Positions 1-62,173 of a DNA stretch of 62,173 bases are shown here, in pieces (the stretch's first letter is position 1; each line of letters opens with the position of its first letter). The stretch comes from Clostridia bacterium. GTDB lineage: Bacteria > Bacillota > Clostridia > Oscillospirales > Acutalibacteraceae. The notes under the pieces were generated by a model. It worked only from the letters and a program-made list of their open reading frames with translations, ran no database searches and had not been told where the DNA came from. The position numbers were made by a program, and so were the translations under genes. Location of the stretch: contig JAFQBE010000011.1 in assembly GCA_017416765.1 (NCBI GenBank), positions 1 through 62,173 of the forward strand, given 5' to 3'.

Positions 1-36
1 CACTTTAAAATGAAATTTTAATATACAAGAAAAGGA

Positions 37-75
37 AAATCCCACAGATAATGCTGGCGCATATCTGTGGGATTT
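37..75. terminator. Hairpin terminator at left edge
   Basis: A perfect 14-bp inverted repeat (37-50 against 62-75, core CCCACAGATA) with an 11-nt loop lies between the window edge and the minus-strand DMT gene that ends at 158. It can serve as the terminator of that gene or of a plus-strand gene left of the window. The rest of 1-157 shows no gene. Confidence 0.7.
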
Positions 76-157
76 GACGCATTATTGTGCTTAAAATTCA
101 CATTTTAAAGAAATACTGCCTTGTCGGGCGTGGGCGAATGAAGTGTGCGTTGTTCTT

Positions 158-1009
158 TTAAAATGCCATCAGTACCGATGCGGCAAAGGATATTGCCGCG
201 GCTATGTAATCGGTTTTGCTGAGCTTTTCTTTTCTTACTGCGCTTATAATTGTTGAAAAAACCATTACACCGCCCGTTACAAGCGGGTACTGCACGGAGG
301 CGGGCAGGTTTGAAAGTGAAATCAGCAGCAGCCAGTTGCCCACACCGTTGAATATGCCGTAGCCCGAAGCGTAAACAAGGCTTTTGCCTTTGATGAGCGG
401 TATATTTTTGTGTTGAATAAGCAGCCATATTCCGCTGATTAACACACTTACCGCAGAGGATAAAAACATGAAGCCTGTGCTGTCAGTATGTGCAATTTCG
501 GAGGATTGGTGGATTTTTGAAATTACGCCTACACCGCCGTTGAGTACAAAAACGGCCATGTAGTATAAAAAGGCTTTTTTGCTTTGCTTTCCGCTTTTCA
601 GGTTGAGTAAAACCGAAACGGTAATCAGAGCGCAGCAGACTATTTTAAATAAAGTCAGCTTTTCGTTGTAAAAGCCTACCCCGAGCAGGAAGGGGAGAAG
701 CATGCCGCCAAGCATTGAAAAGACGGAGTAAACCGAAAGGTTTGCTACCGCAAAGGCCTTCATGCTGAAATATGTCATCAGTATGCATGCCGCGGCATAA
801 ACTACCGAAAGTGCAAGGCTGAACGGCGTTACCGTAATTTTAAAGCCGCTGATAATCAGCATCATTACTACTATAACAAGGCTTTTGTAAAATGTAAATT
901 CAAGGGCGGACTTTAAATCGCTGCCCCGTACACCTTCAAACTTCTGGTTGAACAGAAATTGCAGCGCAAACAGAATTGTTGCCAGAAAAACAAGTGAATA
1001 ATACAGCAT
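158..1009 (-). CDS. EamA/DMT-family membrane transporter
   Basis: A 283-residue, almost entirely hydrophobic protein with about ten predicted membrane spans, the usual size and layout of drug/metabolite transporters with two EamA repeats. The first span begins at residue 3 and the C-terminus ends in a further span. The substrate cannot be read from sequence. It begins 5 bp after the stop of the upstream Gfo/Idh/MocA gene on the same strand, so the two are very probably co-transcribed, and transport of a sugar-like metabolite handled by that oxidoreductase is a reasonable guess. The ribosome binding site is weak, consistent with translational coupling. Confidence 0.8.
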   Translation of the reverse strand: MLYYSLVFLATILFALQFLFNQKFEGVRGSDLKSALEFTFYKSLVIVVMMLIISGFKITVTPFSLALSVVYAAACILMTYFSMKAFAVANLSVYSVFSMLGGMLLPFLLGVGFYNEKLTLFKIVCCALITVSVLLNLKSGKQSKKAFLYYMAVFVLNGGVGVISKIHQSSEIAHTDSTGFMFLSSAVSVLISGIWLLIQHKNIPLIKGKSLVYASGYGIFNGVGNWLLLISLSNLPASVQYPLVTGGVMVFSTIISAVRKEKLSKTDYIAAAISFAASVLMAF

Positions 1010-1014
1010 TTAGG

Positions 1015-2256
1015 TTAGCTCTCCAGTATTTCAGTTAATTTTCTTATCTGTTCTTCCGTAGGTGAATAGTCAGGATCAGAACAGCAGGGTATATTCGGGC
1101 GGCGTCCGTCTGTACCTACAAACGGGGTCTGTCTGTCATTTTCATATTCCTTGCGGCATTCTTCATTATGGAAATCGGGTATGTCGTAGGGAATACCGCC
1201 GTTCAGAATTGAACGGTGCGCAAGTATGGCAACGCTTGCCATATTCACAGCCGAATATATATCGTATGTATGGCCGGGCTGTTTACCTTTTTCAATACAT
1301 TCAAGGAACATTCTTGAAGCAAGGAAATCTCCGCCGCCGTGGCCGGAATTGTTTATTAATTCTTCATCTTTGTCATTCCACTCGGGCTCATAAAGGTTAG
1401 CTTCTTCTCTGCCCTCCGGTATTGCCCATTCATTATAGCGGAGCATTACCTTTTCGCCCATACCTCGCAGGTTTTCAATCTGACCGTTTTCGCCGCAGAT
1501 GCGGTAGGAGTTGCTGTGTGCGCCGAAGGCTGAACAGCCTGTTACCTTGAATACGGAATCATCATCGTTTACGGTTGTTATTATTGCCGCCCTGTCGCCT
1601 ACGCGTCTTGCGGTGGCTTCTTCTTTCATCGGTGAATAAATTGCAGCTGCGCTTACCCTTTTCGGTGTTGCGCCCGTAGCCCACATCAGCGGTGCAAGCG
1701 AATGGGTTATGTAATAGCTTCTGGGCAGATAGTTTCTCCAGTGGTCAGTAAAGTAAACATACCCCTTGTTGAATTCGTGGTTGTCGGGTTCGGGGGGATG
1801 GTTGTATTCTCCTTCGGCATAAATTACTTTGCCGAGTGTACCGCCGTCGCAAACACGCTTCATTTCGCGGTTGAATTTCATCTGCGGATAGTTTTCGGCA
1901 AGCATGAAAATGCTGTCACTTTTTTCGTATGCACGCAATAATTCTACGCCTTCTGCCATAGTGCCGTTGCTTATGCATTCGCAGTAAACATGAATTCCTT
2001 TTTCAAAGCACTTTATTGCATACGGTGTGTGTTCGTGAAAATAGTTTGCAAGAACAACAGCATCCATATCGTGTTCTATAAATTCGTCAAAAGTATCGTA
2101 TGCCGCAACATCAATGCCTAATCTTTCAATTCCTGCGTTTCTGCGCTTTTCATTAAAATCGCAAACAGCTGCAATTTCACAGCCAAGCAGCATAAAGTTT
2201 TCGGCAATGTCTATGCCTCTGCTTGCACCGAATATACCTATTTTAATTTTTTCCAT
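1015..2256 (-). CDS. Gfo/Idh/MocA-family NAD(P)-dependent oxidoreductase
   Basis: A 413-residue cytosolic oxidoreductase. The N-terminal Rossmann fold starts at residue 5 with a GIFGASRG glycine motif, and the segment EKGIHVYCE near residue 90 corresponds to the family's EKP-type nicotinamide-site motif. The remaining two thirds fit the C-terminal substrate-binding domain. Members oxidise or reduce sugars, inositols and sugar derivatives; the substrate here is unknown. An AGGAGGT ribosome binding site precedes the ATG at 2256. A promoter is visible at 2288-2316 (minus strand). It heads a two-gene unit with the DMT transporter downstream. Confidence 0.85.
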   Translation of the reverse strand: MEKIKIGIFGASRGIDIAENFMLLGCEIAAVCDFNEKRRNAGIERLGIDVAAYDTFDEFIEHDMDAVVLANYFHEHTPYAIKCFEKGIHVYCECISNGTMAEGVELLRAYEKSDSIFMLAENYPQMKFNREMKRVCDGGTLGKVIYAEGEYNHPPEPDNHEFNKGYVYFTDHWRNYLPRSYYITHSLAPLMWATGATPKRVSAAAIYSPMKEEATARRVGDRAAIITTVNDDDSVFKVTGCSAFGAHSNSYRICGENGQIENLRGMGEKVMLRYNEWAIPEGREEANLYEPEWNDKDEELINNSGHGGGDFLASRMFLECIEKGKQPGHTYDIYSAVNMASVAILAHRSILNGGIPYDIPDFHNEECRKEYENDRQTPFVGTDGRRPNIPCCSDPDYSPTEEQIRKLTEILES

Positions 2257-2287
2257 TTTGTTAAACCTCCTGTGGTTTGCTGAATAC

Positions 2288-2316
2288 AGTTTATCAAATA
2301 TGTACGGTTAAAACAA
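2288..2316 (-). promoter_or_regulatory. Promoter of the oxidoreductase-transporter pair
   Basis: On the minus strand, TTGTTT (2311-2316) and TAAACT (2288-2293) are separated by 17 bp, upstream of the ribosome binding site of the Gfo/Idh/MocA gene. The boxes are not perfect consensus. Confidence 0.5.
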
Positions 2317-2369
2317 GGGTTGAATGTGAAAAAATAAAAAATATATTATTTGGTTGGTTAATAAAATGA

Positions 2370-2388
2370 TTTATCGAAAAACGATAAA
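2370..2388. promoter_or_regulatory. Inverted repeat, candidate operator of the Xre regulator
   Basis: TTTATCG (2370-2376), AAAAA, CGATAAA (2382-2388): a perfect 7-bp dyad ending 6 bp before the -35 box at 2395. Its position suits a repressor or activator site for the small Xre-type protein encoded 0.5 kb downstream. The assignment is inference. Confidence 0.5.
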
Positions 2389-2394
2389 AATATA

Positions 2395-2423
2395 TTGACA
2401 ATCGCAAAGATTCAATATATTAT
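2395..2423 (+). promoter_or_regulatory. Promoter of the DUF2975-like/Xre module
   Basis: TTGACA (2395-2400), a 17-bp spacer and TATTAT (2418-2423). This is a near-consensus sigma-A promoter placed about 36 bp before the preferred start at 2460. Confidence 0.75.
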
Positions 2424-2459
2424 GGGAATATAAGGATGTCAGAATACGGAGGAGATTAT

Positions 2460-2921
2460 ATGTTGAAAATTTCAAACAAACATTCGGTAAATCTTTCTTT
2501 GGCAATTTCTGTTGTGTTTTTTGCCGTGTGTATTGCGGGATTATTTGTTATGCCGTTTCTTTCAGAGCTTTTGCTTTCAATGCGTAACGGCAGAGTGTTG
2601 GGTGAAAATGTAACCGTATTTGTTACGGTTATTGCCTACCTTATTCTTGCTGTTTTTATGCTGGCGGATATACTGCTTTTTAATTTGCTTTTGCGTGTTA
2701 AACGCAGCCTGGTGTTTACAGCTAAAAGCGTTTCGCTTATCCGCGGTGTTTCGTGGTGCTGCTTTGCAGCGGGAATACTATTTTGCTGCCTTGGCTTATT
2801 TTTTAATCTTTCGTTTGTAGTAGGCTTTATGGGTGCTTTTCTGGGGCTATGTCTTCGAGTCACCAAAAATGTTATTGCCGAAGCAACCGAAATTAAAAGC
2901 GAAAACGACCTGACAGTTTAA
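2460..2921 (+). CDS. DUF2975-type small membrane protein
   Basis: A 153-residue protein with four predicted membrane spans and short loops. It resembles the DUF2975 group of Firmicute membrane proteins, which are typically encoded immediately upstream of a small Xre-family regulator, as here (10-bp gap). I use the ATG at 2460 rather than the in-frame ATG at 2436, because GGAGGAG (2448-2454) sits 5 nt before 2460 and would lie inside the coding region of the longer form. The pair is thought to form a membrane-linked regulatory module, but no molecular function is established. The family call is from memory of the arrangement and from length and topology. Confidence 0.7.
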   Translation: MLKISNKHSVNLSLAISVVFFAVCIAGLFVMPFLSELLLSMRNGRVLGENVTVFVTVIAYLILAVFMLADILLFNLLLRVKRSLVFTAKSVSLIRGVSWCCFAAGILFCCLGLFFNLSFVVGFMGAFLGLCLRVTKNVIAEATEIKSENDLTV

Positions 2922-2931
2922 GGGTGATAAA

Positions 2932-3138
2932 ATGATAACTGTAAATCTTGATGTTATGATGGCTAAGCGCAAAATGTCGCTAAATGAATTGTCCGACAGG
3001 GTGGGAATAACTCTTGCAAACCTTTCAATTTTAAAAAACAACAAGGCAAAGGCAATCCGCTTTTCAACGCTTGATGCAATATGTAAAGCGCTTGATTGCC
3101 GCGTTGAAGATATAATTGAATATACACCCGACAAATGA
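2932..3138 (+). CDS. Small Xre/Cro-family DNA-binding regulator
   Basis: A 68-residue protein that is essentially a single Cro/C1-type helix-turn-helix. Residues 10-60 give the pattern LNELSDRVGIT...LSILKN...STLDAICKAL, followed by the family's typical DCxVEDIIEY ending. It probably binds as a dimer. It is the usual partner of the DUF2975 protein upstream and may autoregulate through the dyad at 2370-2388. Its stop codon (3136-3138) is overlapped by the ribosome binding site of the lipoprotein gene, implying a three-gene operon. Confidence 0.88.
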   Translation: MITVNLDVMMAKRKMSLNELSDRVGITLANLSILKNNKAKAIRFSTLDAICKALDCRVEDIIEYTPDK

Positions 3139-3148
3139 GGTGAAAGGC

Positions 3149-4003
3149 ATGAAAGTCAGAAAAATTTTATCGCTCACTTTGCTTATTATTGTTTTGCTTT
3201 CTTTTTCAGCTTGCGGTAAAAAAGAAGAAAGACCTTGGGATATTCCTGTTGAACCCCTCGGCAGGGGAGATTATTCGCACACACTTTTTGGCGGCTGTGA
3301 ATTTGTGCGCACATCGGCACTGCGCGGTATTATAACCGATAACGGTGTTTCTCTTACGGAATCAGACGGATATATTTTTAAATATGCGCATGATGATTCG
3401 CGTTATATTGCCTACCATTCAATGCAGCTTTTAAGTGACAGCAAGGGCGATTATACCAGAACACTCAACGGTGATGTGTACGGCATAACAAACGATAATT
3501 TCTGCCTTTACGATTATAAAGAAAACAAAATTCATGAGTTTTCAACAGCAGTTGAGTTGAGCGAGTATTGCCTTGAAAACGAGATAACTTTGGGCAATTG
3601 GTTTTATCCCGCGGGTTACGGCAGTAACGAAGCTACGCAAACCAAGCTGACCGCAAAATACTCTTTTGAGGATATTGGCAGATACCGCGGTCAGACAATA
3701 CTTAAAAACGGTGTGCCCGTATTCGCAGGCTATATTGAAAACCTTAACGAATACGGAAGATTCATAGCTTTTAATCTGAAAATAGCCAAAACCGATTTCG
3801 ACATTGAGCTGATTGGCTGCAGCAATAACGGCTTGTCACCTTTGTCGGTGGAAAAGCTCGGCTCATACCGTGCGGATTGGTGGTTTAAATTTCCTGTTCA
3901 TTATGATAAATATATCGTTATAGATTCTTTGTCCGATGCCATAAACGAGTTTGAAACCGAAGAAGAGGCACTCGATTATATGGCAGATAATTATGAATTG
4001 TAA
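3149..4003 (+). CDS. Putative lipoprotein of unknown function
   Basis: A 284-residue exported protein. The N-terminus has a KVRK positive region, a hydrophobic core (about residues 6-19) and an FSACGKK lipobox-like site, so it is probably lipid-anchored on the outer face of the membrane. The start at 3149 is preferred over an in-frame ATG at 3116 because GAGGTGAAAGG lies directly before it and the longer form would place a polar stretch ahead of the signal peptide. The mature part is soluble and rich in Tyr, Asp and Glu, and I do not recognise its fold. It is translationally linked to the Xre gene upstream. Confidence 0.75.
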   Translation: MKVRKILSLTLLIIVLLSFSACGKKEERPWDIPVEPLGRGDYSHTLFGGCEFVRTSALRGIITDNGVSLTESDGYIFKYAHDDSRYIAYHSMQLLSDSKGDYTRTLNGDVYGITNDNFCLYDYKENKIHEFSTAVELSEYCLENEITLGNWFYPAGYGSNEATQTKLTAKYSFEDIGRYRGQTILKNGVPVFAGYIENLNEYGRFIAFNLKIAKTDFDIELIGCSNNGLSPLSVEKLGSYRADWWFKFPVHYDKYIVIDSLSDAINEFETEEEALDYMADNYEL

Positions 4004-4062
4004 TTTTATAATTTATAATAATATTCCAAAAGGTATAGAATACTGCGAAGGAATTGATTTAA

Positions 4063-4758
4063 ATGAACGCTAAAATAAAGAACAAAAATTTATGGCTCCG
4101 AATGCTGCTGCTCTCGGTAGTTTTATCGGCTTTAACAGTTTTTTATGTTATTAAAAGCACACTTTATCCAACTTTAGAATGTTGTATTGATTACATATAC
4201 ATGTATTGGGTTATTGCTGCTGAATATTTGTTAGCACTTTTTATTCTGCACAGGCTGAATAAAAAATCGCACAAGGCTGCAACGCGAATTATTGCAGCAA
4301 TATTGATAATTGCGGCAGTTTTATGGCAAGGGATTACTTTTATGTTCAGTCCACTGATTTCTACAACTAATGATGCAAAAAATTACAGGATATTTGATGA
4401 ATGTTGTTGCTTGGTCAATAACGATTATATTGCTCTTTTGCCGTCTGAAATCCCCGCAAACGCTGAAAATATTGTATATGATTATTTCTGTGAAACAAGC
4501 CTTTTCAGCGGTACATATGTGTATGCCGAATGGACATTACCCGAAGAAGCGTATGCCAAAGAAAAGCAAAGAATAAGTGACAGTTTGAACGGTACGGATA
4601 CCCTGCCTTTTACTACAGCAGAAAAAACGGCTTATATGGAGAAAAATCCTGAAAACACTGATGTAATAATAGCTTTTACTGATGCTGAATGTAAAGTAAG
4701 CTACTATTTTGAAGACGGCGTGGTTATCGACTGCCCGTGGAAAGAAGATATTATCTGA
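4063..4758 (+). CDS. Hypothetical membrane-anchored protein
   Basis: A 231-residue protein with three predicted membrane spans at about residues 11-31, 45-64 and 75-97, followed by a roughly 130-residue soluble C-terminal domain that is probably extracellular. The soluble part has several Cys residues near its start (ECCCL, CETS) and a later acidic segment. I do not recognise the family. No convincing promoter is visible in the 59-bp gap after the lipoprotein, so it may belong to the same transcript. A strong terminator follows at 4765. Confidence 0.65.
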   Translation: MNAKIKNKNLWLRMLLLSVVLSALTVFYVIKSTLYPTLECCIDYIYMYWVIAAEYLLALFILHRLNKKSHKAATRIIAAILIIAAVLWQGITFMFSPLISTTNDAKNYRIFDECCCLVNNDYIALLPSEIPANAENIVYDYFCETSLFSGTYVYAEWTLPEEAYAKEKQRISDSLNGTDTLPFTTAEKTAYMEKNPENTDVIIAFTDAECKVSYYFEDGVVIDCPWKEDII

Positions 4759-4764
4759 TATATT

Positions 4765-4805
4765 AAAAGAGCTCAACCGAAAACCAATCGGTTGCGCTCT
4801 TTTCA
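4765..4805 (+). terminator. Terminator, end of the Xre/lipoprotein operon
   Basis: AAAAGAGC (4765-4772) pairs with GCTCTTTT (4796-4803) and an inner AACCGA/TCGGTT extends the stem. The A-tract and T-tract on the two sides make it bidirectional. Confidence 0.8.
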
Positions 4806-4812
4806 AATTTTA

Positions 4813-4938
4813 AGTTATATTATATTCGCCTATAAAACTGCCGAAGGCAACATAACTATGCCAAGCATAATAAAACTACGAAGTAATATAACTCGCCGTA
4901 AGGCGAATATAACTGCATAAGGCAATTATGCCTTATGC
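4813..4938. repeat. Hairpin array 1 (ATAACT separators)
   Basis: A chain of five short hairpins between convergent genes: TGCC-GAA-GGCA (4839-4849), TATGC-CAA-GCATA (4857-4869), TAC-GAA-GTA (4877-4885), CGCC-GTAA-GGCG (4894-4905) and a perfect 10-bp stem (4915-4924/4929-4938). They are joined by ATAACT or ATAAAACT. The reverse complement of the separator (AGTTATAT, 4813-4820) opens the array, and TATATTCGCC (4821-4830) is complementary to 4902-4911, so the block can also fold as a whole. The last hairpin runs into the 3' end of cysS. Confidence 0.8.
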
Positions 4939-6314
4939 CACTTAACGCCCTGCGGGGTATCTTCAAGTACTATGCCCATAGCCTTGATTTTATCGCGGAT
5001 TTCGTCTGCCTTTGACCAGTTCTTGTCTTTTCTTGCCTGTGCGCGTTCTGCAATAAGTGCTTCAACCTCATCGTCAAGGCTTGTTTTGCCGCGGTTATAT
5101 ACAAGACCGAGTACATCTGCAAGCTCGTCAAATGCCTTTGAACCAAGCTCAAGTGTCTGCTTGGAGGCATTGTTGGCAATGGCTGTGTTAATATCGCGTA
5201 CAAGCTCGAATACAGCGGAAAGACCGTCTGCTGTGTTGAGGTCATCGTCCATTGCTTTGATGAACTGCTGAATTCTGCCGTGTACCTTTTCGTTGAACTC
5301 GTTGTCAAGCTCGCCGTCAGCAGCATTTTCAAGCGCAAAATCAAGGTTGTTGCGGCAAGTATAAAGGCGCTCAAGCGAAGCCTTGCACTGCTCAATAACA
5401 TCAACGCTGTAGTTGATGGGGCTGCGGTAGTGGGAAGAAATCATAAGGTATCGAATCGGCTCGTAGCCGTATTTTTCAGCAACATCGCGTACTGTAAAAA
5501 AGTTGCCGAGTGATTTGGACATCTTTACATTGTCAACATTGATATAGCCGTTGTGCATCCAGTAGTTTGCAAAGGGTGCGCCGTTGCAGCATTCGCTCTG
5601 CGCAATTTCGTTTTCATGGTGGGGGAATATAAGGTCCTGACCGCCGCAGTGAATGTCAATAGTTTCGCCAAGGTAGCGGCGCACCATTGCTGAGCATTCA
5701 ATGTGCCAGCCGGGTCTTCCGTGACCCCAGGGGGATTCCCAGTAGGGCTCGCCGGGCTTTGCGCCCTTCCAGAGTGCGAAATCCATCGGCTCACGCTTGA
5801 TATCTTCAACATTTATTCTTGCACCTGCTTCAAGTTCTTCAAGCGGCTGATGTGAAAGCTTACCGTATTCGTCAAACTTTGTGGGGCTGAAATAAACATC
5901 GCCGTCTACTGCGTAGGCATAGCCCTTTTCAATAAGGGTTGAAATAATATTGATAATTTCGTCAATGTTTTCTGTTGCCTTGGGGTGAACGGTTGCTTCG
6001 CGAATGTTCATGCCCTTTGCATCTTTCCAGAATTCTTCAATATATTTTTCGCTGACTTCCTTGAAGCTGATGCCTTCTTCGTTTGCTCTGCGGATAATCT
6101 TGTCGTCAATATCTGTAAAGTTCTGAACAAATTTAACATCGTAGCCTCTGTATTCCATATAGCGGCGAAGAACATCAAACACGCAAAGGGGGCGTGCGTT
6201 ACCAATGTGGATAAAGTTGTAAACCGTAGGTCCGCAGGCATAAACTTTAAGTACGCCGGGTTCAATTGTTTTAAGCTCGTCTTTTGTTCGTGTGAGTGTG
6301 TTGTAAATTCTCAT
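4926..6314 (-). CDS. cysS: Cysteinyl-tRNA synthetase
   Basis: A 462-residue class I aminoacyl-tRNA synthetase that charges tRNA-Cys in the cytosol. The zinc-binding Cys and HIGH-type motif appear as [13 protein letters not shown] near residues 28-40, and the KMSKS loop is at about residue 264. WHIECSAM and FPHHENE supply the further zinc ligands typical of CysRS. The length matches the family. Its ATG overlaps the stop of cysE by 4 bp (ATGA), so translation is coupled, and the Cys T-box upstream of cysE should control both. The TAA stop lies in the loop of the last hairpin of array 1. Confidence 0.98.
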
Positions 6315-6955
6315 TTATTTTGCTCCTTTTCGATGGATTCAATTTTTTTATTCAACTTGTCTATTTCAACCTGCATTTTGCAAAGCTCCATAGCAATCGG
6401 GTCGGGAATGTGAATCTGGTCAAGGTCGTCAACGCGCTTACCGTCGCGCTTTACAACCCTTGCGGGCACACCTACGGCCGTTGAGTTGGGCGGTATTTCG
6501 TTAAGCACTACCGCACCTGCGGCAATATTTGTGTTGTCGCCAACCTTAAACGGACCGAGTACCTTTGCACCTGCACCGATAAGCACATTGTTGCCTATTG
6601 TCGGGTGGCGCTTGCCTGTATCGTGACCCGTACCGCCAAGGGTTACACCCTGATACAGCGTTACATCGTCGCCGATTATTGCGGTTTCGCCTATAACAAC
6701 ACCCGTACCGTGGTCAATAAAAAATCTTTTGCCTATTTTTGCGGCGGGGTGAATTTCAATGCCTGTTTTTTTAGCCGCCCTTTGCGAAATCATACGCGCA
6801 AGGAAAAACAGCTTGTGATGATAGCACCAGTATGCTTTGCGGTGCATTCGTATAGCCTTCATGCCGGGGTAAAGAAAAAGTATTTCAAGCGCGCTCCTTG
6901 CTGCAGGGTCGCGTTCTTTTACGCAGGCTATATCTTCTCTTATCTGTCTGAACAA
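6311..6955 (-). CDS. cysE: Serine O-acetyltransferase
   Basis: A 214-residue enzyme that acetylates L-serine with acetyl-CoA to make O-acetylserine, the committed step of cysteine synthesis. A helical N-terminal part is followed from about residue 65 by left-handed beta-helix hexapeptide repeats. The catalytic Asp-His pair is D81-H82 in [11 protein letters not shown], and [12 protein letters not shown] is the family's cofactor loop. The only possible in-frame start is TTG at 6955, preceded by GAGGTG five bases upstream; the ATG at 6958-6960 is out of frame. The leader contains a tRNA-Cys-type T-box, so expression should rise when charged tRNA-Cys falls. Confidence 0.95.
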
Positions 6956-6969
6956 AACATCACCTCAAA

Positions 6970-7240
6970 TAAAAACTCCGCCACCTATGCTTAATAGGTG
7001 ACGGAGGCGAAAATTTTTTAAAAATATCCGCGGTTCCACTCCGACATTATACTCATAAGGTTCGTATAAAACCTTCAGCCGATAACGGGGCTAACGCCGT
7101 ACAGCCATTTCCTGCTGTAAGCTAACGGGGTGCATTCCCGAAAAATGGCTGACAGCGTGCTTGCAGCAAAATGCACACCTCTCTGTGAAAGCCTTCGGTT
7201 TGTCGGTACTTCTTCCCGCTCAGAGCTTTTTAATTGTTTA
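6970..7240 (-). promoter_or_regulatory. T-box leader, cysteine-specific (TGC specifier)
   Basis: The minus strand carries the T-box core AGTGGAACCGCGG (plus coordinates 7028-7040). A terminator follows, made of a 12-bp stem (6976-6987 against 6995-7006, one wobble pair) and a T-run. Stem I is recognisable, with AGAGAG and a GCTGCAAGC distal-loop element. The specifier loop reads GGGAATGCACCCC, giving a TGC (Cys) specifier at 7132-7134 followed by the expected A. Uncharged tRNA-Cys would favour antitermination and expression of cysE-cysS. Confidence 0.95.
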
Positions 7241-7247
7241 CTGTAAT

Positions 7248-7276
7248 ATTATATGCAAATTATTTTGAGAAGTCAA
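7248..7276 (-). promoter_or_regulatory. Promoter of the cysE-cysS T-box transcript
   Basis: On the minus strand, TTGACT (7271-7276), a 17-bp spacer and TATAAT (7248-7253). The boxes overlap the 3' end of pgsA, giving a transcript start near 7240. Confidence 0.85.
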
Positions 7277-7820
7277 TTGTTTTTTTAGCCTGTACAAGGT
7301 AGATTATACCTGAAATCAGCGCAAGTACGGCGGTAATCCAAATCATTATGTTCGTAACAGTGTGAAAATTGAGCTTCAGGAAGCCGAAAACCTCAACCAA
7401 CTCGCCCCACAGCATTATTATAATCGTAAATACCATCTGCGTAGCTGTTTTAATTTTGCCCCATATATTTGCCGCAACGACAACATTCTGTGAAGCTGCA
7501 ACAAGCCGTACCGATGTGATTATGAATTCGCGTGTAAGTATTATAAATACGGGCCATACTCCGCATATGCCTTCCGCAATAAAGGCTAAAAGAGCAGCGG
7601 TTGTAAGCATTTTGTCAGCAACGGGGTCAAGCAGCTTGCCAAAAGTAGTGACCTGGTTGTTTTTGCGGGCAAGCTTGCCGTCAACAGCATCGGTTATTGC
7701 GGCAACAGCAAATACTGCGCAGGCAATAAGAAAACGGTGGGGGATACTGCTCATTATCGCAAGCAGGAAAAAGGGAGTTATTATAACTCTTGCAACTGTA
7801 AGTTTGTTTGGTGTGTTCAT
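7260..7820 (-). CDS. pgsA: CDP-diacylglycerol-glycerol-3-phosphate 3-phosphatidyltransferase
   Basis: A 186-residue integral membrane enzyme that makes phosphatidylglycerophosphate, the precursor of phosphatidylglycerol. The complete CDP-alcohol phosphotransferase motif is present: D44, D47, G48, A51, R52, G61, D65 and D69. Hydrophobic spans flank the motif on both sides, and the length is typical. The gene follows rimO with no gap and is the last gene of the recA-recX-rimO-pgsA run; the next transcription unit (the T-box) starts inside its 3' end. Confidence 0.95.
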   Translation of the reverse strand: MNTPNKLTVARVIITPFFLLAIMSSIPHRFLIACAVFAVAAITDAVDGKLARKNNQVTTFGKLLDPVADKMLTTAALLAFIAEGICGVWPVFIILTREFIITSVRLVAASQNVVVAANIWGKIKTATQMVFTIIIMLWGELVEVFGFLKLNFHTVTNIMIWITAVLALISGIIYLVQAKKTIDFSK

Positions 7821-9143
7821 TTACTCAACTTCTCCTAATAAATCATATTCGTCAATATCGAAAATTTTAACCGTGCAGAATTCTCCGACTGCAAGCGGCA
7901 TATCGGCTGTGAATTTTACACAGCAGTCAATTTCGGGTGCATCCATATAGGTTCTGCCTGTATAGCTGTCAGTATAGGCATCGTATTCTTCAACTATTAC
8001 CTCGAATTCTTTGCCTATAAGCCTTGTGTGCTTATCCTGAACAATCGCATACTGGTCATTCATGATTATGTCCTGACGCTTGAACTTTGTTTTATCGTCA
8101 AGCTGGTCGTCAAAGTTTGCTGCGGGTGTGCCTTCTTCGGCGGAATATGCAAAACATCCGAGGTGGTCAAACTCTGTTTCGTTTACAAAAAGCGCCAGGT
8201 TTTCAAACTGTTCTTCTGTTTCTCCGGGGAAACCGGTTATGAAGGTAGTGCGTATGCATATTTCGGGTATTCTTGTACGCAGTTTGTCAATCAGCTGTTT
8301 TACCTGTGCCTGTGTACCTCTGCGGTTCATTCTTTTCAGTACAGCGTCATCAGCGTGCTGTAAGGGTAAATCAATATATGGCAGTACCTTTTTTTCAGTT
8401 GCTATTGTTTCTATAAGCTCGTCGGTGAATTCGTCGGGGTAGCAGTACAGCATACGAATCCAATGTATTGATTCAATTTCGCAAAGCTTTTTAAGCAGTT
8501 CCGGCAGCTTGAGTTCGCCGTAAATGTCCTTGCCGTAAAGGGTAGTATCCTGCGCTACAACAATCAGCTCTTTAACCCCTTTTTCGCTAAGCTGCTTTGC
8601 TTCGTCAATTATATCCTCAATTTCGCGGCTGCGGTATCTGCCGCGTATTGCGGGTATTGCACAGTAGGTACAGCGGTTATTGCAGCCGTCTGCAATTTTC
8701 AGGTATGCGTAGTGCTCGGGGGTGGTGAGTATGCGCTCGCCGTTGAGCGGCATTTCGTCTTTGGGAGGAAATGCTCCTACGGTTTCTCCTTCAAGCACCT
8801 GCCTGATTATATCTGCAATGCTGCCGTTTGCACCTATGCCGACAACAGCGTCAACTTCGGGTATTTCGTCAAGAATTTCCTGCTGATACCTTTCTGCAAG
8901 GCAGCCCGTAACCACAATTCTGCCTACTGTGCCTTCTTCTTTAAGCTGAGCCATGTCAAGTATATTCTCAATAGCTTCTTTTTTTGCGCTTTCAATAAAA
9001 CCGCAGGTGTTGATTATTACAACATCAACCCCATCATACGGGTCTGCAATCTCAAAGCCGTTTTCATTTAAAAGTGCAAGCAGACATTCTCCGTCAACCT
9101 GATTCTTGGGACAGCCAAGTGAAATAAAGCCGACTGTGTTCAT
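7821..9143 (-). CDS. rimO: Ribosomal protein S12 methylthiotransferase
   Basis: A 440-residue radical-SAM methylthiotransferase that modifies an aspartate of ribosomal protein S12. The N-terminal UPF0004 domain carries the three Cys ligands of the auxiliary cluster (C11, C47, C81). The radical-SAM CxxxCxxC is C154/C158/C161 (CNNRCTYC), and a TRAM domain fills about the last 65 residues. GFISLGCPKNQVDGE at the N-terminus is characteristic of RimO rather than MiaB. The start overlaps the recX stop by 4 bp. Confidence 0.96.
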   Translation of the reverse strand: MNTVGFISLGCPKNQVDGECLLALLNENGFEIADPYDGVDVVIINTCGFIESAKKEAIENILDMAQLKEEGTVGRIVVTGCLAERYQQEILDEIPEVDAVVGIGANGSIADIIRQVLEGETVGAFPPKDEMPLNGERILTTPEHYAYLKIADGCNNRCTYCAIPAIRGRYRSREIEDIIDEAKQLSEKGVKELIVVAQDTTLYGKDIYGELKLPELLKKLCEIESIHWIRMLYCYPDEFTDELIETIATEKKVLPYIDLPLQHADDAVLKRMNRRGTQAQVKQLIDKLRTRIPEICIRTTFITGFPGETEEQFENLALFVNETEFDHLGCFAYSAEEGTPAANFDDQLDDKTKFKRQDIIMNDQYAIVQDKHTRLIGKEFEVIVEEYDAYTDSYTGRTYMDAPEIDCCVKFTADMPLAVGEFCTVKIFDIDEYDLLGEVE

Positions 9144-9760
9144 ATATCGTCATCCTCATCGAATTCATCGTAATCGCGCAGGGCGCTTCTTATATCGCCG
9201 TAGCTGTAGCCGAGACGGAGCAGAGCATTGAAAACCTGTCTGCGCCCCTTTTCGTCAGCTAATTTGCGGCGGTACTTACCATTTAATAATATATTAATTT
9301 TATCACATTCGTCAAGTGCTGTTTCTTCAACAGCGCTTTCGGCAGTATATCTGTCTATTCCTCTGTGAATAAGTTCGGCTTTTATTGCGCGTGTGCTGTA
9401 TCCCTTGCGCTCCGCAAGCTCTTTTGCAAGCGATTGTGCATAGCATTCATCGTTTATGTAGCCAAGCTCTTTTATCCGGTCTACTGCCGCCTGCGCTGCA
9501 GCTTCGCCATCCTGCCGTGCAAGTTTTGTAAAAAGCTCTTTTTCGCTGTGGTCACGGCGGGAAAGTATATTGAGTGCGCGGTTGAAGCAGCGGCGCTTTG
9601 CTATTTGGTCAGCAAGTGCTTTATATTGATCTTCGTCAATTTCATCGCCCGAGGTATAACCGCAGGTAAACCAGAAATCAGCATCAACGGTGAGTGCGTA
9701 CTCACCGTTGATGCTGATATGAATTTTATTTGCTTTGCCTTTTTGTGCTGAAATAATCAT
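9140..9760 (-). CDS. recX: Regulatory protein RecX
   Basis: A 206-residue helical protein that modulates RecA filaments, usually by inhibiting or capping them. The RecX helical repeats show as CFNRALNILSRRDHSEKEL, then YINDECYAQSLAKELAERKGYS and later a RRKLADEKGRRQVFNALLRLGYSY segment. The N-terminal 55 residues form the extra beta-rich part seen in Firmicute RecX. It starts 6 bp after recA, with a poor ribosome binding site, and overlaps rimO by 4 bp, so it is probably translated through coupling from the LexA-controlled recA transcript. Confidence 0.92.
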   Translation of the reverse strand: MIISAQKGKANKIHISINGEYALTVDADFWFTCGYTSGDEIDEDQYKALADQIAKRRCFNRALNILSRRDHSEKELFTKLARQDGEAAAQAAVDRIKELGYINDECYAQSLAKELAERKGYSTRAIKAELIHRGIDRYTAESAVEETALDECDKINILLNGKYRRKLADEKGRRQVFNALLRLGYSYGDIRSALRDYDEFDEDDDI

Positions 9761-9766
9761 AATAAA

Positions 9767-10885
9767 TTATTCGTCGTCATCAACTGCAATGTCAAGGTTT
9801 GCCTTGATTCTGCTCTTGGGTTCAACGGGCGGAGCAACGGGAGCGGGAGCAGGGCCAGTTTCGCTCTTGGCGGCGGGAGCAGATTTCTGTGCAGCACGCT
9901 GTTCTTCAAATTTTGCGCGTACCTTTGCTTCAAGCTCATCATACAGTGCCTTATTTGTGCGGATAAGCTCCTTAACATTGTCACGGCCCTGTCCGAGGCG
10001 TTCATCGTTATAAGAGAACCATGCACCGCTCTTATGTACAATATCAAATTCAACAGCAAGGTCAAGCACTTCGCCTTCGGGTGTGATGCCTCTGCCGAAC
10101 ATGATATCAAATTCTGCTGATTTAAAGGGAGGCGCAACCTTGTTTTTAACAATCTTTGCCTTTGTACGGCTGCCAATGAATTCACCGCCTGCGCCCTTGA
10201 TTTGTTCTGCTTTACGCACATCAATACGCATTGAAGCGTAGTATTTGAGCGCACGGCCGCCTGTTGTAACCTCGGGGTTGCCGTACATAACGCCGACCTT
10301 TTCGCGCAGCTGATTAATGAAAATAAGTATTGTATTGGATTTTGAAATTGCACCTGCGAGCTTGCGCAGAGCCTGTGACATAAGTCTTGCATGCAGACCA
10401 ACGTGTGAATCGCCCATTTCGCCTTCAATTTCAGCCTTGGGAACAAGGGCGGCAACGGAGTCTACTACAACAACATCGAGTGCGCCGGAGCGTACAAGCG
10501 CCTCGGTAATTTCGAGTGCCTGTTCACCGTTGTCAGGCTGGGAAACAAGCAGGGAATCAATATCTACACCAAGGTTGCCTGCATATATGGGGTCGAGAGC
10601 ATGCTCGGCATCAATAAATGCGCATTCGCCGCCTGCTTTCTGTGCCTGGGCAACAACATGAAGCGCAAGTGTAGTTTTACCGGAAGATTCGGGACCGTAT
10701 ATTTCAACAATTCTGCCGCGGGGAAGACCGCCGATGCCGGTTGCGTTGTCAAGCGTAAGTGAGCCTGTTGAAATAGCTTCTACATTAAGGCCGCAGTTCT
10801 GACCAAGGCGCATTATTGCACCTTTGCCGTAGCTTTTTTCAATTTGTTTGAGGGCGGTTTCAAGAGCTGTTGATTTTTCTGCCAT
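9767..10885 (-). CDS. recA: Recombinase RecA
   Basis: A 372-residue DNA-dependent ATPase for homologous recombination and SOS induction. The Walker A motif GPESSGKT is at residues 64-71; the Walker B region reads [12 protein letters not shown]; the DNA-binding loop L1 region is [10 protein letters not shown] and the L2 region begins with a [10 protein letters not shown] stretch. The Ala/Pro-rich tail ends in an acidic DDDE. I start at 10885 because GGAGG lies just upstream; an in-frame ATG at 10963 would extend the protein through the promoter and LexA box. Confidence 0.98.
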
Positions 10886-10908
10886 ATTTTTATCCTCCGA
10901 TAAACTAT

Positions 10909-10922
10909 AGTACAAATGTTCG
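10909..10922 (-). promoter_or_regulatory. LexA (SOS) box of recA
   Basis: The minus-strand sequence CGAACATTTGTACT closely fits the Bacillus-type CGAAC-N4-GTTCG LexA/DinR operator. It lies 12 bp downstream of the -10 box, over the expected transcript start region, which suits repression. Confidence 0.85.
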
Positions 10923-10934
10923 GTAACTGGTTTG

Positions 10935-10963
10935 ATTATAACTGTTTCATTTACAATTGTCAA
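10935..10963 (-). promoter_or_regulatory. Consensus promoter of the recA operon
   Basis: TTGACA (10958-10963), exactly 17 bp, TATAAT (10935-10940), both perfect consensus on the minus strand, with AT-rich sequence upstream. Confidence 0.92.
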
Positions 10964-11011
10964 GCAATTTTTTTCAAATTGTTTTAATTTTCATGATAAT
11001 AAATTTTGTGC

Positions 11012-11040
11012 TTGCATTTTATTGTCTTTTGGTTTATCAT
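11012..11040 (+). promoter_or_regulatory. Promoter of the class II aldolase gene
   Basis: TTGCAT (11012-11017), a 17-bp spacer and TATCAT (11035-11040), about 40 bp ahead of the coding start. Confidence 0.55.
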
Positions 11041-11079
11041 AGCATTTGTATTATTATAACTGAAAAAGGTGAAAACTGA

Positions 11080-12186
11080 ATGATACTTGAACAGCTTGTT
11101 TCTTTTTCCAATATTTACGGCAGCAACGAAGAGCTTGTGCTTGCCGGCGGCGGTAATACTTCCGCTAAAGACGGCGATGTAATGTACATCAAGGGCTCAG
11201 GCACACAGCTTGCTACAATTACTGCAGACGGCTTTGTTAAAATGAACAGAGCAGCACTTGCGGAGATTTTCAAAAAGGAATATCCTGCAGACGATGCAGA
11301 GCGTGAAGCACAGGCGCTGGCAGATTTATCCGCTGCGAGAATGCCCGGAGAAGAGAGTAAACGCCCGAGCGTTGAAACTCTGCTTCATGCGCTTTTTGAT
11401 AAAACCTTTGTTCTTCATCTTCATCCCGCACTTGTCAACGGACTTACCTGCTCTAAAGGCGGTGAAGCTGTGGCAAGAGAAATTCTGGGCGATGAGTTTA
11501 TATGGGTAGATGCTTGCAAGCCCGGCTATATCCTTTCAAAAATCTGCTACGATAAAATGGAAGAATATAAAGCAAAGTACGGTAAGCAGGCAGACATAAT
11601 TATTCTTCAAAACCACGGCATATTCTTTGCGGCTGATTCTGTTGACGAGCTTGATGAAATGCTTGTTGATGTGCTTTGCAAGCTGCGCGAAAGAGTAACT
11701 GTTGACCCGTTTTTTGACAGCGGCGATTATGACGGCGAAAAGGCACAGAAGTGCTTTGATGTAATTTACGATATTTACGGCGACGATGCGGTTATTACTT
11801 ATGAACCCAGCCTTGAATCAATCAAATATGCATCAAGCCCTGAAGCAGCAGCTGCTGTAATGAAGCCATTCACACCCGACCATATTGTTTATTGCAAGGC
11901 TGAACCTGTTTACGGCTTCTGTAATGCCTGCATAAGGGGCGCAATAAACGAATATGAAGAAGAAAAAGGCTACAAACCGAAGATTATTATTATTAAGGAT
12001 TGCGGTTACTTTGCAGTTGATATGACACCCAAGGGCAGCGAAACAGCAGCATTGCTGTTCAACGATGCACTTAAGGTTGCAACCTATGCTGAATCTTTCG
12101 GCGGAGTACTACCCATGAGTGATGAGCTTTCCGACTTTATTACAAACTGGGAAGTAGAAGCATACAGACAAAAGCAGAACGCATAA
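11080..12186 (+). CDS. Class II aldolase/adducin-family protein
   Basis: A 368-residue cytosolic protein with the class II aldolase fold. The phosphate-binding GGGNTSAK is at residues 23-30 and KGSG at 38-41. The zinc-binding pair in VLHLHPALVN is H113 and H115, and a third histidine appears in ILQNHGIFF. Proteins of this type cleave rhamnulose-1-phosphate or fuculose-1-phosphate, and the fold also forms the N-terminal half of bifunctional rhamnulose-phosphate aldolase/dehydrogenases. The GH78 rhamnosidase gene 1 kb downstream makes a role in deoxy-sugar catabolism likely. The extra C-terminal region past residue 240 is longer than simple aldolases and I cannot assign it. Confidence 0.8.
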   Translation: MILEQLVSFSNIYGSNEELVLAGGGNTSAKDGDVMYIKGSGTQLATITADGFVKMNRAALAEIFKKEYPADDAEREAQALADLSAARMPGEESKRPSVETLLHALFDKTFVLHLHPALVNGLTCSKGGEAVAREILGDEFIWVDACKPGYILSKICYDKMEEYKAKYGKQADIIILQNHGIFFAADSVDELDEMLVDVLCKLRERVTVDPFFDSGDYDGEKAQKCFDVIYDIYGDDAVITYEPSLESIKYASSPEAAAAVMKPFTPDHIVYCKAEPVYGFCNACIRGAINEYEEEKGYKPKIIIIKDCGYFAVDMTPKGSETAALLFNDALKVATYAESFGGVLPMSDELSDFITNWEVEAYRQKQNA

Positions 12187-12208
12187 ATGAAATCAGGAGA
12201 ATAACGAT

Positions 12209-13060
12209 ATGTATTACAGTATTGAAAACGAATACCTTTCAGCGCAGATTGACGATAAGGGTGCACAGCTTCACTCGGTAAAATCAAAGGATGACGGTTT
12301 TGAATACCTCTGGCAGGGTAATCCCGATATCTGGTACGGTCAGGCTCCGGTTCTTTTTCCGAATATCGGTCAGCTGACTGACGATAAATTCCGCTACAAC
12401 GGCAGAGAATATCCCATGAAGAAGCACGGCTTTGCAAGGGATATGTTTTTTGAAGCAACCGATGTTGAGGGTGCAAGAGCGGTATTTATCCTTCGCAGCA
12501 ATGAAGACACCCTTAAAATGTTCCCGTTTGAGTTTGATTTTGAGGTTTGCTTTGAGCTTGTCGGCAGAGCAATTAAGGTAACTCATACGGTAAAAAACCT
12601 TTCGGATAAAACAATGTATTTCTGCCTTGGCGCACATCCGGGCTTCAACTGCAAAATAGGCGACTGCCTTGAATTTGAAGAATCCGAAGCAGGCGCGCAG
12701 GTTGAAAAAATTGATAAAGAAAACATTATCATCGGCACAAAGTTTGATGTTGAGCTTGAAGAAGGTAAGTGTCTTCGTCTTACTCCCGATTTGTTCAACG
12801 AAGATGCCCTTATTTTCTCCGACCTTAATTCAAGCGTTGTCACTCTTAAATGTGACAACGGCAGGAGTGTGCGCTTTGATTTCGGCGATGCACCCTTCCT
12901 TGGCATCTGGGCAAAGCCGAATGCGCCTTATGTATGTATTGAACCCTGGTACGGTGTTAATGACGATCGCATCAGGTATGAAGATATTTCCGAAAAACGC
13001 GGAATCCAGAGTCTTGAACCCGAAGAAACCTTCGACCTGGTCTGGATTGCCGAGGTATAA
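12209..13060 (+). CDS. Aldose 1-epimerase family protein (LacX-like)
   Basis: A 283-residue beta-sandwich protein of the galactose-mutarotase superfamily. The segments LWQGNPDIWYGQAPVLFPN, KHGFARD and CLGAHPGFNC give the conserved active-site blocks, with His in the latter two, and a later CIEPWYGVND matches the family's final motif. Members interconvert sugar anomers; LacX-like forms have broad or unknown specificity. It lies 22 bp after the aldolase gene with an AGGAG-type site, so it is in the same operon and probably assists sugar entry into catabolism. A terminator follows at 13078. Confidence 0.9.
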   Translation: MYYSIENEYLSAQIDDKGAQLHSVKSKDDGFEYLWQGNPDIWYGQAPVLFPNIGQLTDDKFRYNGREYPMKKHGFARDMFFEATDVEGARAVFILRSNEDTLKMFPFEFDFEVCFELVGRAIKVTHTVKNLSDKTMYFCLGAHPGFNCKIGDCLEFEESEAGAQVEKIDKENIIIGTKFDVELEEGKCLRLTPDLFNEDALIFSDLNSSVVTLKCDNGRSVRFDFGDAPFLGIWAKPNAPYVCIEPWYGVNDDRIRYEDISEKRGIQSLEPEETFDLVWIAEV

Positions 13061-13077
13061 ATCTGCATAAATTTTAC

Positions 13078-13112
13078 AGGCAAGGTAAAGTTAACATTAC
13101 CTTGCCTTTTTT
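13078..13112 (+). terminator. Terminator between the epimerase gene and the GH78 gene
   Basis: AGGCAAGGTAA (13078-13088) pairs perfectly with TTACCTTGCCT (13097-13107), followed by a T-run to 13112. It ends only 9 bp before the GH78 ribosome binding site (13122-13128), and no promoter is seen between. Confidence 0.85.
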
Positions 13113-13134
13113 CAAAATAACAGGAGGTCTGCTT

Positions 13135-15390
13135 ATGACACATTTCGATTTGTTCGGCAACGCAAAATGGATATGCACCGGCAAGAATATAGCTTCTCCG
13201 CTTTTCAGGAAAGAAGTCACACTTGAAAATGTTAAAAGGGCGGAAATTACAATTTGCGGTCTTGGTTTTTTCGAGCTTTATATAAACGGCAAAAAAGTAA
13301 GTGACGATTTGCTCGTTCCTGCTTTTTCACAGTATTGTTACCGTGATTTGAGCGCGCATTATACCGTTCGTCAGGATAAAATGAGCTACCGTACATATGC
13401 GCTGCGCTATGATATTACCGATTATATTGCAAACGGTAATAACGCAATAGCTGTTCAGTTGGGCAACGGCTGGTATAACCTGAGCGATACTCAGGATGGC
13501 GACCCTACCTGGACAAGCTATGGCGAACTAAAGCTCTGCTTTAAAATAGATGTAGAGTATTCTGACGGCTCAAGGGCTGAAGTATTGAGCGATGAAAGCC
13601 TTAAATGTGCAGAGAGCGAAATTACATACAATAATATATACGGCGGCGAAAGACATGATTATTCGCTTGAAAAGAAGGGCTTTGCGGCTGCCGGCTATGA
13701 TGATTCCGCATGGTCGGCCGTAAGCCTTACGCAAGCACCGGATTGTGAATTCTATCTTCAGGAATGCTTTGCCGATAAGGTTATGCGTCAGATTACACCC
13801 AAAAAGGTCAAAGATTTGGGCGAAACAAGTATTTACGATTGCGGCGAAGGCATAACCGGCTATGCCATTGTAAAATCAAAAGAGAACGGTGCAACTGTTA
13901 CCGCACGCTATGCAGATGCACTCAATGATGATTTTACGCTCAATTTTTATCCCAGCGGTGGTGATGAAGATAAGCTGCAGCAGGAAATTTTCAAAAACAC
14001 CGAATCGGGCAGGGCATACTATCCGCATTTTTGCTGGCACGCTTTCCGCTATATTGAGGTTTCAAACAATGCCGAAATTGAAACAGTTAATGTTACACAT
14101 TACGGCAGCAAGGTAACGAGCAGCTTTGAATCTGATAACGAGGTTCTTAATTGGCTTTACGAAACCTACCTTCGCACACAGCTTGACAATATGCATTGCG
14201 GCGTGCCGTCAGACTGTCCGCATATCGAGCGCCTGGGCTATACGGGTGACGGTCAGCTTTGTGCCGAAGCCGTTATGCTTCTGACGGACAGTAAGGAATT
14301 CTACAGAAAATGGATGGGCGATATTGCCGACTGTCAGGATATTGAAACAGGTCATGTTCAGCATACCACACCCTTTTGCGGCGGTGGCGGCGGTCCTGCA
14401 GCGTGGGGCGGTGCAATAGTTGTTGTTCCGTATATGTTCTGGAAAACCTATGGCGAAACCGAAGTTATTGAGCAGTACCTGCCCAATATGCTTAAATATA
14501 TTGATTATATGGTTGCACACAGCGAAAACGGACTTGTATGCCGCGAGGAAAAGGAATGGTGCCTTGGCGATTGGTGTGCACCGATTGATGTTTATAAACC
14601 TGAACATCATACAAAGAGCCGTGTGCTTATTCCCGAAACCTATGTAAATACCGTACTTTTCATCAAACAGATGAAAATGACTATGGAGCTTGCAAAGGTA
14701 ATCGGAAAAGAAGAATTGACATCACATCTGCCGGCATTTATTGAAACAGCTTCAAAGATGGTGGATATTGCATATTTCAGCCCGATGACCCATTGCTACT
14801 GCGGCGATGTTCAGGGCTCAAACTGCCTTGCGCTTGATGCAGGCTTAGGCGATGAAAAAACCCTGGAAATAACGGTTGAAAAGTATCGCGACAGAGAATG
14901 CTTTGATACCGGTATTGTTGCAACCGATGTTCTGCCGCGTATTCTTTTTGAAAGCGGCAATGCACAACTTGCTTTCGAGTTGATGACATCGCGTAAATTG
15001 CCGTCATTCGGTTATATGATGGAGCAGGGGGCAACAACCCTTTGGGAAGACTGGCTGCCCGAGCGTTCGCTCAATCACCCGATGTTCGGCGCACTTACAC
15101 GCTATCTGTTTGTATACCTGCTCGGTATTTCACAGAAAAAAGACAGCGCAGGCTTTGAAAAGGTAACAATTAAGCCCTGCCTTGTAAACGGCATGGATAA
15201 AGCGCGCGGACATCTTACAACTGCCGTCGGCAAAATAGCTGTAGCATACGAAAAAGAAGGGGACAGCGTTGAGTTTACCGTTGAACTTCCTGAGAATGTT
15301 ACAGCTGAATTCGAGTGCGGCAAATATAAAGCTATACTTACCGGCGGTGTTAACGAGTTTACAATAAACGGCAATTATTTAATGCATTGA
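13135..15390 (+). CDS. GH78-type alpha-L-rhamnosidase
   Basis: A 751-residue glycosidase without a signal peptide, so probably cytosolic. N-terminal beta-sandwich domains (AKWIC..., GLGFFELYINGKKV) precede the (alpha/alpha)6 catalytic domain. The family signature DCPHIERLGYTGDGQ starts at D360, and GATTLWEDW with the following RSLNHPMFGA is the usual C-terminal catalytic region. It should release terminal rhamnose from short oligosaccharides. The start at 13135 has AGGAGGT at the right distance; a longer in-frame form from 13102 would overlap the terminator. It fits with the aldolase and epimerase upstream. Confidence 0.9.
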   Translation: MTHFDLFGNAKWICTGKNIASPLFRKEVTLENVKRAEITICGLGFFELYINGKKVSDDLLVPAFSQYCYRDLSAHYTVRQDKMSYRTYALRYDITDYIANGNNAIAVQLGNGWYNLSDTQDGDPTWTSYGELKLCFKIDVEYSDGSRAEVLSDESLKCAESEITYNNIYGGERHDYSLEKKGFAAAGYDDSAWSAVSLTQAPDCEFYLQECFADKVMRQITPKKVKDLGETSIYDCGEGITGYAIVKSKENGATVTARYADALNDDFTLNFYPSGGDEDKLQQEIFKNTESGRAYYPHFCWHAFRYIEVSNNAEIETVNVTHYGSKVTSSFESDNEVLNWLYETYLRTQLDNMHCGVPSDCPHIERLGYTGDGQLCAEAVMLLTDSKEFYRKWMGDIADCQDIETGHVQHTTPFCGGGGGPAAWGGAIVVVPYMFWKTYGETEVIEQYLPNMLKYIDYMVAHSENGLVCREEKEWCLGDWCAPIDVYKPEHHTKSRVLIPETYVNTVLFIKQMKMTMELAKVIGKEELTSHLPAFIETASKMVDIAYFSPMTHCYCGDVQGSNCLALDAGLGDEKTLEITVEKYRDRECFDTGIVATDVLPRILFESGNAQLAFELMTSRKLPSFGYMMEQGATTLWEDWLPERSLNHPMFGALTRYLFVYLLGISQKKDSAGFEKVTIKPCLVNGMDKARGHLTTAVGKIAVAYEKEGDSVEFTVELPENVTAEFECGKYKAILTGGVNEFTINGNYLMH

Positions 15391-15405
15391 AAGAGCGGGA
15401 TATTT

Positions 15406-15612
15406 GTGAAGGCACCAACAAAATGTCCGATGTGTAAAGAAAGAACAAATTGGAAAAAGGTAGACAAATCAAGAAAAGGCTTCAGCTTGGGTAAAGCGGC
15501 TGTCGGAGCGGCTTTGTTTGGCTCTGTCGGCTTGGCAGCAGGAGCGTTAGGCAAGAAAAAGGTTAGCTATTATTGCGGCAATTGCGGTTTTAACCACGAA
15601 TATGATGCATGA
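15406..15612 (+). CDS. Small zinc-ribbon membrane-associated protein
   Basis: A 68-residue protein starting at GTG 15406. A CPMC pair at the N-terminus and a CGNC pair near the C-terminus would form a zinc ribbon. Between them is a glycine- and alanine-rich hydrophobic stretch (about residues 25-47, AAVGAALFGSVGLAAGALG) that may insert into or lie along the membrane. Such glycine-zipper plus zinc-ribbon proteins are common but uncharacterised. It follows GH78 by 15 bp with a poor ribosome binding site. No function can be assigned. Confidence 0.6.
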   Translation: MKAPTKCPMCKERTNWKKVDKSRKGFSLGKAAVGAALFGSVGLAAGALGKKKVSYYCGNCGFNHEYDA

Positions 15613-15639
15613 ATAACGGCAACTTAATCCAACAAAGCG

Positions 15640-16113
15640 GTGATAGAATTGAACTTTGAGTGGCGCGATTACCAACCCGAAATGAGCGGCATGGTCGATT
15701 CATGGCTTGATGATACAGCTGTAAGAATGACGGGTATTGATGAGGGTTTTGACAGCTTTTGGCATGATTCATTGACAGATGCAGAAAACTTTCCCGGTTG
15801 CAGGGAATACTGCAAAATTGTTTCCGAAAACGGTGTGCCTTTTGCTGTTGTAAAGTACGGCTTTTTCCAAGGTGAAGTTACGGTTGCCGAAATTATAGTT
15901 GACCCTGCAAAAAGGGGACTGGGCATGGGTACAAAAGCTGTCTGCGATTTGGTGCAAAACAGCGAATTGCTTGTCGGCGAAAAAATAAAAAAGTTTACCG
16001 CCGTTATATTTCCGAGCAATACCGCATCGCAAAAGGCTTTTGAAAAAGCAGGCTTCAGCTTTGATTATGCCCATGAAGACGGCGACGCGCTGTATTATTC
16101 ATATACATTATGA
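15640..16113 (+). CDS. GNAT-family N-acetyltransferase
   Basis: A 157-residue acetyltransferase. The acetyl-CoA binding motif A reads VDPAKRGLGMGTKAV (about residues 87-101), followed by the motif B region SNTASQKAFEKAGF. The substrate is unknown. The annotated GTG at 15640 has little upstream support; a TTG at 15649 preceded by GGTGA is an equally good start and would shorten the protein by three residues. The stop overlaps an in-frame ATG of the next gene by 4 bp. Confidence 0.85.
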   Translation: MIELNFEWRDYQPEMSGMVDSWLDDTAVRMTGIDEGFDSFWHDSLTDAENFPGCREYCKIVSENGVPFAVVKYGFFQGEVTVAEIIVDPAKRGLGMGTKAVCDLVQNSELLVGEKIKKFTAVIFPSNTASQKAFEKAGFSFDYAHEDGDALYYSYTL

Positions 16114-16148
16114 AAGTAAAACTAAAGCTCAAAATAAGGTGTGAAAAA

Positions 16149-17150
16149 ATGTATATTAAAGATATGTTGAAATACCGCAACGTATGGCTTGGAATAGCTA
16201 TGATATGGATAGTTTTATTCCATGTTAATATAGGTGTAGACTTTGCACCTCTTGCTTTTATAAAGGCTATAGGTTATGGTGGCGTGGATATATGCCTGTT
16301 TGCTTCCGGTATAGGCTGCTATTTTTCGCTTGATAAAAATTCTGATATATCGTCTTTTATTAAACGCCGTTTTTTGCGTATAGGTCCTGAATACCTGATA
16401 TTCATAATATGCTGGTTAGTCTATAAGGCTATTTCGGGCAGCCTTTCAATTTCAATGGCGTTGGGTAATCTTTTAGGTGTGCAGACATTGACAGGAAAAG
16501 ATAATTCTTTTAATTGGTATATCAGTGCTATTGTTATTTTCTATTTTTTGGCACCTTATCTGAAAAAGACAGCAGATAAGCTTACGGCAATAAAGCACAT
16601 TATTTTTATTGCTTTTCTTCTTGTTCTTACAATTCCTTTTTGGTCAGTAAATAATTGGATAATAATTTTAACCAGAATACCGATTTATTATATCGGTATG
16701 GTATTTGCAAAAGCATGTAAATCTGAATATTTAATTAATAAAAGGTTGATTTTTACTGTAAGCTTGTTTTCTTTCATCGGTGTAGCTGCTTTGTGGATTT
16801 CTATGCAGTATTTTGGTGCGCATCTGTGGTCGAAAGGTCTGTATTGGTATCCGTTCATATTTATAACACCCGGCTTGTGTATTGTTGCAGCATATGTTAT
16901 AAACCTTATAAAGGTTAAAAAGATTAAAAATTTATTAGATATAATAGGCAGATATTCTTTTGAAATATATCTAATTCATATTCCGTTAATTGAGATTATT
17001 AATATAATCATTAACAAATTCAGTTTGCAGAATTATTCTGTATTTATTTGGCTTGCAGGTATAATACCATTAATTATCGGTTGTATTATATTAAAAAAAG
17101 CAACAGATGCTTGTTTGAAACTTGTAAACAGAATGAAACCCAATGCATAA
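16149..17150 (+). CDS. Acyltransferase family 3 membrane protein
   Basis: A 333-residue protein with about ten membrane spans. The N-terminus carries the acyltransferase-3 hallmark, an early hydrophobic segment ending in FHVNIG (active-site His) and then GGVDICLFASGIG. Such enzymes transfer acyl groups to carbohydrates at the cell surface. The start at 16149 has AAGGTG before it; an in-frame ATG at 16110 overlaps the GNAT stop as ATGA and could give a version 13 residues longer. Its base composition is more AT-rich than that of its neighbours. Confidence 0.85.
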   Translation: MYIKDMLKYRNVWLGIAMIWIVLFHVNIGVDFAPLAFIKAIGYGGVDICLFASGIGCYFSLDKNSDISSFIKRRFLRIGPEYLIFIICWLVYKAISGSLSISMALGNLLGVQTLTGKDNSFNWYISAIVIFYFLAPYLKKTADKLTAIKHIIFIAFLLVLTIPFWSVNNWIIILTRIPIYYIGMVFAKACKSEYLINKRLIFTVSLFSFIGVAALWISMQYFGAHLWSKGLYWYPFIFITPGLCIVAAYVINLIKVKKIKNLLDIIGRYSFEIYLIHIPLIEIINIIINKFSLQNYSVFIWLAGIIPLIIGCIILKKATDACLKLVNRMKPNA

Positions 17151-17155
17151 AAATG

Positions 17156-17188
17156 GCAGCATCGCCTTTGAGGTGATGCTGCTTATTT
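17156..17188. terminator. Bidirectional terminator between convergent genes
   Basis: GCAGCATCGCC (17156-17166) pairs with 17172-17182, one wobble pair, loop TTTGA. It separates the acyltransferase gene (plus) from the Nudix gene (minus). Confidence 0.8.
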
Positions 17189-17189
17189 C

Positions 17190-17681
17190 TTATTTGTTGA
17201 GAATTTTTATTAGCTCGTTCAATACCGTATATTCGCGCAGGTAAAGGCTTGCGTGGTCCTGTGGCTTTTCGGGGTATGTGCTGAATATTTGAATGGCTTT
17301 TTCAAGCTCAACCCACCGCGGTGTTACGCCATGATCAACCTCGGTTGGTGTGAGGCATTTTTCGCATTCTCCTACTGCTTGGCAAATAAAGTAGTTGCTA
17401 ATATACAGCGTTTCAAAGCTGTATTCGTTTACTGTTATAAATCTTTTCAGCGGTTTTACAATACAGCCGCTTTCTTCTTTAAGCTCGCGTATGCAGCATT
17501 CTTCCAGCGTTTCTCCGCTTTCAACTCCGCCGCCGGGGCTCATATAAACATCTTTGTTTGCTTCATATGTGAGCAGAATTTTATTGTCCTTTACAACAAG
17601 TCCGCGGCTTGAAGCCCTTGTTCTTTCAGGCGGGTCAGAATAAATTTTTGCGTATTGGTTTATTGTTTTAATGCTGTCCAT
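17190..17681 (-). CDS. Nudix hydrolase
   Basis: A 163-residue hydrolase of nucleoside diphosphates linked to another moiety. The full Nudix box is at residues 50-72, GGGVESGETLEECC... followed by RELKEESG, with the Mg-binding REXXEE. SSRGLVVKDNKILL forms the first strands. The substrate is not predictable. It stands alone on the minus strand, back to back with the PadR gene. Confidence 0.93.
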   Translation of the reverse strand: MDSIKTINQYAKIYSDPPERTRASSRGLVVKDNKILLTYEANKDVYMSPGGGVESGETLEECCIRELKEESGCIVKPLKRFITVNEYSFETLYISNYFICQAVGECEKCLTPTEVDHGVTPRWVELEKAIQIFSTYPEKPQDHASLYLREYTVLNELIKILNK

Positions 17682-17752
17682 ATGTTTTACCTTTGTTTTT
17701 AATTTGCTTTATATTATCACAGTTTGGCTTTAATTTCAAATATAAGTTTATA

Positions 17753-17781
17753 TTGACAAAAAATATTATCAATGCTATTCT
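17753..17781 (+). promoter_or_regulatory. Promoter of the padR-type operon
   Basis: TTGACA (17753-17758), 17-bp spacer, TATTCT (17776-17781). Confidence 0.8.
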
Positions 17782-17783
17782 GT

Positions 17784-17815
17784 ACATAGAACACCGAGGT
17801 ATCGGAGCTCTATGT
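17784..17815. promoter_or_regulatory. Dyad operator candidate of the PadR regulator
   Basis: ACATAGA (17784-17790) and TCTATGT (17809-17815) surround CCGA-GGTA-TCGG (17794-17805), all on one symmetry centre at 17799.5. The dyad lies just after the -10 box, over the expected transcript start, and is well placed for autorepression by the PadR protein. As RNA it would also fold as a hairpin. Confidence 0.65.
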
Positions 17816-17839
17816 GTATGTGTAAAAGGAGGTAATAAA

Positions 17840-18187
17840 ATGGATATTAAAAAAGAGCTTTCAAAGGGCAGCAGTTCGCTGCTTGTGCTGTCGGTACTTG
17901 AAAAAAAGGATATGTACGGCTACCAGATTATCAAGGAAATTGAACTCAGAAGTGAACAGGTTTTCTCTTTTAAAGAGGGTACACTTTATCCTATTCTGCA
18001 CAGCTTTGAAAGGGATGGCTATGTAAAATCCTATTGGGATGAAAGTGAACAGGGCAGAAAAAGGAAGTACTATAAAATTACCAAAAAAGGGCTTAAAGTG
18101 TTGGAAACATCAAAAAAAGAGTGGGAGGCATACTCATCTGCTGTCGGCAAGGTTATCAGCGGCAAGGCAATTACGGCCGCTGTGTGA
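17840..18187 (+). CDS. PadR-family transcriptional regulator
   Basis: A 115-residue winged-helix regulator. It shows the family's opening (KELSKGSSSLLVLSVLEKKDMYGYQI), a basic recognition helix and wing (LYPILHSFERDGYV...RKRKYYKITKKG) and a short dimerisation helix. The start at 17840 follows AAAGGAGG; an upstream in-frame ATG at 17693 would read through the promoter and is rejected. The next gene encodes the typical partner, a protein with an N-terminal permease-prefix-like domain. These pairs usually form autoregulated membrane-stress or transport modules. Confidence 0.93.
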   Translation: MDIKKELSKGSSSLLVLSVLEKKDMYGYQIIKEIELRSEQVFSFKEGTLYPILHSFERDGYVKSYWDESEQGRKRKYYKITKKGLKVLETSKKEWEAYSSAVGKVISGKAITAAV

Positions 18188-18212
18188 TTTTGGCGTTTTA
18201 GGAGGTGATGGT

Positions 18213-19709
18213 ATGAACAGAATAACCGATTATGTTAATTCTATAATTCCCGATAATATACCTAACAAGAAAAAACAGCAGCTTTACGATGAGCTGCTTT
18301 CCCATGCATATGACAGGAAGGATTACTATACAGGAATAGGTTTTGATGAAAATACAAGCACGGAAAAAGCCCTTGCCGATATGGGCGAAGGTGAAACCGT
18401 AAAAAATTCCATAAGGGTTAATTTTGAAGAGCTTTATGTTGAGCGCACATGGTGGGCTTTTGCTGCCGCTGCGGTTGTGCTTGCAATGAATATACTCTGC
18501 TATTTTACAGGTATGTGGGTTATGTCAGCTGATTTTAATGATGAACCTACTGCCTTTACAGCCTTTGTAAGCTTCATGATGATATTTGTCATGCTCTTTG
18601 AAATTGCTTTTGCAAGAGTAAAAAAATACCGTAAAACGCTGGTCGGCATAGGCATAGCAAATGTTTTGGTTGCAGGCAATTTTCTTATGTGCTTTTATCC
18701 GCAGTCAGCCTTTTATGTGCTTGATTTGAATATAATCTGTCTGCTTGAACGCTTTACTCCGCTTTATATGAACGATTTTCTTGAATATTATGTCGGCGGA
18801 ATGTTCTATATCAGCTGTATTGTGTTTCTTGCGCTGTGTTCGCTGTATTGCTTTGTTATGGCTGTTCTGATTAAAAAAGGGAGAGCTGAAACAGTAAAAA
18901 GCGCAAAAATAAAGCTTTTTGTTTTTACTGCGGTTTATTTTGCTGCGGCTGTAGCTTCCAGCGCTATTTACCCGTGGAGCGAAGCTTACGAGCAGAATTA
19001 TCCCATGTGGTTCAATGAGTATAACAGCGGTATCTGCGAAGAAACAAGCGAGCTTTATGATAATATAAACCTGCTTGATGATTACAACACGGCGGCAGAA
19101 TATCTGACTGCCAGCGGTTGGGTCAGCACAGCTGCTTACGAAAAAACCTTGGATAAGGTTACCTTGAAGCAGTTTAGCGGAGAAATAAGAAGATTCGGCT
19201 TTGTTGAAGGGTACGAAGTCTGGTTTACCCCGGATGAATCCAAAAATATCAAAGGAAACGGCTTTATTGCCCTGCAAAAAAGCGAGGATAATAAAATTAC
19301 GGGCAAAAGGGTAGGCAATATAAATGCCGATATGTACAGCTCTAATTCCGGTTTCGGCTATTCACGCCTTGATTATGAGCGCGATGATATGCAAGAGCTT
19401 ATGAGCGCTTTTGATAACCTGAAAAAAGGGGACAGAGAAGAGGATGTGCTTGCTGTTTTTGGCTCAGATAAAGGTGTTGTTTACCAATACGGTGAGTTTT
19501 ATACAAAAGCGGCTTTTATAGAAAACGGTAATGTAAAAACTTATTACAGATTATACAGCTACGGTACAGTTTATCCGGAGGAAAAAAGCTATTATGACCG
19601 TGTTAAAAGCAGGTGTTACGAGTTTACCTTTAAAAACGGCTTGTTGACACAGGGCAATATGTACTACAGCGATAATGTTGATGGTTTGTTATGCCGGTCG
19701 GTAAAGTAA
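18213..19709 (+). CDS. PadR-associated membrane protein with permease-prefix-like N-terminus
   Basis: A 498-residue protein starting at 18213 behind GGAGGTGATG. Residues 1-75 are a soluble helical domain with the pattern KKKQQLYDELLSHAYDRKDYY and TEKALADMGE, like the domain found in proteins encoded beside PadR regulators. Four or more membrane spans follow (about residues 85-240), and a roughly 230-residue soluble C-terminal domain of unknown fold, rich in Tyr and acidic residues, is probably outside the cell. The gene lies 25 bp after padR. It may sense or respond to envelope stress, but that is inference. Confidence 0.75.
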   Translation: MNRITDYVNSIIPDNIPNKKKQQLYDELLSHAYDRKDYYTGIGFDENTSTEKALADMGEGETVKNSIRVNFEELYVERTWWAFAAAAVVLAMNILCYFTGMWVMSADFNDEPTAFTAFVSFMMIFVMLFEIAFARVKKYRKTLVGIGIANVLVAGNFLMCFYPQSAFYVLDLNIICLLERFTPLYMNDFLEYYVGGMFYISCIVFLALCSLYCFVMAVLIKKGRAETVKSAKIKLFVFTAVYFAAAVASSAIYPWSEAYEQNYPMWFNEYNSGICEETSELYDNINLLDDYNTAAEYLTASGWVSTAAYEKTLDKVTLKQFSGEIRRFGFVEGYEVWFTPDESKNIKGNGFIALQKSEDNKITGKRVGNINADMYSSNSGFGYSRLDYERDDMQELMSAFDNLKKGDREEDVLAVFGSDKGVVYQYGEFYTKAAFIENGNVKTYYRLYSYGTVYPEEKSYYDRVKSRCYEFTFKNGLLTQGNMYYSDNVDGLLCRSVK

Positions 19710-19722
19710 ATGTTAAATTCAC

Positions 19723-19751
19723 TTGAAAAGCGGTAAAATATAATGTAGAAT
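19723..19751 (+). promoter_or_regulatory. Promoter of the phosphoesterase gene
   Basis: TTGAAA (19723-19728), 17 bp, TAGAAT (19746-19751). Confidence 0.6.
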
Positions 19752-19784
19752 TATTCTATTATATTATATGGGAGAGTTTTAGAT

Positions 19785-21002
19785 ATGAAAAAAATGATTA
19801 AAGCTTTGAGCCTTGCACTTGTGCTGATTATGTGCTTTTCGTCTGTAGCCTTTGCACTTGATGTACCGTCGGTACAGCCATTAAAATTTAATGACGGTAA
19901 TCTTCGCATTATGCATATTACCGATACCCATCTTGATAATGACAATGTCGATGCATCTGTATGGCTTATTGCTGAAGCTTGCGACAGAGAAAAGCCTGAT
20001 ATTGTTATAATTACGGGCGATAATGTTGATAATGTCGGTGACCCGGAAAACACAAAACATCTTATTGATAAGCTTATGGCTGTGTTTGATGAGCGCGGTA
20101 TTCCTGCGGCTGTTACCTTCGGCAACCACGATTCTGAAAGCGAATCACCCAATGCTTTGACACGCGAAGAATTAATGGCTTACTACAATACACATTCAAG
20201 CTCTGTTTCCGTTGATGACGGTGCTTTTCTGTCGGGCTGCGGTACATACAATATCCCTGTTATGTCAACAGACGGCAAAAAAATCAAATTCAACCTCTGG
20301 GTATTTGATTCGGGTGATTATGACAGCGAGGGTCATTATGCTTGTGTACAGGCAGACCAGGTTGAATGGTATAAGGCAACCTCCGACGCGCTTAAATTTC
20401 TCAACGGCGGCGAAAAGGTTTATTCCCTTGCTTTTCAGCACATAATTGTTGAAGAAGTTTACGATGTACTCAAAAAGGTTGATAATAAAACTCTTTTTGC
20501 CTTTGAGCATATGTATAACGATGGCGAATACTATACCTTTGACCCCGCTGCTACCAATTTCGGTACGCTCAACGAAACACCCTGTTCAGGTTATCTGAAT
20601 TACGGTCAGTTTGATGCTATGGTTGAAAAGGGTGATGTGCTTGCAATGTTTTCAGGGCATGACCATACAAACGCTTTCGGTGTAAGAAACAAAGGTATTG
20701 ATATATCGAATTCACTCAGCACCCGTTACAACGGCGATGCTTTTTCAACCCAGTACGGCTACAGAATTATTGATGTAAAGGAAAGTGATACTTCCGTTTA
20801 TACAACAAAGGTTGTACATTGGTTTGATATGTTTACCGTTTCCGACCTTGCCGAAATCAAGGCAGAAGGTGATGATTACGGCTACAAGCTTGCACTTGAT
20901 GTAATGTTCAAGGGCTTTTTCCAGAATGTATTTGAATTCAAAATTTACCGTGCAATTGTCAACGCATTTACCGGCGGAAATGTTACATATGCTGACTGCT
21001 AA
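19785..21002 (+). CDS. Secreted calcineurin-like metallophosphoesterase
   Basis: A 405-residue exported phosphoesterase. The signal peptide covers about residues 1-25 (KKMIKALSLALVLIMCFSS, then VAFA). The two-metal site is complete: D47 and H49 (DTHLD), D79 (TGDN), N114-H115 (GNHD), and H292/H294 in SGHDHTN. Substrates of such enzymes include phosphomonoesters, diesters and nucleotides, so phosphate scavenging is a plausible role, in keeping with the secreted alkaline phosphatase at 35582. It is probably co-transcribed with the YdcF-like gene 12 bp downstream. Confidence 0.92.
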   Translation: MKKMIKALSLALVLIMCFSSVAFALDVPSVQPLKFNDGNLRIMHITDTHLDNDNVDASVWLIAEACDREKPDIVIITGDNVDNVGDPENTKHLIDKLMAVFDERGIPAAVTFGNHDSESESPNALTREELMAYYNTHSSSVSVDDGAFLSGCGTYNIPVMSTDGKKIKFNLWVFDSGDYDSEGHYACVQADQVEWYKATSDALKFLNGGEKVYSLAFQHIIVEEVYDVLKKVDNKTLFAFEHMYNDGEYYTFDPAATNFGTLNETPCSGYLNYGQFDAMVEKGDVLAMFSGHDHTNAFGVRNKGIDISNSLSTRYNGDAFSTQYGYRIIDVKESDTSVYTTKVVHWFDMFTVSDLAEIKAEGDDYGYKLALDVMFKGFFQNVFEFKIYRAIVNAFTGGNVTYADC

Positions 21003-21014
21003 GAGGTTAGGGCA

Positions 21015-21635
21015 ATGAAAACCTTTTCAAAAGTTTTGCAAGGTATTGTCGGCGGTTATGCAGCAGCTTCTGCGGTGCTGTATATGCCGAAAATAATTGA
21101 AGAATCAAAGAAAAATTACCGAGATAATTGCGATTACCTGCTGATACTCGGTTCAGGAGTAATCGGCGCAGATACTCCGAGCGAGCAGATGGTTTCCCGC
21201 ATGAAAACGGCAGCTCAATACCTGAAAGAAAACAAAACCTGCGTTGTAATTCCCTGCGGCGGCTGCTTCAGACCCGAACAAAAAATATCAGAGGCTCAGC
21301 TTATTGCAAATTATCTTGTTGAAACAGGTGTTGACGAAGGCAGAATAATTCTTGAGGATAATTCAACCACTACCTTTGAAAATTTTGAGTTTGCTAAAAA
21401 AATAATTGAAGAGCATTCGGGTAAATCAGTAAATGAATTAAAAGTTGCTTTTCTGTCTTCAAGCTACCATATTTTCAGGTCAGAGCATATTGCTTTCCTT
21501 TGCGGATTTAATAATATCGGCAAGGTTACTGCCCCTACGGGTAAGGATATGCCCAAACGCCTGATGCGTGAATATATAGTAATGCAGGAGCTTGTTTTTA
21601 AAACGCTTAAAAACAAATTGAAAAATAATTCTTGA
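21015..21635 (+). CDS. YdcF/ElyC-family (DUF218) protein
   Basis: A 206-residue protein of the DUF218 family. DYLLILGSGV begins the Rossmann-like core, followed by IPCGGC and the conserved EDNSTTTFENFEFAK segment, whose acidic and Thr/Ser residues mark the family. A weakly hydrophobic N-terminus may anchor it to the membrane. Relatives affect envelope polysaccharide or vancomycin-type sensitivity, but the biochemical role is unclear. Its stop codon (21633-21635) overlaps the -35 box of the next promoter. Confidence 0.85.
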   Translation: MKTFSKVLQGIVGGYAAASAVLYMPKIIEESKKNYRDNCDYLLILGSGVIGADTPSEQMVSRMKTAAQYLKENKTCVVIPCGGCFRPEQKISEAQLIANYLVETGVDEGRIILEDNSTTTFENFEFAKKIIEEHSGKSVNELKVAFLSSSYHIFRSEHIAFLCGFNNIGKVTAPTGKDMPKRLMREYIVMQELVFKTLKNKLKNNS

Positions 21636-21660
21636 CAAAATTCTTTTACGGTGTTATAGT
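21632..21660 (+). promoter_or_regulatory. Promoter of the attenuated methyltransferase operon
   Basis: TTGACA (21632-21637), exactly 17 bp, TATAGT (21655-21660). The transcript would start near 21667, leaving about 20 nt before the leader-peptide ATG. Confidence 0.88.
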
Positions 21661-21686
21661 GTCAAAAAACCAAACGAGGTAAATTC

Positions 21687-21797
21687 ATGAACACATATCT
21701 TTTCACAAAACTTGATATGGATATGAATTGGCTTGCACAGCATGATTATCAGTCAGCTTGCAGGCTTATACCTCTATATTCATTTTGGGATAGATAA
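21687..21797 (+). CDS. Candidate 36-residue regulatory leader peptide
   Basis: ATG at 21687 lies 6 nt after ACGAGGT and opens a 36-codon frame ending at TAA 21795-21797. The peptide begins MNTYLFTKLDMDMNW and ends CRLIPLYSFWDR. It sits between a near-consensus promoter and a perfect terminator hairpin (21819-21861) that precedes the methyltransferase gene. Codons 27-29 (GCTTATACC, 21764-21772) are complementary to GGTGTAAGT in the left arm of the terminator, so the reading frame overlaps a possible antiterminator. I infer ribosome-mediated attenuation in which stalling early in the leader frees the antiterminator. I do not recognise the peptide. Confidence 0.7.
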   Translation: MNTYLFTKLDMDMNWLAQHDYQSACRLIPLYSFWDR

Positions 21798-21818
21798 AAC
21801 TATATTTCCATATGTTTA

Positions 21819-21861
21819 TAACGGTGTAAGTAGCTGCAGATACTTACACCGTTAATTTTTA
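21819..21861 (+). terminator. Attenuator terminator before the methyltransferase gene
   Basis: TAACGGTGTAAGTA (21819-21832) and its exact complement (21841-21854) form a 14-bp stem with an 8-nt loop, followed by a T-run. No promoter lies between it and the coding start at 21894, so transcription must pass through it. Confidence 0.88.
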
Positions 21862-21893
21862 TATCCAAAATCAGATTTTAAAGGAGATTTGTT

Positions 21894-22730
21894 ATGAAAT
21901 TATTTGATTTAATCAAAAAGAAACTTTTCAAAAAGCAACCTGTGAAAACAGGTGATCATCTTGTAGATTTCTATAACCGTATTGATGAAGATTCCCGCCT
22001 TTTATCCAAACACGGAAGAATTGAATTCCTTACGACCGTGAAGTATGTTGAAAAATATCTGAAAGACGGTATGAGGATTATGGAAATCGGCGCCGCTACG
22101 GGCAGATATTCGCATTACTTTGCTCAAAAAGGTTTTGAGGTTGATGCTGTTGAACTCATCGAGCATAACATCGAGGTTTTCAAATCAAAAACACAGCCGA
22201 ATGAAAAAATCAGCATTAGGCAAGGTAATGCAGTCAATCTGTCCGAATTTCCCGATGAAAGCTATGATATAACGCTTTTGCTTGGTCCGATGTATCATCT
22301 CTATACGGTTGAAGATCAGAAAAAAGCACTGTCAGAAGCAATGCGAATTACCAAAAGCGACGGCTTTGTTTTTGTTGCATACTGTATGGTTGACCCTTCT
22401 GTTTTAACTGGAATTTTCAAAAATAATAAGGTGCAGTACAGCATAGAAAACGGTCTTATTGACACCGAAACTTTTGAAACATTCTTTCCTCCGCACGGTG
22501 TTTTTAAGCTATATACCAGAGATGAAATATTTGAACTTACCGAAAACTTGAATGCTCAAAGACTGCATTTTCTTGCAACCGATGGTTATGCCTGCCATAT
22601 GCGTGAAGTAATAGATAAAATGGATAACGAAACTTATGAACTGTATCTGAAATATCATTTCAAAACCTGCGAAAGGCAGGATTTAATCGGTTTATCGCAC
22701 CACACGCTTGATGTGTTGAGAAAGGAGTAG
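21894..22730 (+). CDS. Class I SAM-dependent methyltransferase
   Basis: A 278-residue cytosolic methyltransferase. The SAM-binding motif I is EIGAATG at residues 64-70, motif II (VDAVELIEHNI) follows, and DITLLLGPMYHL is the motif IV-like region. Before the core is a lysine-rich N-terminus and the conserved-looking YNRIDEDSRLLSKHGRIEFLTT. The substrate is unknown, and it lacks the features of Erm rRNA methylases. The placement behind a leader-peptide attenuator recalls antibiotic- or translation-responsive genes. The ribosome binding site is AAGGAGA. The phosphodiesterase gene follows after 3 bp. Confidence 0.88.
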   Translation: MKLFDLIKKKLFKKQPVKTGDHLVDFYNRIDEDSRLLSKHGRIEFLTTVKYVEKYLKDGMRIMEIGAATGRYSHYFAQKGFEVDAVELIEHNIEVFKSKTQPNEKISIRQGNAVNLSEFPDESYDITLLLGPMYHLYTVEDQKKALSEAMRITKSDGFVFVAYCMVDPSVLTGIFKNNKVQYSIENGLIDTETFETFFPPHGVFKLYTRDEIFELTENLNAQRLHFLATDGYACHMREVIDKMDNETYELYLKYHFKTCERQDLIGLSHHTLDVLRKE

Positions 22731-22733
22731 CTT

Positions 22734-23839
22734 ATGATTACATACCCGAATTATGACAGAAGCATTTTATCAATCGCTTCGTCTGTTTTAAACCACTTCG
22801 GTGTTAACGACTGCCAACATAAAACCTTACCCGAATTTGATGAATTGCTTGAAAAAGACTACAAAAATATAATCGTGATGCTTTTTGATGGCCTGGGCGT
22901 TTCGGCAATCAACGAACATCTGAACGAAAATGATTTTTTGAGAAAACATTTTGTGTGTCCGATTTCATCTGTATTCCCCTCAACAACAGTTACCGCTACA
23001 ACATCAATTATGAGCGGATATTCACCTGCCGAATGCGGTTGGCTGGGTTGGGATTTATACTTTGAGGAAATAGGCGAGAATGTAGCAGTATTCCGTAATG
23101 CTTTACAGAAAAACGGTAAGCCTGCCGCAGAATATAATGTCGCTTGGCGATATATTCCGTATAAAGATATTTTTAAGCGCATTGAAGAAATAAACGGGAA
23201 AGGTACTGCTTACTGTGTTTCACCGTTTTCAAAATTTCATTCAAAAAGTGTACCTCATATTTGCAGAACCGTAAAACGGCTTTCAAGAAAAAATATATTT
23301 ACACTTATTGGTATCAACCCGATAAAGCAATGCACGGCTACGGTGTGAAAAGTGAGCAGGCGCACGAACAGATTTTATTGATTAACAAAGCGGTTGAGCG
23401 GCTTTGCAAAAGTCTGAAAAATTCGCTCGTTATTATCACCGCCGACCACGGACTGTGCGACAGCGTGAATGTATATCTTGAAGACTATCCCGAACTTTAT
23501 GCAAAGCTGAAAATCCCTCCTTCAATAGAGCCGAGCAGAGCTTTGAGTTTGTTTGTAAAAGACGGTATGAAGGATAATTTCAGAAACGAGTTTATCAAAC
23601 TTTTCGGAAATGATTTCAGGCTTATGACAAAGGAAGAAGTATTCGCAGAAAATCTTTTGGGATTTGGTAAACTACACCCGAGAACTTATGATTTTGTCGG
23701 CGATTTTCTCGCCATAGCAACGGGAAACAAATCATTGTTTATAGAGCGTGAAGAACACGAAATTGTCGGTGTTCATGCCGGTCTTACCGAAGATGAAATG
23801 ACCGTACCGTTTATTGCAATAGAAAGGGCGGGGATTTAA
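22734..23839 (+). pseudogene. Type I phosphodiesterase/nucleotide pyrophosphatase-like gene, -1 frameshift
   Basis: Two overlapping frames (22734-23348 and, in the -1 frame, up to 23839) together encode a roughly 368-residue alkaline-phosphatase-superfamily hydrolase. The first part has the metal site MLFDGLG and the threonine nucleophile region SVFPSTTVTATTS. The second has YTYWYQPDKAMHGYG, ITADHG and the final VGVHAG metal-site histidine. The frames join at A_AAA_AAT (23288-23294); one extra A there restores the whole protein. It is therefore a recent indel, a sequencing error, or -1 ribosomal frameshifting. The ATG has AAAGGAG upstream and the gene is in an operon with the methyltransferase. 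Confidence 0.8.
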
Positions 23840-23855
23840 CCCCGCCGCAAGAAAT

Positions 23856-25139
23856 TTATTTTATATCTTTTTTCTTCTTTCGTCTTTCTTTTGTGAGCTT
23901 ATACAGTTCTTCCGCTGCCATTCTTGTTTTTGCAACGGGTGTGTTATCTTGCGGGAAGCAGTAGTAAAGCGCGTCCTTATTACCTATGCAGATTACATCG
24001 CCGATTTCATACCAAAAATAATCAGAATAAAGTCCGTAGCTTGAAAGAGGATTCTGTTCATAATTCAGCTTTCCGTCACAGCCTGTCAATTTGAATCCGT
24101 TAACATCGTGGCTGAGCTTACCTGTGCCTACATTATAAATTGCTTTATAGTCAACCATCATGCTGATTTTAACATCTGTTTCAAGGCTGTAACTGCCGTT
24201 TTCAAGCTCTTCACGTACGCATTTGCGCTCCCAAGCATACCAATCGGGTATATGTGAAAAGCGGCATTCACCATCAAGCGGCTTTAAGCTTCCGAGTGGG
24301 GTCAGCTCCCATTTTTTGCCGCAGTGCGAACAGGTTAGGTTAATTCCTTTTCCCAGCATTTTTCCTTCTGTACCGCATTCGGAGCATTTGTACAGAATGC
24401 GGTGCAGTCCGTCAGCGCGGAACGGTTCATCTATTTCTATGCTGTTTTCCTGCTGCCATCTGAAATTATCAAAGGTAAATTCCTTATCGAGTATGGCATC
24501 AAGCTCTTTTGTAGTTTTTTGCCTTATTTCATCTTCTGTAAGCAAACACTTTACATGTGCACTGACCTTTACCTTGCGCTTTTGCAGCATATTGTAAAGC
24601 GGATCGCGTGAAAATGCGCCTTTCGTTGAAACCATAACAACCGGTACATTCAGCTTTTTTAGCAGTACCCCCATTTTGCGTGGAAGTGCTGTTGCTGTGC
24701 CGTCGAAGGAATAGCTGGCTTCGGGATACATAAGAACGCTTGTTTGCTTTTCTTTGAGCATATACTGCATATCTTCAATCAGCGTAAAATCGCTGACAAA
24801 TTTTTGCGTCGGTATGCAGCCGATCAACCTCATAAGCTGTCTTTTGCCTACAAAGCCGTCTGAGGTACATACTATTGCATGTATCCGCGGGAAAAATATT
24901 CTTGATGCAATTTCAAGATCTATAAAGCTTGAATGGTTCATCAGTATAAGGCAGGGCATGTTTTTTATTTTGTCCATACCTTCGCTTGTGTAGCTGAAGT
25001 GTGTTGCAAGCATGTCGGGTATCGAAACAAGCCTTATCAGCGCAGAAAGCAGGAAGGATGGCTTTATCGGCTTTTTGTGTTCACCCTTAGGTAAATCCAT
25101 AACTTTATCATAGCTGAGATTTTTTGTTTTTATTTTCAT
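23856..25139 (-). CDS. PlsC-type acyltransferase with zinc-ribbon extension
   Basis: A 427-residue protein. Residues 60-200 are a 1-acylglycerol-3-phosphate acyltransferase domain with the catalytic NHSSFID (N68-D74), GFVGKRQ and the YPEAS motif (138-142). After it, at about residues 252-281, two CxxC pairs (CSECG, CSHCG) form a zinc ribbon, and a further 140-residue domain follows. Normal PlsC enzymes are about 200-250 residues, so the C-terminal half is an addition. It probably acts at the membrane in lipid acylation; the role of the extension is unknown. It is a single gene facing left, with the YgjV-MFS pair divergent. Confidence 0.85.
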   Translation of the reverse strand: MKIKTKNLSYDKVMDLPKGEHKKPIKPSFLLSALIRLVSIPDMLATHFSYTSEGMDKIKNMPCLILMNHSSFIDLEIASRIFFPRIHAIVCTSDGFVGKRQLMRLIGCIPTQKFVSDFTLIEDMQYMLKEKQTSVLMYPEASYSFDGTATALPRKMGVLLKKLNVPVVMVSTKGAFSRDPLYNMLQKRKVKVSAHVKCLLTEDEIRQKTTKELDAILDKEFTFDNFRWQQENSIEIDEPFRADGLHRILYKCSECGTEGKMLGKGINLTCSHCGKKWELTPLGSLKPLDGECRFSHIPDWYAWERKCVREELENGSYSLETDVKISMMVDYKAIYNVGTGKLSHDVNGFKLTGCDGKLNYEQNPLSSYGLYSDYFWYEIGDVICIGNKDALYYCFPQDNTPVAKTRMAAEELYKLTKERRKKKKDIK

Positions 25140-25255
25140 AAGATTCCTTCTTTATTTAAAACTTCAGTCGCTATTATATACTAAATCTGTAAAATTTGAA
25201 AGAGTAAAATAGTTACAATTTAGTTAATATTTCAGAAATGAAGTGTAATAAGTCG

Positions 25256-25284
25256 TTGCAAAAATATTTTCTGTATATTATAAT
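25256..25284 (+). promoter_or_regulatory. Promoter of the YgjV-MFS pair
   Basis: TTGCAA (25256-25261), 17 bp, TATAAT (25279-25284), 29 bp before the coding start. Confidence 0.78.
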
Positions 25285-25313
25285 GATTAAAAAATATTAA
25301 TAAGGAGAAATTT

Positions 25314-25856
25314 ATGCAGACACTTTCTTTTATCCTGAGTATTCTCGGCCTGATATGCATTATTGTTTCCACGCTTGTCAAGGGCAAGAGCATGAAGCTT
25401 ATTCTGTTCCTTGTTTCCTGCGGTAATGCGCTTGTTGCAACAAGCTACCTTATCGGCGGCAGCGGTATAAACGGTGCCGCTTCCTGCTACATAGGTGCGG
25501 TTCAGGCTATTATAAATTACTTTTTTGAATCCAAAAACAAGCCTTTACCAAAGTGGCTTGTTGCTGTTTATGCGCTTTCGTTTATTGTGGTAAACCTTGC
25601 TGTAGGCGGTGTTACGGGCTTGAGCATTCTCGCAATTGTTGCAACGCTTATGTTTATCATGTGCATCGGTCAGAAAAGCGGCGCAAAATACCGCTTCTGG
25701 ACTATTCTCAATAATTCACTGTGGTGTCTGTACGATATCCTTTCAAAGTCCTACGGTGCGCTGACTTCGCATATTCCGCTGCTCATATTTACGGTTGTGG
25801 GTATGATAATACATGACAGAAAAAAGAAAGGCGGGGAGGTAAAAGAAAATGCCTGA
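25314..25856 (+). CDS. YgjV-family inner membrane protein
   Basis: A 180-residue membrane protein with about six spans. It resembles the YgjV family in its opening (LSFILSILGLICIIVSTLVKG), in the VSCGNALVATSYLIGG block and in the WTILNNSLWCLYDI segment near the C-terminus. Function is unknown in the family. The start has AAGGAG before it. Its last 8 bp overlap the MFS gene, so the two products are made together and may act together. Confidence 0.82.
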   Translation: MQTLSFILSILGLICIIVSTLVKGKSMKLILFLVSCGNALVATSYLIGGSGINGAASCYIGAVQAIINYFFESKNKPLPKWLVAVYALSFIVVNLAVGGVTGLSILAIVATLMFIMCIGQKSGAKYRFWTILNNSLWCLYDILSKSYGALTSHIPLLIFTVVGMIIHDRKKKGGEVKENA

Positions 25857-27102
25857 AATCAAAGATAAATTCAAACGAACAAGGCAGGCTTGCTATTATA
25901 CATATCTCGCAATGTCAAGTGTGTTTTGCCTGCCTGCACTGCTGTTTATAAATTTCCGTGAGCAGTTCGGTGTTTCTTACACCTTGCTTGGCACTCTTGT
26001 GCTTACTAATTTCTGTACTCAGTTTGCCGTTGACCTTGTATTTACATTCTTTTCAAAGCATTTCAATATTAAAAAGACAATTCGTGTCATGCCGCTTATT
26101 ACAACGGTAGGCTTGTTGATTTATGCGCTTGTGCCTAATCTTTTCCCTGAATATGCGTATGCAGGTTTGCTTGTCGGTACGGTTGTTTTTTCTGTTTCCG
26201 CAGGGCTTTCAGAGGTTCTTCTCAGTCCGCTTGTTGCGGCTATGCCCTCCGAAAATCCTGACCGCGATATGAGTAAGCTCCATTCTCTTTATGCCTACGG
26301 TGTTCTTTCTGTTGTTCTGATAAGTACGTTATATTTTCAGCTTTTCGGCAGAGAAAACTGGATGTATTTAACGCTCTTTTTTGCGTTTCTTCCGTTGGTT
26401 GCATTTGTGCTGTTCAGTCTTTCGCCCATGCCCGAGCTTAATCTTAGCCACAACCCGGAATCAGCGGGTGCGGCAAAAAAGAAAAATATCGGACTTGCGC
26501 TTTGTGTAGGCTGTATTTTCCTTGGCAGTGCCGCCGAAAACTCAATGACCAACTGGATTTCGGGCTTTATCGAAACCGCTTTGCACATTCCCAAGGCTGT
26601 CGGCGATATTGTCGGTATGGCTTTGTTTGCTCTGCTTCTCGGCTTTGCAAGAACACTCTACGCCAAAAAAGGCAGAAACATCTCCGCTGTTTTACTTTGG
26701 GGCATGGTTGGTGCAACCGTCTGCTACCTTGTGGCAGGTCTTTCAACAAATGTAATTCTTGCTCTTGCTGCCTGCGTTTTTATGGGTTTTTGCACCTCTA
26801 TGCTCTGGCCCGGTACGCTCATTCTTATGGAGGAGAAAATTCCGAATCCCGGTGTTATGGCATATGCGCTTATGGCGGCGGGCGGCGATTTCGGCGCATC
26901 GGTTGCCCCGCAGGCAATCGGTGCTGTTGTGGATAAGGTTGCAGCAAGTGAATTTGCTCAATCTTTAAGTACGACACTTTCGCTTTCAGCTGAGCAAATC
27001 GGTATGAAGGGCGCTATGCTTTTTGCCGCTGTTTTCCCGCTTTTAGGTACAGTATTACTGCTGTTTATAAGAAAATATTTTTCAAAAGCAAATCAGAAAT
27101 AA
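25849..27102 (+). CDS. Major facilitator superfamily transporter
   Basis: A 417-residue, 12-span permease. The N-terminal half begins after a short basic segment (KDKFKRTRQACYY), and a long hydrophilic loop with KKKN around residues 208-212 separates the two six-span halves. The late segment CVFMGFCTSMLWPGTL resembles that of sugar:proton symporters of the FucP-like type, which would fit the fucosidases in this window, but the substrate is not certain. The ribosome binding site GGGGAGG lies inside the upstream gene. Confidence 0.88.
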   Translation: MPEIKDKFKRTRQACYYTYLAMSSVFCLPALLFINFREQFGVSYTLLGTLVLTNFCTQFAVDLVFTFFSKHFNIKKTIRVMPLITTVGLLIYALVPNLFPEYAYAGLLVGTVVFSVSAGLSEVLLSPLVAAMPSENPDRDMSKLHSLYAYGVLSVVLISTLYFQLFGRENWMYLTLFFAFLPLVAFVLFSLSPMPELNLSHNPESAGAAKKKNIGLALCVGCIFLGSAAENSMTNWISGFIETALHIPKAVGDIVGMALFALLLGFARTLYAKKGRNISAVLLWGMVGATVCYLVAGLSTNVILALAACVFMGFCTSMLWPGTLILMEEKIPNPGVMAYALMAAGGDFGASVAPQAIGAVVDKVAASEFAQSLSTTLSLSAEQIGMKGAMLFAAVFPLLGTVLLLFIRKYFSKANQK

Positions 27103-27108
27103 TTTTTT

Positions 27109-27143
27109 GCAGGCTGAAGCGTTTTGTTTCAGCTTGCTTTTTT
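27109..27143 (+). terminator. Terminator after the MFS gene
   Basis: GCAGGCTGAA (27109-27118) pairs with TTCAGCTTGC (27128-27137) with one wobble, then TTTTTT. Confidence 0.78.
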
Positions 27144-27197
27144 ATTATATTTTTCTTTGCTTTTTTCGAAGTTCCCTGATAAAGTGCGGTATATTTG

Positions 27198-27226
27198 TTG
27201 ATTGTAAAATATTTTAGTGTTAAGAT
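27198..27226 (+). promoter_or_regulatory. Promoter of the kinase-AraC pair
   Basis: TTGATT (27198-27203), 17 bp, TAAGAT (27221-27226). Confidence 0.5.
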
Positions 27227-27258
27227 TTATATGAAAACAAATACGGAAGGTGAACGGC

Positions 27259-28188
27259 TTGGAAATTTTAAAATCCGATAATTCTTTTTTGATTGCAGCT
27301 CTGAAAAATATTGTAAGCGAAGAACTGAATGTTACGGTAAACACAATTAATTTTATTGCAGGCGGCAGTAATGGCAAGGTTTTCAAAGCCGAAACCTCCG
27401 ATGGCAGTGTGCTTGCACTTAAAGCCTACCGCGAGCAGGGTAATCAGCTGCGCGAAGCCGCACAGCTTCGCATACTTTCGGCTAACACCGCCGTACCAAT
27501 GCCCGAGGTTGTTTTTACCCATGCTGATGCCCAAACCGCAGTTCTTGCCATGACTTTTATTGACGGACACAATGTTTTAAATCCAGCTTTTTTGCTTAAA
27601 AGCAAAGCGCAAAAGCAGAGGTTTGCCGCCGATGTTATAAACGGCATGAGCATGTGGCATGAACTAAGCAGTAAAAAATTCGGTGCGCTGGATAATCCGC
27701 AGTACGGAACATGGCTTGAATACTATATAAAAGAGAAACAAGAGCCGTGGCTTAAAGCACTTGAAGCCCTTAACAAAAAAGGTAAATTCAGCAGTAAAAG
27801 GCTCGATTTACTCTATCGCGCAAGTGAATTGTTTGAGCGTGTTTATACTGAACCTGAAAAGGCTGTGCTTATACATGGCGACCTTAATATTATGAACATA
27901 ATGGCTGATATAAAAACGTTTGAGCTGAACGGCTTTATTGACCCTATGGGTTCAATGTGGGCTGACAGGGAGTACGATTTGTTTCAGCTTATGAATATGT
28001 GGGGCAACAGCTTTTATCTTTATGAAACCTATAAAAGTAAACATTCTTTACCGAAAGAAAGCGATTTCCGCGTTGCATATTACGGTGCGATGAATGAAGC
28101 ATCATGCCGCCTCGGCAGCGGAATACATATACCGGTATGGGAAGAACTGTGCATAATGCGCCTTGAAAAGCAAATGAAAATTTTCTGA
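27259..28188 (+). CDS. Aminoglycoside-phosphotransferase-fold kinase
   Basis: A 309-residue kinase-like protein. FIAGGSNGKVFKAET is the glycine-rich loop, LKAYRE gives the ATP lysine, and HGDLNIMNIM is the catalytic loop with H206, D208 and N213. IDPMG follows with the metal Asp D228. Family members phosphorylate fructosamines, choline, homoserine or antibiotics; nothing here indicates drug resistance. I start at TTG 27259, which has AAGGTGA 5 nt upstream; a GTG at 27250 would add three residues and overlap that site. It is probably co-transcribed with the AraC-type gene. Confidence 0.85.
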   Translation: MEILKSDNSFLIAALKNIVSEELNVTVNTINFIAGGSNGKVFKAETSDGSVLALKAYREQGNQLREAAQLRILSANTAVPMPEVVFTHADAQTAVLAMTFIDGHNVLNPAFLLKSKAQKQRFAADVINGMSMWHELSSKKFGALDNPQYGTWLEYYIKEKQEPWLKALEALNKKGKFSSKRLDLLYRASELFERVYTEPEKAVLIHGDLNIMNIMADIKTFELNGFIDPMGSMWADREYDLFQLMNMWGNSFYLYETYKSKHSLPKESDFRVAYYGAMNEASCRLGSGIHIPVWEELCIMRLEKQMKIF

Positions 28189-28205
28189 AAACCGTGGTGA
28201 GAAAA

Positions 28206-28916
28206 ATGAATTTAGGTCAGCTTGTCAGCATAAAAACCTTGGATAACAGCACAAAGCATACACCGTATGCGGCTGAAATACGGCTTTTTTCCTGCGTTCA
28301 GCAGGGTAATATTGACCGCCTTATTGAAGAACTTAAAAATCTTGATTCTGTTCTTGTTACCGGAAAGCTGTCGGAGGATAATATAAAAAATTCAAAATAT
28401 CTTGCCGTCAGCACCGTAACCCTTGCAACACGCTACGCAATTCAGGGCGGGCTTGATGAAAAAACAGCATATACCTTTTCAGATGAATCTATTATGATTA
28501 TTGACGGTGCTGCTTCTTCGCGTGATGTTTTCAACCTTGTTGCCCGGCGTATTATTCAGCTTACCGATATGGTGAAAAATTCAAAACTGAAACCCAAGCA
28601 GTCGCCCCATGTCAAAAAATGTATTCGCTACATTAATGCAAACTTAAATAAAAAAATTACCGTTTCGTTACTGGCAGATGTATGCGGAGTATCGTCCGAT
28701 TATCTTTCGCATATTTTCAAGGAAGAAATGGGCGAAAATTTAAGCGCATATATATTGAGGATAAAGCTTGAAGCTGCTAAAGAGATGATAGCAAATAAAG
28801 CAACCAACCGCGAAATCTGCGATAAGCTCGGCTTTTCTTCACAGCCCCATTTTGTAACAGCCTTCAAAAAGCATTGCGGTATGACTCCCGGAGAATACTA
28901 TAGCCTTGTTAAGTGA
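28206..28916 (+). CDS. AraC-family transcriptional regulator
   Basis: A 236-residue regulator. The C-terminal 100 residues carry the two helix-turn-helix motifs: VSLLADVCGVSSDYLSHIF and the later NREICDKLGFSSQPHFVTAFK, ending with GMTPGEYY. The N-terminal 130 residues are not a cupin; they contain short helices with LATRYAIQGGLDE, as in regulators related to YSIRK-type AraC proteins, and the ligand is unknown. The ATG at 28206 follows GGTGAG, and a GTG at 28194 is the alternative. It lies 17 bp after the kinase gene and may regulate the beta-helix protein gene downstream. Confidence 0.9.
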   Translation: MNLGQLVSIKTLDNSTKHTPYAAEIRLFSCVQQGNIDRLIEELKNLDSVLVTGKLSEDNIKNSKYLAVSTVTLATRYAIQGGLDEKTAYTFSDESIMIIDGAASSRDVFNLVARRIIQLTDMVKNSKLKPKQSPHVKKCIRYINANLNKKITVSLLADVCGVSSDYLSHIFKEEMGENLSAYILRIKLEAAKEMIANKATNREICDKLGFSSQPHFVTAFKKHCGMTPGEYYSLVK

Positions 28917-28923
28917 TTTGCTG

Positions 28924-28952
28924 TTGCAGATGTTTATTAGGTGTGGTATAAT
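28924..28952 (+). promoter_or_regulatory. Promoter reading into hairpin array 2 and the beta-helix gene
   Basis: TTGCAG (28924-28929), 17 bp, TATAAT (28947-28952). The transcript would begin near 28958, exactly at the first hairpin of the array, giving a leader of about 255 nt. Confidence 0.75.
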
Positions 28953-28957
28953 AAGTT

Positions 28958-29201
28958 AAAGTTTATCTGCCTGTGGCAGATAAACTTTAGCGATATAAAT
29001 TCCTGCGGAATTTTCGATATGCCTTACGGCTCGATATGTCGCTTCGCGACTCGATATGCGCTGCGGCGCACGGGGAATTTATATCATATCGAGTTTGAGC
29101 GTTAAGCTCAAACATATCGAATTTTGCAACGCAAAATATATCGAGTGACCGTCAGGTCACATATCGACAAATTACAGTTTAGCTCCGTTAAACTGTAATT
29201 T
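28958..29201. repeat. Hairpin array 2 (TCGATATG / CATATCGA separators)
   Basis: Nine perfect hairpins in a row: 28958-28988 (14-bp stem), 28997-29013, 29021-29030, 29038-29050, 29058-29069, 29093-29113, 29121-29137, 29145-29160 and 29169-29201 (13-bp stem). In the left half they are joined by TCGATATG (near 29014, 29031 and 29051); in the right half by its reverse complement CATATCGA (29085, 29113, 29160; ATATCGAG at 29138). An 11-bp repeat ATATAAATTCC/GGAATTTATAT (28993-29003/29074-29084) encloses the left half. The last stem ends 13 bp before the start codon of the secreted protein gene. Confidence 0.88.
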
Positions 29202-29214
29202 ACGAGGTGCTTTT

Positions 29215-30348
29215 ATGAAATCTTCTATTAAAAAAACTATAGCTTTCCTGCTGGCTGCTTTACTGCTTTTCAGTTGTTATCCGTTTTCTGTTTTTGCAAG
29301 CGGTGATAAAGGCTATATTATTGTAACAGATTTTGTTTCGGCGGACAGCGGTGCTGATGTTTCTGCTGAAATTCAGGCTGTTATTGACTCGAATCCCAAC
29401 CGCACAATCTATTTCCCCGATGGTGAATACCTGCTTTCAAAGCCGCTATATACCCCGGCAGAGCCTACGAAAAGCGTATCGCTGGAGCTTTCCGATTACG
29501 CTGTGCTAAAAGCAACGGGTGAATGGCAGAAGGGCGAAGCCCTTGTGCAGCTGGGCGGTAAGGATGCGGCAAACGATACCCATACTCCCGGCAGTAACTA
29601 TTCACTTGAAGGCGGTGTTATTGACGGCAGCGGTATGGCAAACGGTGTTTCCGTAAACAGCGGCCGTGAAACTGCCATACGCAATGTTTCAATCAAAAAT
29701 ACGGTTGTCGGTATACATATATTCTATGGTGCAAACAGCGGCTCGTCCGATTCCGATATTTACGGCTGTAATATTATCGGTACAGGTACAACCGATTCTG
29801 TAGGTATACTTGTTGAAGGCTTTGACAATACAATTACTAATGTGCGAATCGGCTGTGTTTTTACAGGTGTACATCTCAAAGGTTCGGGCAATATGCTTCG
29901 CAATGTCCACCCGCTTTATTATTCGGATTATACCGATTATCTCAACAGCTGCGGCTTCCTTGATGAAAGCGGCAACAACTGGTTTGATTATTGCTACAGC
30001 GACCAGTTCGCCATAGGCTTCCGTACAACGGGCTACGCTTCAAGCTATTATAACGATTGCTTCTGCTTCTGGTATTCGCCCGCAGGCGGTACGCATACAG
30101 CATTTAAAGCCGATAAAAGCTTTAATTCAACCCTTACAAACTTCAAGGCAGGTTTCGGCTCGGATTGCGAAAATGTTGTTCTTACCGTTGGTGCTATTGA
30201 CGGTAAAGGTTCTATTGACAATATAGAAGTTCAGGGCGAAACCAAGGATAAAACCTACCTTGCCTATGTTGAAAATGTTAGTTTTATTGAACATATCTAT
30301 TATCTGATAGCTCTGTTTTTTGACCTGCTTATAAAGGGCTCATTGTGA
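29215..30348 (+). CDS. Secreted right-handed beta-helix protein (pectate-lyase-3-like)
   Basis: A 377-residue exported protein. The signal peptide is residues 1-29 (SSIKKTIAFLLAALLLFSC, then VFA). The mature N-terminus, DSGADVSAEIQAVIDSNPN...IYFPDGEYLL, is the standard opening of pectate-lyase-3-type beta-helix domains, and repeated I-D/N-x-V/I patterns (VIDGSGMANGV, IKNTVVGIHI) mark the coils. Catalytic residues cannot be identified, so polysaccharide lyase, hydrolase and binding roles are all possible. The C-terminus ends in an unusual hydrophobic stretch (YYLIALFFDLLIKG). The ribosome binding site ACGAGGTG follows directly after the hairpin array. Confidence 0.8.
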   Translation: MKSSIKKTIAFLLAALLLFSCYPFSVFASGDKGYIIVTDFVSADSGADVSAEIQAVIDSNPNRTIYFPDGEYLLSKPLYTPAEPTKSVSLELSDYAVLKATGEWQKGEALVQLGGKDAANDTHTPGSNYSLEGGVIDGSGMANGVSVNSGRETAIRNVSIKNTVVGIHIFYGANSGSSDSDIYGCNIIGTGTTDSVGILVEGFDNTITNVRIGCVFTGVHLKGSGNMLRNVHPLYYSDYTDYLNSCGFLDESGNNWFDYCYSDQFAIGFRTTGYASSYYNDCFCFWYSPAGGTHTAFKADKSFNSTLTNFKAGFGSDCENVVLTVGAIDGKGSIDNIEVQGETKDKTYLAYVENVSFIEHIYYLIALFFDLLIKGSL

Positions 30349-30354
30349 TTTTTT

Positions 30355-30388
30355 CAGGCATCTTGAAAATAAGGTGCCTGATTTTTGT
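30355..30388 (+). terminator. Terminator after the beta-helix gene
   Basis: CAGGCATCTT (30355-30364) pairs with AAGGTGCCTG (30371-30380), one wobble, followed by T-runs. Confidence 0.8.
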
Positions 30389-30396
30389 TTTTTTGT

Positions 30397-30424
30397 TTGC
30401 AATGAGTGTTTAATATGTTATAAT
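30397..30424 (+). promoter_or_regulatory. Promoter of the GH95 gene
   Basis: TTGCAA (30397-30402), 16 bp, TATAAT (30419-30424). Confidence 0.7.
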
Positions 30425-30460
30425 ATCCGCAATAACTTTTATATAAAGTGAGGTTTTATT

Positions 30461-32671
30461 ATGAATAAGCTTTGGTATAAAAAGCAGGCGAAGCTCTGGA
30501 ACGAAGCGTTGCCCATTGGTAACGGCAGAATCGGTGCAATGCTCTGGGGCGCAAAAAAGCGCGAAACAATTAATTTTAACGATGTAACACTTTGGTCAGG
30601 TTATCCTAAAGATGATAATAACCCCGAAAGTCTTAAATATCTTGAAGAAGTCCGTAAGCTTGTTTTTGCAGGTAAATGTGATGAGGCAGAAGAAATTGTC
30701 CTCAACAAGATGGATGGTGGCTACAGCGAATCTTATATGCCCCTCGGCTACCTTTCGCTTGGCTTTTCAACCGCAAAAACCTGCGGCTATGTACGTGAGC
30801 TTGATATTGATAATGCAGTACATACCGTTTCTCTCGGCTGCGAAAAGCGTACCGCCTTTGCATCAAATCCTGATGATGTAGTGGTTTACAATGTAACAAG
30901 TGAAAAGCCGATATCTTTGAGTATTGAAGCAAAATCAAAGCTTAGGAGCGAATCAAAGGTTATTGACGGCAAGCTCTGCCTTCTCGGTAACGCACCCGAT
31001 TATGCTGCGCCGAGCTACCTTGGCAAAATGCGCAACGCCGTAAGATACGATGAGCATAAGGGTATGGCTTTCTGTCTTTCAGTAAAGGTTGTTACCGATG
31101 GCGAAGTTGTTGAAAGCGAAAAGAAAATTACCGTCAAAAAAGCAAAGAATATAATGCTTCTCTGCAACACAAAAACAGGATTTAAGGCATACGATAAAAT
31201 GCCCGAAACAAGCCGCGAAAAGGTTGCCAAGGCTTGTATTGCACAGCTTGATAAGGTCAATACCGATTACGATAAGCTGCTTGCCCGCCATATTAAGGAT
31301 TATAAAAAGATTTTTGAGCGTCAGCAGTTTTCAATCTGCGGCGACAGTACGGCTGATACCGTTTCGCTGCTTAAAACGGCTAAAGCAGGCAAGCCGGATC
31401 CGAAGCTTGTTGAGCTTTTCTACAACTTTGGCAAGTACCTCATGATTGCAGGCAGCCGTAAGGGCGGTCAGCCGCTTAACCTGCAGGGTATATGGAATGC
31501 AAGAGTGCGCCCGCCGTGGAGCAGTAACTATACAGTAAATATCAACACCGAAATGAACTATTGGCCCGTAACCTCAAGCAACATGGCAGAATGTGCTGAA
31601 CCGCTTGTAAATATGGTATGGGAGCTTATGCAGCAGGGTAAGAAAACAGCCGAAATTAACTACGGCTGTAAAGGTGCTTGCTGTAACCACAACAGCGACC
31701 TGTGGCGCAAAACCTCGCCTGTTATCGGCGGACCTTGCTTTATGTATGCACCGCTTTGCGGAGCGTGGCTTGTAAACGAGGTTTACGGTCATTATAAAAA
31801 CGGCGGCCTTGATGCATACAAGGAAAAAATTACGGAAAGCGTAAAGCTCAGCGCAGAATTTATCAACGATTATCTTGTTGAGTATAACGGCGAATATGTT
31901 GTAGCTCCCTCTACATCACCCGAAAATGAATTTGTATGCAACGGCAAAACTGCAGCTGTTGACTATGCTTCAGCCTTCGATATGGAGCTTGCACGCAAGG
32001 GTATGCTTGCTTACCTTGATTTGCTGCCTGAAGGCGAAATAGCAGGGGAACTCAAAGAAAAGCTTGCAAAAATGCGTCCGCTCAAAAAGGGCAAATACGG
32101 TATTGTTGAATGGTCTGAGGATAAGGAACTGCACGAACCCGGTCACAGACACTTTTCACCGCTTTACGGTCTTTATCCGTCAAATACAATCAAGTATTAC
32201 GAAAACGAAGAACAGCGCGAATGGGTGCGCGAGCTTTATCACTTCCGCAAGCAGAATTGGGAACACTATATAGGCTGGTCTGCTGCCTGGGCAATCTGCC
32301 TTGCAGGTACACTCCATGAACCCGATACTGCTCAGGAAATTATAGCTAATATGCTTACTTATTCAGTATTCTCAAACCTTTTTGATACCCATCCGCCCTT
32401 CCTCTTTCAGATTGACGGTAATTTCGGATTTGTTGCAGGCGTTAATTCTCTGCTGCTTTATTCCGAAAACGGCAAGGCAGAGCTTTTGCCTGCACTTCCC
32501 GAAACTTGGAAAAACGGCGAAATCAAGAATATGGTTACAAACGGCGTTCAGCTTTCCTTTAAGTGGGAAAATGGCGCAGTTACAAGCGTCAAAGCCGATA
32601 AACCCATAACTGTTATGAACAAAAACCTCGCAGAAAATTGCAAGCTGGGTGAAAATGTAACTGTAGAATAA
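30461..32671 (+). CDS. GH95 alpha-L-fucosidase-type glycosidase
   Basis: A 736-residue glycosidase without a signal peptide. It opens with the GH95 signature WYKKQAKLWNEALPIGNGR...GAMLWG, followed by INFNDVTLWSG. The (alpha/alpha)6 catalytic region includes QPLNLQGIWN, NINTEMNYWP, CCNHNSDLWR and the final LFDTHPPFLFQIDGNFG. GH95 enzymes remove alpha-1,2-linked fucose from host and plant glycans; some act on galactose. Cytosolic placement suggests it acts on imported oligosaccharides. It has its own promoter and terminator, so it is monocistronic. Confidence 0.93.
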   Translation: MNKLWYKKQAKLWNEALPIGNGRIGAMLWGAKKRETINFNDVTLWSGYPKDDNNPESLKYLEEVRKLVFAGKCDEAEEIVLNKMDGGYSESYMPLGYLSLGFSTAKTCGYVRELDIDNAVHTVSLGCEKRTAFASNPDDVVVYNVTSEKPISLSIEAKSKLRSESKVIDGKLCLLGNAPDYAAPSYLGKMRNAVRYDEHKGMAFCLSVKVVTDGEVVESEKKITVKKAKNIMLLCNTKTGFKAYDKMPETSREKVAKACIAQLDKVNTDYDKLLARHIKDYKKIFERQQFSICGDSTADTVSLLKTAKAGKPDPKLVELFYNFGKYLMIAGSRKGGQPLNLQGIWNARVRPPWSSNYTVNINTEMNYWPVTSSNMAECAEPLVNMVWELMQQGKKTAEINYGCKGACCNHNSDLWRKTSPVIGGPCFMYAPLCGAWLVNEVYGHYKNGGLDAYKEKITESVKLSAEFINDYLVEYNGEYVVAPSTSPENEFVCNGKTAAVDYASAFDMELARKGMLAYLDLLPEGEIAGELKEKLAKMRPLKKGKYGIVEWSEDKELHEPGHRHFSPLYGLYPSNTIKYYENEEQREWVRELYHFRKQNWEHYIGWSAAWAICLAGTLHEPDTAQEIIANMLTYSVFSNLFDTHPPFLFQIDGNFGFVAGVNSLLLYSENGKAELLPALPETWKNGEIKNMVTNGVQLSFKWENGAVTSVKADKPITVMNKNLAENCKLGENVTVE

Positions 32672-32679
32672 AACATACA

Positions 32680-32718
32680 AAAAAGCAGAGTTGATTTTAA
32701 ACGTCAACTCTGCTTTTT
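32680..32718. terminator. Bidirectional terminator between GH95 and tatD genes
   Basis: AAAAAGCAGAGTTGA (32680-32694) and its perfect complement (32704-32718), with A- and T-tracts on both sides, serve the convergent GH95 and tatD-metG units. Confidence 0.9.
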
Positions 32719-32719
32719 G

Positions 32720-33490
32720 TCATTTGATATTAAATAGTTTATATGCGTTTTGTGTTGCTTGGTTTATAACTTCCTGTGGTGTAATGCCACGCAGTTCCGC
32801 AATCTTTTCAGCCGTATAAGCAATAAGGGCTGAATTGTTGCGTCTGCCTCTGAACGGTACAGGTGTCATATACGGACAGTCTGTTTCAAGCAGCAGCCTT
32901 TCAAGCGGAATATTTGCCGCAACTTCAGCAGGCTTTTTCGCGTTTTTGAAGGTTACGCTGCCACCCAAACCAATATAAAAGCCAATATCAGTCAGCTGCT
33001 TTGCGGTTTCAACACTACCTGAAAAGCAGTGCATAACTCCGCGGGGCTTGTGCTTTAATATCAGCTCAACACAGTCTGCATGAGCCTCTCTGTCATGCAC
33101 AATTACTGGTAAGTCGAGCTTTTTGGCAAGCAGAATCTGTTTTTCAAACCATTCGAGCTGCATATCTTTAGGTGTGTAATCGTAGTGATAATCCAGCCCG
33201 ATTTCACCTATAGCCACAACCTTTTTGTGTGCGGTAAGTATTTCAATCTGCTCAATGGCATCTGCGCTTTCTTCTGCCGCATTCTGCGGGTGAATACCGA
33301 CTGCCGCATAGATTTGACTGTATTTTTCAGCAAATTCTATGCTCTTTTTACTGCTTTCAACGGTGCAGCCGCAGTTGATTATGCCGCATACACCGCTGTT
33401 AAACATTTCGTCAAGCAGCTCAAAGCGGTCCTCGTCAAAGCTGTCATCGTCGTAATGTGCGTGGGTATCAAAAATATTATCATACATCAT
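32720..33490 (-). CDS. TatD-family metal-dependent hydrolase
   Basis: A 256-residue TIM-barrel nuclease. Metal ligands are visible: H10 and H12 in FDTHAHYDDD, the Glu of AIGEIGLDYHYD, VIVHDREAH, VMHCFSG and LLETDCPY. Relatives act as 3'-5' DNA/RNA exonucleases in repair or RNA quality control. The ATG overlaps the metG stop by 4 bp. This metG-tatD pairing is common in Firmicutes and suggests shared expression rather than a shared pathway. Confidence 0.95.
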   Translation of the reverse strand: MMYDNIFDTHAHYDDDSFDEDRFELLDEMFNSGVCGIINCGCTVESSKKSIEFAEKYSQIYAAVGIHPQNAAEESADAIEQIEILTAHKKVVAIGEIGLDYHYDYTPKDMQLEWFEKQILLAKKLDLPVIVHDREAHADCVELILKHKPRGVMHCFSGSVETAKQLTDIGFYIGLGGSVTFKNAKKPAEVAANIPLERLLLETDCPYMTPVPFRGRRNNSALIAYTAEKIAELRGITPQEVINQATQNAYKLFNIK

Positions 33491-35421
33491 CTGATTTTTG
33501 TGCCGGGCTCAAGGTAGTCAACAAATACTACCTTCACATCGTCTTCGCCGCCTGCAAGTATCATGCCTCTGCTTTCAACGCCGCAGAGTGTTGCAGGCTT
33601 GAGGTTTGCAACAACAATTACATTGTGACCTATAAGCTCTTCGGGCTTATAATAGAGTGCAATGCCGCTTGCAACCGTGCGGGGTGTGCCTGTACCGTCG
33701 TCAAGGGTGAGCTCAAGCAGCTTTTTAGCGCGCTTTACGGGCTTGCAGTCAACAACCTTTGCTACTCTTAAATCTACCTTTGCAAAATCGTCAATTGCTA
33801 TTGCGGGCATTTCTTCAAACGCGGGCTTTTTTTCTTCTGCAGCTGCTGCCTTTGCTGCGTTTTCGGCTTCAATTTCTGCAAGCATTTTTTCTGCATCAAT
33901 TCTGCCGAAAAGGGGAGCGGCTTCGCCCATAACAGTGCCTGCTGGTGTTGCGCCGAATTCATTAAGGCTTTCGTAGCTGTCGATATTGCAGCCGATTTGT
34001 GCAAGAATCTTTTCAGCGGTTTCAGGCATGAAGGGTTTAAGCTGTACGGCAATAAAGCGTATGCTTTCAATAAGGTTATACATTACAGTGCCGAGGCGGG
34101 TTTTCTTTTCTTCGTCCTTAGCAAGTGCCCAGGGCATTGTTTCGTCAATGTATTTGTTGGAGCGTTTAGCGACTGCCATTACTTCATTTACAGCATCAGC
34201 TATACAGTAGCTGTCCATCTTTGCGGCACATTTACCAACCGATTCAAGTGCAACAGCCTTCAATTCTTCGTCAAGTGCTTCAGGTGCTGTAGGTGCGGGA
34301 AGTACGCCGTCAAAGTACTTCTTAACCATTGCTACACAGCGGTTTACGAGGTTGCCGAGTGTGTTGGCAAGGTCGGAATTATAGCGCTCAATAAGTGTTT
34401 CGTAGGTGAGTGAGCCGTCTGATGCGTGGGGCATTTCAGCAAGCAGATAATATCTTACAGCGTCAACACCAAAACGGTCTGCAAGGTCATCGGCATAAAT
34501 AACATTGCCGCGTGATTTGGACATCTTGTCTGCACCGACCATCAGCCACGGGTGACCGTAAACCTGCTTGGGCAGCGGCTCACCGAGTGCCATGAGCATG
34601 ATAGGCCAGTAGATTGTGTGGAAACGGACTATATCCTTGCCGATAATGTGTACATCGGCAGGCCAGTATTTTTTGTATTGCTCGCTGCTGCCGTCAGGGT
34701 CGTAGCCAAGACCTGTGATGTAGTTAAGCAATGCATCAACCCAAACATAAATAACATGCTTTTCATCACCCGGGAAGGGGATGCCCCACTTAAAGGTTGA
34801 GCGGGAAATACACAAATCCTGTAAACCGGGCTTGATAAAGTTGTTTATCATTTCTTTTTTACGGGCTTCCGGGTAAATGAAATTGGGATTGGCTTCAATA
34901 TATTCTTCAAGCTGCTTTTGATACTTGCTCATCTTGAAGAAATATGCTTCTTCCTTTTCTCTGCGTACTTCTCTGCCGCAGTCGGGGCATTTGCCGTCAA
35001 CAAGCTGGCTGTCTGTAAAAAAGCTTTCGCAGGGTACGCAGTACCAGCCTTCGTACTCACTTTTATAAACATCGCCCTGGTCATAGAGCTTTTTAAAGAT
35101 TTTCTGTACGCATTTTTCGTGCTGCTCGTCAGTAGTGCGGATGAATTTATCGTATGTTGTGTTTAGTCTGTCGCAGATGTCCTTGATTTCGCCTGCAACC
35201 TTGTCAACATATTCCTTGGGGGATATGCCTGCCTCTTTAGCGTATTCCTCTATTTTCTGACCGTGTTCATCGGTACCTGTCTGGAAGAAAACATCGTAGC
35301 CCTGCATTCGCTTGAAACGGGCAATAGCGTCCGTTAAAACAATCTCATAGGAATTGCCTATGTGCGGCTTGCGCGAAGTGTATGCAATGGCTGTGGTAAT
35401 ATAATATGGTTTCTTTGACAT
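33487..35421 (-). CDS. metG: Methionyl-tRNA synthetase
   Basis: A 644-residue class I synthetase that charges tRNA-Met. The HIGH-type motif is PHIGNSYE with H20, and the KMSKS loop starts at about residue 299. A knuckle of two CxxC pairs (CVPCESFF...CPDCG) binds zinc. The anticodon-binding helical domain follows, and a C-terminal EMAP-type tRNA-binding domain (from IDDFAKVDLRVAKVV, about residue 540) aids dimerisation. AGGAGGT precedes the ATG. No T-box or SAM riboswitch is seen in the 160 bp upstream. Confidence 0.97.
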   Translation of the reverse strand: MSKKPYYITTAIAYTSRKPHIGNSYEIVLTDAIARFKRMQGYDVFFQTGTDEHGQKIEEYAKEAGISPKEYVDKVAGEIKDICDRLNTTYDKFIRTTDEQHEKCVQKIFKKLYDQGDVYKSEYEGWYCVPCESFFTDSQLVDGKCPDCGREVRREKEEAYFFKMSKYQKQLEEYIEANPNFIYPEARKKEMINNFIKPGLQDLCISRSTFKWGIPFPGDEKHVIYVWVDALLNYITGLGYDPDGSSEQYKKYWPADVHIIGKDIVRFHTIYWPIMLMALGEPLPKQVYGHPWLMVGADKMSKSRGNVIYADDLADRFGVDAVRYYLLAEMPHASDGSLTYETLIERYNSDLANTLGNLVNRCVAMVKKYFDGVLPAPTAPEALDEELKAVALESVGKCAAKMDSYCIADAVNEVMAVAKRSNKYIDETMPWALAKDEEKKTRLGTVMYNLIESIRFIAVQLKPFMPETAEKILAQIGCNIDSYESLNEFGATPAGTVMGEAAPLFGRIDAEKMLAEIEAENAAKAAAAEEKKPAFEEMPAIAIDDFAKVDLRVAKVVDCKPVKRAKKLLELTLDDGTGTPRTVASGIALYYKPEELIGHNVIVVANLKPATLCGVESRGMILAGGEDDVKVVFVDYLEPGTKIR

Positions 35422-35464
35422 AGTGTTTTACCTCCTGTTACCATATTTTTATATATACTTTAAT

Positions 35465-35492
35465 AGTATAGCATAATTTACAAAAAATACAA
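35465..35492 (-). promoter_or_regulatory. Promoter of metG-tatD
   Basis: On the minus strand, TTGTAT (35487-35492), 16 bp, TATACT (35465-35470). Confidence 0.55.
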
Positions 35493-35516
35493 CTGTTTTA
35501 TTTACATACATGAATA

Positions 35517-35545
35517 TTGACATATCAGGAAAATAGTTTTATAAT
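35517..35545 (+). promoter_or_regulatory. Consensus promoter of the alkaline phosphatase gene
   Basis: TTGACA (35517-35522), exactly 17 bp, TATAAT (35540-35545): perfect boxes. I did not find a convincing pair of PhoP-type direct repeats upstream. Confidence 0.9.
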
Positions 35546-35581
35546 TTGTTTATCAAATTTTCCGAAATCGGAGGGTAAAAG

Positions 35582-36733
35582 ATGTTAGAATTTATAGCTG
35601 TTCTCAAAAGCATGGGACTTATTAAGGCAATTTCCGCTGTTATTGCAGCCTTGCTTTCACTTAACCTCACACTTAACGGTGTTATTTATGCCGACGGTAA
35701 CGATAATGACCCCGGCGATTACAAAAATGTTATCATTATGATTGGTGACGGTATGGGCTTTAACCATATCGACTGGATGGAGCAGGAATACGGTATTGAC
35801 GAAGCTTATATGTTCTCTATGACAGATTATCACGGTCAGTCCAAAACAAGCTCATCAAACAACATTGTTACAGACTCTGCAGCCGGTGCAACTGCTCTTT
35901 CAAGCGGTGTACGTACAAACAACGGTGCTATTGCCGTTTTCCCGCAGGATCAGTACGGTGTAGCCTATGTTCCGCTTACTCTTACCGAGCTTGCACGTTC
36001 CTACGGTAAGATGACGGGTGTAGTTACGACCGACAGCAACCACGGTGCAACACCCGGCGGCTTTTCTGCGCATGTATTTGACCGCGATGAAGATGTAGAA
36101 ATCACAAGACAGCAGATTGAAGAATCCGGCCTTGACCTCATCTGGTCTGCTGCAAGCGGTCTTGTTGACGATGCATATGCAAACGAATACGGCTGGACTC
36201 TGCTTGATTCAATGGCTGATTTTGAGGCTGTTCAGCCCGGTACACGCTCCTTCGGTCAGTTTGCAGGTAACCTCTGGAATCCCGAAACAGGTGCAGATTC
36301 TCCCGACCTTTCCACAATGACTGTTAAGGCAATTGATATGCTTGATGACGATGCCGACGGCTTCTTCCTTATGGTAGAGGGTGCGCACATCGACAAGCAT
36401 TCACACAGCAATGACGAGGCAAATATGAAAATTGCTGCCAAAGAATTTGATGAAACCGTCAAGGCTGTTATCGAATACGCCAAGGCTGAGGGTGATACTC
36501 TTGTTGTTATCACAGCTGACCATGAAACAGGTGCAATCAAAGTAAAAGACGGTAAGTTTGAATTTACATCAGGCAGTCATTCTAACGCAAATGTTCCGCT
36601 TCTTGTATACGGAAGCGATAACTTCATCAAAGAAGGTGAAGCTATAAAGAACAAGGAGATTTCCCGTCGCCTTGCTATGGCTATTGGTGCAGATTCCTCT
36701 GAATTCCCCAAGGCTGTCAAAGTTGAAAACTGA
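35582..36733 (+). CDS. Secreted alkaline phosphatase
   Basis: A 383-residue exported phosphatase. A long hydrophobic N-terminus (about residues 12-36, ending near YADG) is the signal or anchor. The metal and nucleophile motifs are intact: IGDGMG, then TDSAAGATALSSG with Ser99 as nucleophile, TTDSNHGATPGGFSAH, VEGAHIDKHSH, ITADHETGA and finally the SGSHSNANVPL histidine. It releases phosphate from organic esters outside the cell. The strong consensus promoter suggests high basal expression. A terminator at 36771 follows, just before the GH29 gene. Confidence 0.95.
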   Translation: MLEFIAVLKSMGLIKAISAVIAALLSLNLTLNGVIYADGNDNDPGDYKNVIIMIGDGMGFNHIDWMEQEYGIDEAYMFSMTDYHGQSKTSSSNNIVTDSAAGATALSSGVRTNNGAIAVFPQDQYGVAYVPLTLTELARSYGKMTGVVTTDSNHGATPGGFSAHVFDRDEDVEITRQQIEESGLDLIWSAASGLVDDAYANEYGWTLLDSMADFEAVQPGTRSFGQFAGNLWNPETGADSPDLSTMTVKAIDMLDDDADGFFLMVEGAHIDKHSHSNDEANMKIAAKEFDETVKAVIEYAKAEGDTLVVITADHETGAIKVKDGKFEFTSGSHSNANVPLLVYGSDNFIKEGEAIKNKEISRRLAMAIGADSSEFPKAVKVEN

Positions 36734-36770
36734 TAACTTGTGCATACATATTAAATATTAAAAACACATT

Positions 36771-36801
36771 TCGGGCAGTCGGTTACCGGCTGCCCGATTT
36801 T
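36771..36801 (+). terminator. Terminator between alkaline phosphatase and GH29 genes
   Basis: TCGGGCAGTCGG (36771-36782) pairs with CCGGCTGCCCGA (36786-36797) with one wobble, then TTTT. The stem ends only 15 bp before the GH29 start codon, abutting its ribosome binding site. Confidence 0.85.
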
Positions 36802-36812
36802 GAAAGGATATT

Positions 36813-38216
36813 ATGGCTAAAGAATTTCTTGAAAAAGCAATAAAAGCTGTTCCCGACAAGCGTCAGCTTGATTGGATGGATGTTGAATATGCAGGTGTTA
36901 TTCATTTCGGCATGAATACCTTCAGCGCACGCGAAGAGGGTACGGGCTTTGAAGAGGTGGATTTGTTTAATCCGACATCTTTTTCACCCGAACAATGGGT
37001 AAAGGTTGCCAAGCTTTGCGGTATGAAAGCACTGGTATTGAATGTAAAGCATCACGACGGCTTCTGCCTTTGGCAGACAGAACATACCGATTACAGCGTT
37101 AAATCCTGCGCATGGATGAACGGTGAAGGCGATGTTGTAAGGTCTTTGAGCGAGTGCTGCCGTAAGGCAGGGCTCAAATTCGGCATAAGCATTTCACCGC
37201 TTGATTTTCACGAAAAAACCTTCGGTACGGGTAAAGCATATGACGAATTCTTTATGAATCTGCTTCGTGAACTGCTTACAAAATACGGAGATATTTACTG
37301 CGTATCGCTTGACGGTGCAACAGGCGAAGGCAGAAACGGCACTATTCAGAAATACGATTGGGAAAGCTATTTTGCGCTTATACGCGAACTTCAGCCTAAT
37401 GCCGCAATAACCAACTGTGGTCCCGATGTTCGATGGGTAGGCAACGATAAGGGCGTAACACGCATAAGTGAATGGAGCGTTGTGCCCTCGCATTACAGAT
37501 TTTTTGACCCCGAAACCTGCAAATATATTCCGCCTAAGGCTCAACCTGATTTCACACAGCCGGATATAGGCAGCCGCAAAAAAATCAAAAAGTTTGATGA
37601 ATTTGTTTTTTATCCTGCTGAAGTTACCGTTCCGCTGCGTGACGGCTGGTTTTACAAAAAGGCAGAAAATCTTTCTGTAAAGCCTCTTTCAAAACTGCAG
37701 AAAATTTACGAAGGTTCGGTTGGTGCAAATGCATCTATGCTTCTCGGTATCTGCCCAAGACCGGACGGTGTTATTGACGAAAAAGATGTTGAAACCCTTA
37801 TGACCTTCGGCGCGGTGCTGTCGCTTCATTTTGAGGATAATCTTGCGCTTGATTCTTCGATGGACGGCAACTGTCAGCTTGACGATTTGCACAGCCCGAC
37901 ACGCGCTTTGCCCGATAAGCAGGGCTATTGGCATTCCGGTTTCAATACTAAGAAACCCGAGCTTATACTTGATATGGGCGATGATTATGATGTTGACCGT
38001 ATCGTTCTCAAAGAGAATGTTGAAACAGGTCAGCAGATTGAAGAATTTACCGTTTTTGCCGAAGAAGAAGGTAAGTGGAAAAAACTATGTGAAGGTACGG
38101 TTATAGGTCATAAACGCATATGTGAGCTGAAATATCACCACAGAACAAGAAGATTGAAGCTCGTTATTGATGAGTTCAGAAGCTTTGCAACAATAAAAGA
38201 GTTTTCAGTTTATTAA
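36813..38216 (+). CDS. GH29-type alpha-L-fucosidase
   Basis: A 467-residue glycosidase without a signal peptide. The N-terminal TIM barrel begins WMDVEYAGVIHFGMNTFS, and LVLNVKHHDGFCLWQT is the family's conserved His-rich block. The nucleophile Asp is probably in VSLDGATGEG at about residue 168. After residue 330 a beta-sandwich region resembling an F5/8-type (CBM32-like) domain follows (ELILDMGDDYDVDRIVLKEN). It should remove alpha-linked fucose from oligosaccharides and so complements the GH95 enzyme. The start follows GAAAGGA, directly after a terminator stem. Confidence 0.92.
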   Translation: MAKEFLEKAIKAVPDKRQLDWMDVEYAGVIHFGMNTFSAREEGTGFEEVDLFNPTSFSPEQWVKVAKLCGMKALVLNVKHHDGFCLWQTEHTDYSVKSCAWMNGEGDVVRSLSECCRKAGLKFGISISPLDFHEKTFGTGKAYDEFFMNLLRELLTKYGDIYCVSLDGATGEGRNGTIQKYDWESYFALIRELQPNAAITNCGPDVRWVGNDKGVTRISEWSVVPSHYRFFDPETCKYIPPKAQPDFTQPDIGSRKKIKKFDEFVFYPAEVTVPLRDGWFYKKAENLSVKPLSKLQKIYEGSVGANASMLLGICPRPDGVIDEKDVETLMTFGAVLSLHFEDNLALDSSMDGNCQLDDLHSPTRALPDKQGYWHSGFNTKKPELILDMGDDYDVDRIVLKENVETGQQIEEFTVFAEEEGKWKKLCEGTVIGHKRICELKYHHRTRRLKLVIDEFRSFATIKEFSVY

Positions 38217-38231
38217 TCATAAAAATAACTA

Positions 38232-38273
38232 ACGCGATACGGATTTGTTTGTGTAATCCGTATCGCGTCAATT
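38232..38273. terminator. Terminator between GH29 and ABC exporter genes
   Basis: ACGCGATACGGATT (38232-38245) and its exact complement (38255-38268), followed by TTTTT on the plus strand; convergent genes flank it. Confidence 0.85.
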
Positions 38274-38274
38274 T

Positions 38275-40113
38275 TTATGCCGATGTTTTTTCAAACTGGC
38301 TGTTATAAAGGTTGGCGTAAAATCCGCCGAGTGCCATGAGTTCATCGTGGCTGCCCTGTTCAACAATATCGCCGTTATTCATGCAAAGTATGAGGTCTGC
38401 GTTGCGTATAGTTGAAAGGCGGTGTGCAATGATGAAGCTTGTTCTTCCTTTCATCAGGTTATCCATTGCCTTCTGAATAAGAATTTCCGTTCTTGTATCA
38501 ACGGAGCTTGTTGCTTCGTCAAGTATAAGAATTTTCGGGTCTGCAAGGATTGCGCGCGCAATGGTAAGCAGCTGCTTTTGACCCTGCGAAATATTGGTTG
38601 TTTCTTCGTTCATCATCATTTGATAGCCTTCGGGCAGGGTGCGTACAAAGTGGTCAACCTGCGCAGTTTTTGCGGCTTTTATTACTTCTTCGTCGGTAGC
38701 GTCAAGCTTGCCGTAGCGGATGTTATCCATTATAGTACCGCTGTACAGCCATGTGTCCTGAAGTACCATGCCGAATTCGCTTCTCAGGTCGTGCCTGTCA
38801 AAGTCTGTAAGGTTGTGTCCGTCAACAAAAATTGCGCCGTCTGTAAGCTCATGGAAACGCATGAGCAGCTTTACCATTGTTGTTTTACCTGCACCTGTAG
38901 GTCCGACAATTGCAATTTTCTGACCACTCTTTACTTTGGCAGAGAAATCCTTAATAACAATTTTGTCTGTACCTTCATAGCCGAATTTAACATTTTTAAA
39001 TTCAATGTTGCCGTTGATTTTCGTGTCGGAAACTTTGAGTGTAGCATTGGAATCATCTTCTTCAGGTACTTCAAGAAATTCAAAAACGCGTTCTGCCGCA
39101 GCTGCCATTCTCTGCATCTGTGAAGAGATGTTTGCAAGCTGATTTATTGGCTGGTTAAAGGTGCGGATATACTGTATGAATGCTTGTATATTGCCGATGT
39201 TCAGCGTACCGTTTGTTGCCATGATTGCACCGACAATACAAACAACAACATAACCGATATTGCCTATAAAGCCCATGAGCGGCATCATCAGTCCGGATAA
39301 GAATTCAGCCTTTCTTGCGCTTTCGGCAAGCTGCTCGTTGAGCTCGTCAAATTCTTCAACCGCTCTTTTTTCGCCGTTGAAAGCCTTGAGTACAAGGTGA
39401 CCGCCGTACATTTCTTCAATGTGTCCGTTTACAGCACCGAGAAATTTCTGTTGCTTGCGGAAATGCGGCTGTGACAGCTTAACTACATTGCGCACAATTA
39501 TCATTGAAAACGGTACTGTTATAACAATAATCAGTGTCATCAGCGGACTTTGAATAAGCATCATTACAAGCACGCCGACAAGGGTTGTAACGCTTGTCGC
39601 AACTTGAGTTATACTTTGTGTAAGTGCGTTTTCAAGTGTGTCAACATCGTTTGTGATTCTTGAAAGCACATCGCCCTGACTCTGGCTGTGAAAAAATCCG
39701 AGGGGAATGCGGTTGATTTTCTGCATTATGGTGTTTCTCAAATTGTAAGAAAGCTTTGTTGTAACACCGGACATAATGAAGGATTGCAGGTAGCTGAACG
39801 ATGCGCTGACAAGGTAAAGAATTGCAAGGAACATCAATATTTCCGCTATCTTGGCAAGGTCGATTGTGCCGGTACCGTTTAATATTCTGTCAACACCGAA
39901 CTGTACTTCGTTTGTAGCCTGTGCAAGTATGCTCGGACCGACAACCGCAAAAAGAGAAGAGCATGCGGCAAGGATAACAATAAACAAAAATTTGAATTTA
40001 AAGGGAGCTATAAGCTTCAGCAGCTTCTTTATGGTACCCTTGAAATCCTTTGCTTTTTCAACCGGCTTGCCGGGACCGTGCGGGGGAGCAGGCTTTTTTA
40101 TTTTTTTACTCAT
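38275..40113 (-). CDS. Heterodimeric ABC exporter, subunit with catalytic Glu
   Basis: A 612-residue half-transporter with a six-span membrane domain and a C-terminal ATPase. Walker A is GPTGAGKTT (near residue 402), Walker B is ILILDEATS with the catalytic Glu (about 530), and the switch His is present in IIAHRLST. The signature loop is altered to ISQGQKQ, where the consensus has SGGQ. This is the pattern of the canonical-Walker-B partner in TM287/288- or BmrCD-type heterodimers. The N-terminal 25 residues are Lys/Pro-rich. The start overlaps the other subunit by 4 bp. The exported substrate is unknown (lipids, peptides or drugs). Confidence 0.92.
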   Translation of the reverse strand: MSKKIKKPAPPHGPGKPVEKAKDFKGTIKKLLKLIAPFKFKFLFIVILAACSSLFAVVGPSILAQATNEVQFGVDRILNGTGTIDLAKIAEILMFLAILYLVSASFSYLQSFIMSGVTTKLSYNLRNTIMQKINRIPLGFFHSQSQGDVLSRITNDVDTLENALTQSITQVATSVTTLVGVLVMMLIQSPLMTLIIVITVPFSMIIVRNVVKLSQPHFRKQQKFLGAVNGHIEEMYGGHLVLKAFNGEKRAVEEFDELNEQLAESARKAEFLSGLMMPLMGFIGNIGYVVVCIVGAIMATNGTLNIGNIQAFIQYIRTFNQPINQLANISSQMQRMAAAAERVFEFLEVPEEDDSNATLKVSDTKINGNIEFKNVKFGYEGTDKIVIKDFSAKVKSGQKIAIVGPTGAGKTTMVKLLMRFHELTDGAIFVDGHNLTDFDRHDLRSEFGMVLQDTWLYSGTIMDNIRYGKLDATDEEVIKAAKTAQVDHFVRTLPEGYQMMMNEETTNISQGQKQLLTIARAILADPKILILDEATSSVDTRTEILIQKAMDNLMKGRTSFIIAHRLSTIRNADLILCMNNGDIVEQGSHDELMALGGFYANLYNSQFEKTSA

Positions 40114-41849
40114 TCCAACTCCTCCTTTGCAAGCTGTGATTCAGCGATTTCGCGGTACTGTGTGCATGATTTAAGTAGCTCTCTGTGTGTTCCTTTTCCT
40201 ACAACTCTGCCTTCATCAAGCACTATAATCTGCTCTGCATTCATTATTGTGCTGACGCGCTGTGCAACAATGAGTACGGTTGCATCTTTTGTGTAGCCTT
40301 TGAGTGCCTTGCGAAGTGCGGCATCTGTTTTAAGGTCAAGGGCTGAAAAACTGTCATCAAAAATATAAACGGGAGCTTTTTTTACAAGCGCTCTTGCAAT
40401 TGAAAGGCGCTGACGCTGACCGCCGCTGACATTTGTGCCGCCCTGTGAAATTTCGGAATGTATGCCGTTTTCCATGTTGGCTACAAAGCGTGCCTGTGCC
40501 GTTGTAAGCGCACTGCTGATTGTTTCGGCGTCGGCAGTTTGGTTGCCTGTTTTAAGGTTGCTTTCAATCGTACCCTTAAAAAGCAGACCCTTCTGCGGCA
40601 CATATCCTATGTTTGCGCGCAGGCTTTCAAGGTCGAGCTTTCTTATATCTGTATCGTCGTATGTTATACTGCCTTGGGTTACATCATAAAAGCGAGGGAT
40701 AAGGTTTATAAGCGTTGATTTGCCTGAACCTGTCGAACCTATAAAAGCTGTAGTCTGGCCGGGAAGTGCTGTAAAGGATATGTCGGTCAGCACACAGTCG
40801 TCTGCATCTTTATATTTGAAAGAAACATTTTTAAATTCTATTCTGCCCTTGGGCATAGCAAGCTTTTTTGCACCTTCGGTGTTTTCAATTGACGGCTCGG
40901 TTTCGAGTATATCGCCTACACGCCTTACGGACACCATTGCGCGCGGAATATTTATAAATATCATTGAAATGAACAAGAAGGACATAATAACATGCATTGC
41001 ATACTGGATGTATGCCAGCATATCGCCTATTTCAAGAGTGCTGTTTATTATTGCTTTTGCACCGAGCCATACGATGGCAAGCTGTGTAAAATTCATGATT
41101 ATTGTCATGAACGGCTGTAAAAGCGACAATGTGCGTTGAATAAACAGGTTGGTTCTGCGAAGATTGTTGTTCGCTGTCTGAAAACGCTGTTCTTCATGCT
41201 GTTCGTTGCCGAAGGCACGAATAACCATCATACCTGAAAGGTTTTCACGGCTGACAAGGTTAAGCCTGTCAATTAATGACTGGATTATTTTGATTTTGGG
41301 CATTACAACAGAAAAGCCTACTGCAATAACTGTAAGCAGTAAACCTACAGCAACAGCTAAAATCCAGCTCATGGATGTGCTTTTCATAAGTGCAAGTGTA
41401 ATACTGCCGACACCCATTATCGGTGCAAAGCAGAGCATGCGCACACCGTGGCTGAGCATCTGCTGAATCTGCTGAATATCGTTTGTTGTTCTTGTAATAA
41501 GCGATGCGGTGGAGAATTTGTCAAATTCCGTGTTTGAAAATTCGGTTACTCTTTTAAAAACATCGTGTCGCATTTTCTTTGAAACTATAGCTGACGTTTT
41601 TGTTGAAAAGTAGCCGACTCCTATTGCGGAAAATACGCAAATCAATGCTACACCGAGCATTTTCAGTCCCTGGGTTACGATGTACTGAATCTGACCGCCC
41701 TGACCGTTCAGGGCGATAATGCCGTTGTCAACAATATCGCTCATCATGCTTGGCAGTATAAGCTCAGTCAATGCTTGAGCAACCAGGAAAAACAAGCTCA
41801 GTACAACGTAGCCTAACGCATATTTCAGGTAAGCTATAACTTTTTTCAT
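40110..41849 (-). CDS. Heterodimeric ABC exporter, degenerate-site subunit
   Basis: A 579-residue half-transporter, membrane domain then ATPase. Walker A is GSTGSGKST (about residue 371) and the signature loop is a normal VSGGQRQ. Walker B, however, ends in IFDDSFS, with Asp in place of the catalytic Glu, and the switch position is Gln in VAQRVST. These substitutions complement those of the 612-residue partner, so only one of the two composite ATP sites should be fully active. AAAGGAGT precedes the ATG, and a lone TATAAT (41867-41872, minus strand) is the only promoter element seen. Confidence 0.92.
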   Translation of the reverse strand: MKKVIAYLKYALGYVVLSLFFLVAQALTELILPSMMSDIVDNGIIALNGQGGQIQYIVTQGLKMLGVALICVFSAIGVGYFSTKTSAIVSKKMRHDVFKRVTEFSNTEFDKFSTASLITRTTNDIQQIQQMLSHGVRMLCFAPIMGVGSITLALMKSTSMSWILAVAVGLLLTVIAVGFSVVMPKIKIIQSLIDRLNLVSRENLSGMMVIRAFGNEQHEEQRFQTANNNLRRTNLFIQRTLSLLQPFMTIIMNFTQLAIVWLGAKAIINSTLEIGDMLAYIQYAMHVIMSFLFISMIFINIPRAMVSVRRVGDILETEPSIENTEGAKKLAMPKGRIEFKNVSFKYKDADDCVLTDISFTALPGQTTAFIGSTGSGKSTLINLIPRFYDVTQGSITYDDTDIRKLDLESLRANIGYVPQKGLLFKGTIESNLKTGNQTADAETISSALTTAQARFVANMENGIHSEISQGGTNVSGGQRQRLSIARALVKKAPVYIFDDSFSALDLKTDAALRKALKGYTKDATVLIVAQRVSTIMNAEQIIVLDEGRVVGKGTHRELLKSCTQYREIAESQLAKEELE

Positions 41850-41872
41850 GTGTACTCCTTTTTACAATTATA

Positions 41873-42082
41873 GTGTATTTCTTAAAAAGAAAAAATTTAA
41901 CAAATATCATTTTATTACAACAACGCAATATCTGCAAGCCAAATTTGTAAAATTTTTGTAAAATGAAAGATGCTTACTTTAGTGTATTACCACTTTACTA
42001 CAGCAAAGTATACATAATTTTGCCGCTTTAGTGCGTTGATATTTTGCCGAATGACGAAAGTGATAAAAACATTAAATTTTAT
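41873..42082. other. Gap between divergent ABC and metF genes
   Basis: An AT-rich stretch between divergent genes. I see no open frame of useful length, no SAM-I riboswitch signature and no T-box core. A short TTTCTT/AAGAAA dyad lies at about 41877-41891. Otherwise nothing recognised. Confidence 0.5.
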
Positions 42083-42111
42083 TTGCATATCATAGCAGAG
42101 TGTGTTATATT
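42083..42111 (+). promoter_or_regulatory. Promoter of the metF-metH-his run
   Basis: TTGCAT (42083-42088), 17 bp, TATATT (42106-42111). It is the only clear promoter before the twelve-gene run starting at metF. Confidence 0.65.
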
Positions 42112-42148
42112 ATAATATATTTATTTTTATGTTGGAATGGTGTTTGCT

Positions 42149-43006
42149 ATGAAGGTAATCGACATCCTGAATAACGGTAGAGTAAATGTTTCCTGTGAGC
42201 TTTTTCCGCCCAAGGTTTGGGATAAGCTTTCGGGTGCAAAGCAGGTTGTGCGCGATATAGCAAAGCTTGACCCCGCTTTCATGAGCGTTACCTACGGCGC
42301 AGGCGGCGGTACAAGTGAATATACCGTTGACCTGGGCTGTGAGGTTCAGAATTGCGGCATTACCGCTTTGTCACACCTTACCTGCCTTTCCACAAGCGAA
42401 GAAAAGCTGGTTTCAATTATTGAAAGCCTGAAAGCAAACAACATTGAAAATATACTCGCATTAAGAGGGGATAAGGGTGAACTTTCCGTACCCGGTGCGT
42501 ATCCCCATGCAAGCGACCTTATAAAGCTGATTAAACAGCATGGCGATTTCTGTGTGGGCGGTGCATGTTATCCCGAATGTCATCCCGAATCTTCAAGTGT
42601 TGCTGCAGACCTTGACGGACTTAAAATAAAGGCGGACAGCGGCTGTCAGTTTTTTACAACGCAGATGTTTTTTGATAACAATGTTTTTTATAAATTCATG
42701 TACCGTCTGCTTTCCGCGGGTATAAACATGCCTATAGTTGCAGGTATTATGCCCGTAACCAACAGCACCCAGCTTGACCGCATTGTTTCGCTGTCCGGTT
42801 CAGGTATACCGCTTCACCTTAAATCCATTGCAGACAGGTTTTATAACGACCCCGCCGCAATGAAGCAGGCAGGTATAGCCTATGCTACCGAACAGATTAT
42901 TGACCTTATTGCAAGCGGCGTAAACAATATACATATCTACACCATGAACAAGCCCGATATTGCGGCAAGCATCATGGCAAATTTATCCGATATAATCGGC
43001 AAGTGA
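42149..43006 (+). CDS. metF: 5,10-Methylenetetrahydrofolate reductase
   Basis: A 285-residue FAD-dependent TIM-barrel enzyme that makes 5-methyl-THF, the methyl donor for MetH. It opens with VSCELFPPK, whose Glu is the catalytic acid. SVTYGAGGGTSEYTVDL and ILALRGDKGE are the folate and flavin blocks, and KADSGCQFFTTQMFFD is the conserved barrel region. I prefer the ATG at 42149 (GGTG 6 nt upstream); an ATG at 42137 would add four residues. Its stop lies inside the ribosome binding site of metH. Confidence 0.95.
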   Translation: MKVIDILNNGRVNVSCELFPPKVWDKLSGAKQVVRDIAKLDPAFMSVTYGAGGGTSEYTVDLGCEVQNCGITALSHLTCLSTSEEKLVSIIESLKANNIENILALRGDKGELSVPGAYPHASDLIKLIKQHGDFCVGGACYPECHPESSSVAADLDGLKIKADSGCQFFTTQMFFDNNVFYKFMYRLLSAGINMPIVAGIMPVTNSTQLDRIVSLSGSGIPLHLKSIADRFYNDPAAMKQAGIAYATEQIIDLIASGVNNIHIYTMNKPDIAASIMANLSDIIGK

Positions 43007-43016
43007 GGCGACAGAT

Positions 43017-45407
43017 TTGAAATTCAGCGAAGTTTTCGGAAAACAGCTTCTGTTTTGTGACGGTGCAATGGGTACCATGCTTCAGTCACTCGGTCTGCCC
43101 GTTGGTAAGCGTGCCGATTACTGGAGTGTTGAACAGCCCGAAAAGGTTAAAAGTGTACATCTGGCTTACCTTGAAGCGGGTTGCAATATAATTACGGCTA
43201 ATACCTTTTCTGCCGCATCGGGCGGTGAATATTCAACCGAAGAAATAGCACGTTGCGGTGTGCGCATAGCCAAAGAAGCTGTTGCCCAAAGCGGCAAAGA
43301 TGCGCTTATTGCTTTTGATATGACTGCAAGTGGTGAACTGCTTGAACCGCTTGGTTCAATGAGCTTTGAGCAGTCTTACGATGGCTTCGCTAAAGCTGTA
43401 AAAGCGGGCGAAAAAGCGGGCGCGGATTTTGTACTGATAGAAACTATGACCGATACTGCCGAAATAAAGTCGGCACTGCTTGCAGTAAAAGAAAATTCAT
43501 GCCTGCCCGTAGTGGTCACCTTTACGCTTGATGAAAACGGCAGACTTATGACAGGCGCCGATATTATAACAACTGCGGCACTTATAGAATCCCTCGGTGC
43601 TGACGGTATAGGCATTAACTGCGGTTTCGGTCCCGAAAAAATGCTCGGGTTTGCAAAAGAGCTTATTTCATTTACAAAGCTTCCCGTGTTAATCAATTCA
43701 AATGCAGGTATGCCTGCGGTTATAAACGGTGTTACAACCTACGATGTAAAACCCGAAGAATTCGCACAAAGCGCGGTTAAGCTTGCGCAAAGCGGCTGTG
43801 CCGCAATCGGCGGCTGCTGCGGCACAACACCCGCACATATCAAAGCGGTTGTTGATGCGTGTGCAGGTATGCAGATAAAAAATATTGAAGTAAAAAGAAA
43901 GAGCTTTGTTTCTTCACGAACAAAAACAGTTTTCTTTGGAGATAAAACCGTTCTTATCGGTGAAAGAATCAATCCCACAGGTAAGCCGAAATTAAAGGCA
44001 GCCCTGAAAGAAAACAACCTTGATTATCTTTGTGACGAAGCTGTTGCCCAGGAAAAAGCGGGTGCAGATATGCTCGATGTCAATGTAGGCATTTCCGAAA
44101 TTGATGAACCCAAAGTGCTTGAGGCTGCGGTAAAGCGCGTTTCGCAGGTTACGGATTTACCTTTGCAGCTTGATACTGCCGATGCTGCGGCGCTTGAAAA
44201 AGCACTCCGCGTTTATGTCGGCAAACCGCTTATAAATTCGGTAAACGGCAGTGAAGAATCATTGAATTCTGTTTTACCGCTTGCGGCAAAGTACGGCGCA
44301 ATGGTGGTGGGTCTTACTCTTGATGAAAAGGGAATACCCGAAACAGCCGAAGGCAGAATTGAAATAGCACAGCGTATTATTTCAAAAGCCGCAGAATACG
44401 GTATAGCAAAAGAAGATATTATTATTGACCCGCTTGCCATGACAATAAGCACAAGCGATGTCGGTGCGTTACCGACTCTGCAGGCGCTTGATTATATAAA
44501 AAACACTCTCGGTGTGCATACCGTACTCGGTGTATCCAATATATCCTTCGGTTTGCCTAACCGCGAAAAAGTCAATTCCTCTTTCTTTACCCTTGCTATG
44601 CAGAAGGGGTTAAGCGCAGGTATAGTAAACCCCCTTAATACCGCGATGATGGATGCATATTATTCCTACAATGCTCTGTATGCTTACGATAAGGGCTGCC
44701 TTGAGTATATCGCAAATATAAGCACAGCGCAGTCGGCAATACAGCCTGCTGTTAAAAAGGCTGAAACAGATTCGGCAGATGACTTGAAAGAGGCAGTTGT
44801 CAAAGGACTTGACAAAAAATGTGCCGATATTACCCACGAAATGCTCAATACGAAAAGTGCTGTTGAAATAATTGACGGCTATCTTATTCCCGCACTTGAT
44901 GAAGTAGGAATAGAGTTTGAGAATAAAACGCTGTTTCTGCCCCAGCTTCTGTTAGCGGCAAAGGCAGCTACAGCGGCATTCGATGTGATTAAAGAAAATA
45001 TTGCTTCAAGCGGTCAGCAAAGTAAAAATAAAGGCAAAATCCTTCTTGCAACCGTCAAAGGCGATGTGCACGATATAGGTAAGAACATAGTAAAGGTTCT
45101 GCTTGAAAACTACGGCTACGGTGTTGTTGATTTAGGTCGCGATGTTGCACCCGAAGAAATATTGAAAGCCGCCAAAGAATGCGGTGTTAAATTAATCGGT
45201 TTGAGTGCGCTTATGACCACAACCGTACCCAATATGCAGGCAACTGTTGAGCTGCTTCAAAAAGAGCATGAATGTAAAATAATGGTCGGCGGTGCTGTGT
45301 TGACCGAAGAATATGCGCATCAGATAGGTGCGGATTACTACTGTAAGGATGCTACGGCATCTGTACGCGTTGCAGAAACTTTATTTGAGGAGGACTATCT
45401 TAGATGA
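43017..45407 (+). CDS. metH: Cobalamin-dependent methionine synthase, without activation domain
   Basis: A 796-residue enzyme that methylates homocysteine from methyl-THF through cobalamin. Domains in order: the homocysteine-binding barrel with zinc Cys ligands in INCGFGP and GGCCGTT (about 265-271); the pterin-binding barrel (from LIGERINPTGKPKLK, about 311); the helical cap; and the B12 domain with DVHDIGKN, axial ligand His685. It ends there, so the C-terminal SAM-binding reactivation domain of E. coli MetH is absent, as in many Clostridia; a separate reactivase is not in this window. It starts at TTG 43017 with GAGGCG upstream and overlaps the next gene by 4 bp. Confidence 0.96.
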   Translation: MKFSEVFGKQLLFCDGAMGTMLQSLGLPVGKRADYWSVEQPEKVKSVHLAYLEAGCNIITANTFSAASGGEYSTEEIARCGVRIAKEAVAQSGKDALIAFDMTASGELLEPLGSMSFEQSYDGFAKAVKAGEKAGADFVLIETMTDTAEIKSALLAVKENSCLPVVVTFTLDENGRLMTGADIITTAALIESLGADGIGINCGFGPEKMLGFAKELISFTKLPVLINSNAGMPAVINGVTTYDVKPEEFAQSAVKLAQSGCAAIGGCCGTTPAHIKAVVDACAGMQIKNIEVKRKSFVSSRTKTVFFGDKTVLIGERINPTGKPKLKAALKENNLDYLCDEAVAQEKAGADMLDVNVGISEIDEPKVLEAAVKRVSQVTDLPLQLDTADAAALEKALRVYVGKPLINSVNGSEESLNSVLPLAAKYGAMVVGLTLDEKGIPETAEGRIEIAQRIISKAAEYGIAKEDIIIDPLAMTISTSDVGALPTLQALDYIKNTLGVHTVLGVSNISFGLPNREKVNSSFFTLAMQKGLSAGIVNPLNTAMMDAYYSYNALYAYDKGCLEYIANISTAQSAIQPAVKKAETDSADDLKEAVVKGLDKKCADITHEMLNTKSAVEIIDGYLIPALDEVGIEFENKTLFLPQLLLAAKAATAAFDVIKENIASSGQQSKNKGKILLATVKGDVHDIGKNIVKVLLENYGYGVVDLGRDVAPEEILKAAKECGVKLIGLSALMTTTVPNMQATVELLQKEHECKIMVGGAVLTEEYAHQIGADYYCKDATASVRVAETLFEEDYLR

Positions 45408-46636
45408 TTTTCGGTAAAATAAAAACTCCGGGTAAGAATTACACCATACCGCAGGTTGATTTGTCAGCCTGCCCTGAAAATACACCCGAAGAGCTTAAAT
45501 ATCTTTTTGAGCAGACCGTTGTTGATTACGGCGAAGGCTATCTCGGTCACCCCGATTCCGTTCTGCTCAAAAACGGCGATATATTAACTTTCTTCCCTAA
45601 AGGTCACGGCAAGGGTGCGGCACTATCCCGCCGCAGTAAGGACGGCGGCGTCAGCTTTGTTGACGGTGTTGCCAATCCGCCAAAATCGTGGGAGGGTTCA
45701 CGCGAAACGCCTACAGTTTACCGCCTTGAATTTTCCGACCCTAATACTCCCGATAAGCTGCTGCTTGTCTGCGGCAATCCCAAGTGGGGTACAGAGCCTA
45801 CAACCGGCGGCTTCAACTGTTCAATTTCCTGTGACGAAGGTGAAACATGGACAGAGTTTGAGCTGTTTTATAAGGGTATGAACACCATTGTTGCAATGGC
45901 ATCCCTTACCAGGCTTAAAGAAAACGGCGAGTTTGTCGATAAGTGGATGGCACTTTTCCATGACAGAAAGTTCCACAATTATAAAACAATCCTCAGCTTT
46001 GATAAAAACGGCAGAATGCAGTGGTCAAAGCCCGAAAAATATTTTGCAGCTTACCGCAAAATCGAAAAGGGCAGCAATATGTGCGAGGTTGAGTGTGTAC
46101 GCTCCGATATGGGAAAGGGTAACGAGCTCTGCCTTATCACACGCAGCAATACAAAAAAAATAAATACTCTGCTTACTTTTTCAACTGATGAAGGCAAAAC
46201 ATGGTCTGAGCCTGTTGAAGCACCTTCTGCTTTGAACGGTGAACGCCATAAGGCAGATTATCTGCCCGACGGCAGAATAATTATTACCTTCCGTTCAATT
46301 GAGCGTGACCCTGCTAAAAATAAAAAGAATATCGAAAAAGGGCATGACCGCCGCGGCTGGTACAGCGAAGGCTGGATAGCCTGGGTAGGTACTTACGATG
46401 ACCTTAAAAACGGCAGGGAAGGGCAGTACAGAATAAAAATTGCCCATACATATCTGTCATATCAGAATGAACCCGATATTGTTGCAAACGGCGATTGCGG
46501 CTACTGCGGCAATGTGGTTTTGCCGGATGGTACTTTTGTAACATCAACCTACGGTATTTTCACACCCGATGAAAAGCGCCACACATACATCGTTTCAAAG
46601 CGTATACGCCTTGAAGATGTAGAAAAACTTCTTTGA
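45404..46636 (+). CDS. Sialidase-superfamily (BNR/Asp-box) beta-propeller protein
   Basis: A 410-residue protein without a signal peptide. At least three Asp-box repeats are present: SKDGGVSF (78-85), SCDEGETW (142-149) and STDEGKTW (260-267). This is typical of six-bladed sialidase-like propellers. I could not confidently place the full sialidase triad of arginines, the Tyr/Glu pair and the catalytic Asp, so enzyme activity is uncertain. Related glycosidases act on sialic acids, rhamnose or other acidic sugars. It is unexpectedly wedged between metH (4-bp overlap) and hisZ (20-bp gap), which ties it to amino-acid genes at transcript level. Confidence 0.78.
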   Translation: MIFGKIKTPGKNYTIPQVDLSACPENTPEELKYLFEQTVVDYGEGYLGHPDSVLLKNGDILTFFPKGHGKGAALSRRSKDGGVSFVDGVANPPKSWEGSRETPTVYRLEFSDPNTPDKLLLVCGNPKWGTEPTTGGFNCSISCDEGETWTEFELFYKGMNTIVAMASLTRLKENGEFVDKWMALFHDRKFHNYKTILSFDKNGRMQWSKPEKYFAAYRKIEKGSNMCEVECVRSDMGKGNELCLITRSNTKKINTLLTFSTDEGKTWSEPVEAPSALNGERHKADYLPDGRIIITFRSIERDPAKNKKNIEKGHDRRGWYSEGWIAWVGTYDDLKNGREGQYRIKIAHTYLSYQNEPDIVANGDCGYCGNVVLPDGTFVTSTYGIFTPDEKRHTYIVSKRIRLEDVEKLL

Positions 46637-46656
46637 TTTTTTGGAGATAAATTTTT

Positions 46657-47748
46657 ATGCAGTCCTTTAACAGAAACGATACCGTGCTTTATAACCTGCG
46701 TTCACTTTACGAGCAGTACGGCTATAAGCGCTTTAAGATGAGCAAGTTTGAAGAATATGACCTTTACCTTGAATATAAAAACTTCCTTCAGACTGAAAAT
46801 ATAATCACCTTTACCGACCTTAACGGTAAGCTTTATGCAATGAAGCCCGATATTACGCTTTCCATTGCAAAAAATGCAAAGCCCGAAGAGCAGCAGAAGC
46901 TTTACTATAAAGAAAATGTTTACAGAGCTTCACGCACCACAAAAGAGTATAAGGAAATCACACAGCTCGGTGTTGAATATATCGGCAGTATTGATGCCTA
47001 TACAATGGGCGAAGCAGTTTACCTTGCCGCAAAGAGCCTGAGCCTTATCAGCCCCGAATATGTGCTTGATATTTCACATATGGGCTTTGTATCGGGGCTT
47101 TTTGAAGCTGCTGGTATCGAAGGCAGCCGTCTTGAAAAGCTGCTCGGCTTCCTCGGTCAGAAGGATACGCACGAAATTCTTTACTGCTGCGAGCAGTACG
47201 GTATCGAAAAGGAAATTGCAGAAAAAATAGCTTCTCTTTCCGAAGTTTACGGCAGTTTTGAAAGCGTACTGCCGAAAATAAAGAAAATAGTAATGAACGA
47301 CAAAATGGCATCAGCCGTTTCAGAGCTTGAACAGCTTTATGCCGTGCTTTCAGCTTTAGGTGTAGGAGAGCATATCAATCTTGATTTCTCAATCATAAAC
47401 GATATGAGCTATTACAACGGTGTTATTTATCTCGGCTATGTCAAGGATGTACCCTGCAGTGTTTTGAGCGGCGGCAGATATGATAAGCTGCTTGAAAAGC
47501 TCGGTAAAAACTGCCAGGCTATAGGCTTTGCCGTTTATATGGATTTGCTTGAGCTTTATGATAAATCCGACCGTGAGTACGATGTTGATGTGCTTTTAGT
47601 TTACAATGAAACAGCTTCACCCGTTGAAGTTTCAAGAAAAGCCGCAGAATATATTGCTGAGGGTAAAAGCGTTAAAGTCCTCAGCAGTATCCCCGAAATA
47701 CTTAAATACAAAGAGCTTGTAGAAATTTCGCAGAAAGGAGAGCAGTAA
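46657..47748 (+). CDS. hisZ: ATP phosphoribosyltransferase regulatory subunit
   Basis: A 363-residue paralogue of histidyl-tRNA synthetase, without the anticodon-binding domain, that supports the short HisG. Class II synthetase-like motifs appear as YGYKRFKMSKFEEYDLYLEY, MKPDITLSIA and YYKENVYRASRTTKEYKEITQLGVEYIG. A later SGGRYDKLLEKLG is the usual HisZ/HisS block. The length is in the normal range for clostridial HisZ. It opens the his genes, has GGAG upstream and is followed by hisG after 4 bp. Confidence 0.94.
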   Translation: MQSFNRNDTVLYNLRSLYEQYGYKRFKMSKFEEYDLYLEYKNFLQTENIITFTDLNGKLYAMKPDITLSIAKNAKPEEQQKLYYKENVYRASRTTKEYKEITQLGVEYIGSIDAYTMGEAVYLAAKSLSLISPEYVLDISHMGFVSGLFEAAGIEGSRLEKLLGFLGQKDTHEILYCCEQYGIEKEIAEKIASLSEVYGSFESVLPKIKKIVMNDKMASAVSELEQLYAVLSALGVGEHINLDFSIINDMSYYNGVIYLGYVKDVPCSVLSGGRYDKLLEKLGKNCQAIGFAVYMDLLELYDKSDREYDVDVLLVYNETASPVEVSRKAAEYIAEGKSVKVLSSIPEILKYKELVEISQKGEQ

Positions 47749-47752
47749 CCCT

Positions 47753-48382
47753 ATGGATTACATAAATATTGCCTTGCCCAAGGGCAGACTCGGCGAAAAG
47801 GTTTACGAAATGTTTGAAAAAATAGGCTACGGCTGCCCTGCAATCCGCGAAAAAGACAGAAGGCTTATTTTTGAAAACGAAGAAAATAAGGTCCGTTATT
47901 TCTGGTCAAAGCCCTCTGATGTTGCAATTTATGTTGAACGCGGTGCGGCAGATATAGGCGTAGTCGGTAAAGATATATTGCTCGAATATGAGCCTGATAT
48001 TTATGAGCTTGCCGATATGAATTTAGGCAAGTGCAGAATGTGTGTTGCCGCTAAAAAAGGTTTTCGCGATAACCCCGAAAAAACGCTTAAAGTTGCAACA
48101 AAGTTTGTCAATATAGCCCGCAGCCACTATGCAGGCAAGGGCAGAGATATAGAAATCTGTAAGCTCAACGGTTCAATTGAAATTGCACCCATACTCAATA
48201 TGACCGATGTTATTGTCGATATTGTTGAAACGGGTACAACGCTTAAAGAAAATGACCTTGAAGTTATAGAAACAATTATTCCCATCAGCGCAAGGCTTAT
48301 TGCCAATAAGGCAAGCACAAAATTCAAGGCTGAACAGATAAGTCAGCTGCGCAGAAAGCTCCAAGAGGTAATTGAGAAATGA
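47753..48382 (+). CDS. hisG: ATP phosphoribosyltransferase, short form
   Basis: A 209-residue enzyme that joins ATP and PRPP in the first step of histidine synthesis. The family blocks NIALPKGRLGEKV, DIGVVGKDILLEY and the PRPP-binding DIVETGTTLKEN are present. It lacks the C-terminal regulatory domain, so activity and feedback inhibition depend on HisZ, encoded just upstream. The ribosome binding site is AAAGGAGAG. It overlaps hisD by 4 bp. Confidence 0.96.
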   Translation: MDYINIALPKGRLGEKVYEMFEKIGYGCPAIREKDRRLIFENEENKVRYFWSKPSDVAIYVERGAADIGVVGKDILLEYEPDIYELADMNLGKCRMCVAAKKGFRDNPEKTLKVATKFVNIARSHYAGKGRDIEICKLNGSIEIAPILNMTDVIVDIVETGTTLKENDLEVIETIIPISARLIANKASTKFKAEQISQLRRKLQEVIEK

Positions 48383-49653
48383 TAAAGATTTATGACGGTG
48401 CAATAAAAGCAGAAGAAATTTTTGCACGCGAGGAAGAAAAGAATACAGTCGGCGAAATCGTAGCCGATATTATAGCCAATGTCCGCAAAAACGGCGATAA
48501 AGCACTTATAGAATATTCCGAAAAGTTTGATAAGGCTCACCTTGACAGCCTTGAAGTAACCCAAGAAGAAATTGAAGCCGCATTTAATGCGCTTGAACCC
48601 GAGTTCATTGATGTAATTAAAGAAGCGGCTGAAAATATCCGCGAGTTTCACCGCCATCAGGTCAAGACAGGCTTTGTTATCACTCCGCGTGACGGAGTCG
48701 TTCTCGGTCAGCGTGTTATTCCGCTTGAAAGGGTAGGGCTTTATGTTCCCGGCGGTACGGCAAGCTATCCTTCATCGGTTCTTATGAACTGTATTCCCGC
48801 AAAGCTTGCAGGCTGCGACGAAATCTGTATGGTTACTCCTCCTTCACAGGATGGCAGCATCAAGCCCGCAATTCTCGTTGCTGCAAAAATTGCAGGGGTT
48901 GACCGTATATTCAAGGTCGGCGGTGCGCAGGCTGTTGCCGCCCTTGCTTATTCAACCGAAACAATTCCGCAGGTTGATAAAATTGTCGGTCCCGGCAATG
49001 TCTTTGTTGCCGAGGCAAAGCGTCAGGTTTTCGGCACTGTTGCAATTGATATGATTGCAGGTCCGAGTGAAATTCTGGTTATTGCAGACGGTACATGTAA
49101 TCCCAAGTTTGTTGCCGCCGATATGCTTTCACAGGCTGAACATGATAAGAACGCAAGTGCAGTACTTGTTACGGACAGCATGGACCTTGCCAAGGCAGTG
49201 AGCGCAGAGCTTGAGCGTCAGATTCCGCTGCTTCCTCGCGAGGAAATTGCAAGAGTTTCAATAGATAACAACGGCAAAATAATTGTTGTTGACGATTTGA
49301 TGGAAGCTGCAAAAATGTCCAACAAAATTGCTCCAGAACACCTTGAAATCTGTGTGGACAAGCCCTTTGATTTCCTGCCGCAGATTCGCAATGCAGGCTC
49401 AGTTTTCCTGGGTAAAAACTGTCCGGAAGCCTTGGGCGATTATTTTGCAGGTCCTAACCACACCCTTCCCACCAGCGGTACAGCGCGCTTTTCAAGCCCG
49501 CTTTCTGTTGATGATTTTATCAAGCGTTCTTCCTTTATTTCATATTCAGAGGATGCGCTTGAAAAGGTTTATGAAAAAATTGATTCCTTTGCTCAAAAGG
49601 AAGGCTTACATGCACACGGTAAGAGTGTAACGGTAAGGTTTGAAGATAAATAA
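48379..49653 (+). CDS. hisD: Histidinol dehydrogenase
   Basis: A 424-residue zinc-dependent NAD enzyme that oxidises histidinol to histidine in two steps. VGLYVPGGTASYPSSVLMN and GGAQAVAALAY bind the nucleotide; IAGPSEILVIADGTCNP and the APEHLEI and GPNHTLPT blocks carry the zinc and substrate residues. The length is typical. The ATG overlaps the hisG stop (ATGA). Confidence 0.97.
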   Translation: MIKIYDGAIKAEEIFAREEEKNTVGEIVADIIANVRKNGDKALIEYSEKFDKAHLDSLEVTQEEIEAAFNALEPEFIDVIKEAAENIREFHRHQVKTGFVITPRDGVVLGQRVIPLERVGLYVPGGTASYPSSVLMNCIPAKLAGCDEICMVTPPSQDGSIKPAILVAAKIAGVDRIFKVGGAQAVAALAYSTETIPQVDKIVGPGNVFVAEAKRQVFGTVAIDMIAGPSEILVIADGTCNPKFVAADMLSQAEHDKNASAVLVTDSMDLAKAVSAELERQIPLLPREEIARVSIDNNGKIIVVDDLMEAAKMSNKIAPEHLEICVDKPFDFLPQIRNAGSVFLGKNCPEALGDYFAGPNHTLPTSGTARFSSPLSVDDFIKRSSFISYSEDALEKVYEKIDSFAQKEGLHAHGKSVTVRFEDK

Positions 49654-49674
49654 AATTGACGGAGCAAATAAATT

Positions 49675-50730
49675 ATGAGCAGATTTTTGTCTGACAGACT
49701 GTCTGCGCTGACACCCTATACTCCGGGTGAACAGCCGCAGGATTTTAACTATGTAAAGCTCAATACTAACGAATCACCGTTTGAGCCTTCACCCGAGGTT
49801 ATTAAAGCCATAAACACCGCAGAGGTTGAGCGTTTAAGGCTTTATTCCGACCCCGAATGTAAAAAAACAGTAAAAGCAATAGCCGATTATTACGGCGTTG
49901 AAAGTAAAAATGTAGTTTTGGGTAATGGCTCGGATGAAATACTTGCTTTTATCTTTGAAGCCTTCTGTGATAAAAAAATCGGTGTAGCATACCCCGATAT
50001 AAGCTACGGCTTTTACGAAGTTTTTGCTTCACGCTACGGTATAGATTCAAAGGTTATTCCGCTTAAAGAGGATTATTCGCTGTGTGCGGACAATTACTGT
50101 AACCTAAATAAAACCGTAGTTATTGCAAATCCCAACGCACCTACGGGTATGGCAATACCGCTTTTTGATATTGAAAAAATAGCTGCTTCCAATCCCGATA
50201 ATGTGGTTGTAATAGATGAAGCATATGTTGATTTCGGCGGTGAAAGTGCAGTTGAGCTGACAAAGAAGTACGATAACCTTATTGTTGTGCAAACCTTCTC
50301 AAAATCCCGTCAGCTTGCCGGTGCAAGGCTCGGCTTTGCAATAGCAAATGAAGCCTTGATTGCGGATTTGAATACAGTTCGTTTTGCTTCAAACCCCTAC
50401 AATATCAACCGCTTAACTCTGCTTGCAGGTGAAGCTGCAATAAACGATAAGGCTTATTTTGAAAGCACAAGAAATAAGATTATTGAAAACCGTGAATATA
50501 CGGTTGAAGAACTGAAAAAACGCGGCTTTACCGTACTTGATTCAAAGACGAACTTTGTTTTTGCTTCCCATTCTGAAAAAAGCGGTGCAGAGCTATACAA
50601 TGGCTTAAAAGCAAACGGTGTGCTTGTCCGTTTTTTCAACAAGCCAAGGCTCGACAGATATTTAAGAATCACAATCGGCACCAAGGAGCAGATGAATACT
50701 CTGCTTGATGCACTCGATAAAATACTTTAA
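49675..50730 (+). CDS. hisC: Histidinol-phosphate aminotransferase
   Basis: A 351-residue PLP-dependent class I/II aminotransferase. KLNTNESPFEPSPEV opens the fold, NPNAPTG binds the cofactor ring, VIDEAYVDF follows, and the PLP lysine is K210 in TFSKSRQLAGARLG. RYLRITIG near the end binds substrate phosphate. It converts imidazole-acetol phosphate to histidinol phosphate. GGAG precedes the start after a 21-bp gap from hisD. Confidence 0.97.
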   Translation: MSRFLSDRLSALTPYTPGEQPQDFNYVKLNTNESPFEPSPEVIKAINTAEVERLRLYSDPECKKTVKAIADYYGVESKNVVLGNGSDEILAFIFEAFCDKKIGVAYPDISYGFYEVFASRYGIDSKVIPLKEDYSLCADNYCNLNKTVVIANPNAPTGMAIPLFDIEKIAASNPDNVVVIDEAYVDFGGESAVELTKKYDNLIVVQTFSKSRQLAGARLGFAIANEALIADLNTVRFASNPYNINRLTLLAGEAAINDKAYFESTRNKIIENREYTVEELKKRGFTVLDSKTNFVFASHSEKSGAELYNGLKANGVLVRFFNKPRLDRYLRITIGTKEQMNTLLDALDKIL

Positions 50731-50750
50731 TTTTAAAGGACGGATTTTTT

Positions 50751-51338
50751 ATGCGTACAAGTGAAATCAAAAGAAATACCGCCGAAACCAAAATTTTGCT
50801 TTCCCTCAACCTTGATGGTACCGGCAAAAGCGAAATTGATACAGGCTGCGGCTTCCTTGACCATATGCTGACCCTTTTTTCTCGCCACGGCAGGTTTGAC
50901 CTTAATGTAAAGTGTAAGGGCGATATAAATGTCGATTATCACCATACGGTTGAAGATATCGGTATCTGCTTAGGCTTAGCTTTTGCTGAGGCACTCGGCA
51001 ATATGGCGGGTATAAAGCGCTACGGCGATATAATTCTGCCTATGGACGAATCTCTAATCCTTTGTGCTGTAGATATTTCCGGCAGAGCGCATCTCTCGCT
51101 TGATTTAGGCGCAATGCCGCCTAAAGTCGGCGATTTTGATACCGAGTTGGTTTCTGAATTTATGCTTGGTCTTGTACGCAACAGTAAAATCACCCTGCAT
51201 ATAAATAAGCTCTACGGCTCAAACACTCACCATGTTATTGAAGGCTGCTTCAAAGCGCTTGGCAGAGTACTCGGCAGTGCAGTGAGCATTGATGAAAGAT
51301 TAAACGGCGAAATCCCTTCAACTAAAGGAGTTCTTTAA
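50751..51338 (+). CDS. hisB: Imidazoleglycerol-phosphate dehydratase
   Basis: A 195-residue monofunctional HisB. It shows GCGFLDHMLTLFSRHG and DYHHTVEDIGI, then a second HHVIEGCFKALGRVL block, whose histidines bind the two manganese ions of the 24-mer enzyme. There is no fused histidinol-phosphatase, so that activity must come from elsewhere. The PHP-domain protein at 57285 is a member of the superfamily that includes HisK, but its architecture is not that of a HisK. The last base is shared with the hisH start. Confidence 0.96.
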   Translation: MRTSEIKRNTAETKILLSLNLDGTGKSEIDTGCGFLDHMLTLFSRHGRFDLNVKCKGDINVDYHHTVEDIGICLGLAFAEALGNMAGIKRYGDIILPMDESLILCAVDISGRAHLSLDLGAMPPKVGDFDTELVSEFMLGLVRNSKITLHINKLYGSNTHHVIEGCFKALGRVLGSAVSIDERLNGEIPSTKGVL

Positions 51339-51946
51339 TGTTAGCTATTATTGATTACGGTGTAGGCAATATCTTTTCGCTGTATTCTTCTTTTAAATTT
51401 ATCGGTGAAGATGTTGTTCTGACCAACGATGAAAAAATAATTGATTCCTGTTCGCATATTATTCTGCCCGGTGTCGGTGCTTTTGCCGATGCGCGCAGAA
51501 AGCTTGATGAAAGCGGTATGACCGAAGTTGTAAAAAATCAGGTCAAAACAGGTAAACCGCTAATGGGCATATGCCTTGGTATGCAGATGCTTTTTGATAA
51601 AAGCTTTGAATACGGTGAGCATGACGGCTTGGGCCTTATAAGCGGCTCTGTCCGTCCTATATCCGAGGTTATACCGGCAGAGCTTAAAATTCCGCATATT
51701 GGTTGGAATGCCCTTGAATTTACCAAAGAAAGCAAGCTTTTCAGATACATCAAAAACGGCGACCATGTCTATTTTGTCCACTCCTACTGGGCGGCAGACT
51801 GTAAGGAAAGCACAATAGCCGTTTCCGAATACGGCGCACCGCTTACTGCGGCTGTACAGCATGAAAATGTTTACGGCTGTCAGTTCCATCCCGAAAAAAG
51901 CGGTGAGGTAGGTCTTAATATTCTGAAGGCATTCTGTGAACTTTAA
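51338..51946 (+). CDS. hisH: Imidazole glycerol phosphate synthase, glutaminase subunit
   Basis: A 202-residue class I glutamine amidotransferase that supplies ammonia to HisF. The nucleophile is C79 in GICLGMQ, and the triad is completed by H184 and E186 in FHPEKSG. IIDYGVGNIFS starts the fold. The TAATG junction with hisB gives a 1-bp overlap; AAAGGAG is upstream inside hisB. Confidence 0.97.
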   Translation: MLAIIDYGVGNIFSLYSSFKFIGEDVVLTNDEKIIDSCSHIILPGVGAFADARRKLDESGMTEVVKNQVKTGKPLMGICLGMQMLFDKSFEYGEHDGLGLISGSVRPISEVIPAELKIPHIGWNALEFTKESKLFRYIKNGDHVYFVHSYWAADCKESTIAVSEYGAPLTAAVQHENVYGCQFHPEKSGEVGLNILKAFCEL

Positions 51947-51961
51947 GAGGTAAATGTAATT

Positions 51962-52684
51962 ATGAAACTTTTTCCTGCAATAGATTTGAAAGATAAGCAG
52001 GTAGTGCGCCTTTTCAAGGGCGACTACAATCAGATGACCGTCTACGGCACAAATCCGCTTGAAACTGCAAAGGGCTTTAAAGAGTGCGGTGCGGAATACC
52101 TTCATGTTGTTGACCTTGACGGCGCGAAGGACGGTAATAACCCGAACTTTGAAATAGTGGCAGACTTAGCCCAAAACAGCGGTCTGAAAGTTGAAATCGG
52201 CGGCGGAATCCGTAACGAAGAAATTATAAAAAAATACATTGACGCAGGTGTCATGCGCGTAATTCTCGGTACGGTTGCCATTTCCAATCCCGAATTTGTT
52301 GAAGAAATGGTAAATAAGTACGGCGATAAAATTGCAGTCGGTGTCGATATGTTAAACGGTAAGGTTGCAACCCACGGCTGGACTAATGTAAGCGAGGTTG
52401 ACGGCTTTGAATTCTGCGAAGCATTAGAAAAAATGGGTGTAGCTACAGTAATCTGTACCGATATTTCAAAGGACGGTGCTATGCAGGGTACAAACCGCGA
52501 GCTTTACCGCGAAATGGCAAAGCGCTTTAAGTTTGATACCGTAGCGTCAGGCGGTGTTTCAACGCTTGATGATGTGAAAGCACTCAACGAAATGAATGTT
52601 TACGGCGCAATTCTCGGTAAGGCACTTTATACCGGTGCCGTTAATCTGAAGGATGCCGTAAAAATAGTAAATGGGGAGGAATAA
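51962..52684 (+). CDS. hisA: Phosphoribosylformimino-AICAR ribotide isomerase
   Basis: A 240-residue TIM barrel performing the Amadori isomerisation. The catalytic Asp8 is in FPAIDLKD and the second Asp is in CTDISKDGAMQGTN. Phosphate-binding glycines occur in EIGGGIRN and ASGGVSTLDD. It is separated by only 3 bp from hisF. AAGAGG lies upstream. Confidence 0.97.
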   Translation: MKLFPAIDLKDKQVVRLFKGDYNQMTVYGTNPLETAKGFKECGAEYLHVVDLDGAKDGNNPNFEIVADLAQNSGLKVEIGGGIRNEEIIKKYIDAGVMRVILGTVAISNPEFVEEMVNKYGDKIAVGVDMLNGKVATHGWTNVSEVDGFEFCEALEKMGVATVICTDISKDGAMQGTNRELYREMAKRFKFDTVASGGVSTLDDVKALNEMNVYGAILGKALYTGAVNLKDAVKIVNGEE

Positions 52685-52687
52685 TAA

Positions 52688-53446
52688 ATGGTAACAAAGC
52701 GAATAATTCCTTGCCTTGATGTTAAAAACGGCAGAGTTGTAAAAGGTGTAAATTTTGAAGGTCTGTCCGATGTTTCTTCGCCTGTAGAGCTTGCCGAATA
52801 CTACAGCCGCGCAGGTGCGGATGAGCTTGTTTTTTACGATATTACAGCTTCTGTTGAAGGCAGACAGATTTTTACGGATATATTAAAGGAAGCAGCCTCC
52901 AAAATCTTTATTCCGTTAACAGTTGGCGGCGGTATAACAACGCTTGACGATTTTGAACGAGTTTTAAAATGCGGTGCAGATAAAGTCAGCGTAAACTCGG
53001 GCGCAATCAAAAACCCCGCAATAATAGGGGAAGCGGCAAAAAAATACGGCGACCAGTGCGTTGTACTTTCGGCAGATATAAAAAGGGTTGACGGTAAATT
53101 CATGCTATTTAAAAACGGCGGAAGAGTCAACACCGGCATTGATGCACTTGAATGGATTAAATTCGGTGTGGATAACGGTGCAGGCGAAATCGTAGTTAAC
53201 AGCATTGATACTGACGGTGTAAAGCAGGGCTTTGACCTGGAAATGCTTGAAGCTGTCTGCAATCTTGTTTCCGTGCCTGTTATTGCTTCGGGCGGTGCAG
53301 GCTGCATAAACGATTTTATTGAGCTTTTCAATAAGCTGCCAAAGGTCGATGCAGGTCTTGCGGCATCAATTTTCCACTTCGGCGAGGTTACAATTGACGA
53401 GCTGAAGCGTGAACTCAAAAATAACAACATTAATGCCAGAATTTGA
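52688..53446 (+). CDS. hisF: Imidazole glycerol phosphate synthase, cyclase subunit
   Basis: A 252-residue TIM barrel that closes the imidazole ring using ammonia from HisH. Catalytic residues are in [14 protein letters not shown] (Asp11 region) and [13 protein letters not shown], with TVGGGITT and ASGGAG as phosphate loops. A strong GGGGAGGA ribosome binding site overlaps the hisA stop. Confidence 0.97.
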
Positions 53447-53463
53447 GGAGAGTAGAGAAAGAT

Positions 53464-54111
53464 ATGTTACATGTAAGTGATTTGAAATTCAATTCAGAAG
53501 GTCTTATTCCCGTAGTTGTTGTAGACTATATGACTAAAAAGGTGCTTACCGTTGCCTATATGAACGAAGAAAGCCTTCGCATAACACTTGAGGAGGGCAA
53601 AACCTGTTTCTGGTCACGCTCCCGTCAGAAGCTGTGGCGCAAGGGTGAAACCTCAGGCAATTACCAGCACGTTATGGAAATCAAAGCGGATTGCGATAAG
53701 GATGCACTCGTTATCACCGTAAAGAAAGACGGACCTGCTTGCCACAAGGGTACGGATTCCTGCTTTACAAATACCTTCTACCGCAAGAGCGGATATAATG
53801 ATTTTTCTATTTCAGCTCTTGTAAACCTGCTTGAGGACCGTAAGAAAAATCCTCCCGCAGGCTCTTATACAAGCTACCTTTTTGAAAAGGGTATTGATAA
53901 AATTCTCAAAAAAGTCGGCGAAGAATCAACAGAAGTAATTATTGCCGCCAAAGCAGACGATAAAAAAGAAACAGTTTATGAGGTTGCTGACCTCGTTTAC
54001 CATGTTCTTGTAATGATGGTTGAAATGGGTATCTCTCCCGAAGAAGTATTTACAGAGCTTGCTTCCCGCCATGTAATAGACCATAAGGTAAAGCAGGAAA
54101 AAATGACCTGA
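53464..54111 (+). CDS. hisIE: Bifunctional phosphoribosyl-AMP cyclohydrolase/phosphoribosyl-ATP pyrophosphatase
   Basis: A 215-residue fusion catalysing the second and third steps of histidine synthesis. The HisI part (1 to about 110) has [18 protein letters not shown] and zinc ligands in DCDKDAL and GPACHKG. The HisE part (from about 120) has [19 protein letters not shown] and [14 protein letters not shown] start at ATG 53464; a TTG at 53443, overlapping the hisF stop, would add seven residues. It is the last his gene of the run. Confidence 0.95.
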
Positions 54112-54192
54112 AATATTACGGACAAATCCGCGAAATGATGCGCTTTCGCCCGCTCGAAATATCTTCCATATTCCTTCGGGTCGAAATATTAC
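54110..54192. repeat. Hairpin array 3 (GAAATATTAC separators)
   Basis: GAAATATTAC occurs at 54110-54119 and again at 54183-54192, with related GAAATATC at 54156 and GAAATGATGC at 54132. Between them are small stems: CGGA-CAAA-TCCG (54119-54130), AATAT-CTTCC-ATATT (54158-54172) and CC-TTCG-GG (54173-54180). It looks like a shorter or partly decayed member of the same class as arrays 1 and 2, with a different separator. It begins inside the hisIE stop region. Confidence 0.65.
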
Positions 54193-54212
54193 ATTAATAA
54201 GGAGTTGGATTT

Positions 54213-54422
54213 ATGATTACTGTTTTTAATCGCAAGGAAATTCTTATTACAAGAGATTTGGAGGCACTCAGGAAATGTACTGATGACCTTTCTGCCAAGG
54301 GCATTGATTACAAGGTTGTCACAAATTCACTCGGCAACCCCGGCAGATACCATGGCATACCCGGCATCAAAGCGGAAAGCGCCTACGAATACAAAGTATA
54401 TGTAAATAAAAAAGATGTATAA
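54213..54422 (+). CDS. Small DUF2007-like protein
   Basis: A 69-residue protein with a compact alpha/beta pattern: ITVFNRKEILITRDLEALRK, then a helix-strand unit (DLSAKGIDYKVVTN) and a Gly/Pro-rich loop. It resembles the small DUF2007 group of putative signal-transducing proteins. The ribosome binding site is AAGGAG. It follows hisIE by about 100 bp with no visible promoter, so it may be the last gene of the metF-his run, ended by the terminator at 54428. Confidence 0.65.
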   Translation: MITVFNRKEILITRDLEALRKCTDDLSAKGIDYKVVTNSLGNPGRYHGIPGIKAESAYEYKVYVNKKDV

Positions 54423-54427
54423 AAAAC

Positions 54428-54459
54428 GAGCGAAAGGTTAATTCCTTTCGCTCATTTTT
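54428..54459. terminator. Terminator of the metF-his run
   Basis: GAGCGAAAGG (54428-54437) and its exact complement (54444-54453), followed by TTTTT. The flanking A-run makes it usable for the minus-strand nhaC-type gene too. Confidence 0.88.
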
Positions 54460-54476
54460 GTAATTGTAATATTTTT

Positions 54477-55787
54477 TTAATTTTTCTTTTCGGGAATTAT
54501 AAATATAAAGATAAGTGAGCTGATAAGCAGTAGGAACGGATAGAAAAGGTTTTTGATAATATCAAACGCGGACAATTCAAAGCCGAGTGTTGTTACAACC
54601 GACAGCGCAACGAGAATCTGTGCGCCGTAAGGCAGAAAGCCCTGGAATATACACGAAAAAGTATCAAGAATTGAAGCGGTTTTCTTGTTGGATATATTAA
54701 AATCCTTTGCCATTTCAGCAGCAATGGGGTTAGCCATAACTATGGCTACGGTGTTGTTTGCGGTTGCTATATCCATTAAGCCTACAAGCAGACCTATTCC
54801 GAGCTGACCGCTTTTTCTGCCCTTGAATATGCGGCGTATTCCGTTGAGCAGCGCTTCAAAGCCGCCGTTGTATTTAATCAGCGCACAAAGTGCGGCAACA
54901 AGAACAGCAACCATTGATGTTTCAAACATACCCGATGCGCCTGTACCCATGCCTTCAAGCAGAGCAGGGAAATCCACAGCACCCGTCGCAACCATAATTA
55001 TGCTGCCCGAAACTATACCTATAAGCAGTGTCAGAAAAACATTTATGCCGATAATGCCGCTGATAAGAACAAGAATATAAGGGATAATCTGAATCATTTC
55101 GTATTCTTTGTTTATGCCTTGTGCAATATCAATACCCATTGACATCGCAATAATTAACACAAGCGTAACCAGCGCCGCAGGCACAACAATTGCAAGGTTG
55201 GTGCGGAATTTGTCCTTCATCCTGCAGCCTTGTCCGTTGCAAGCGGCAATTGTGGTGTCGGAAATAAACGAAAGGTTATCGCCGAACATTGCGCCGCCTA
55301 CAACCGTACCCACGCAAAACGCAAGCGGAAAGCCTGAACCTTCGGCTATTGCAACGGCAATAGGGGTAATAAGCGTGATTGTGCCGACCGATGTACCCAT
55401 TGCCGTGGAAACAAAGGCACTTACAATAAACAACACTAATACAGCGAACCTCGGGGGTGTAACGGACAGCATGAAATACGCTACACTTTCGGCTGAACCC
55501 CTGCCGACAACACCTACAAAAATACCTGCAAGCAGAAAAATCAGCAGCATCGTGATGATGTTTTTATCGCCAACGCCCTGACCCATTATTTCAAATTTCT
55601 GTTCAAGCTTTATTCCCTTTGTCTGTACGGTTGCAGCAAGCAGTGCAACCAGAAACGCAACCACTACAGGAACTTTGTAAAAGCCCATGGGTATTTTCAT
55701 AATGTATTCAAAGGCTATACCCAATGCCAGATAAAGAACTATGAATACACCTATGGGAATAAGCGCAAAAGCATTTGATTTTTTCAT
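54477..55787 (-). CDS. NhaC-family sodium/proton antiporter
   Basis: A 436-residue membrane protein with 11-12 spans. It shows the NhaC-type block TAMGTSVGTITLITPIAVAIAEG and VGTVVGGAMFGDNLSFISDTTIAA, with polar residues inside the spans, and later MDIATANNTVAIVMANPIAAEMAK. Members exchange sodium for protons, or malate/lactate in some cases. It is a single gene with a weak ribosome binding site (ACGAGAAA). Confidence 0.9.
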   Translation of the reverse strand: MKKSNAFALIPIGVFIVLYLALGIAFEYIMKIPMGFYKVPVVVAFLVALLAATVQTKGIKLEQKFEIMGQGVGDKNIITMLLIFLLAGIFVGVVGRGSAESVAYFMLSVTPPRFAVLVLFIVSAFVSTAMGTSVGTITLITPIAVAIAEGSGFPLAFCVGTVVGGAMFGDNLSFISDTTIAACNGQGCRMKDKFRTNLAIVVPAALVTLVLIIAMSMGIDIAQGINKEYEMIQIIPYILVLISGIIGINVFLTLLIGIVSGSIIMVATGAVDFPALLEGMGTGASGMFETSMVAVLVAALCALIKYNGGFEALLNGIRRIFKGRKSGQLGIGLLVGLMDIATANNTVAIVMANPIAAEMAKDFNISNKKTASILDTFSCIFQGFLPYGAQILVALSVVTTLGFELSAFDIIKNLFYPFLLLISSLIFIFIIPEKKN

Positions 55788-55846
55788 TTCGTTTTCTCGT
55801 TTCTAAAAATTTTTCAACCATTATATCATATAAAGCCGTAAATAAC

Positions 55847-55879
55847 AAGGTGCGTTATCTTTTTCGGATAACGCACCTT
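55847..55879. terminator. Terminator of the M28 peptidase gene
   Basis: AAGGTGCGTTATC (55847-55859) and its exact complement (55867-55879). The T-run on the minus strand is imperfect. Confidence 0.65.
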
Positions 55880-55895
55880 AATGTTATGCTTTATG

Positions 55896-57137
55896 TTACT
55901 GTTTTGCGCCTGCGTCAAACATTTCAAGAACCTTTACACTTGCTGCATAGCAGTCTGCAAGACCCTTTTCGTTCATGTTGTCGTATGTGTCACGTCTTGT
56001 GTGGTAGTAGGATTCGAGCTTGTGGTTAAGACCTGTGATACCTGTTGCTCTCATGCCTGCCTGTGCGAAAGCTGCTGAATCTGTAGCACCGCCAAGAGGG
56101 GGAACCATACCCTTCTTGCAATGTATGCCAAGCTCCTGACAAGCTTCCATGAACAGGTCGGAAACATCCTTGTCTGCCTTGACTGTACCGTTAAGGTCGC
56201 GGTAGTTTGTCATAAGATATTTCGGGTCGTAGATTGTGTCGTAGGCGTAAATGAAGGTAGGAACATCGTCAAATTCGCCCTTGTGAGCTTCACACCATGC
56301 CTTTGAACCTCTGAGTCCGGCTTCCTCTGAACCTGTGAGAACAACACCGATTTCAGTGTTTTCAAGCTCAATGCCTTCGTCCTTGAGTGCTTTGAGTATA
56401 GCAATACCCATATAGCAACCGGAAAGGTTATCGTTTGCGCCGTCAACAGGACGCTTGTAGTTAACCATCCAGAAAAGACCAATCATAAACGGAACGAATA
56501 CAAGACCCCAAAGTGCGGCTTTTACAAGTGCATCGCTTGTGTCGGCAACACCGAAGCCGATACCGTTCTGGATTATGTAAATCAATGAAAGTACAAGGTA
56601 ATAAATTGCACCGACTACACAAATAATTGCGTGACCTTCAAAGCCGACACCGCCCATTGCGTAGTTTACGGGCCATTCCCATGCTGCATCGGGGTGACCG
56701 TTGAAGATAATTCTTCTTTTAGTTTCGCCTGTACATTTTTTTATAGCTGTAACATTGTGACCTGTTGCTTCGGGGAAAAGCGGGTCAATCAGCTTTTTGT
56801 AAACGCCGAACTGTGCAAGCACAAGGAAGAAACCGACAGCGATTAAAAGAATACTTGCAAGAGGGAAGAAGAAGAACAGAACGATTGAAGCGAGAACAAG
56901 GCTCATTGTCATATAAATCCAGCCGTAGAATGAACGGGGATTTTCCTTGAAGGATTCAACGGTTACTTTTTCGCAGCCGCAATCCTTTTTAAGCACATCT
57001 GCCATGTAGCGGCAAGCCTGTTCTTCGCCCTTTGAACCGGGGGGACGCTTTTCGAAGTTCTTGCAGATATGGGTAATTTCTTTAACCATATAACTTGCAG
57101 CTTCGTTTTTTTTGTCGATAAGCTTTTGCAAATTCAT
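55896..57137 (-). CDS. Membrane-bound M28-family zinc peptidase
   Basis: A 413-residue protein combining an M28 aminopeptidase domain with membrane spans inserted at about residues 75-105 and 170-230. Metal ligands are visible: the His/Asp pair in FNGHPDAAWEW, Asp in DGANDNLSGCYMG, the EE pair in LTGSEEAGLRGS, and the Asp/His pair expected around YAYDTIYD and TGLNHKLES. Whether the peptidase domain faces the cytoplasm or the outside is not clear from sequence. AAAGGAG precedes the ATG. Confidence 0.85.
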   Translation of the reverse strand: MNLQKLIDKKNEAASYMVKEITHICKNFEKRPPGSKGEEQACRYMADVLKKDCGCEKVTVESFKENPRSFYGWIYMTMSLVLASIVLFFFFPLASILLIAVGFFLVLAQFGVYKKLIDPLFPEATGHNVTAIKKCTGETKRRIIFNGHPDAAWEWPVNYAMGGVGFEGHAIICVVGAIYYLVLSLIYIIQNGIGFGVADTSDALVKAALWGLVFVPFMIGLFWMVNYKRPVDGANDNLSGCYMGIAILKALKDEGIELENTEIGVVLTGSEEAGLRGSKAWCEAHKGEFDDVPTFIYAYDTIYDPKYLMTNYRDLNGTVKADKDVSDLFMEACQELGIHCKKGMVPPLGGATDSAAFAQAGMRATGITGLNHKLESYYHTRRDTYDNMNEKGLADCYAASVKVLEMFDAGAKQ

Positions 57138-57240
57138 AAATACCTTTCTCCTTTGTATACCGAATGTAAGTATTCTATCAAAAATAGGAATAAAAATCTA
57201 TTATAGAATTGTAAATTTTTATTAACTTTTTATAAAATAT

Positions 57241-57269
57241 AACAGCAAGGTGAGCTTAACCTTGCTGTT
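57241..57269 (-). terminator. Terminator of the lipoprotein-PHP unit
   Basis: AACAGCAAGGT (57241-57251) pairs with ACCTTGCTGTT (57259-57269); on the minus strand it is followed by ATATTTTAT. It isolates the M28 gene from the upstream pair. Confidence 0.72.
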
Positions 57270-57284
57270 GTAGTACATATTCTT

Positions 57285-58658
57285 TTAAAATGCGAAATAT
57301 TTTTCTCTCTGCTTTTTCATTCTGCCGTTTATTGCTTTGAGCAGCCTTGCCGCATCTTCATCGCCTGTAGCGTACTGCTTCATAAGCAAGCCTTCCTCGT
57401 AGCAGAGCTCATCATGCAGCGGGAAAAAGTTTTCGTAAAGGAAACTTGCATATTTTACGAGCCTTAAATCGCCGACCATTCTGTATTCCGCACTTATTGT
57501 GTCAACCGCTACGCTGTAGCTGTCTTTGATTGACTCAATAAGGCTTTCGCGTGTGTTTTCGGGAGCAAATACAATAGTTGAGCAGATGAAGCCGTTGCGG
57601 TTGTTGATACTTGAATGGCTGTCTGTACTGCCGACGATAGGACATTTGTTGCCCTTGGCACATTGCTCATAATAGAAAATGGACTGGAAGCCGTTCTGTT
57701 CAAAATAGTTTTCGCCGCCCAAAACCTCAAAGGCATCAAATGCCTTCTTTTCAAACATTGCTTCGCTGAATTTTTCCGGAACATGGAAAATATCTGCAAT
57801 CCAGTAAGGGTGTGCAAATATGCTCAATCCGTCTGCCTTTCTGACCTGCTCCGTAATCCAGCTGCAGCAGGCGAATGCATAGGGTTCAACACCTTCGGGT
57901 ATATCAATTGTTTTTGCATATTCGTCAATGAGTGCCCAGAATTCTTCCTTGCTTATGGGGTCGGGGCCGCTGCCGTCAATGCTGCGCAGATTTATATCAT
58001 AGCCGACGTCTGCGATGTGTGAGCTTGCGGTTGTAAGCGCGTTTATGCTGTATCTGCCGCCGAAGTTTACCATGTGAACATCGTTTGTGTGGTAAGCATC
58101 TCCGCGGGGTGTGTGGATTTCTTCGCCGGGAACAAGCGTAAATTCAAGCGGTACATCCTTGAATGCGTTTATAGCTTCAATTGAAGGGTAGTAGCGCTGA
58201 TGGTCAGTTATTGCAAGGAAATCGTAGCCGTGTCTGCGGTAGTTTGCGGCAACAATTGCGGGTGCCTGTTTACCGTCTGAACGGCAGGTGTGCATGTGTA
58301 AATCGCCCGCAAAGGGATATCTGCCGCAAAGGTCTTCATCAAGCGAGTAAACGGAAAACTGAAAATCTTTTTTGCTGTCCTCTTTAAGGAAACGGACAAA
58401 ATGCTCCTGCTCACCGCGGAAGGTGTATTTGAAGCGGATACAGCCGTCAGCATCGGGCTTTACCGTAAATTCATCCGAAATGCCGCTCATAGTCGGGAAT
58501 GCCCAGCGCGGACCCTGCGTCAGCGGGCAGATTTCCATCTGATAGCTTTCTTTTTTGAATGCCGCATGGTCACCCAACGGCTTTATTGTAATTTCAATTT
58601 CTTTATCTTTAGGGAATACCTTCGGGAAAATATCATAATTGTGCATTTCGTTTTTCAT
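57285..58658 (-). CDS. PHP-domain phosphoesterase-like protein
   Basis: A 457-residue protein. A beta-sandwich N-terminal region (residues 1-115) precedes a PHP domain with the metal motifs GDLHMHTCRSDG, FLAITDHQRY, the Glu of LVPGEEIHTP, SIFAHPYW and GSTDSHSS. PHP domains hydrolyse phosphoesters, for example histidinol phosphate, oligonucleotides and cyclic phosphates. The N-terminal domain and C-terminal helical region are unusual for HisK, so the substrate is open. The gene begins 5 bp after the lipoprotein gene, with AAGGAG inside the latter's 3' end. Confidence 0.85.
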   Translation of the reverse strand: MKNEMHNYDIFPKVFPKDKEIEITIKPLGDHAAFKKESYQMEICPLTQGPRWAFPTMSGISDEFTVKPDADGCIRFKYTFRGEQEHFVRFLKEDSKKDFQFSVYSLDEDLCGRYPFAGDLHMHTCRSDGKQAPAIVAANYRRHGYDFLAITDHQRYYPSIEAINAFKDVPLEFTLVPGEEIHTPRGDAYHTNDVHMVNFGGRYSINALTTASSHIADVGYDINLRSIDGSGPDPISKEEFWALIDEYAKTIDIPEGVEPYAFACCSWITEQVRKADGLSIFAHPYWIADIFHVPEKFSEAMFEKKAFDAFEVLGGENYFEQNGFQSIFYYEQCAKGNKCPIVGSTDSHSSINNRNGFICSTIVFAPENTRESLIESIKDSYSVAVDTISAEYRMVGDLRLVKYASFLYENFFPLHDELCYEEGLLMKQYATGDEDAARLLKAINGRMKKQREKYFAF

Positions 58659-58663
58659 GGCTT

Positions 58664-59239
58664 TCAGTTCTCCTTTGCAAAGCTTTCGGGTATTTCGCCC
58701 TCAAAAATAGAATACGGCATTTCGTAGCAATTTGTTTTAGTTGTTGTGCTGCCGCCATCCTTTGTAAAGCGGATTTCGTAGTATTCGCCGAATTCAACAA
58801 GATGCTGCTGAATAAAATATTCGCCGTCCTTTTCGGTAATAACGGTTATGAATTCGGTTGTGCCGTCGCCTAAAAATTCCTGTATCATTTCTACCTTAAC
58901 GGCAGGAATTTTTTTGTCTATTTCAATTTTCTGCCGGAAGTAGCCTGATTTGTATGTATATACACCGTCTTCTTCTGTAATTTCAACATCATCACCGAAA
59001 TCTGTTTTGCCGTCGATAAACTCAAGTACCGATTTTAAATATAAATCTGATGCTACAAGCAGCGATACGCTCGGTGAAACAGCGGTTGCGCTGTCTTCGG
59101 AAGCAAGGTAGCCGTCGTACGCGGTGCTGACTTCGTTAAACCATTCGGTCATTTTTTCGCCGCTTTTGCTGCACGAGCAAAGCGAAACGGCAAGCACAAG
59201 CGCCATAATAAGCGCGGTAATTCTTTTGAATTTCTTCAT
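58664..59239 (-). CDS. Putative lipoprotein
   Basis: A 191-residue exported protein. The N-terminus KKFKRITALIMALVLAVS leads into an LCSCSKSG lipobox. The mature domain is small, mostly beta-strand by eye, with aromatic-acidic repeats and a final Tyr-rich segment; the fold is not recognised. AAGGAG precedes the ATG. It is co-transcribed with the PHP-domain gene, which is not itself exported, so a functional link is uncertain. Confidence 0.75.
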   Translation of the reverse strand: MKKFKRITALIMALVLAVSLCSCSKSGEKMTEWFNEVSTAYDGYLASEDSATAVSPSVSLLVASDLYLKSVLEFIDGKTDFGDDVEITEEDGVYTYKSGYFRQKIEIDKKIPAVKVEMIQEFLGDGTTEFITVITEKDGEYFIQQHLVEFGEYYEIRFTKDGGSTTTKTNCYEMPYSIFEGEIPESFAKEN

Positions 59240-59311
59240 TCGTCATTCTCCTTATCAAAGCCGATTTACTATATTATTTTACCATATTATTTTTAGGTGT
59301 CAACTTGCAAA

Positions 59312-59340
59312 TTGACTTTATTTTTTCACGGTGTTATAAT
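59312..59340 (+). promoter_or_regulatory. Promoter of tcdA
   Basis: TTGACT (59312-59317), exactly 17 bp, TATAAT (59335-59340). Confidence 0.82.
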
Positions 59341-59367
59341 TTTAACCGGCTATTACTTTACAATTTC

Positions 59368-59413
59368 GGCTCCCTCTGATGAGGGAGCTGTCACCGTAAG
59401 GTGACTGAGGGAG
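59368..59413 (+). repeat. Two-hairpin repeat element in the tcdA 5' UTR
   Basis: CTCCCTC-TGAT-GAGGGAG (59370-59376 with 59381-59387), then TCACC-GTAA-GGTGA (59391-59404), then a second GAGGGAG (59407-59413). The second GAGGGAG can replace the first in pairing with CTCCCTC. Its GGGAG is the only Shine-Dalgarno-like sequence before the tcdA ATG at 59427. A copy with the same layout lies at 62018-62061. Confidence 0.82.
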
Positions 59414-59426
59414 AGAAAATCAGACC

Positions 59427-60134
59427 ATGAACGAAAAATATATCCGTACCGCCATGTTAATAGGCGAAGAAAATATTGAAAAGCTGCTTAACAGTTCTGT
59501 TCTGCTTTTCGGTGTAGGCGGTGTCGGCTCTTTTGCGGCGGAAGCCCTTGCAAGGGCAGGAGTCGGCAGAATAGGACTTTGCGATAACGATACGGTTTCT
59601 GTTTCGAATATCAACCGTCAGCTTGTAGCGCTTGAATCAACAGTCGGAAAATTAAAAGTTGATGTAATGGCGCAGAGAATTGCCGATATAAACTCCGAAA
59701 CAAGTGTGAAAACATATCCTTGCTTTTATAATGCCGAAACAGCAGGGGAGTTCGGTTTTAAAGAATACGATTATATAATTGATGCCATAGATACCGTTAC
59801 TTCAAAGCTGCTGCTTATAAAAACGGCAAAGGAGCTTGAAATACCGATAATCAGCTGCATGGGTACGGGCAATAAACTCGACCCGACAGCACTTGCTGTA
59901 ACCGATATAAAGAAAACAAGCGGCTGTCCGCTTGCTAAAGTAATGCGCAGAGAACTTAAAAACCTCGGCATAAATTCGCTGAAAGTGGTTTATTCCACCG
60001 AGCAGCCGATAAAGCCGCTCTTTCAGCCCGATGATGCAGGCGAGCGCCGATCAACCCCCGGCAGCGTGTCGTTCGTTCCATCGGTTGCAGGTCTGATAGC
60101 CGCAGGCGAGGTAATAAAGGATTTGATTAAGTGA
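59427..60134 (+). CDS. tcdA: tRNA threonylcarbamoyladenosine dehydratase
   Basis: A 235-residue E1-like (ThiF/MoeB superfamily) enzyme that cyclises t6A to ct6A in tRNAs. The ATP-binding GVGGVGS is at residues 29-35, followed by LCDNDTVSVSNINRQ, the DYIIDAIDTV block and SCMGTGNKLDP, all typical of TcdA. The CxxC zinc pairs of ThiF/MoeB are absent, as expected for TcdA. It overlaps the following GNAT gene by 4 bp. The 5' UTR carries a repeat element that probably supplies the ribosome binding site. Confidence 0.93.
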   Translation: MNEKYIRTAMLIGEENIEKLLNSSVLLFGVGGVGSFAAEALARAGVGRIGLCDNDTVSVSNINRQLVALESTVGKLKVDVMAQRIADINSETSVKTYPCFYNAETAGEFGFKEYDYIIDAIDTVTSKLLLIKTAKELEIPIISCMGTGNKLDPTALAVTDIKKTSGCPLAKVMRRELKNLGINSLKVVYSTEQPIKPLFQPDDAGERRSTPGSVSFVPSVAGLIAAGEVIKDLIK

Positions 60135-60577
60135 ATTGCATAATAACATTAGAAGAAATTAATCAAACCAACAGGCAGTTTTACAAAGCCTTTGAAACTG
60201 CATTTATTGAAAGCCTGAACAAATATCAATCACGCATATATCCGAACGAGAACGCTGAAAAGCTTTTGTGGTATTATATAAAAACAAATGGTGAATATAT
60301 CGGCAGTGTATGGCTTGAAAAGGAAGAAAATCAAACATATGCAGTATTGGGCATTTTTATTGCGGATGAAAGTCACAGAAATAAAGGCTTTGGCAGTAAG
60401 GCAATCAGGCTTATGCTCGATAAGGCAGTTTTAATAAATGTTGATGAAGTGCATTTGAATGTCAGGGAAAATAACATCAGGGCAATAAACTGTTACCGCA
60501 ATATAGGTTTTGTTGAAACCGAAAAATATGAAACGGATAAAGGCATTGCAGCAATAAAAATGGTGTATAGAATTTAA
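60131..60577 (+). CDS. GNAT-family N-acetyltransferase
   Basis: A 148-residue acetyltransferase of RimI-like type. The acetyl-CoA motif reads IADESHRNKGFGSKAIRLM, followed by VHLNVRENNIRAINCYRNIGF, the typical motif B region. It starts at GTG 60131, overlapping the tcdA stop (GTGA), so it is translated by coupling. The substrate is unknown. Confidence 0.9.
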   Translation: MNCIITLEEINQTNRQFYKAFETAFIESLNKYQSRIYPNENAEKLLWYYIKTNGEYIGSVWLEKEENQTYAVLGIFIADESHRNKGFGSKAIRLMLDKAVLINVDEVHLNVRENNIRAINCYRNIGFVETEKYETDKGIAAIKMVYRI

Positions 60578-60605
60578 GTCCTAACTGTATTGATTTTAGA
60601 TGTAT

Positions 60606-60672
60606 GGCGGTGACTTGCCGCCGCCGAAAAATATAATCTGACCTTGCGGCGGGGTCAAGACCCCGCCCTACG
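60606..60672. repeat. GC-rich intergenic repeat
   Basis: GGCGG (60606-60610) pairs with CCGCC (60618-60622), and GGCGGGGTC-AA-GACCCCGCC (60648-60667) is a perfect 9-bp stem. The block is far richer in GC than the flanking sequence. It resembles short intergenic repeats that I recall being widespread in gut Clostridia genomes. Confidence 0.7.
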
Positions 60673-60739
60673 GTTGGCATAGGTTTATTCTTTCTGCTTT
60701 TCCAAATAGTAAAATAATAAGAAGAGAGGAGAATTCAAT

Positions 60740-61324
60740 TTGCCGAAATCTAATAATAAACAAAAATCAGATAATGCAAATAATATTACAAGATTTAATG
60801 TAAAGGGATTTTTAAAGCTTGGAGTATTTTTAGCATTTTTTGTGTTAATGGTTTGGATAATACTCAAAATAGCCGTAGTACCCAAAGAACCCGTTACATC
60901 AGAACAATTTTATAATATATTGGTGGAGCAAGGCTTTGAACCACAAGATATAACAGAAGAATACTATAAATTCGATGAAGATTATAGAAGTGTTCTGATT
61001 AAATGTTTGGCAACTGAAAAAGAAGATATTAAATTAGTATTCTTTGAATTTAATAATGAGAATAGCCCTAAAGAAATATATCAACAGGCACTAGCTGATA
61101 TAAAGACCAAATATAATGCTATTTATAAAGTAGAAACAGATCATCAAGTGGCTAACCATAGTATATATACACTTGACTCTTTGGGCAAGTACAACATCGC
61201 TATTTATGTGGGCAATACAGCCATCAGTGGATATTGCAATTCGGAAAATAAAAATGAAATAAACAAAATCCTTGATGCAATTGACTATTTAAAACCCGGT
61301 AACAGCAAAGAAACAACTGAATAA
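60740..61324 (+). CDS. Hypothetical single-span membrane protein
   Basis: A 194-residue protein with a polar, Asn/Lys-rich N-terminus, one membrane span at about residues 24-46 (FLKLGVFLAFFVLMVWIILK) and a soluble domain that is probably extracellular. It starts at TTG 60740 with AGAGGAG upstream. Codon and base composition are clearly more AT-rich than the neighbours, and a GC-rich repeat precedes it, which hints at separate origin. The family is not recognised. Confidence 0.7.
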   Translation: MPKSNNKQKSDNANNITRFNVKGFLKLGVFLAFFVLMVWIILKIAVVPKEPVTSEQFYNILVEQGFEPQDITEEYYKFDEDYRSVLIKCLATEKEDIKLVFFEFNNENSPKEIYQQALADIKTKYNAIYKVETDHQVANHSIYTLDSLGKYNIAIYVGNTAISGYCNSENKNEINKILDAIDYLKPGNSKETTE

Positions 61325-61341
61325 GCCCTAAACAACAAAAG

Positions 61342-61376
61342 CGAGCGGCACCCAACCGGATGTCGCTCGATATATT
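61342..61376. terminator. Terminator between the orphan and HAD genes
   Basis: CGAGCG (61342-61347) with CGCTCG (61364-61369), extended inward by imperfect pairs, then TATATTTTT. Convergent genes flank it. Confidence 0.65.
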
Positions 61377-61377
61377 T

Positions 61378-61965
61378 TTATAATATGCTTTTTAGCTCTT
61401 CAAAATTATTTTTAAACTGAACCGCATTCATTCCTGCGGCTTTTGCACCTGCAACATTATCAGCTCTGTCATCAATAAACAGACATTCTTCGGGGGTTAG
61501 CTTATATGTTTTCAGCAGATGTTCATAAATTCTTATATCGGGCTTGACTATATGAATATCTGCTGATACTACAGCTCCGTCAAATATATTCAAATCAATC
61601 GCACGGGGGAAATATTCGTAAAAGCTTTTATGCGCATTTGATAGAATAAACAGCTTATATCCTTTCTCTTTTACATATTGCAAAAATTCCTTTGCACCTT
61701 CAAGCGGAATCATGCATATGTCCCACTTATAAATACATTCTTTTAATTCTTCGTGGTATTGCTCGGGTATTCTGCTTGCAATGCTCTCAAAAGCCTGCTC
61801 AATCGTTATGCTGCCCAAATCAAGCTGTACCCATTCCGCTCCGCCGAAAAGCTTCTTGCGTATAATTTCTTTTGCCTTTTCGCTTTTGCAGAATTTGTTG
61901 AGCGGTACTTCCGGGTTGTAATCAAGCAGCACATTGCCCATGTCGAAAACAATGTTTTTTATCAT
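61378..61965 (-). CDS. HAD-superfamily phosphatase (YihX-like)
   Basis: A 195-residue HAD subfamily IA hydrolase. The nucleophile is D8 in FDMGNVLLDYN; the usual second Asp is replaced by Gly, as in sugar-phosphate phosphatases of the YihX type. LFILSNAHKSF supplies the Ser/Thr-Asn motif, Lys is in VKPDIRIYEH, and FIDDRADNVAGA carries the acidic pair. It probably dephosphorylates a hexose phosphate or similar metabolite. Confidence 0.9.
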   Translation of the reverse strand: MIKNIVFDMGNVLLDYNPEVPLNKFCKSEKAKEIIRKKLFGGAEWVQLDLGSITIEQAFESIASRIPEQYHEELKECIYKWDICMIPLEGAKEFLQYVKEKGYKLFILSNAHKSFYEYFPRAIDLNIFDGAVVSADIHIVKPDIRIYEHLLKTYKLTPEECLFIDDRADNVAGAKAAGMNAVQFKNNFEELKSIL

Positions 61966-62017
61966 AGCAGTTTCCTTTCAAATTACAGTTTATCGCTCTG
62001 TTGAATTGTTTGTCAAA

Positions 62018-62061
62018 ACCTCCTTTTGAAAGGAGGTGGCATTGCGAAGCAATGACGGAGG
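62018..62061. repeat. Second two-hairpin repeat element
   Basis: CCTCCTTT/AAAGGAGG (62019-62036), then CATTGC-GAA-GCAATG (62040-62054), then GGAGG (62057-62061), which can pair alternatively with CCTCC (62019-62023). The layout is the same as in the element at 59368-59413, with different sequence. It lies upstream of the HAD gene, on the side of the window edge. Confidence 0.75.
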
Positions 62062-62093
62062 ATTGAATAAAATAAAAAGTGCAGTATTGGTAA

Positions 62094-62134
62094 AGTAACT
62101 GTATGTTACTTTTGTCAATCGTTACAAAAGTAAC
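62094..62134. repeat. Nested inverted repeat near right edge
   Basis: GTTACTTTTG (62105-62114) and its complement CAAAAGTAAC (62125-62134), with an additional AGTAAC (62094-62099) able to compete for GTTACT. No gene is seen between 61966 and the end of the window. Confidence 0.6.
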
Positions 62135-62173
62135 CAAAAGAACTTTTGAGTTACAAGCACTCCACTACGGCTG

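Follow-up and report, generated by a model that had tools for sequence, protein, structure and literature searches.

The region between the methyltransferase gene and its 5′ neighbour, a DUF218 gene (21015-21635), in the window (the whole 62,173-nucleotide stretch of DNA analysed here, contig C26 of a 2.77 Mb genome in 47 contigs) very probably attenuates transcription in a ribosome-mediated manner by switching among three RNA states, and its RNA core appears to serve unrelated enzymes. Sequence comparison establishes two alternative helices that covary, a leader ORF together with its position, and the spread of the element over gene families. Two features place the region among attenuators, namely, a leader ORF with a ribosome binding site, located downstream of a promoter and displaying signs of translation, and a terminator and an antiterminator that are mutually exclusive, the 5′ arm of the latter lying within or beside the leader ORF.

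The three elements that the first-pass annotation had placed upstream of the methyltransferase, a near-consensus promoter, a 36-codon ORF with its own ribosome binding site and a perfect 14-bp terminator, are all present (Table 1). The promoter scores 11 of 12, the highest among 19 sites in 5 kb, and scores of 10-11 recur in 18 of the 19 window-type copies, with 9 of 12 in the remaining copy, L033. We further assembled a wider set, 87 of 96 non-redundant leaders, selected with thresholds on the terminator, the antiterminator and the position of the stop codon, so that these features are partly built in; 61 of the 87 are window-type, as defined by a blastp E<1e-25 against the window enzyme, 21 belong to other genes and 5 have no gene in view. 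In 77 of these 87, the leader is immediately preceded by a promoter scoring at least 10 of 12, the mean best score being 10.8 compared to 7.0 in shuffled sequences. The leader ORF translates as MNTYLFTKLDMDMNWLAQHDYQSACRLIPLYSFWDR, and ATTTTTATAT directly follows the terminator stem. The terminator U-tract is short (ATTTTTAT), which counts against the attenuator reading. The leader RNA (21661-21870) as a whole is predicted to be much more stable than its shuffled versions (-60.2 vs -34.5 kcal/mol, z -6.25, none of the 200 shuffles as good).

Table 1. Features of the attenuator region and of the genes downstream of it, in window coordinates
Feature	Position	Strand	Description
Promoter	21632-21660	+	-35 TTGACA 21632-21637, 17-bp spacer, -10 TATAGT 21655-21660, TG before -10
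Ribosome binding site of leader ORF	21676-21680	+	GAGGT (GAGG 21676-21679)
Leader ORF	21687-21797	+	36 codons, of which the 15th (21729-21731) and the 34th encode Trp
Anti-antiterminator hairpin (predicted)	21730-21766	+	GGCUUGCA (21730-21737, codons 15-17) with UGCAGGCU (21759-21766)
Antiterminator 5′ arm (predicted), within leader ORF	21758-21772	+	UUGCAG GCUUAUACC
Intrinsic terminator	21819-21862	+	14-bp stem 21819-21832 / 21841-21854, then ATTTTTAT
Antiterminator 3′ arm (predicted), equal to terminator left arm and loop	21823-21839	+	GGUGUAAGU AG CUGCAG
Class I SAM-dependent methyltransferase, 278 aa	21894-22730	+	PF08241; putative regulated gene
Type I phosphodiesterase/nucleotide pyrophosphatase-like, presumed operon gene 2	22734-23839	+	overlapping frames 22734-23348 and 23261-23839

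The 8-bp pairing proposed earlier between CTTATACC (21765-21772), inside the leader ORF, and GGTGTAAG (21823-21830), in the left arm of the terminator, holds. In the predicted fold, the antiterminator is longer and joins 21764-21772 with 21823-21831 and then 21758-21763 with 21834-21839; the segment 21755-21840 that contains it is predicted at -27.3 kcal/mol (z -4.2). The ribosome-free leader (21667-21780, predicted at -34.1 kcal/mol, z -5.3) would pair the ribosome binding site (21676-21681) with 21769-21774 and the start region with 21722-21729, and because GGCUUGCA and the binding site are both paired in this fold, the antiterminator arm would be locked. The anti-antiterminator, the longer form of the antiterminator and the other enzyme families described below are additions to the first-pass annotation, as obtained by this comparison. 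That annotation had also called for folding of both RNA states; the three states were indeed predicted, although beyond position 21740 the antiterminator and the terminator appear to be close in energy, given that, for the RNA with its first part removed as it would be by a ribosome (21740-21861), the minimum-energy structure is the antiterminator and the centroid is the terminator. Among the 87 leaders, the antiterminator arm pairs more with its own upstream leader than with a shuffled one in 77 cases (mean 0.75 vs 0.59, single-base shuffles). An additional inner antiterminator helix, suggested by eye, was only slightly better than shuffled sequences (mean run 5.9 vs 5.1) and is not claimed.

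Both alternative helices evolve in a correlated manner. For this analysis, L010, L049, L108, L025 and sequences more than 93% alike were skipped, leaving 56 candidate leaders, and alignment A2 comprises 52 of these after removal by hand of L063, L075, L085 and L124, two of which (L075 and L085) have a weak or shifted antiterminator. In A2, 92.3% of the 572 cells of the antiterminator helix are paired, with changes on both sides at 8 of 11 pairs, and 93.9% of the 624 cells of the terminator helix are paired, with changes on both sides at 11 of 12 pairs, results that are favoured by the choice of leaders with a detectable terminator and by the four removals. For both helices, none of 500 shuffles equalled the fraction of paired cells, the number of pairs with both-side changes or the score for covariation, and the number of pair types was matched by 8 and 6 of 500 for the antiterminator and the terminator, respectively. 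When the partner strand was slid to other registers, pairing fell to 29.8-40.7% (antiterminator) and 23.9-47.0% (terminator). Because the left arm of the terminator is common to the two helices, the covariation amounts to a three-way one.

A search for homologues of the methyltransferase detected them in 22 of 59 genomes, including that of the window, and in 50 of the 300 family genomes at E<=1e-30; in named genomes, the best 80 of at least 564 stretches were kept. Among the matches listed, the closest named relatives are metagenome-assembled Clostridia and Oscillospiraceae, mostly, judging by title, from the ruminant gut. The view that the arrangement of the leader region exceeds chance is borne out by the six close genus copies (the window, L001, and L002-L006, at least 72% identity), all of which carry the promoter, the leader ORF and the terminator, as well as by the covariation of both helices. 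Of the other five genus genomes, G002 carries a homologue at 40% (L010) that likewise has a leader and a terminator of its own, G008 yielded a weak match only, and no methyltransferase homologue was found in G006, G007 and G009. The presence of a small ORF and a terminator upstream of homologues had been set beforehand as a test, and the element was detected at E<=1e-4 in 61 of the 80 loci (the best 80 of at least 564). These include all 41 loci that served to build the model and 20 of the 39 unused ones, at least three of which (L037, L043, L072) are, judging by length, the same contigs as training loci. Cultured commensals, namely, Pseudoflavonifractor sp. An44 and Negativibacillus massiliensis, are among the carriers of the element. 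The element was not detected at this threshold in the other 19 of these best 80 loci, nor upstream of the Subdoligranulum variabile homologue L275. Of 115 non-identical upstream regions, which include those of distant homologues, 73 have a terminator that a script could locate; it found none in the other 42, many of which belong to distant homologues. These loci with no element or terminator count against the attenuator reading.

A search with covariance model R1 matched 109 of the 300 family genomes at E<=0.01 and 29 at E<=1e-6, and 83 of 394 genomes of the order at E<=1e-4 and 52 at E<=1e-6; the matches at E<=1e-6 look sound. Across the phylum, in 348 genomes of which few belong to this order, two matched at E<=1e-6, namely, the window's own and G048, from the same order. 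The window itself scores 90.5 bits with the element model. A second match in its genome (C12:343-469, E 2.4e-5), with no leader or gene found by the script, was taken as a chance hit. The strongest match in the family genomes, L141:1501-1634 (reverse strand, G185:C39; E 2.0e-25), has a full leader, and with no gene found by the script directly downstream, it can be classified, from its sequence, as an orphan or decayed copy. The leader of L023 matched nothing among plasmids by blastn, and scanning viral contigs with a pattern of the antiterminator-terminator core gave 0 exact matches and thus no sign of phage carriage with that pattern. At the gathering thresholds of Rfam 15, neither the window nor ten related loci had a match; below threshold, the region 21600-21900 had seven at E<=5, the best of these at E 0.55, that is, at chance level.

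The arrangement of these elements suggests how the attenuator would operate. With no ribosome on the leader, the ribosome binding site and codons 15-17 would pair with the antiterminator 5′ arm, the terminator would form and the gene would be off. If a ribosome were to pause with roughly codons 12-20 (DMNWLAQHD) in its P site, it would open this lock while leaving the arm uncovered; the arm would then pair with the left arm and loop of the terminator, and RNA polymerase would read into the methyltransferase gene. A ribosome footprint extends about 15 nt downstream of the P-site codon. Beyond codon 20, the ribosome would cover the antiterminator arm, and with a ribosome that reaches the stop codon, the terminator would form again, so that the overall behaviour would be off-on-off. 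The earlier proposal that an early stall frees the arm and a finishing ribosome covers it is consistent with the geometry, with the arm inside the ORF and the stop codon before the terminator.

The signs of translation of the leader come mostly from its Trp codon. The first-pass annotation had anticipated a bias of the leader towards synonymous change along with a conserved ORF and terminator upstream of homologues; the latter stands, and of the former there is only a weak sign. The pN/pS ratio is 0.69 before the antiterminator arm and 0.79 after it in 25 distinct leaders, which were picked for having WLA, so that the invariant WLA residues are built in, and which include the poorly aligned L189 from another clade; the test is weak in part because the stretch before the arm is also constrained as an RNA pairing arm. 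More telling is the reading frame. In 60 window-type leaders, a TGG triplet located 6-21 nt before the antiterminator shares the frame of the ORF in 46 instances and does not in 10. The arm itself falls into each of the three frames relative to the ORF, in 39, 14 and 7 leaders, of which 27, 12 and 3, respectively, have a TGG in frame. Because the TGG keeps to the frame of the ORF while that of the arm varies, Trp seems to be kept as an amino acid and the ORF is probably translated. A stop codon separates the arm from the terminator in all 87 kept leaders, in part by construction of the search.

The N-terminal part of the leader, up to Gln22, is conserved (window-type consensus MxTYLxxKxDMxMxWLAQxDY, with exceptions). 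In L004-L006, one extra base after Gln22 shifts the remainder into another frame and alters the end of the peptide; the RNA GCAGGCTTA is retained despite the frameshift, and translation would stop at nearly the same place. In general, the aligned leader peptides are very diverse compared to the conserved RNA core. The Trp residue is also associated with the type of regulated gene. Of the 61 window-type leaders, 52 encode Trp within the last 45 nt ahead of the arm, compared to 5 of the 21 leaders of other genes (Fisher p 4.9e-7, uncorrected for relatedness among the leaders). The frame and residue counts and the Fisher test were made with a slightly different split, with 60 window-type leaders, 22 others (27 with the gene-less ones) and 51 leaders with Trp.

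These observations bear on what the leader would sense. Because the RNA core stays the same and the peptide varies upstream of unrelated detoxification-type enzymes in related bacteria, the leader peptide is probably an exchangeable sensor. Cargo of this type points to compounds acting on translation; the usual inducer would probably be a ribosome-stalling small molecule, such as an antibiotic or a comparable compound, and the enzyme likely modifies the inducing molecule or its target. A less likely reading, although the most serious of the alternatives, is a general translation-stress attenuator that any inhibitor slowing or stalling ribosomes on the leader would induce, with the peptide sequence being of little importance, as has been proposed for toiL (PMC12121999). 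The diversity of the peptides over a conserved RNA core agrees with such a mechanism, as does the maintenance of the RNA in L004-L006 where the C-terminal peptide is read in another frame; the association of Trp with the window-type cargo, however, suggests specific sensing. Stalling at Trp would fit either drug-dependent arrest or a shortage of charged Trp-tRNA, and the cargo favours the former. Starvation attenuation, as in the trp and ilv leaders, in which the ribosome would wait at the Trp codon (or at Asp codons) when charged tRNA is scarce, is an improbable explanation. Trp is the most common residue at codons -20 to -6 of the window-type leaders (43 of 60), a placement such that a waiting ribosome would leave the arm free. 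However, most of these leaders have a single Trp before the arm, with two in about nine (by eye), 16 of the 21 leaders of other genes have none in the 45 nt before the arm, and nothing evident connects the regulated genes with Trp metabolism. The window, with one Trp before the arm and cargo unrelated to Trp, was therefore rejected as a leader of the Trp-operon type.

Two further explanations fare worse. That the hairpin merely insulates the gene, with a spurious small ORF, or acts as a riboswitch without translation, we consider very unlikely: the hairpin is the most conserved piece and the pN/pS of the ORF is weak, as such explanations would have it, but a promoter belongs to the leader itself, covariation links the antiterminator arm to the terminator arm, the TGG remains in frame as the arm shifts frame, and the position of the stop codon, partly built in as it is, points the same way. 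Least credible of all is membership in the leader families of tet ribosomal-protection or macrolide (RLR/RYR) type. Among 40 tet- and Erm-type loci, 20 per search, 13 and 7 of which exceed the respective family cut-off, 13 match the element model weakly, at E<=1, and 12 of these matches are located 5′ of tet genes, where they fall within a GGGCTTR...TTGTACCCA stretch. The tet loci score 9.8-15.1 bits compared to the 90.5 bits of the window, and the strongest of the 13 matches, L266 (17.5 bits), lies behind a KsgA/Erm-type gene. By eye, the small ORF of the tet loci, MRQGILK, ends before the GGGCTTR stretch, and their downstream terminator arm does not pair with it. With a different ORF and terminator and weak model matches only, the tet assignment was rejected, and the macrolide-type assignment likewise, since the window peptide lacks the R/K-x-R/K arrest motif. 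The weak matches cover 12 of the 13 above-cut-off tet genes (L235-L246, not L247; for example, L237:1288-1402), and their sequences suggest convergence or a very distant relation.

The logic of the proposed attenuator is known from other bacteria. As in the window, tlrB (yxjB) of Bacillus subtilis has a leader peptide and an intrinsic terminator before a methyltransferase gene, and ribosome stalling on the leader switches the gene on; in the account given there, the stalled ribosome itself blocks the terminator, an RYR motif ends a 9-residue peptide, and translation attenuation and NusG pausing also contribute (PMC6851288). The window element, in contrast, has a conserved antiterminator and anti-antiterminator and a peptide of about 36 residues. 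The closest parallel is rli80-hflXr of Listeria monocytogenes, which is described as having a terminator, an antiterminator, an anti-antiterminator and a small ORF in the anti-antiterminator region, and the three-state logic of which is, by analogy, the same as that proposed here; it differs in its 14-residue peptide with RLR and in controlling the gene of a ribosome-splitting factor (PMC6310831). In rli53-lmo0919 and whiB7/wblC, as reported, uORF translation promotes a Rho-independent terminator and drug stress favours the antiterminator, but the bacteria and the genes are different, and whiB7 encodes a regulator, whereas the enzymes would be controlled directly in the window type (PMC11550727). 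The toiL-topAI system of Escherichia coli similarly senses ribosome-targeting antibiotics with a uORF through RNA rearrangement, but is described as acting on translation, with Rho-dependent termination following (PMC12121999). A survey of 50 genomes reported eight uORF motifs, and the two that it shows differ from the window element (PMC11109978). Among the titles listed in searches of open-licence papers, none describes an attenuator common to methyltransferase and GNAT genes in Clostridia, which is weak evidence of absence. In the best reading of these comparisons, the logic is known from rli80-hflXr and approached by tlrB, whiB7 and toiL, and the element is a conserved core with an exchangeable peptide that has no Rfam match.

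The genes behind the element were surveyed at 94 matched loci, some of them weak and not all independent; the script saw no leader in 10 and no gene in 13, and it can miss genes, as at L228, where the homologue search places a methyltransferase. From these, 20 proteins were scanned against Pfam and 10 of the 20 against NCBIfam. Besides window-type methyltransferases and other methyltransferase groups, the cargo includes GNAT acetyltransferases and GNAT-methyltransferase fusions, PNP/UDP phosphorylases (L202, L203, L212), P-loop kinase-like proteins (L183, L194; below the Pfam cut-off), an S66 peptidase (L145), an S51 peptidase (L196) and an ANT(6)-like adenylyltransferase (L207; Adenyl_transf, 348 bits). 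The latter is the sole match to a named resistance family, although below the cut-off (248.9 vs 420 bits for NCBIfam ANT_6). Thus, about seven unrelated superfamilies follow one RNA core, three of these at a single locus each and one below the Pfam cut-off. At L204 (G048:C31), L205 and L206, proteins of 451-469 aa with a GNAT-like start lie behind the element, and in G048 (L204) the GNAT-like open frame continues into a methyltransferase. Single-linkage grouping joined GNATs to methyltransferases, probably via fusions like this one, and was not used for family counts; a MetRS-like candidate (L224) with a weak antiterminator score failed the leader filter and was not counted.

This distribution leads us to a tentative proposal, which we place just short of an even chance. 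A single portable control cassette would be present across an order of gut Clostridia, with its antiterminator and terminator retained and the peptide swapped to match the cargo; each peptide would sense the compound that its enzyme disarms, and the window-type methyltransferase would be a putative inducible resistance enzyme. If so, the inducing compound would arrest ribosomes at a Trp located some 13-26 residues from the start of the peptide, and as yet unrecognised resistance genes could be searched for by means of the element. Because one RNA core precedes about seven superfamilies, it offers a handle for genome mining, and the genes behind it, including enzymes without an assigned substrate, become candidate determinants of inducible resistance to inhibitors of translation. 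Attenuators with a leader peptide have usually been reported gene by gene, whereas here one core has many cargoes, and the link between the peptide (Trp) and the cargo opens the question of how leader peptides gain drug specificity to direct testing.

Fold and profile searches with the window methyltransferase recovered generic class I enzymes only (2avn, TM 0.69; 3l8d; CmoM). An assignment to the Erm 23S rRNA methyltransferases was rejected (17.6 bits vs a cut-off of 212), and the 23 NCBIfam matches listed include no RlmA model. The phosphodiesterase-like gene, split over two frames in the window, is open for 367-374 codons in 18 of 19 other matching loci, duplicates included (L037, L043 and L044 equal L003, L006 and L005), and stops after 58 codons in L035. 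Further downstream, the window contains an APH/fructosamine-kinase-like gene (27250-28188) followed by an AraC-type regulator gene (28194-28916), with no sign of a link to the element. At L065, L070 and L073, a distance of about 1.1-1.2 kb separates the end of the element from the window-type methyltransferase gene, and in L195, L197 and L188, on contigs of identical lengths, another methyltransferase gene lies in between; the element, the second methyltransferase type and the window-type methyltransferase apparently form one operon at these loci.
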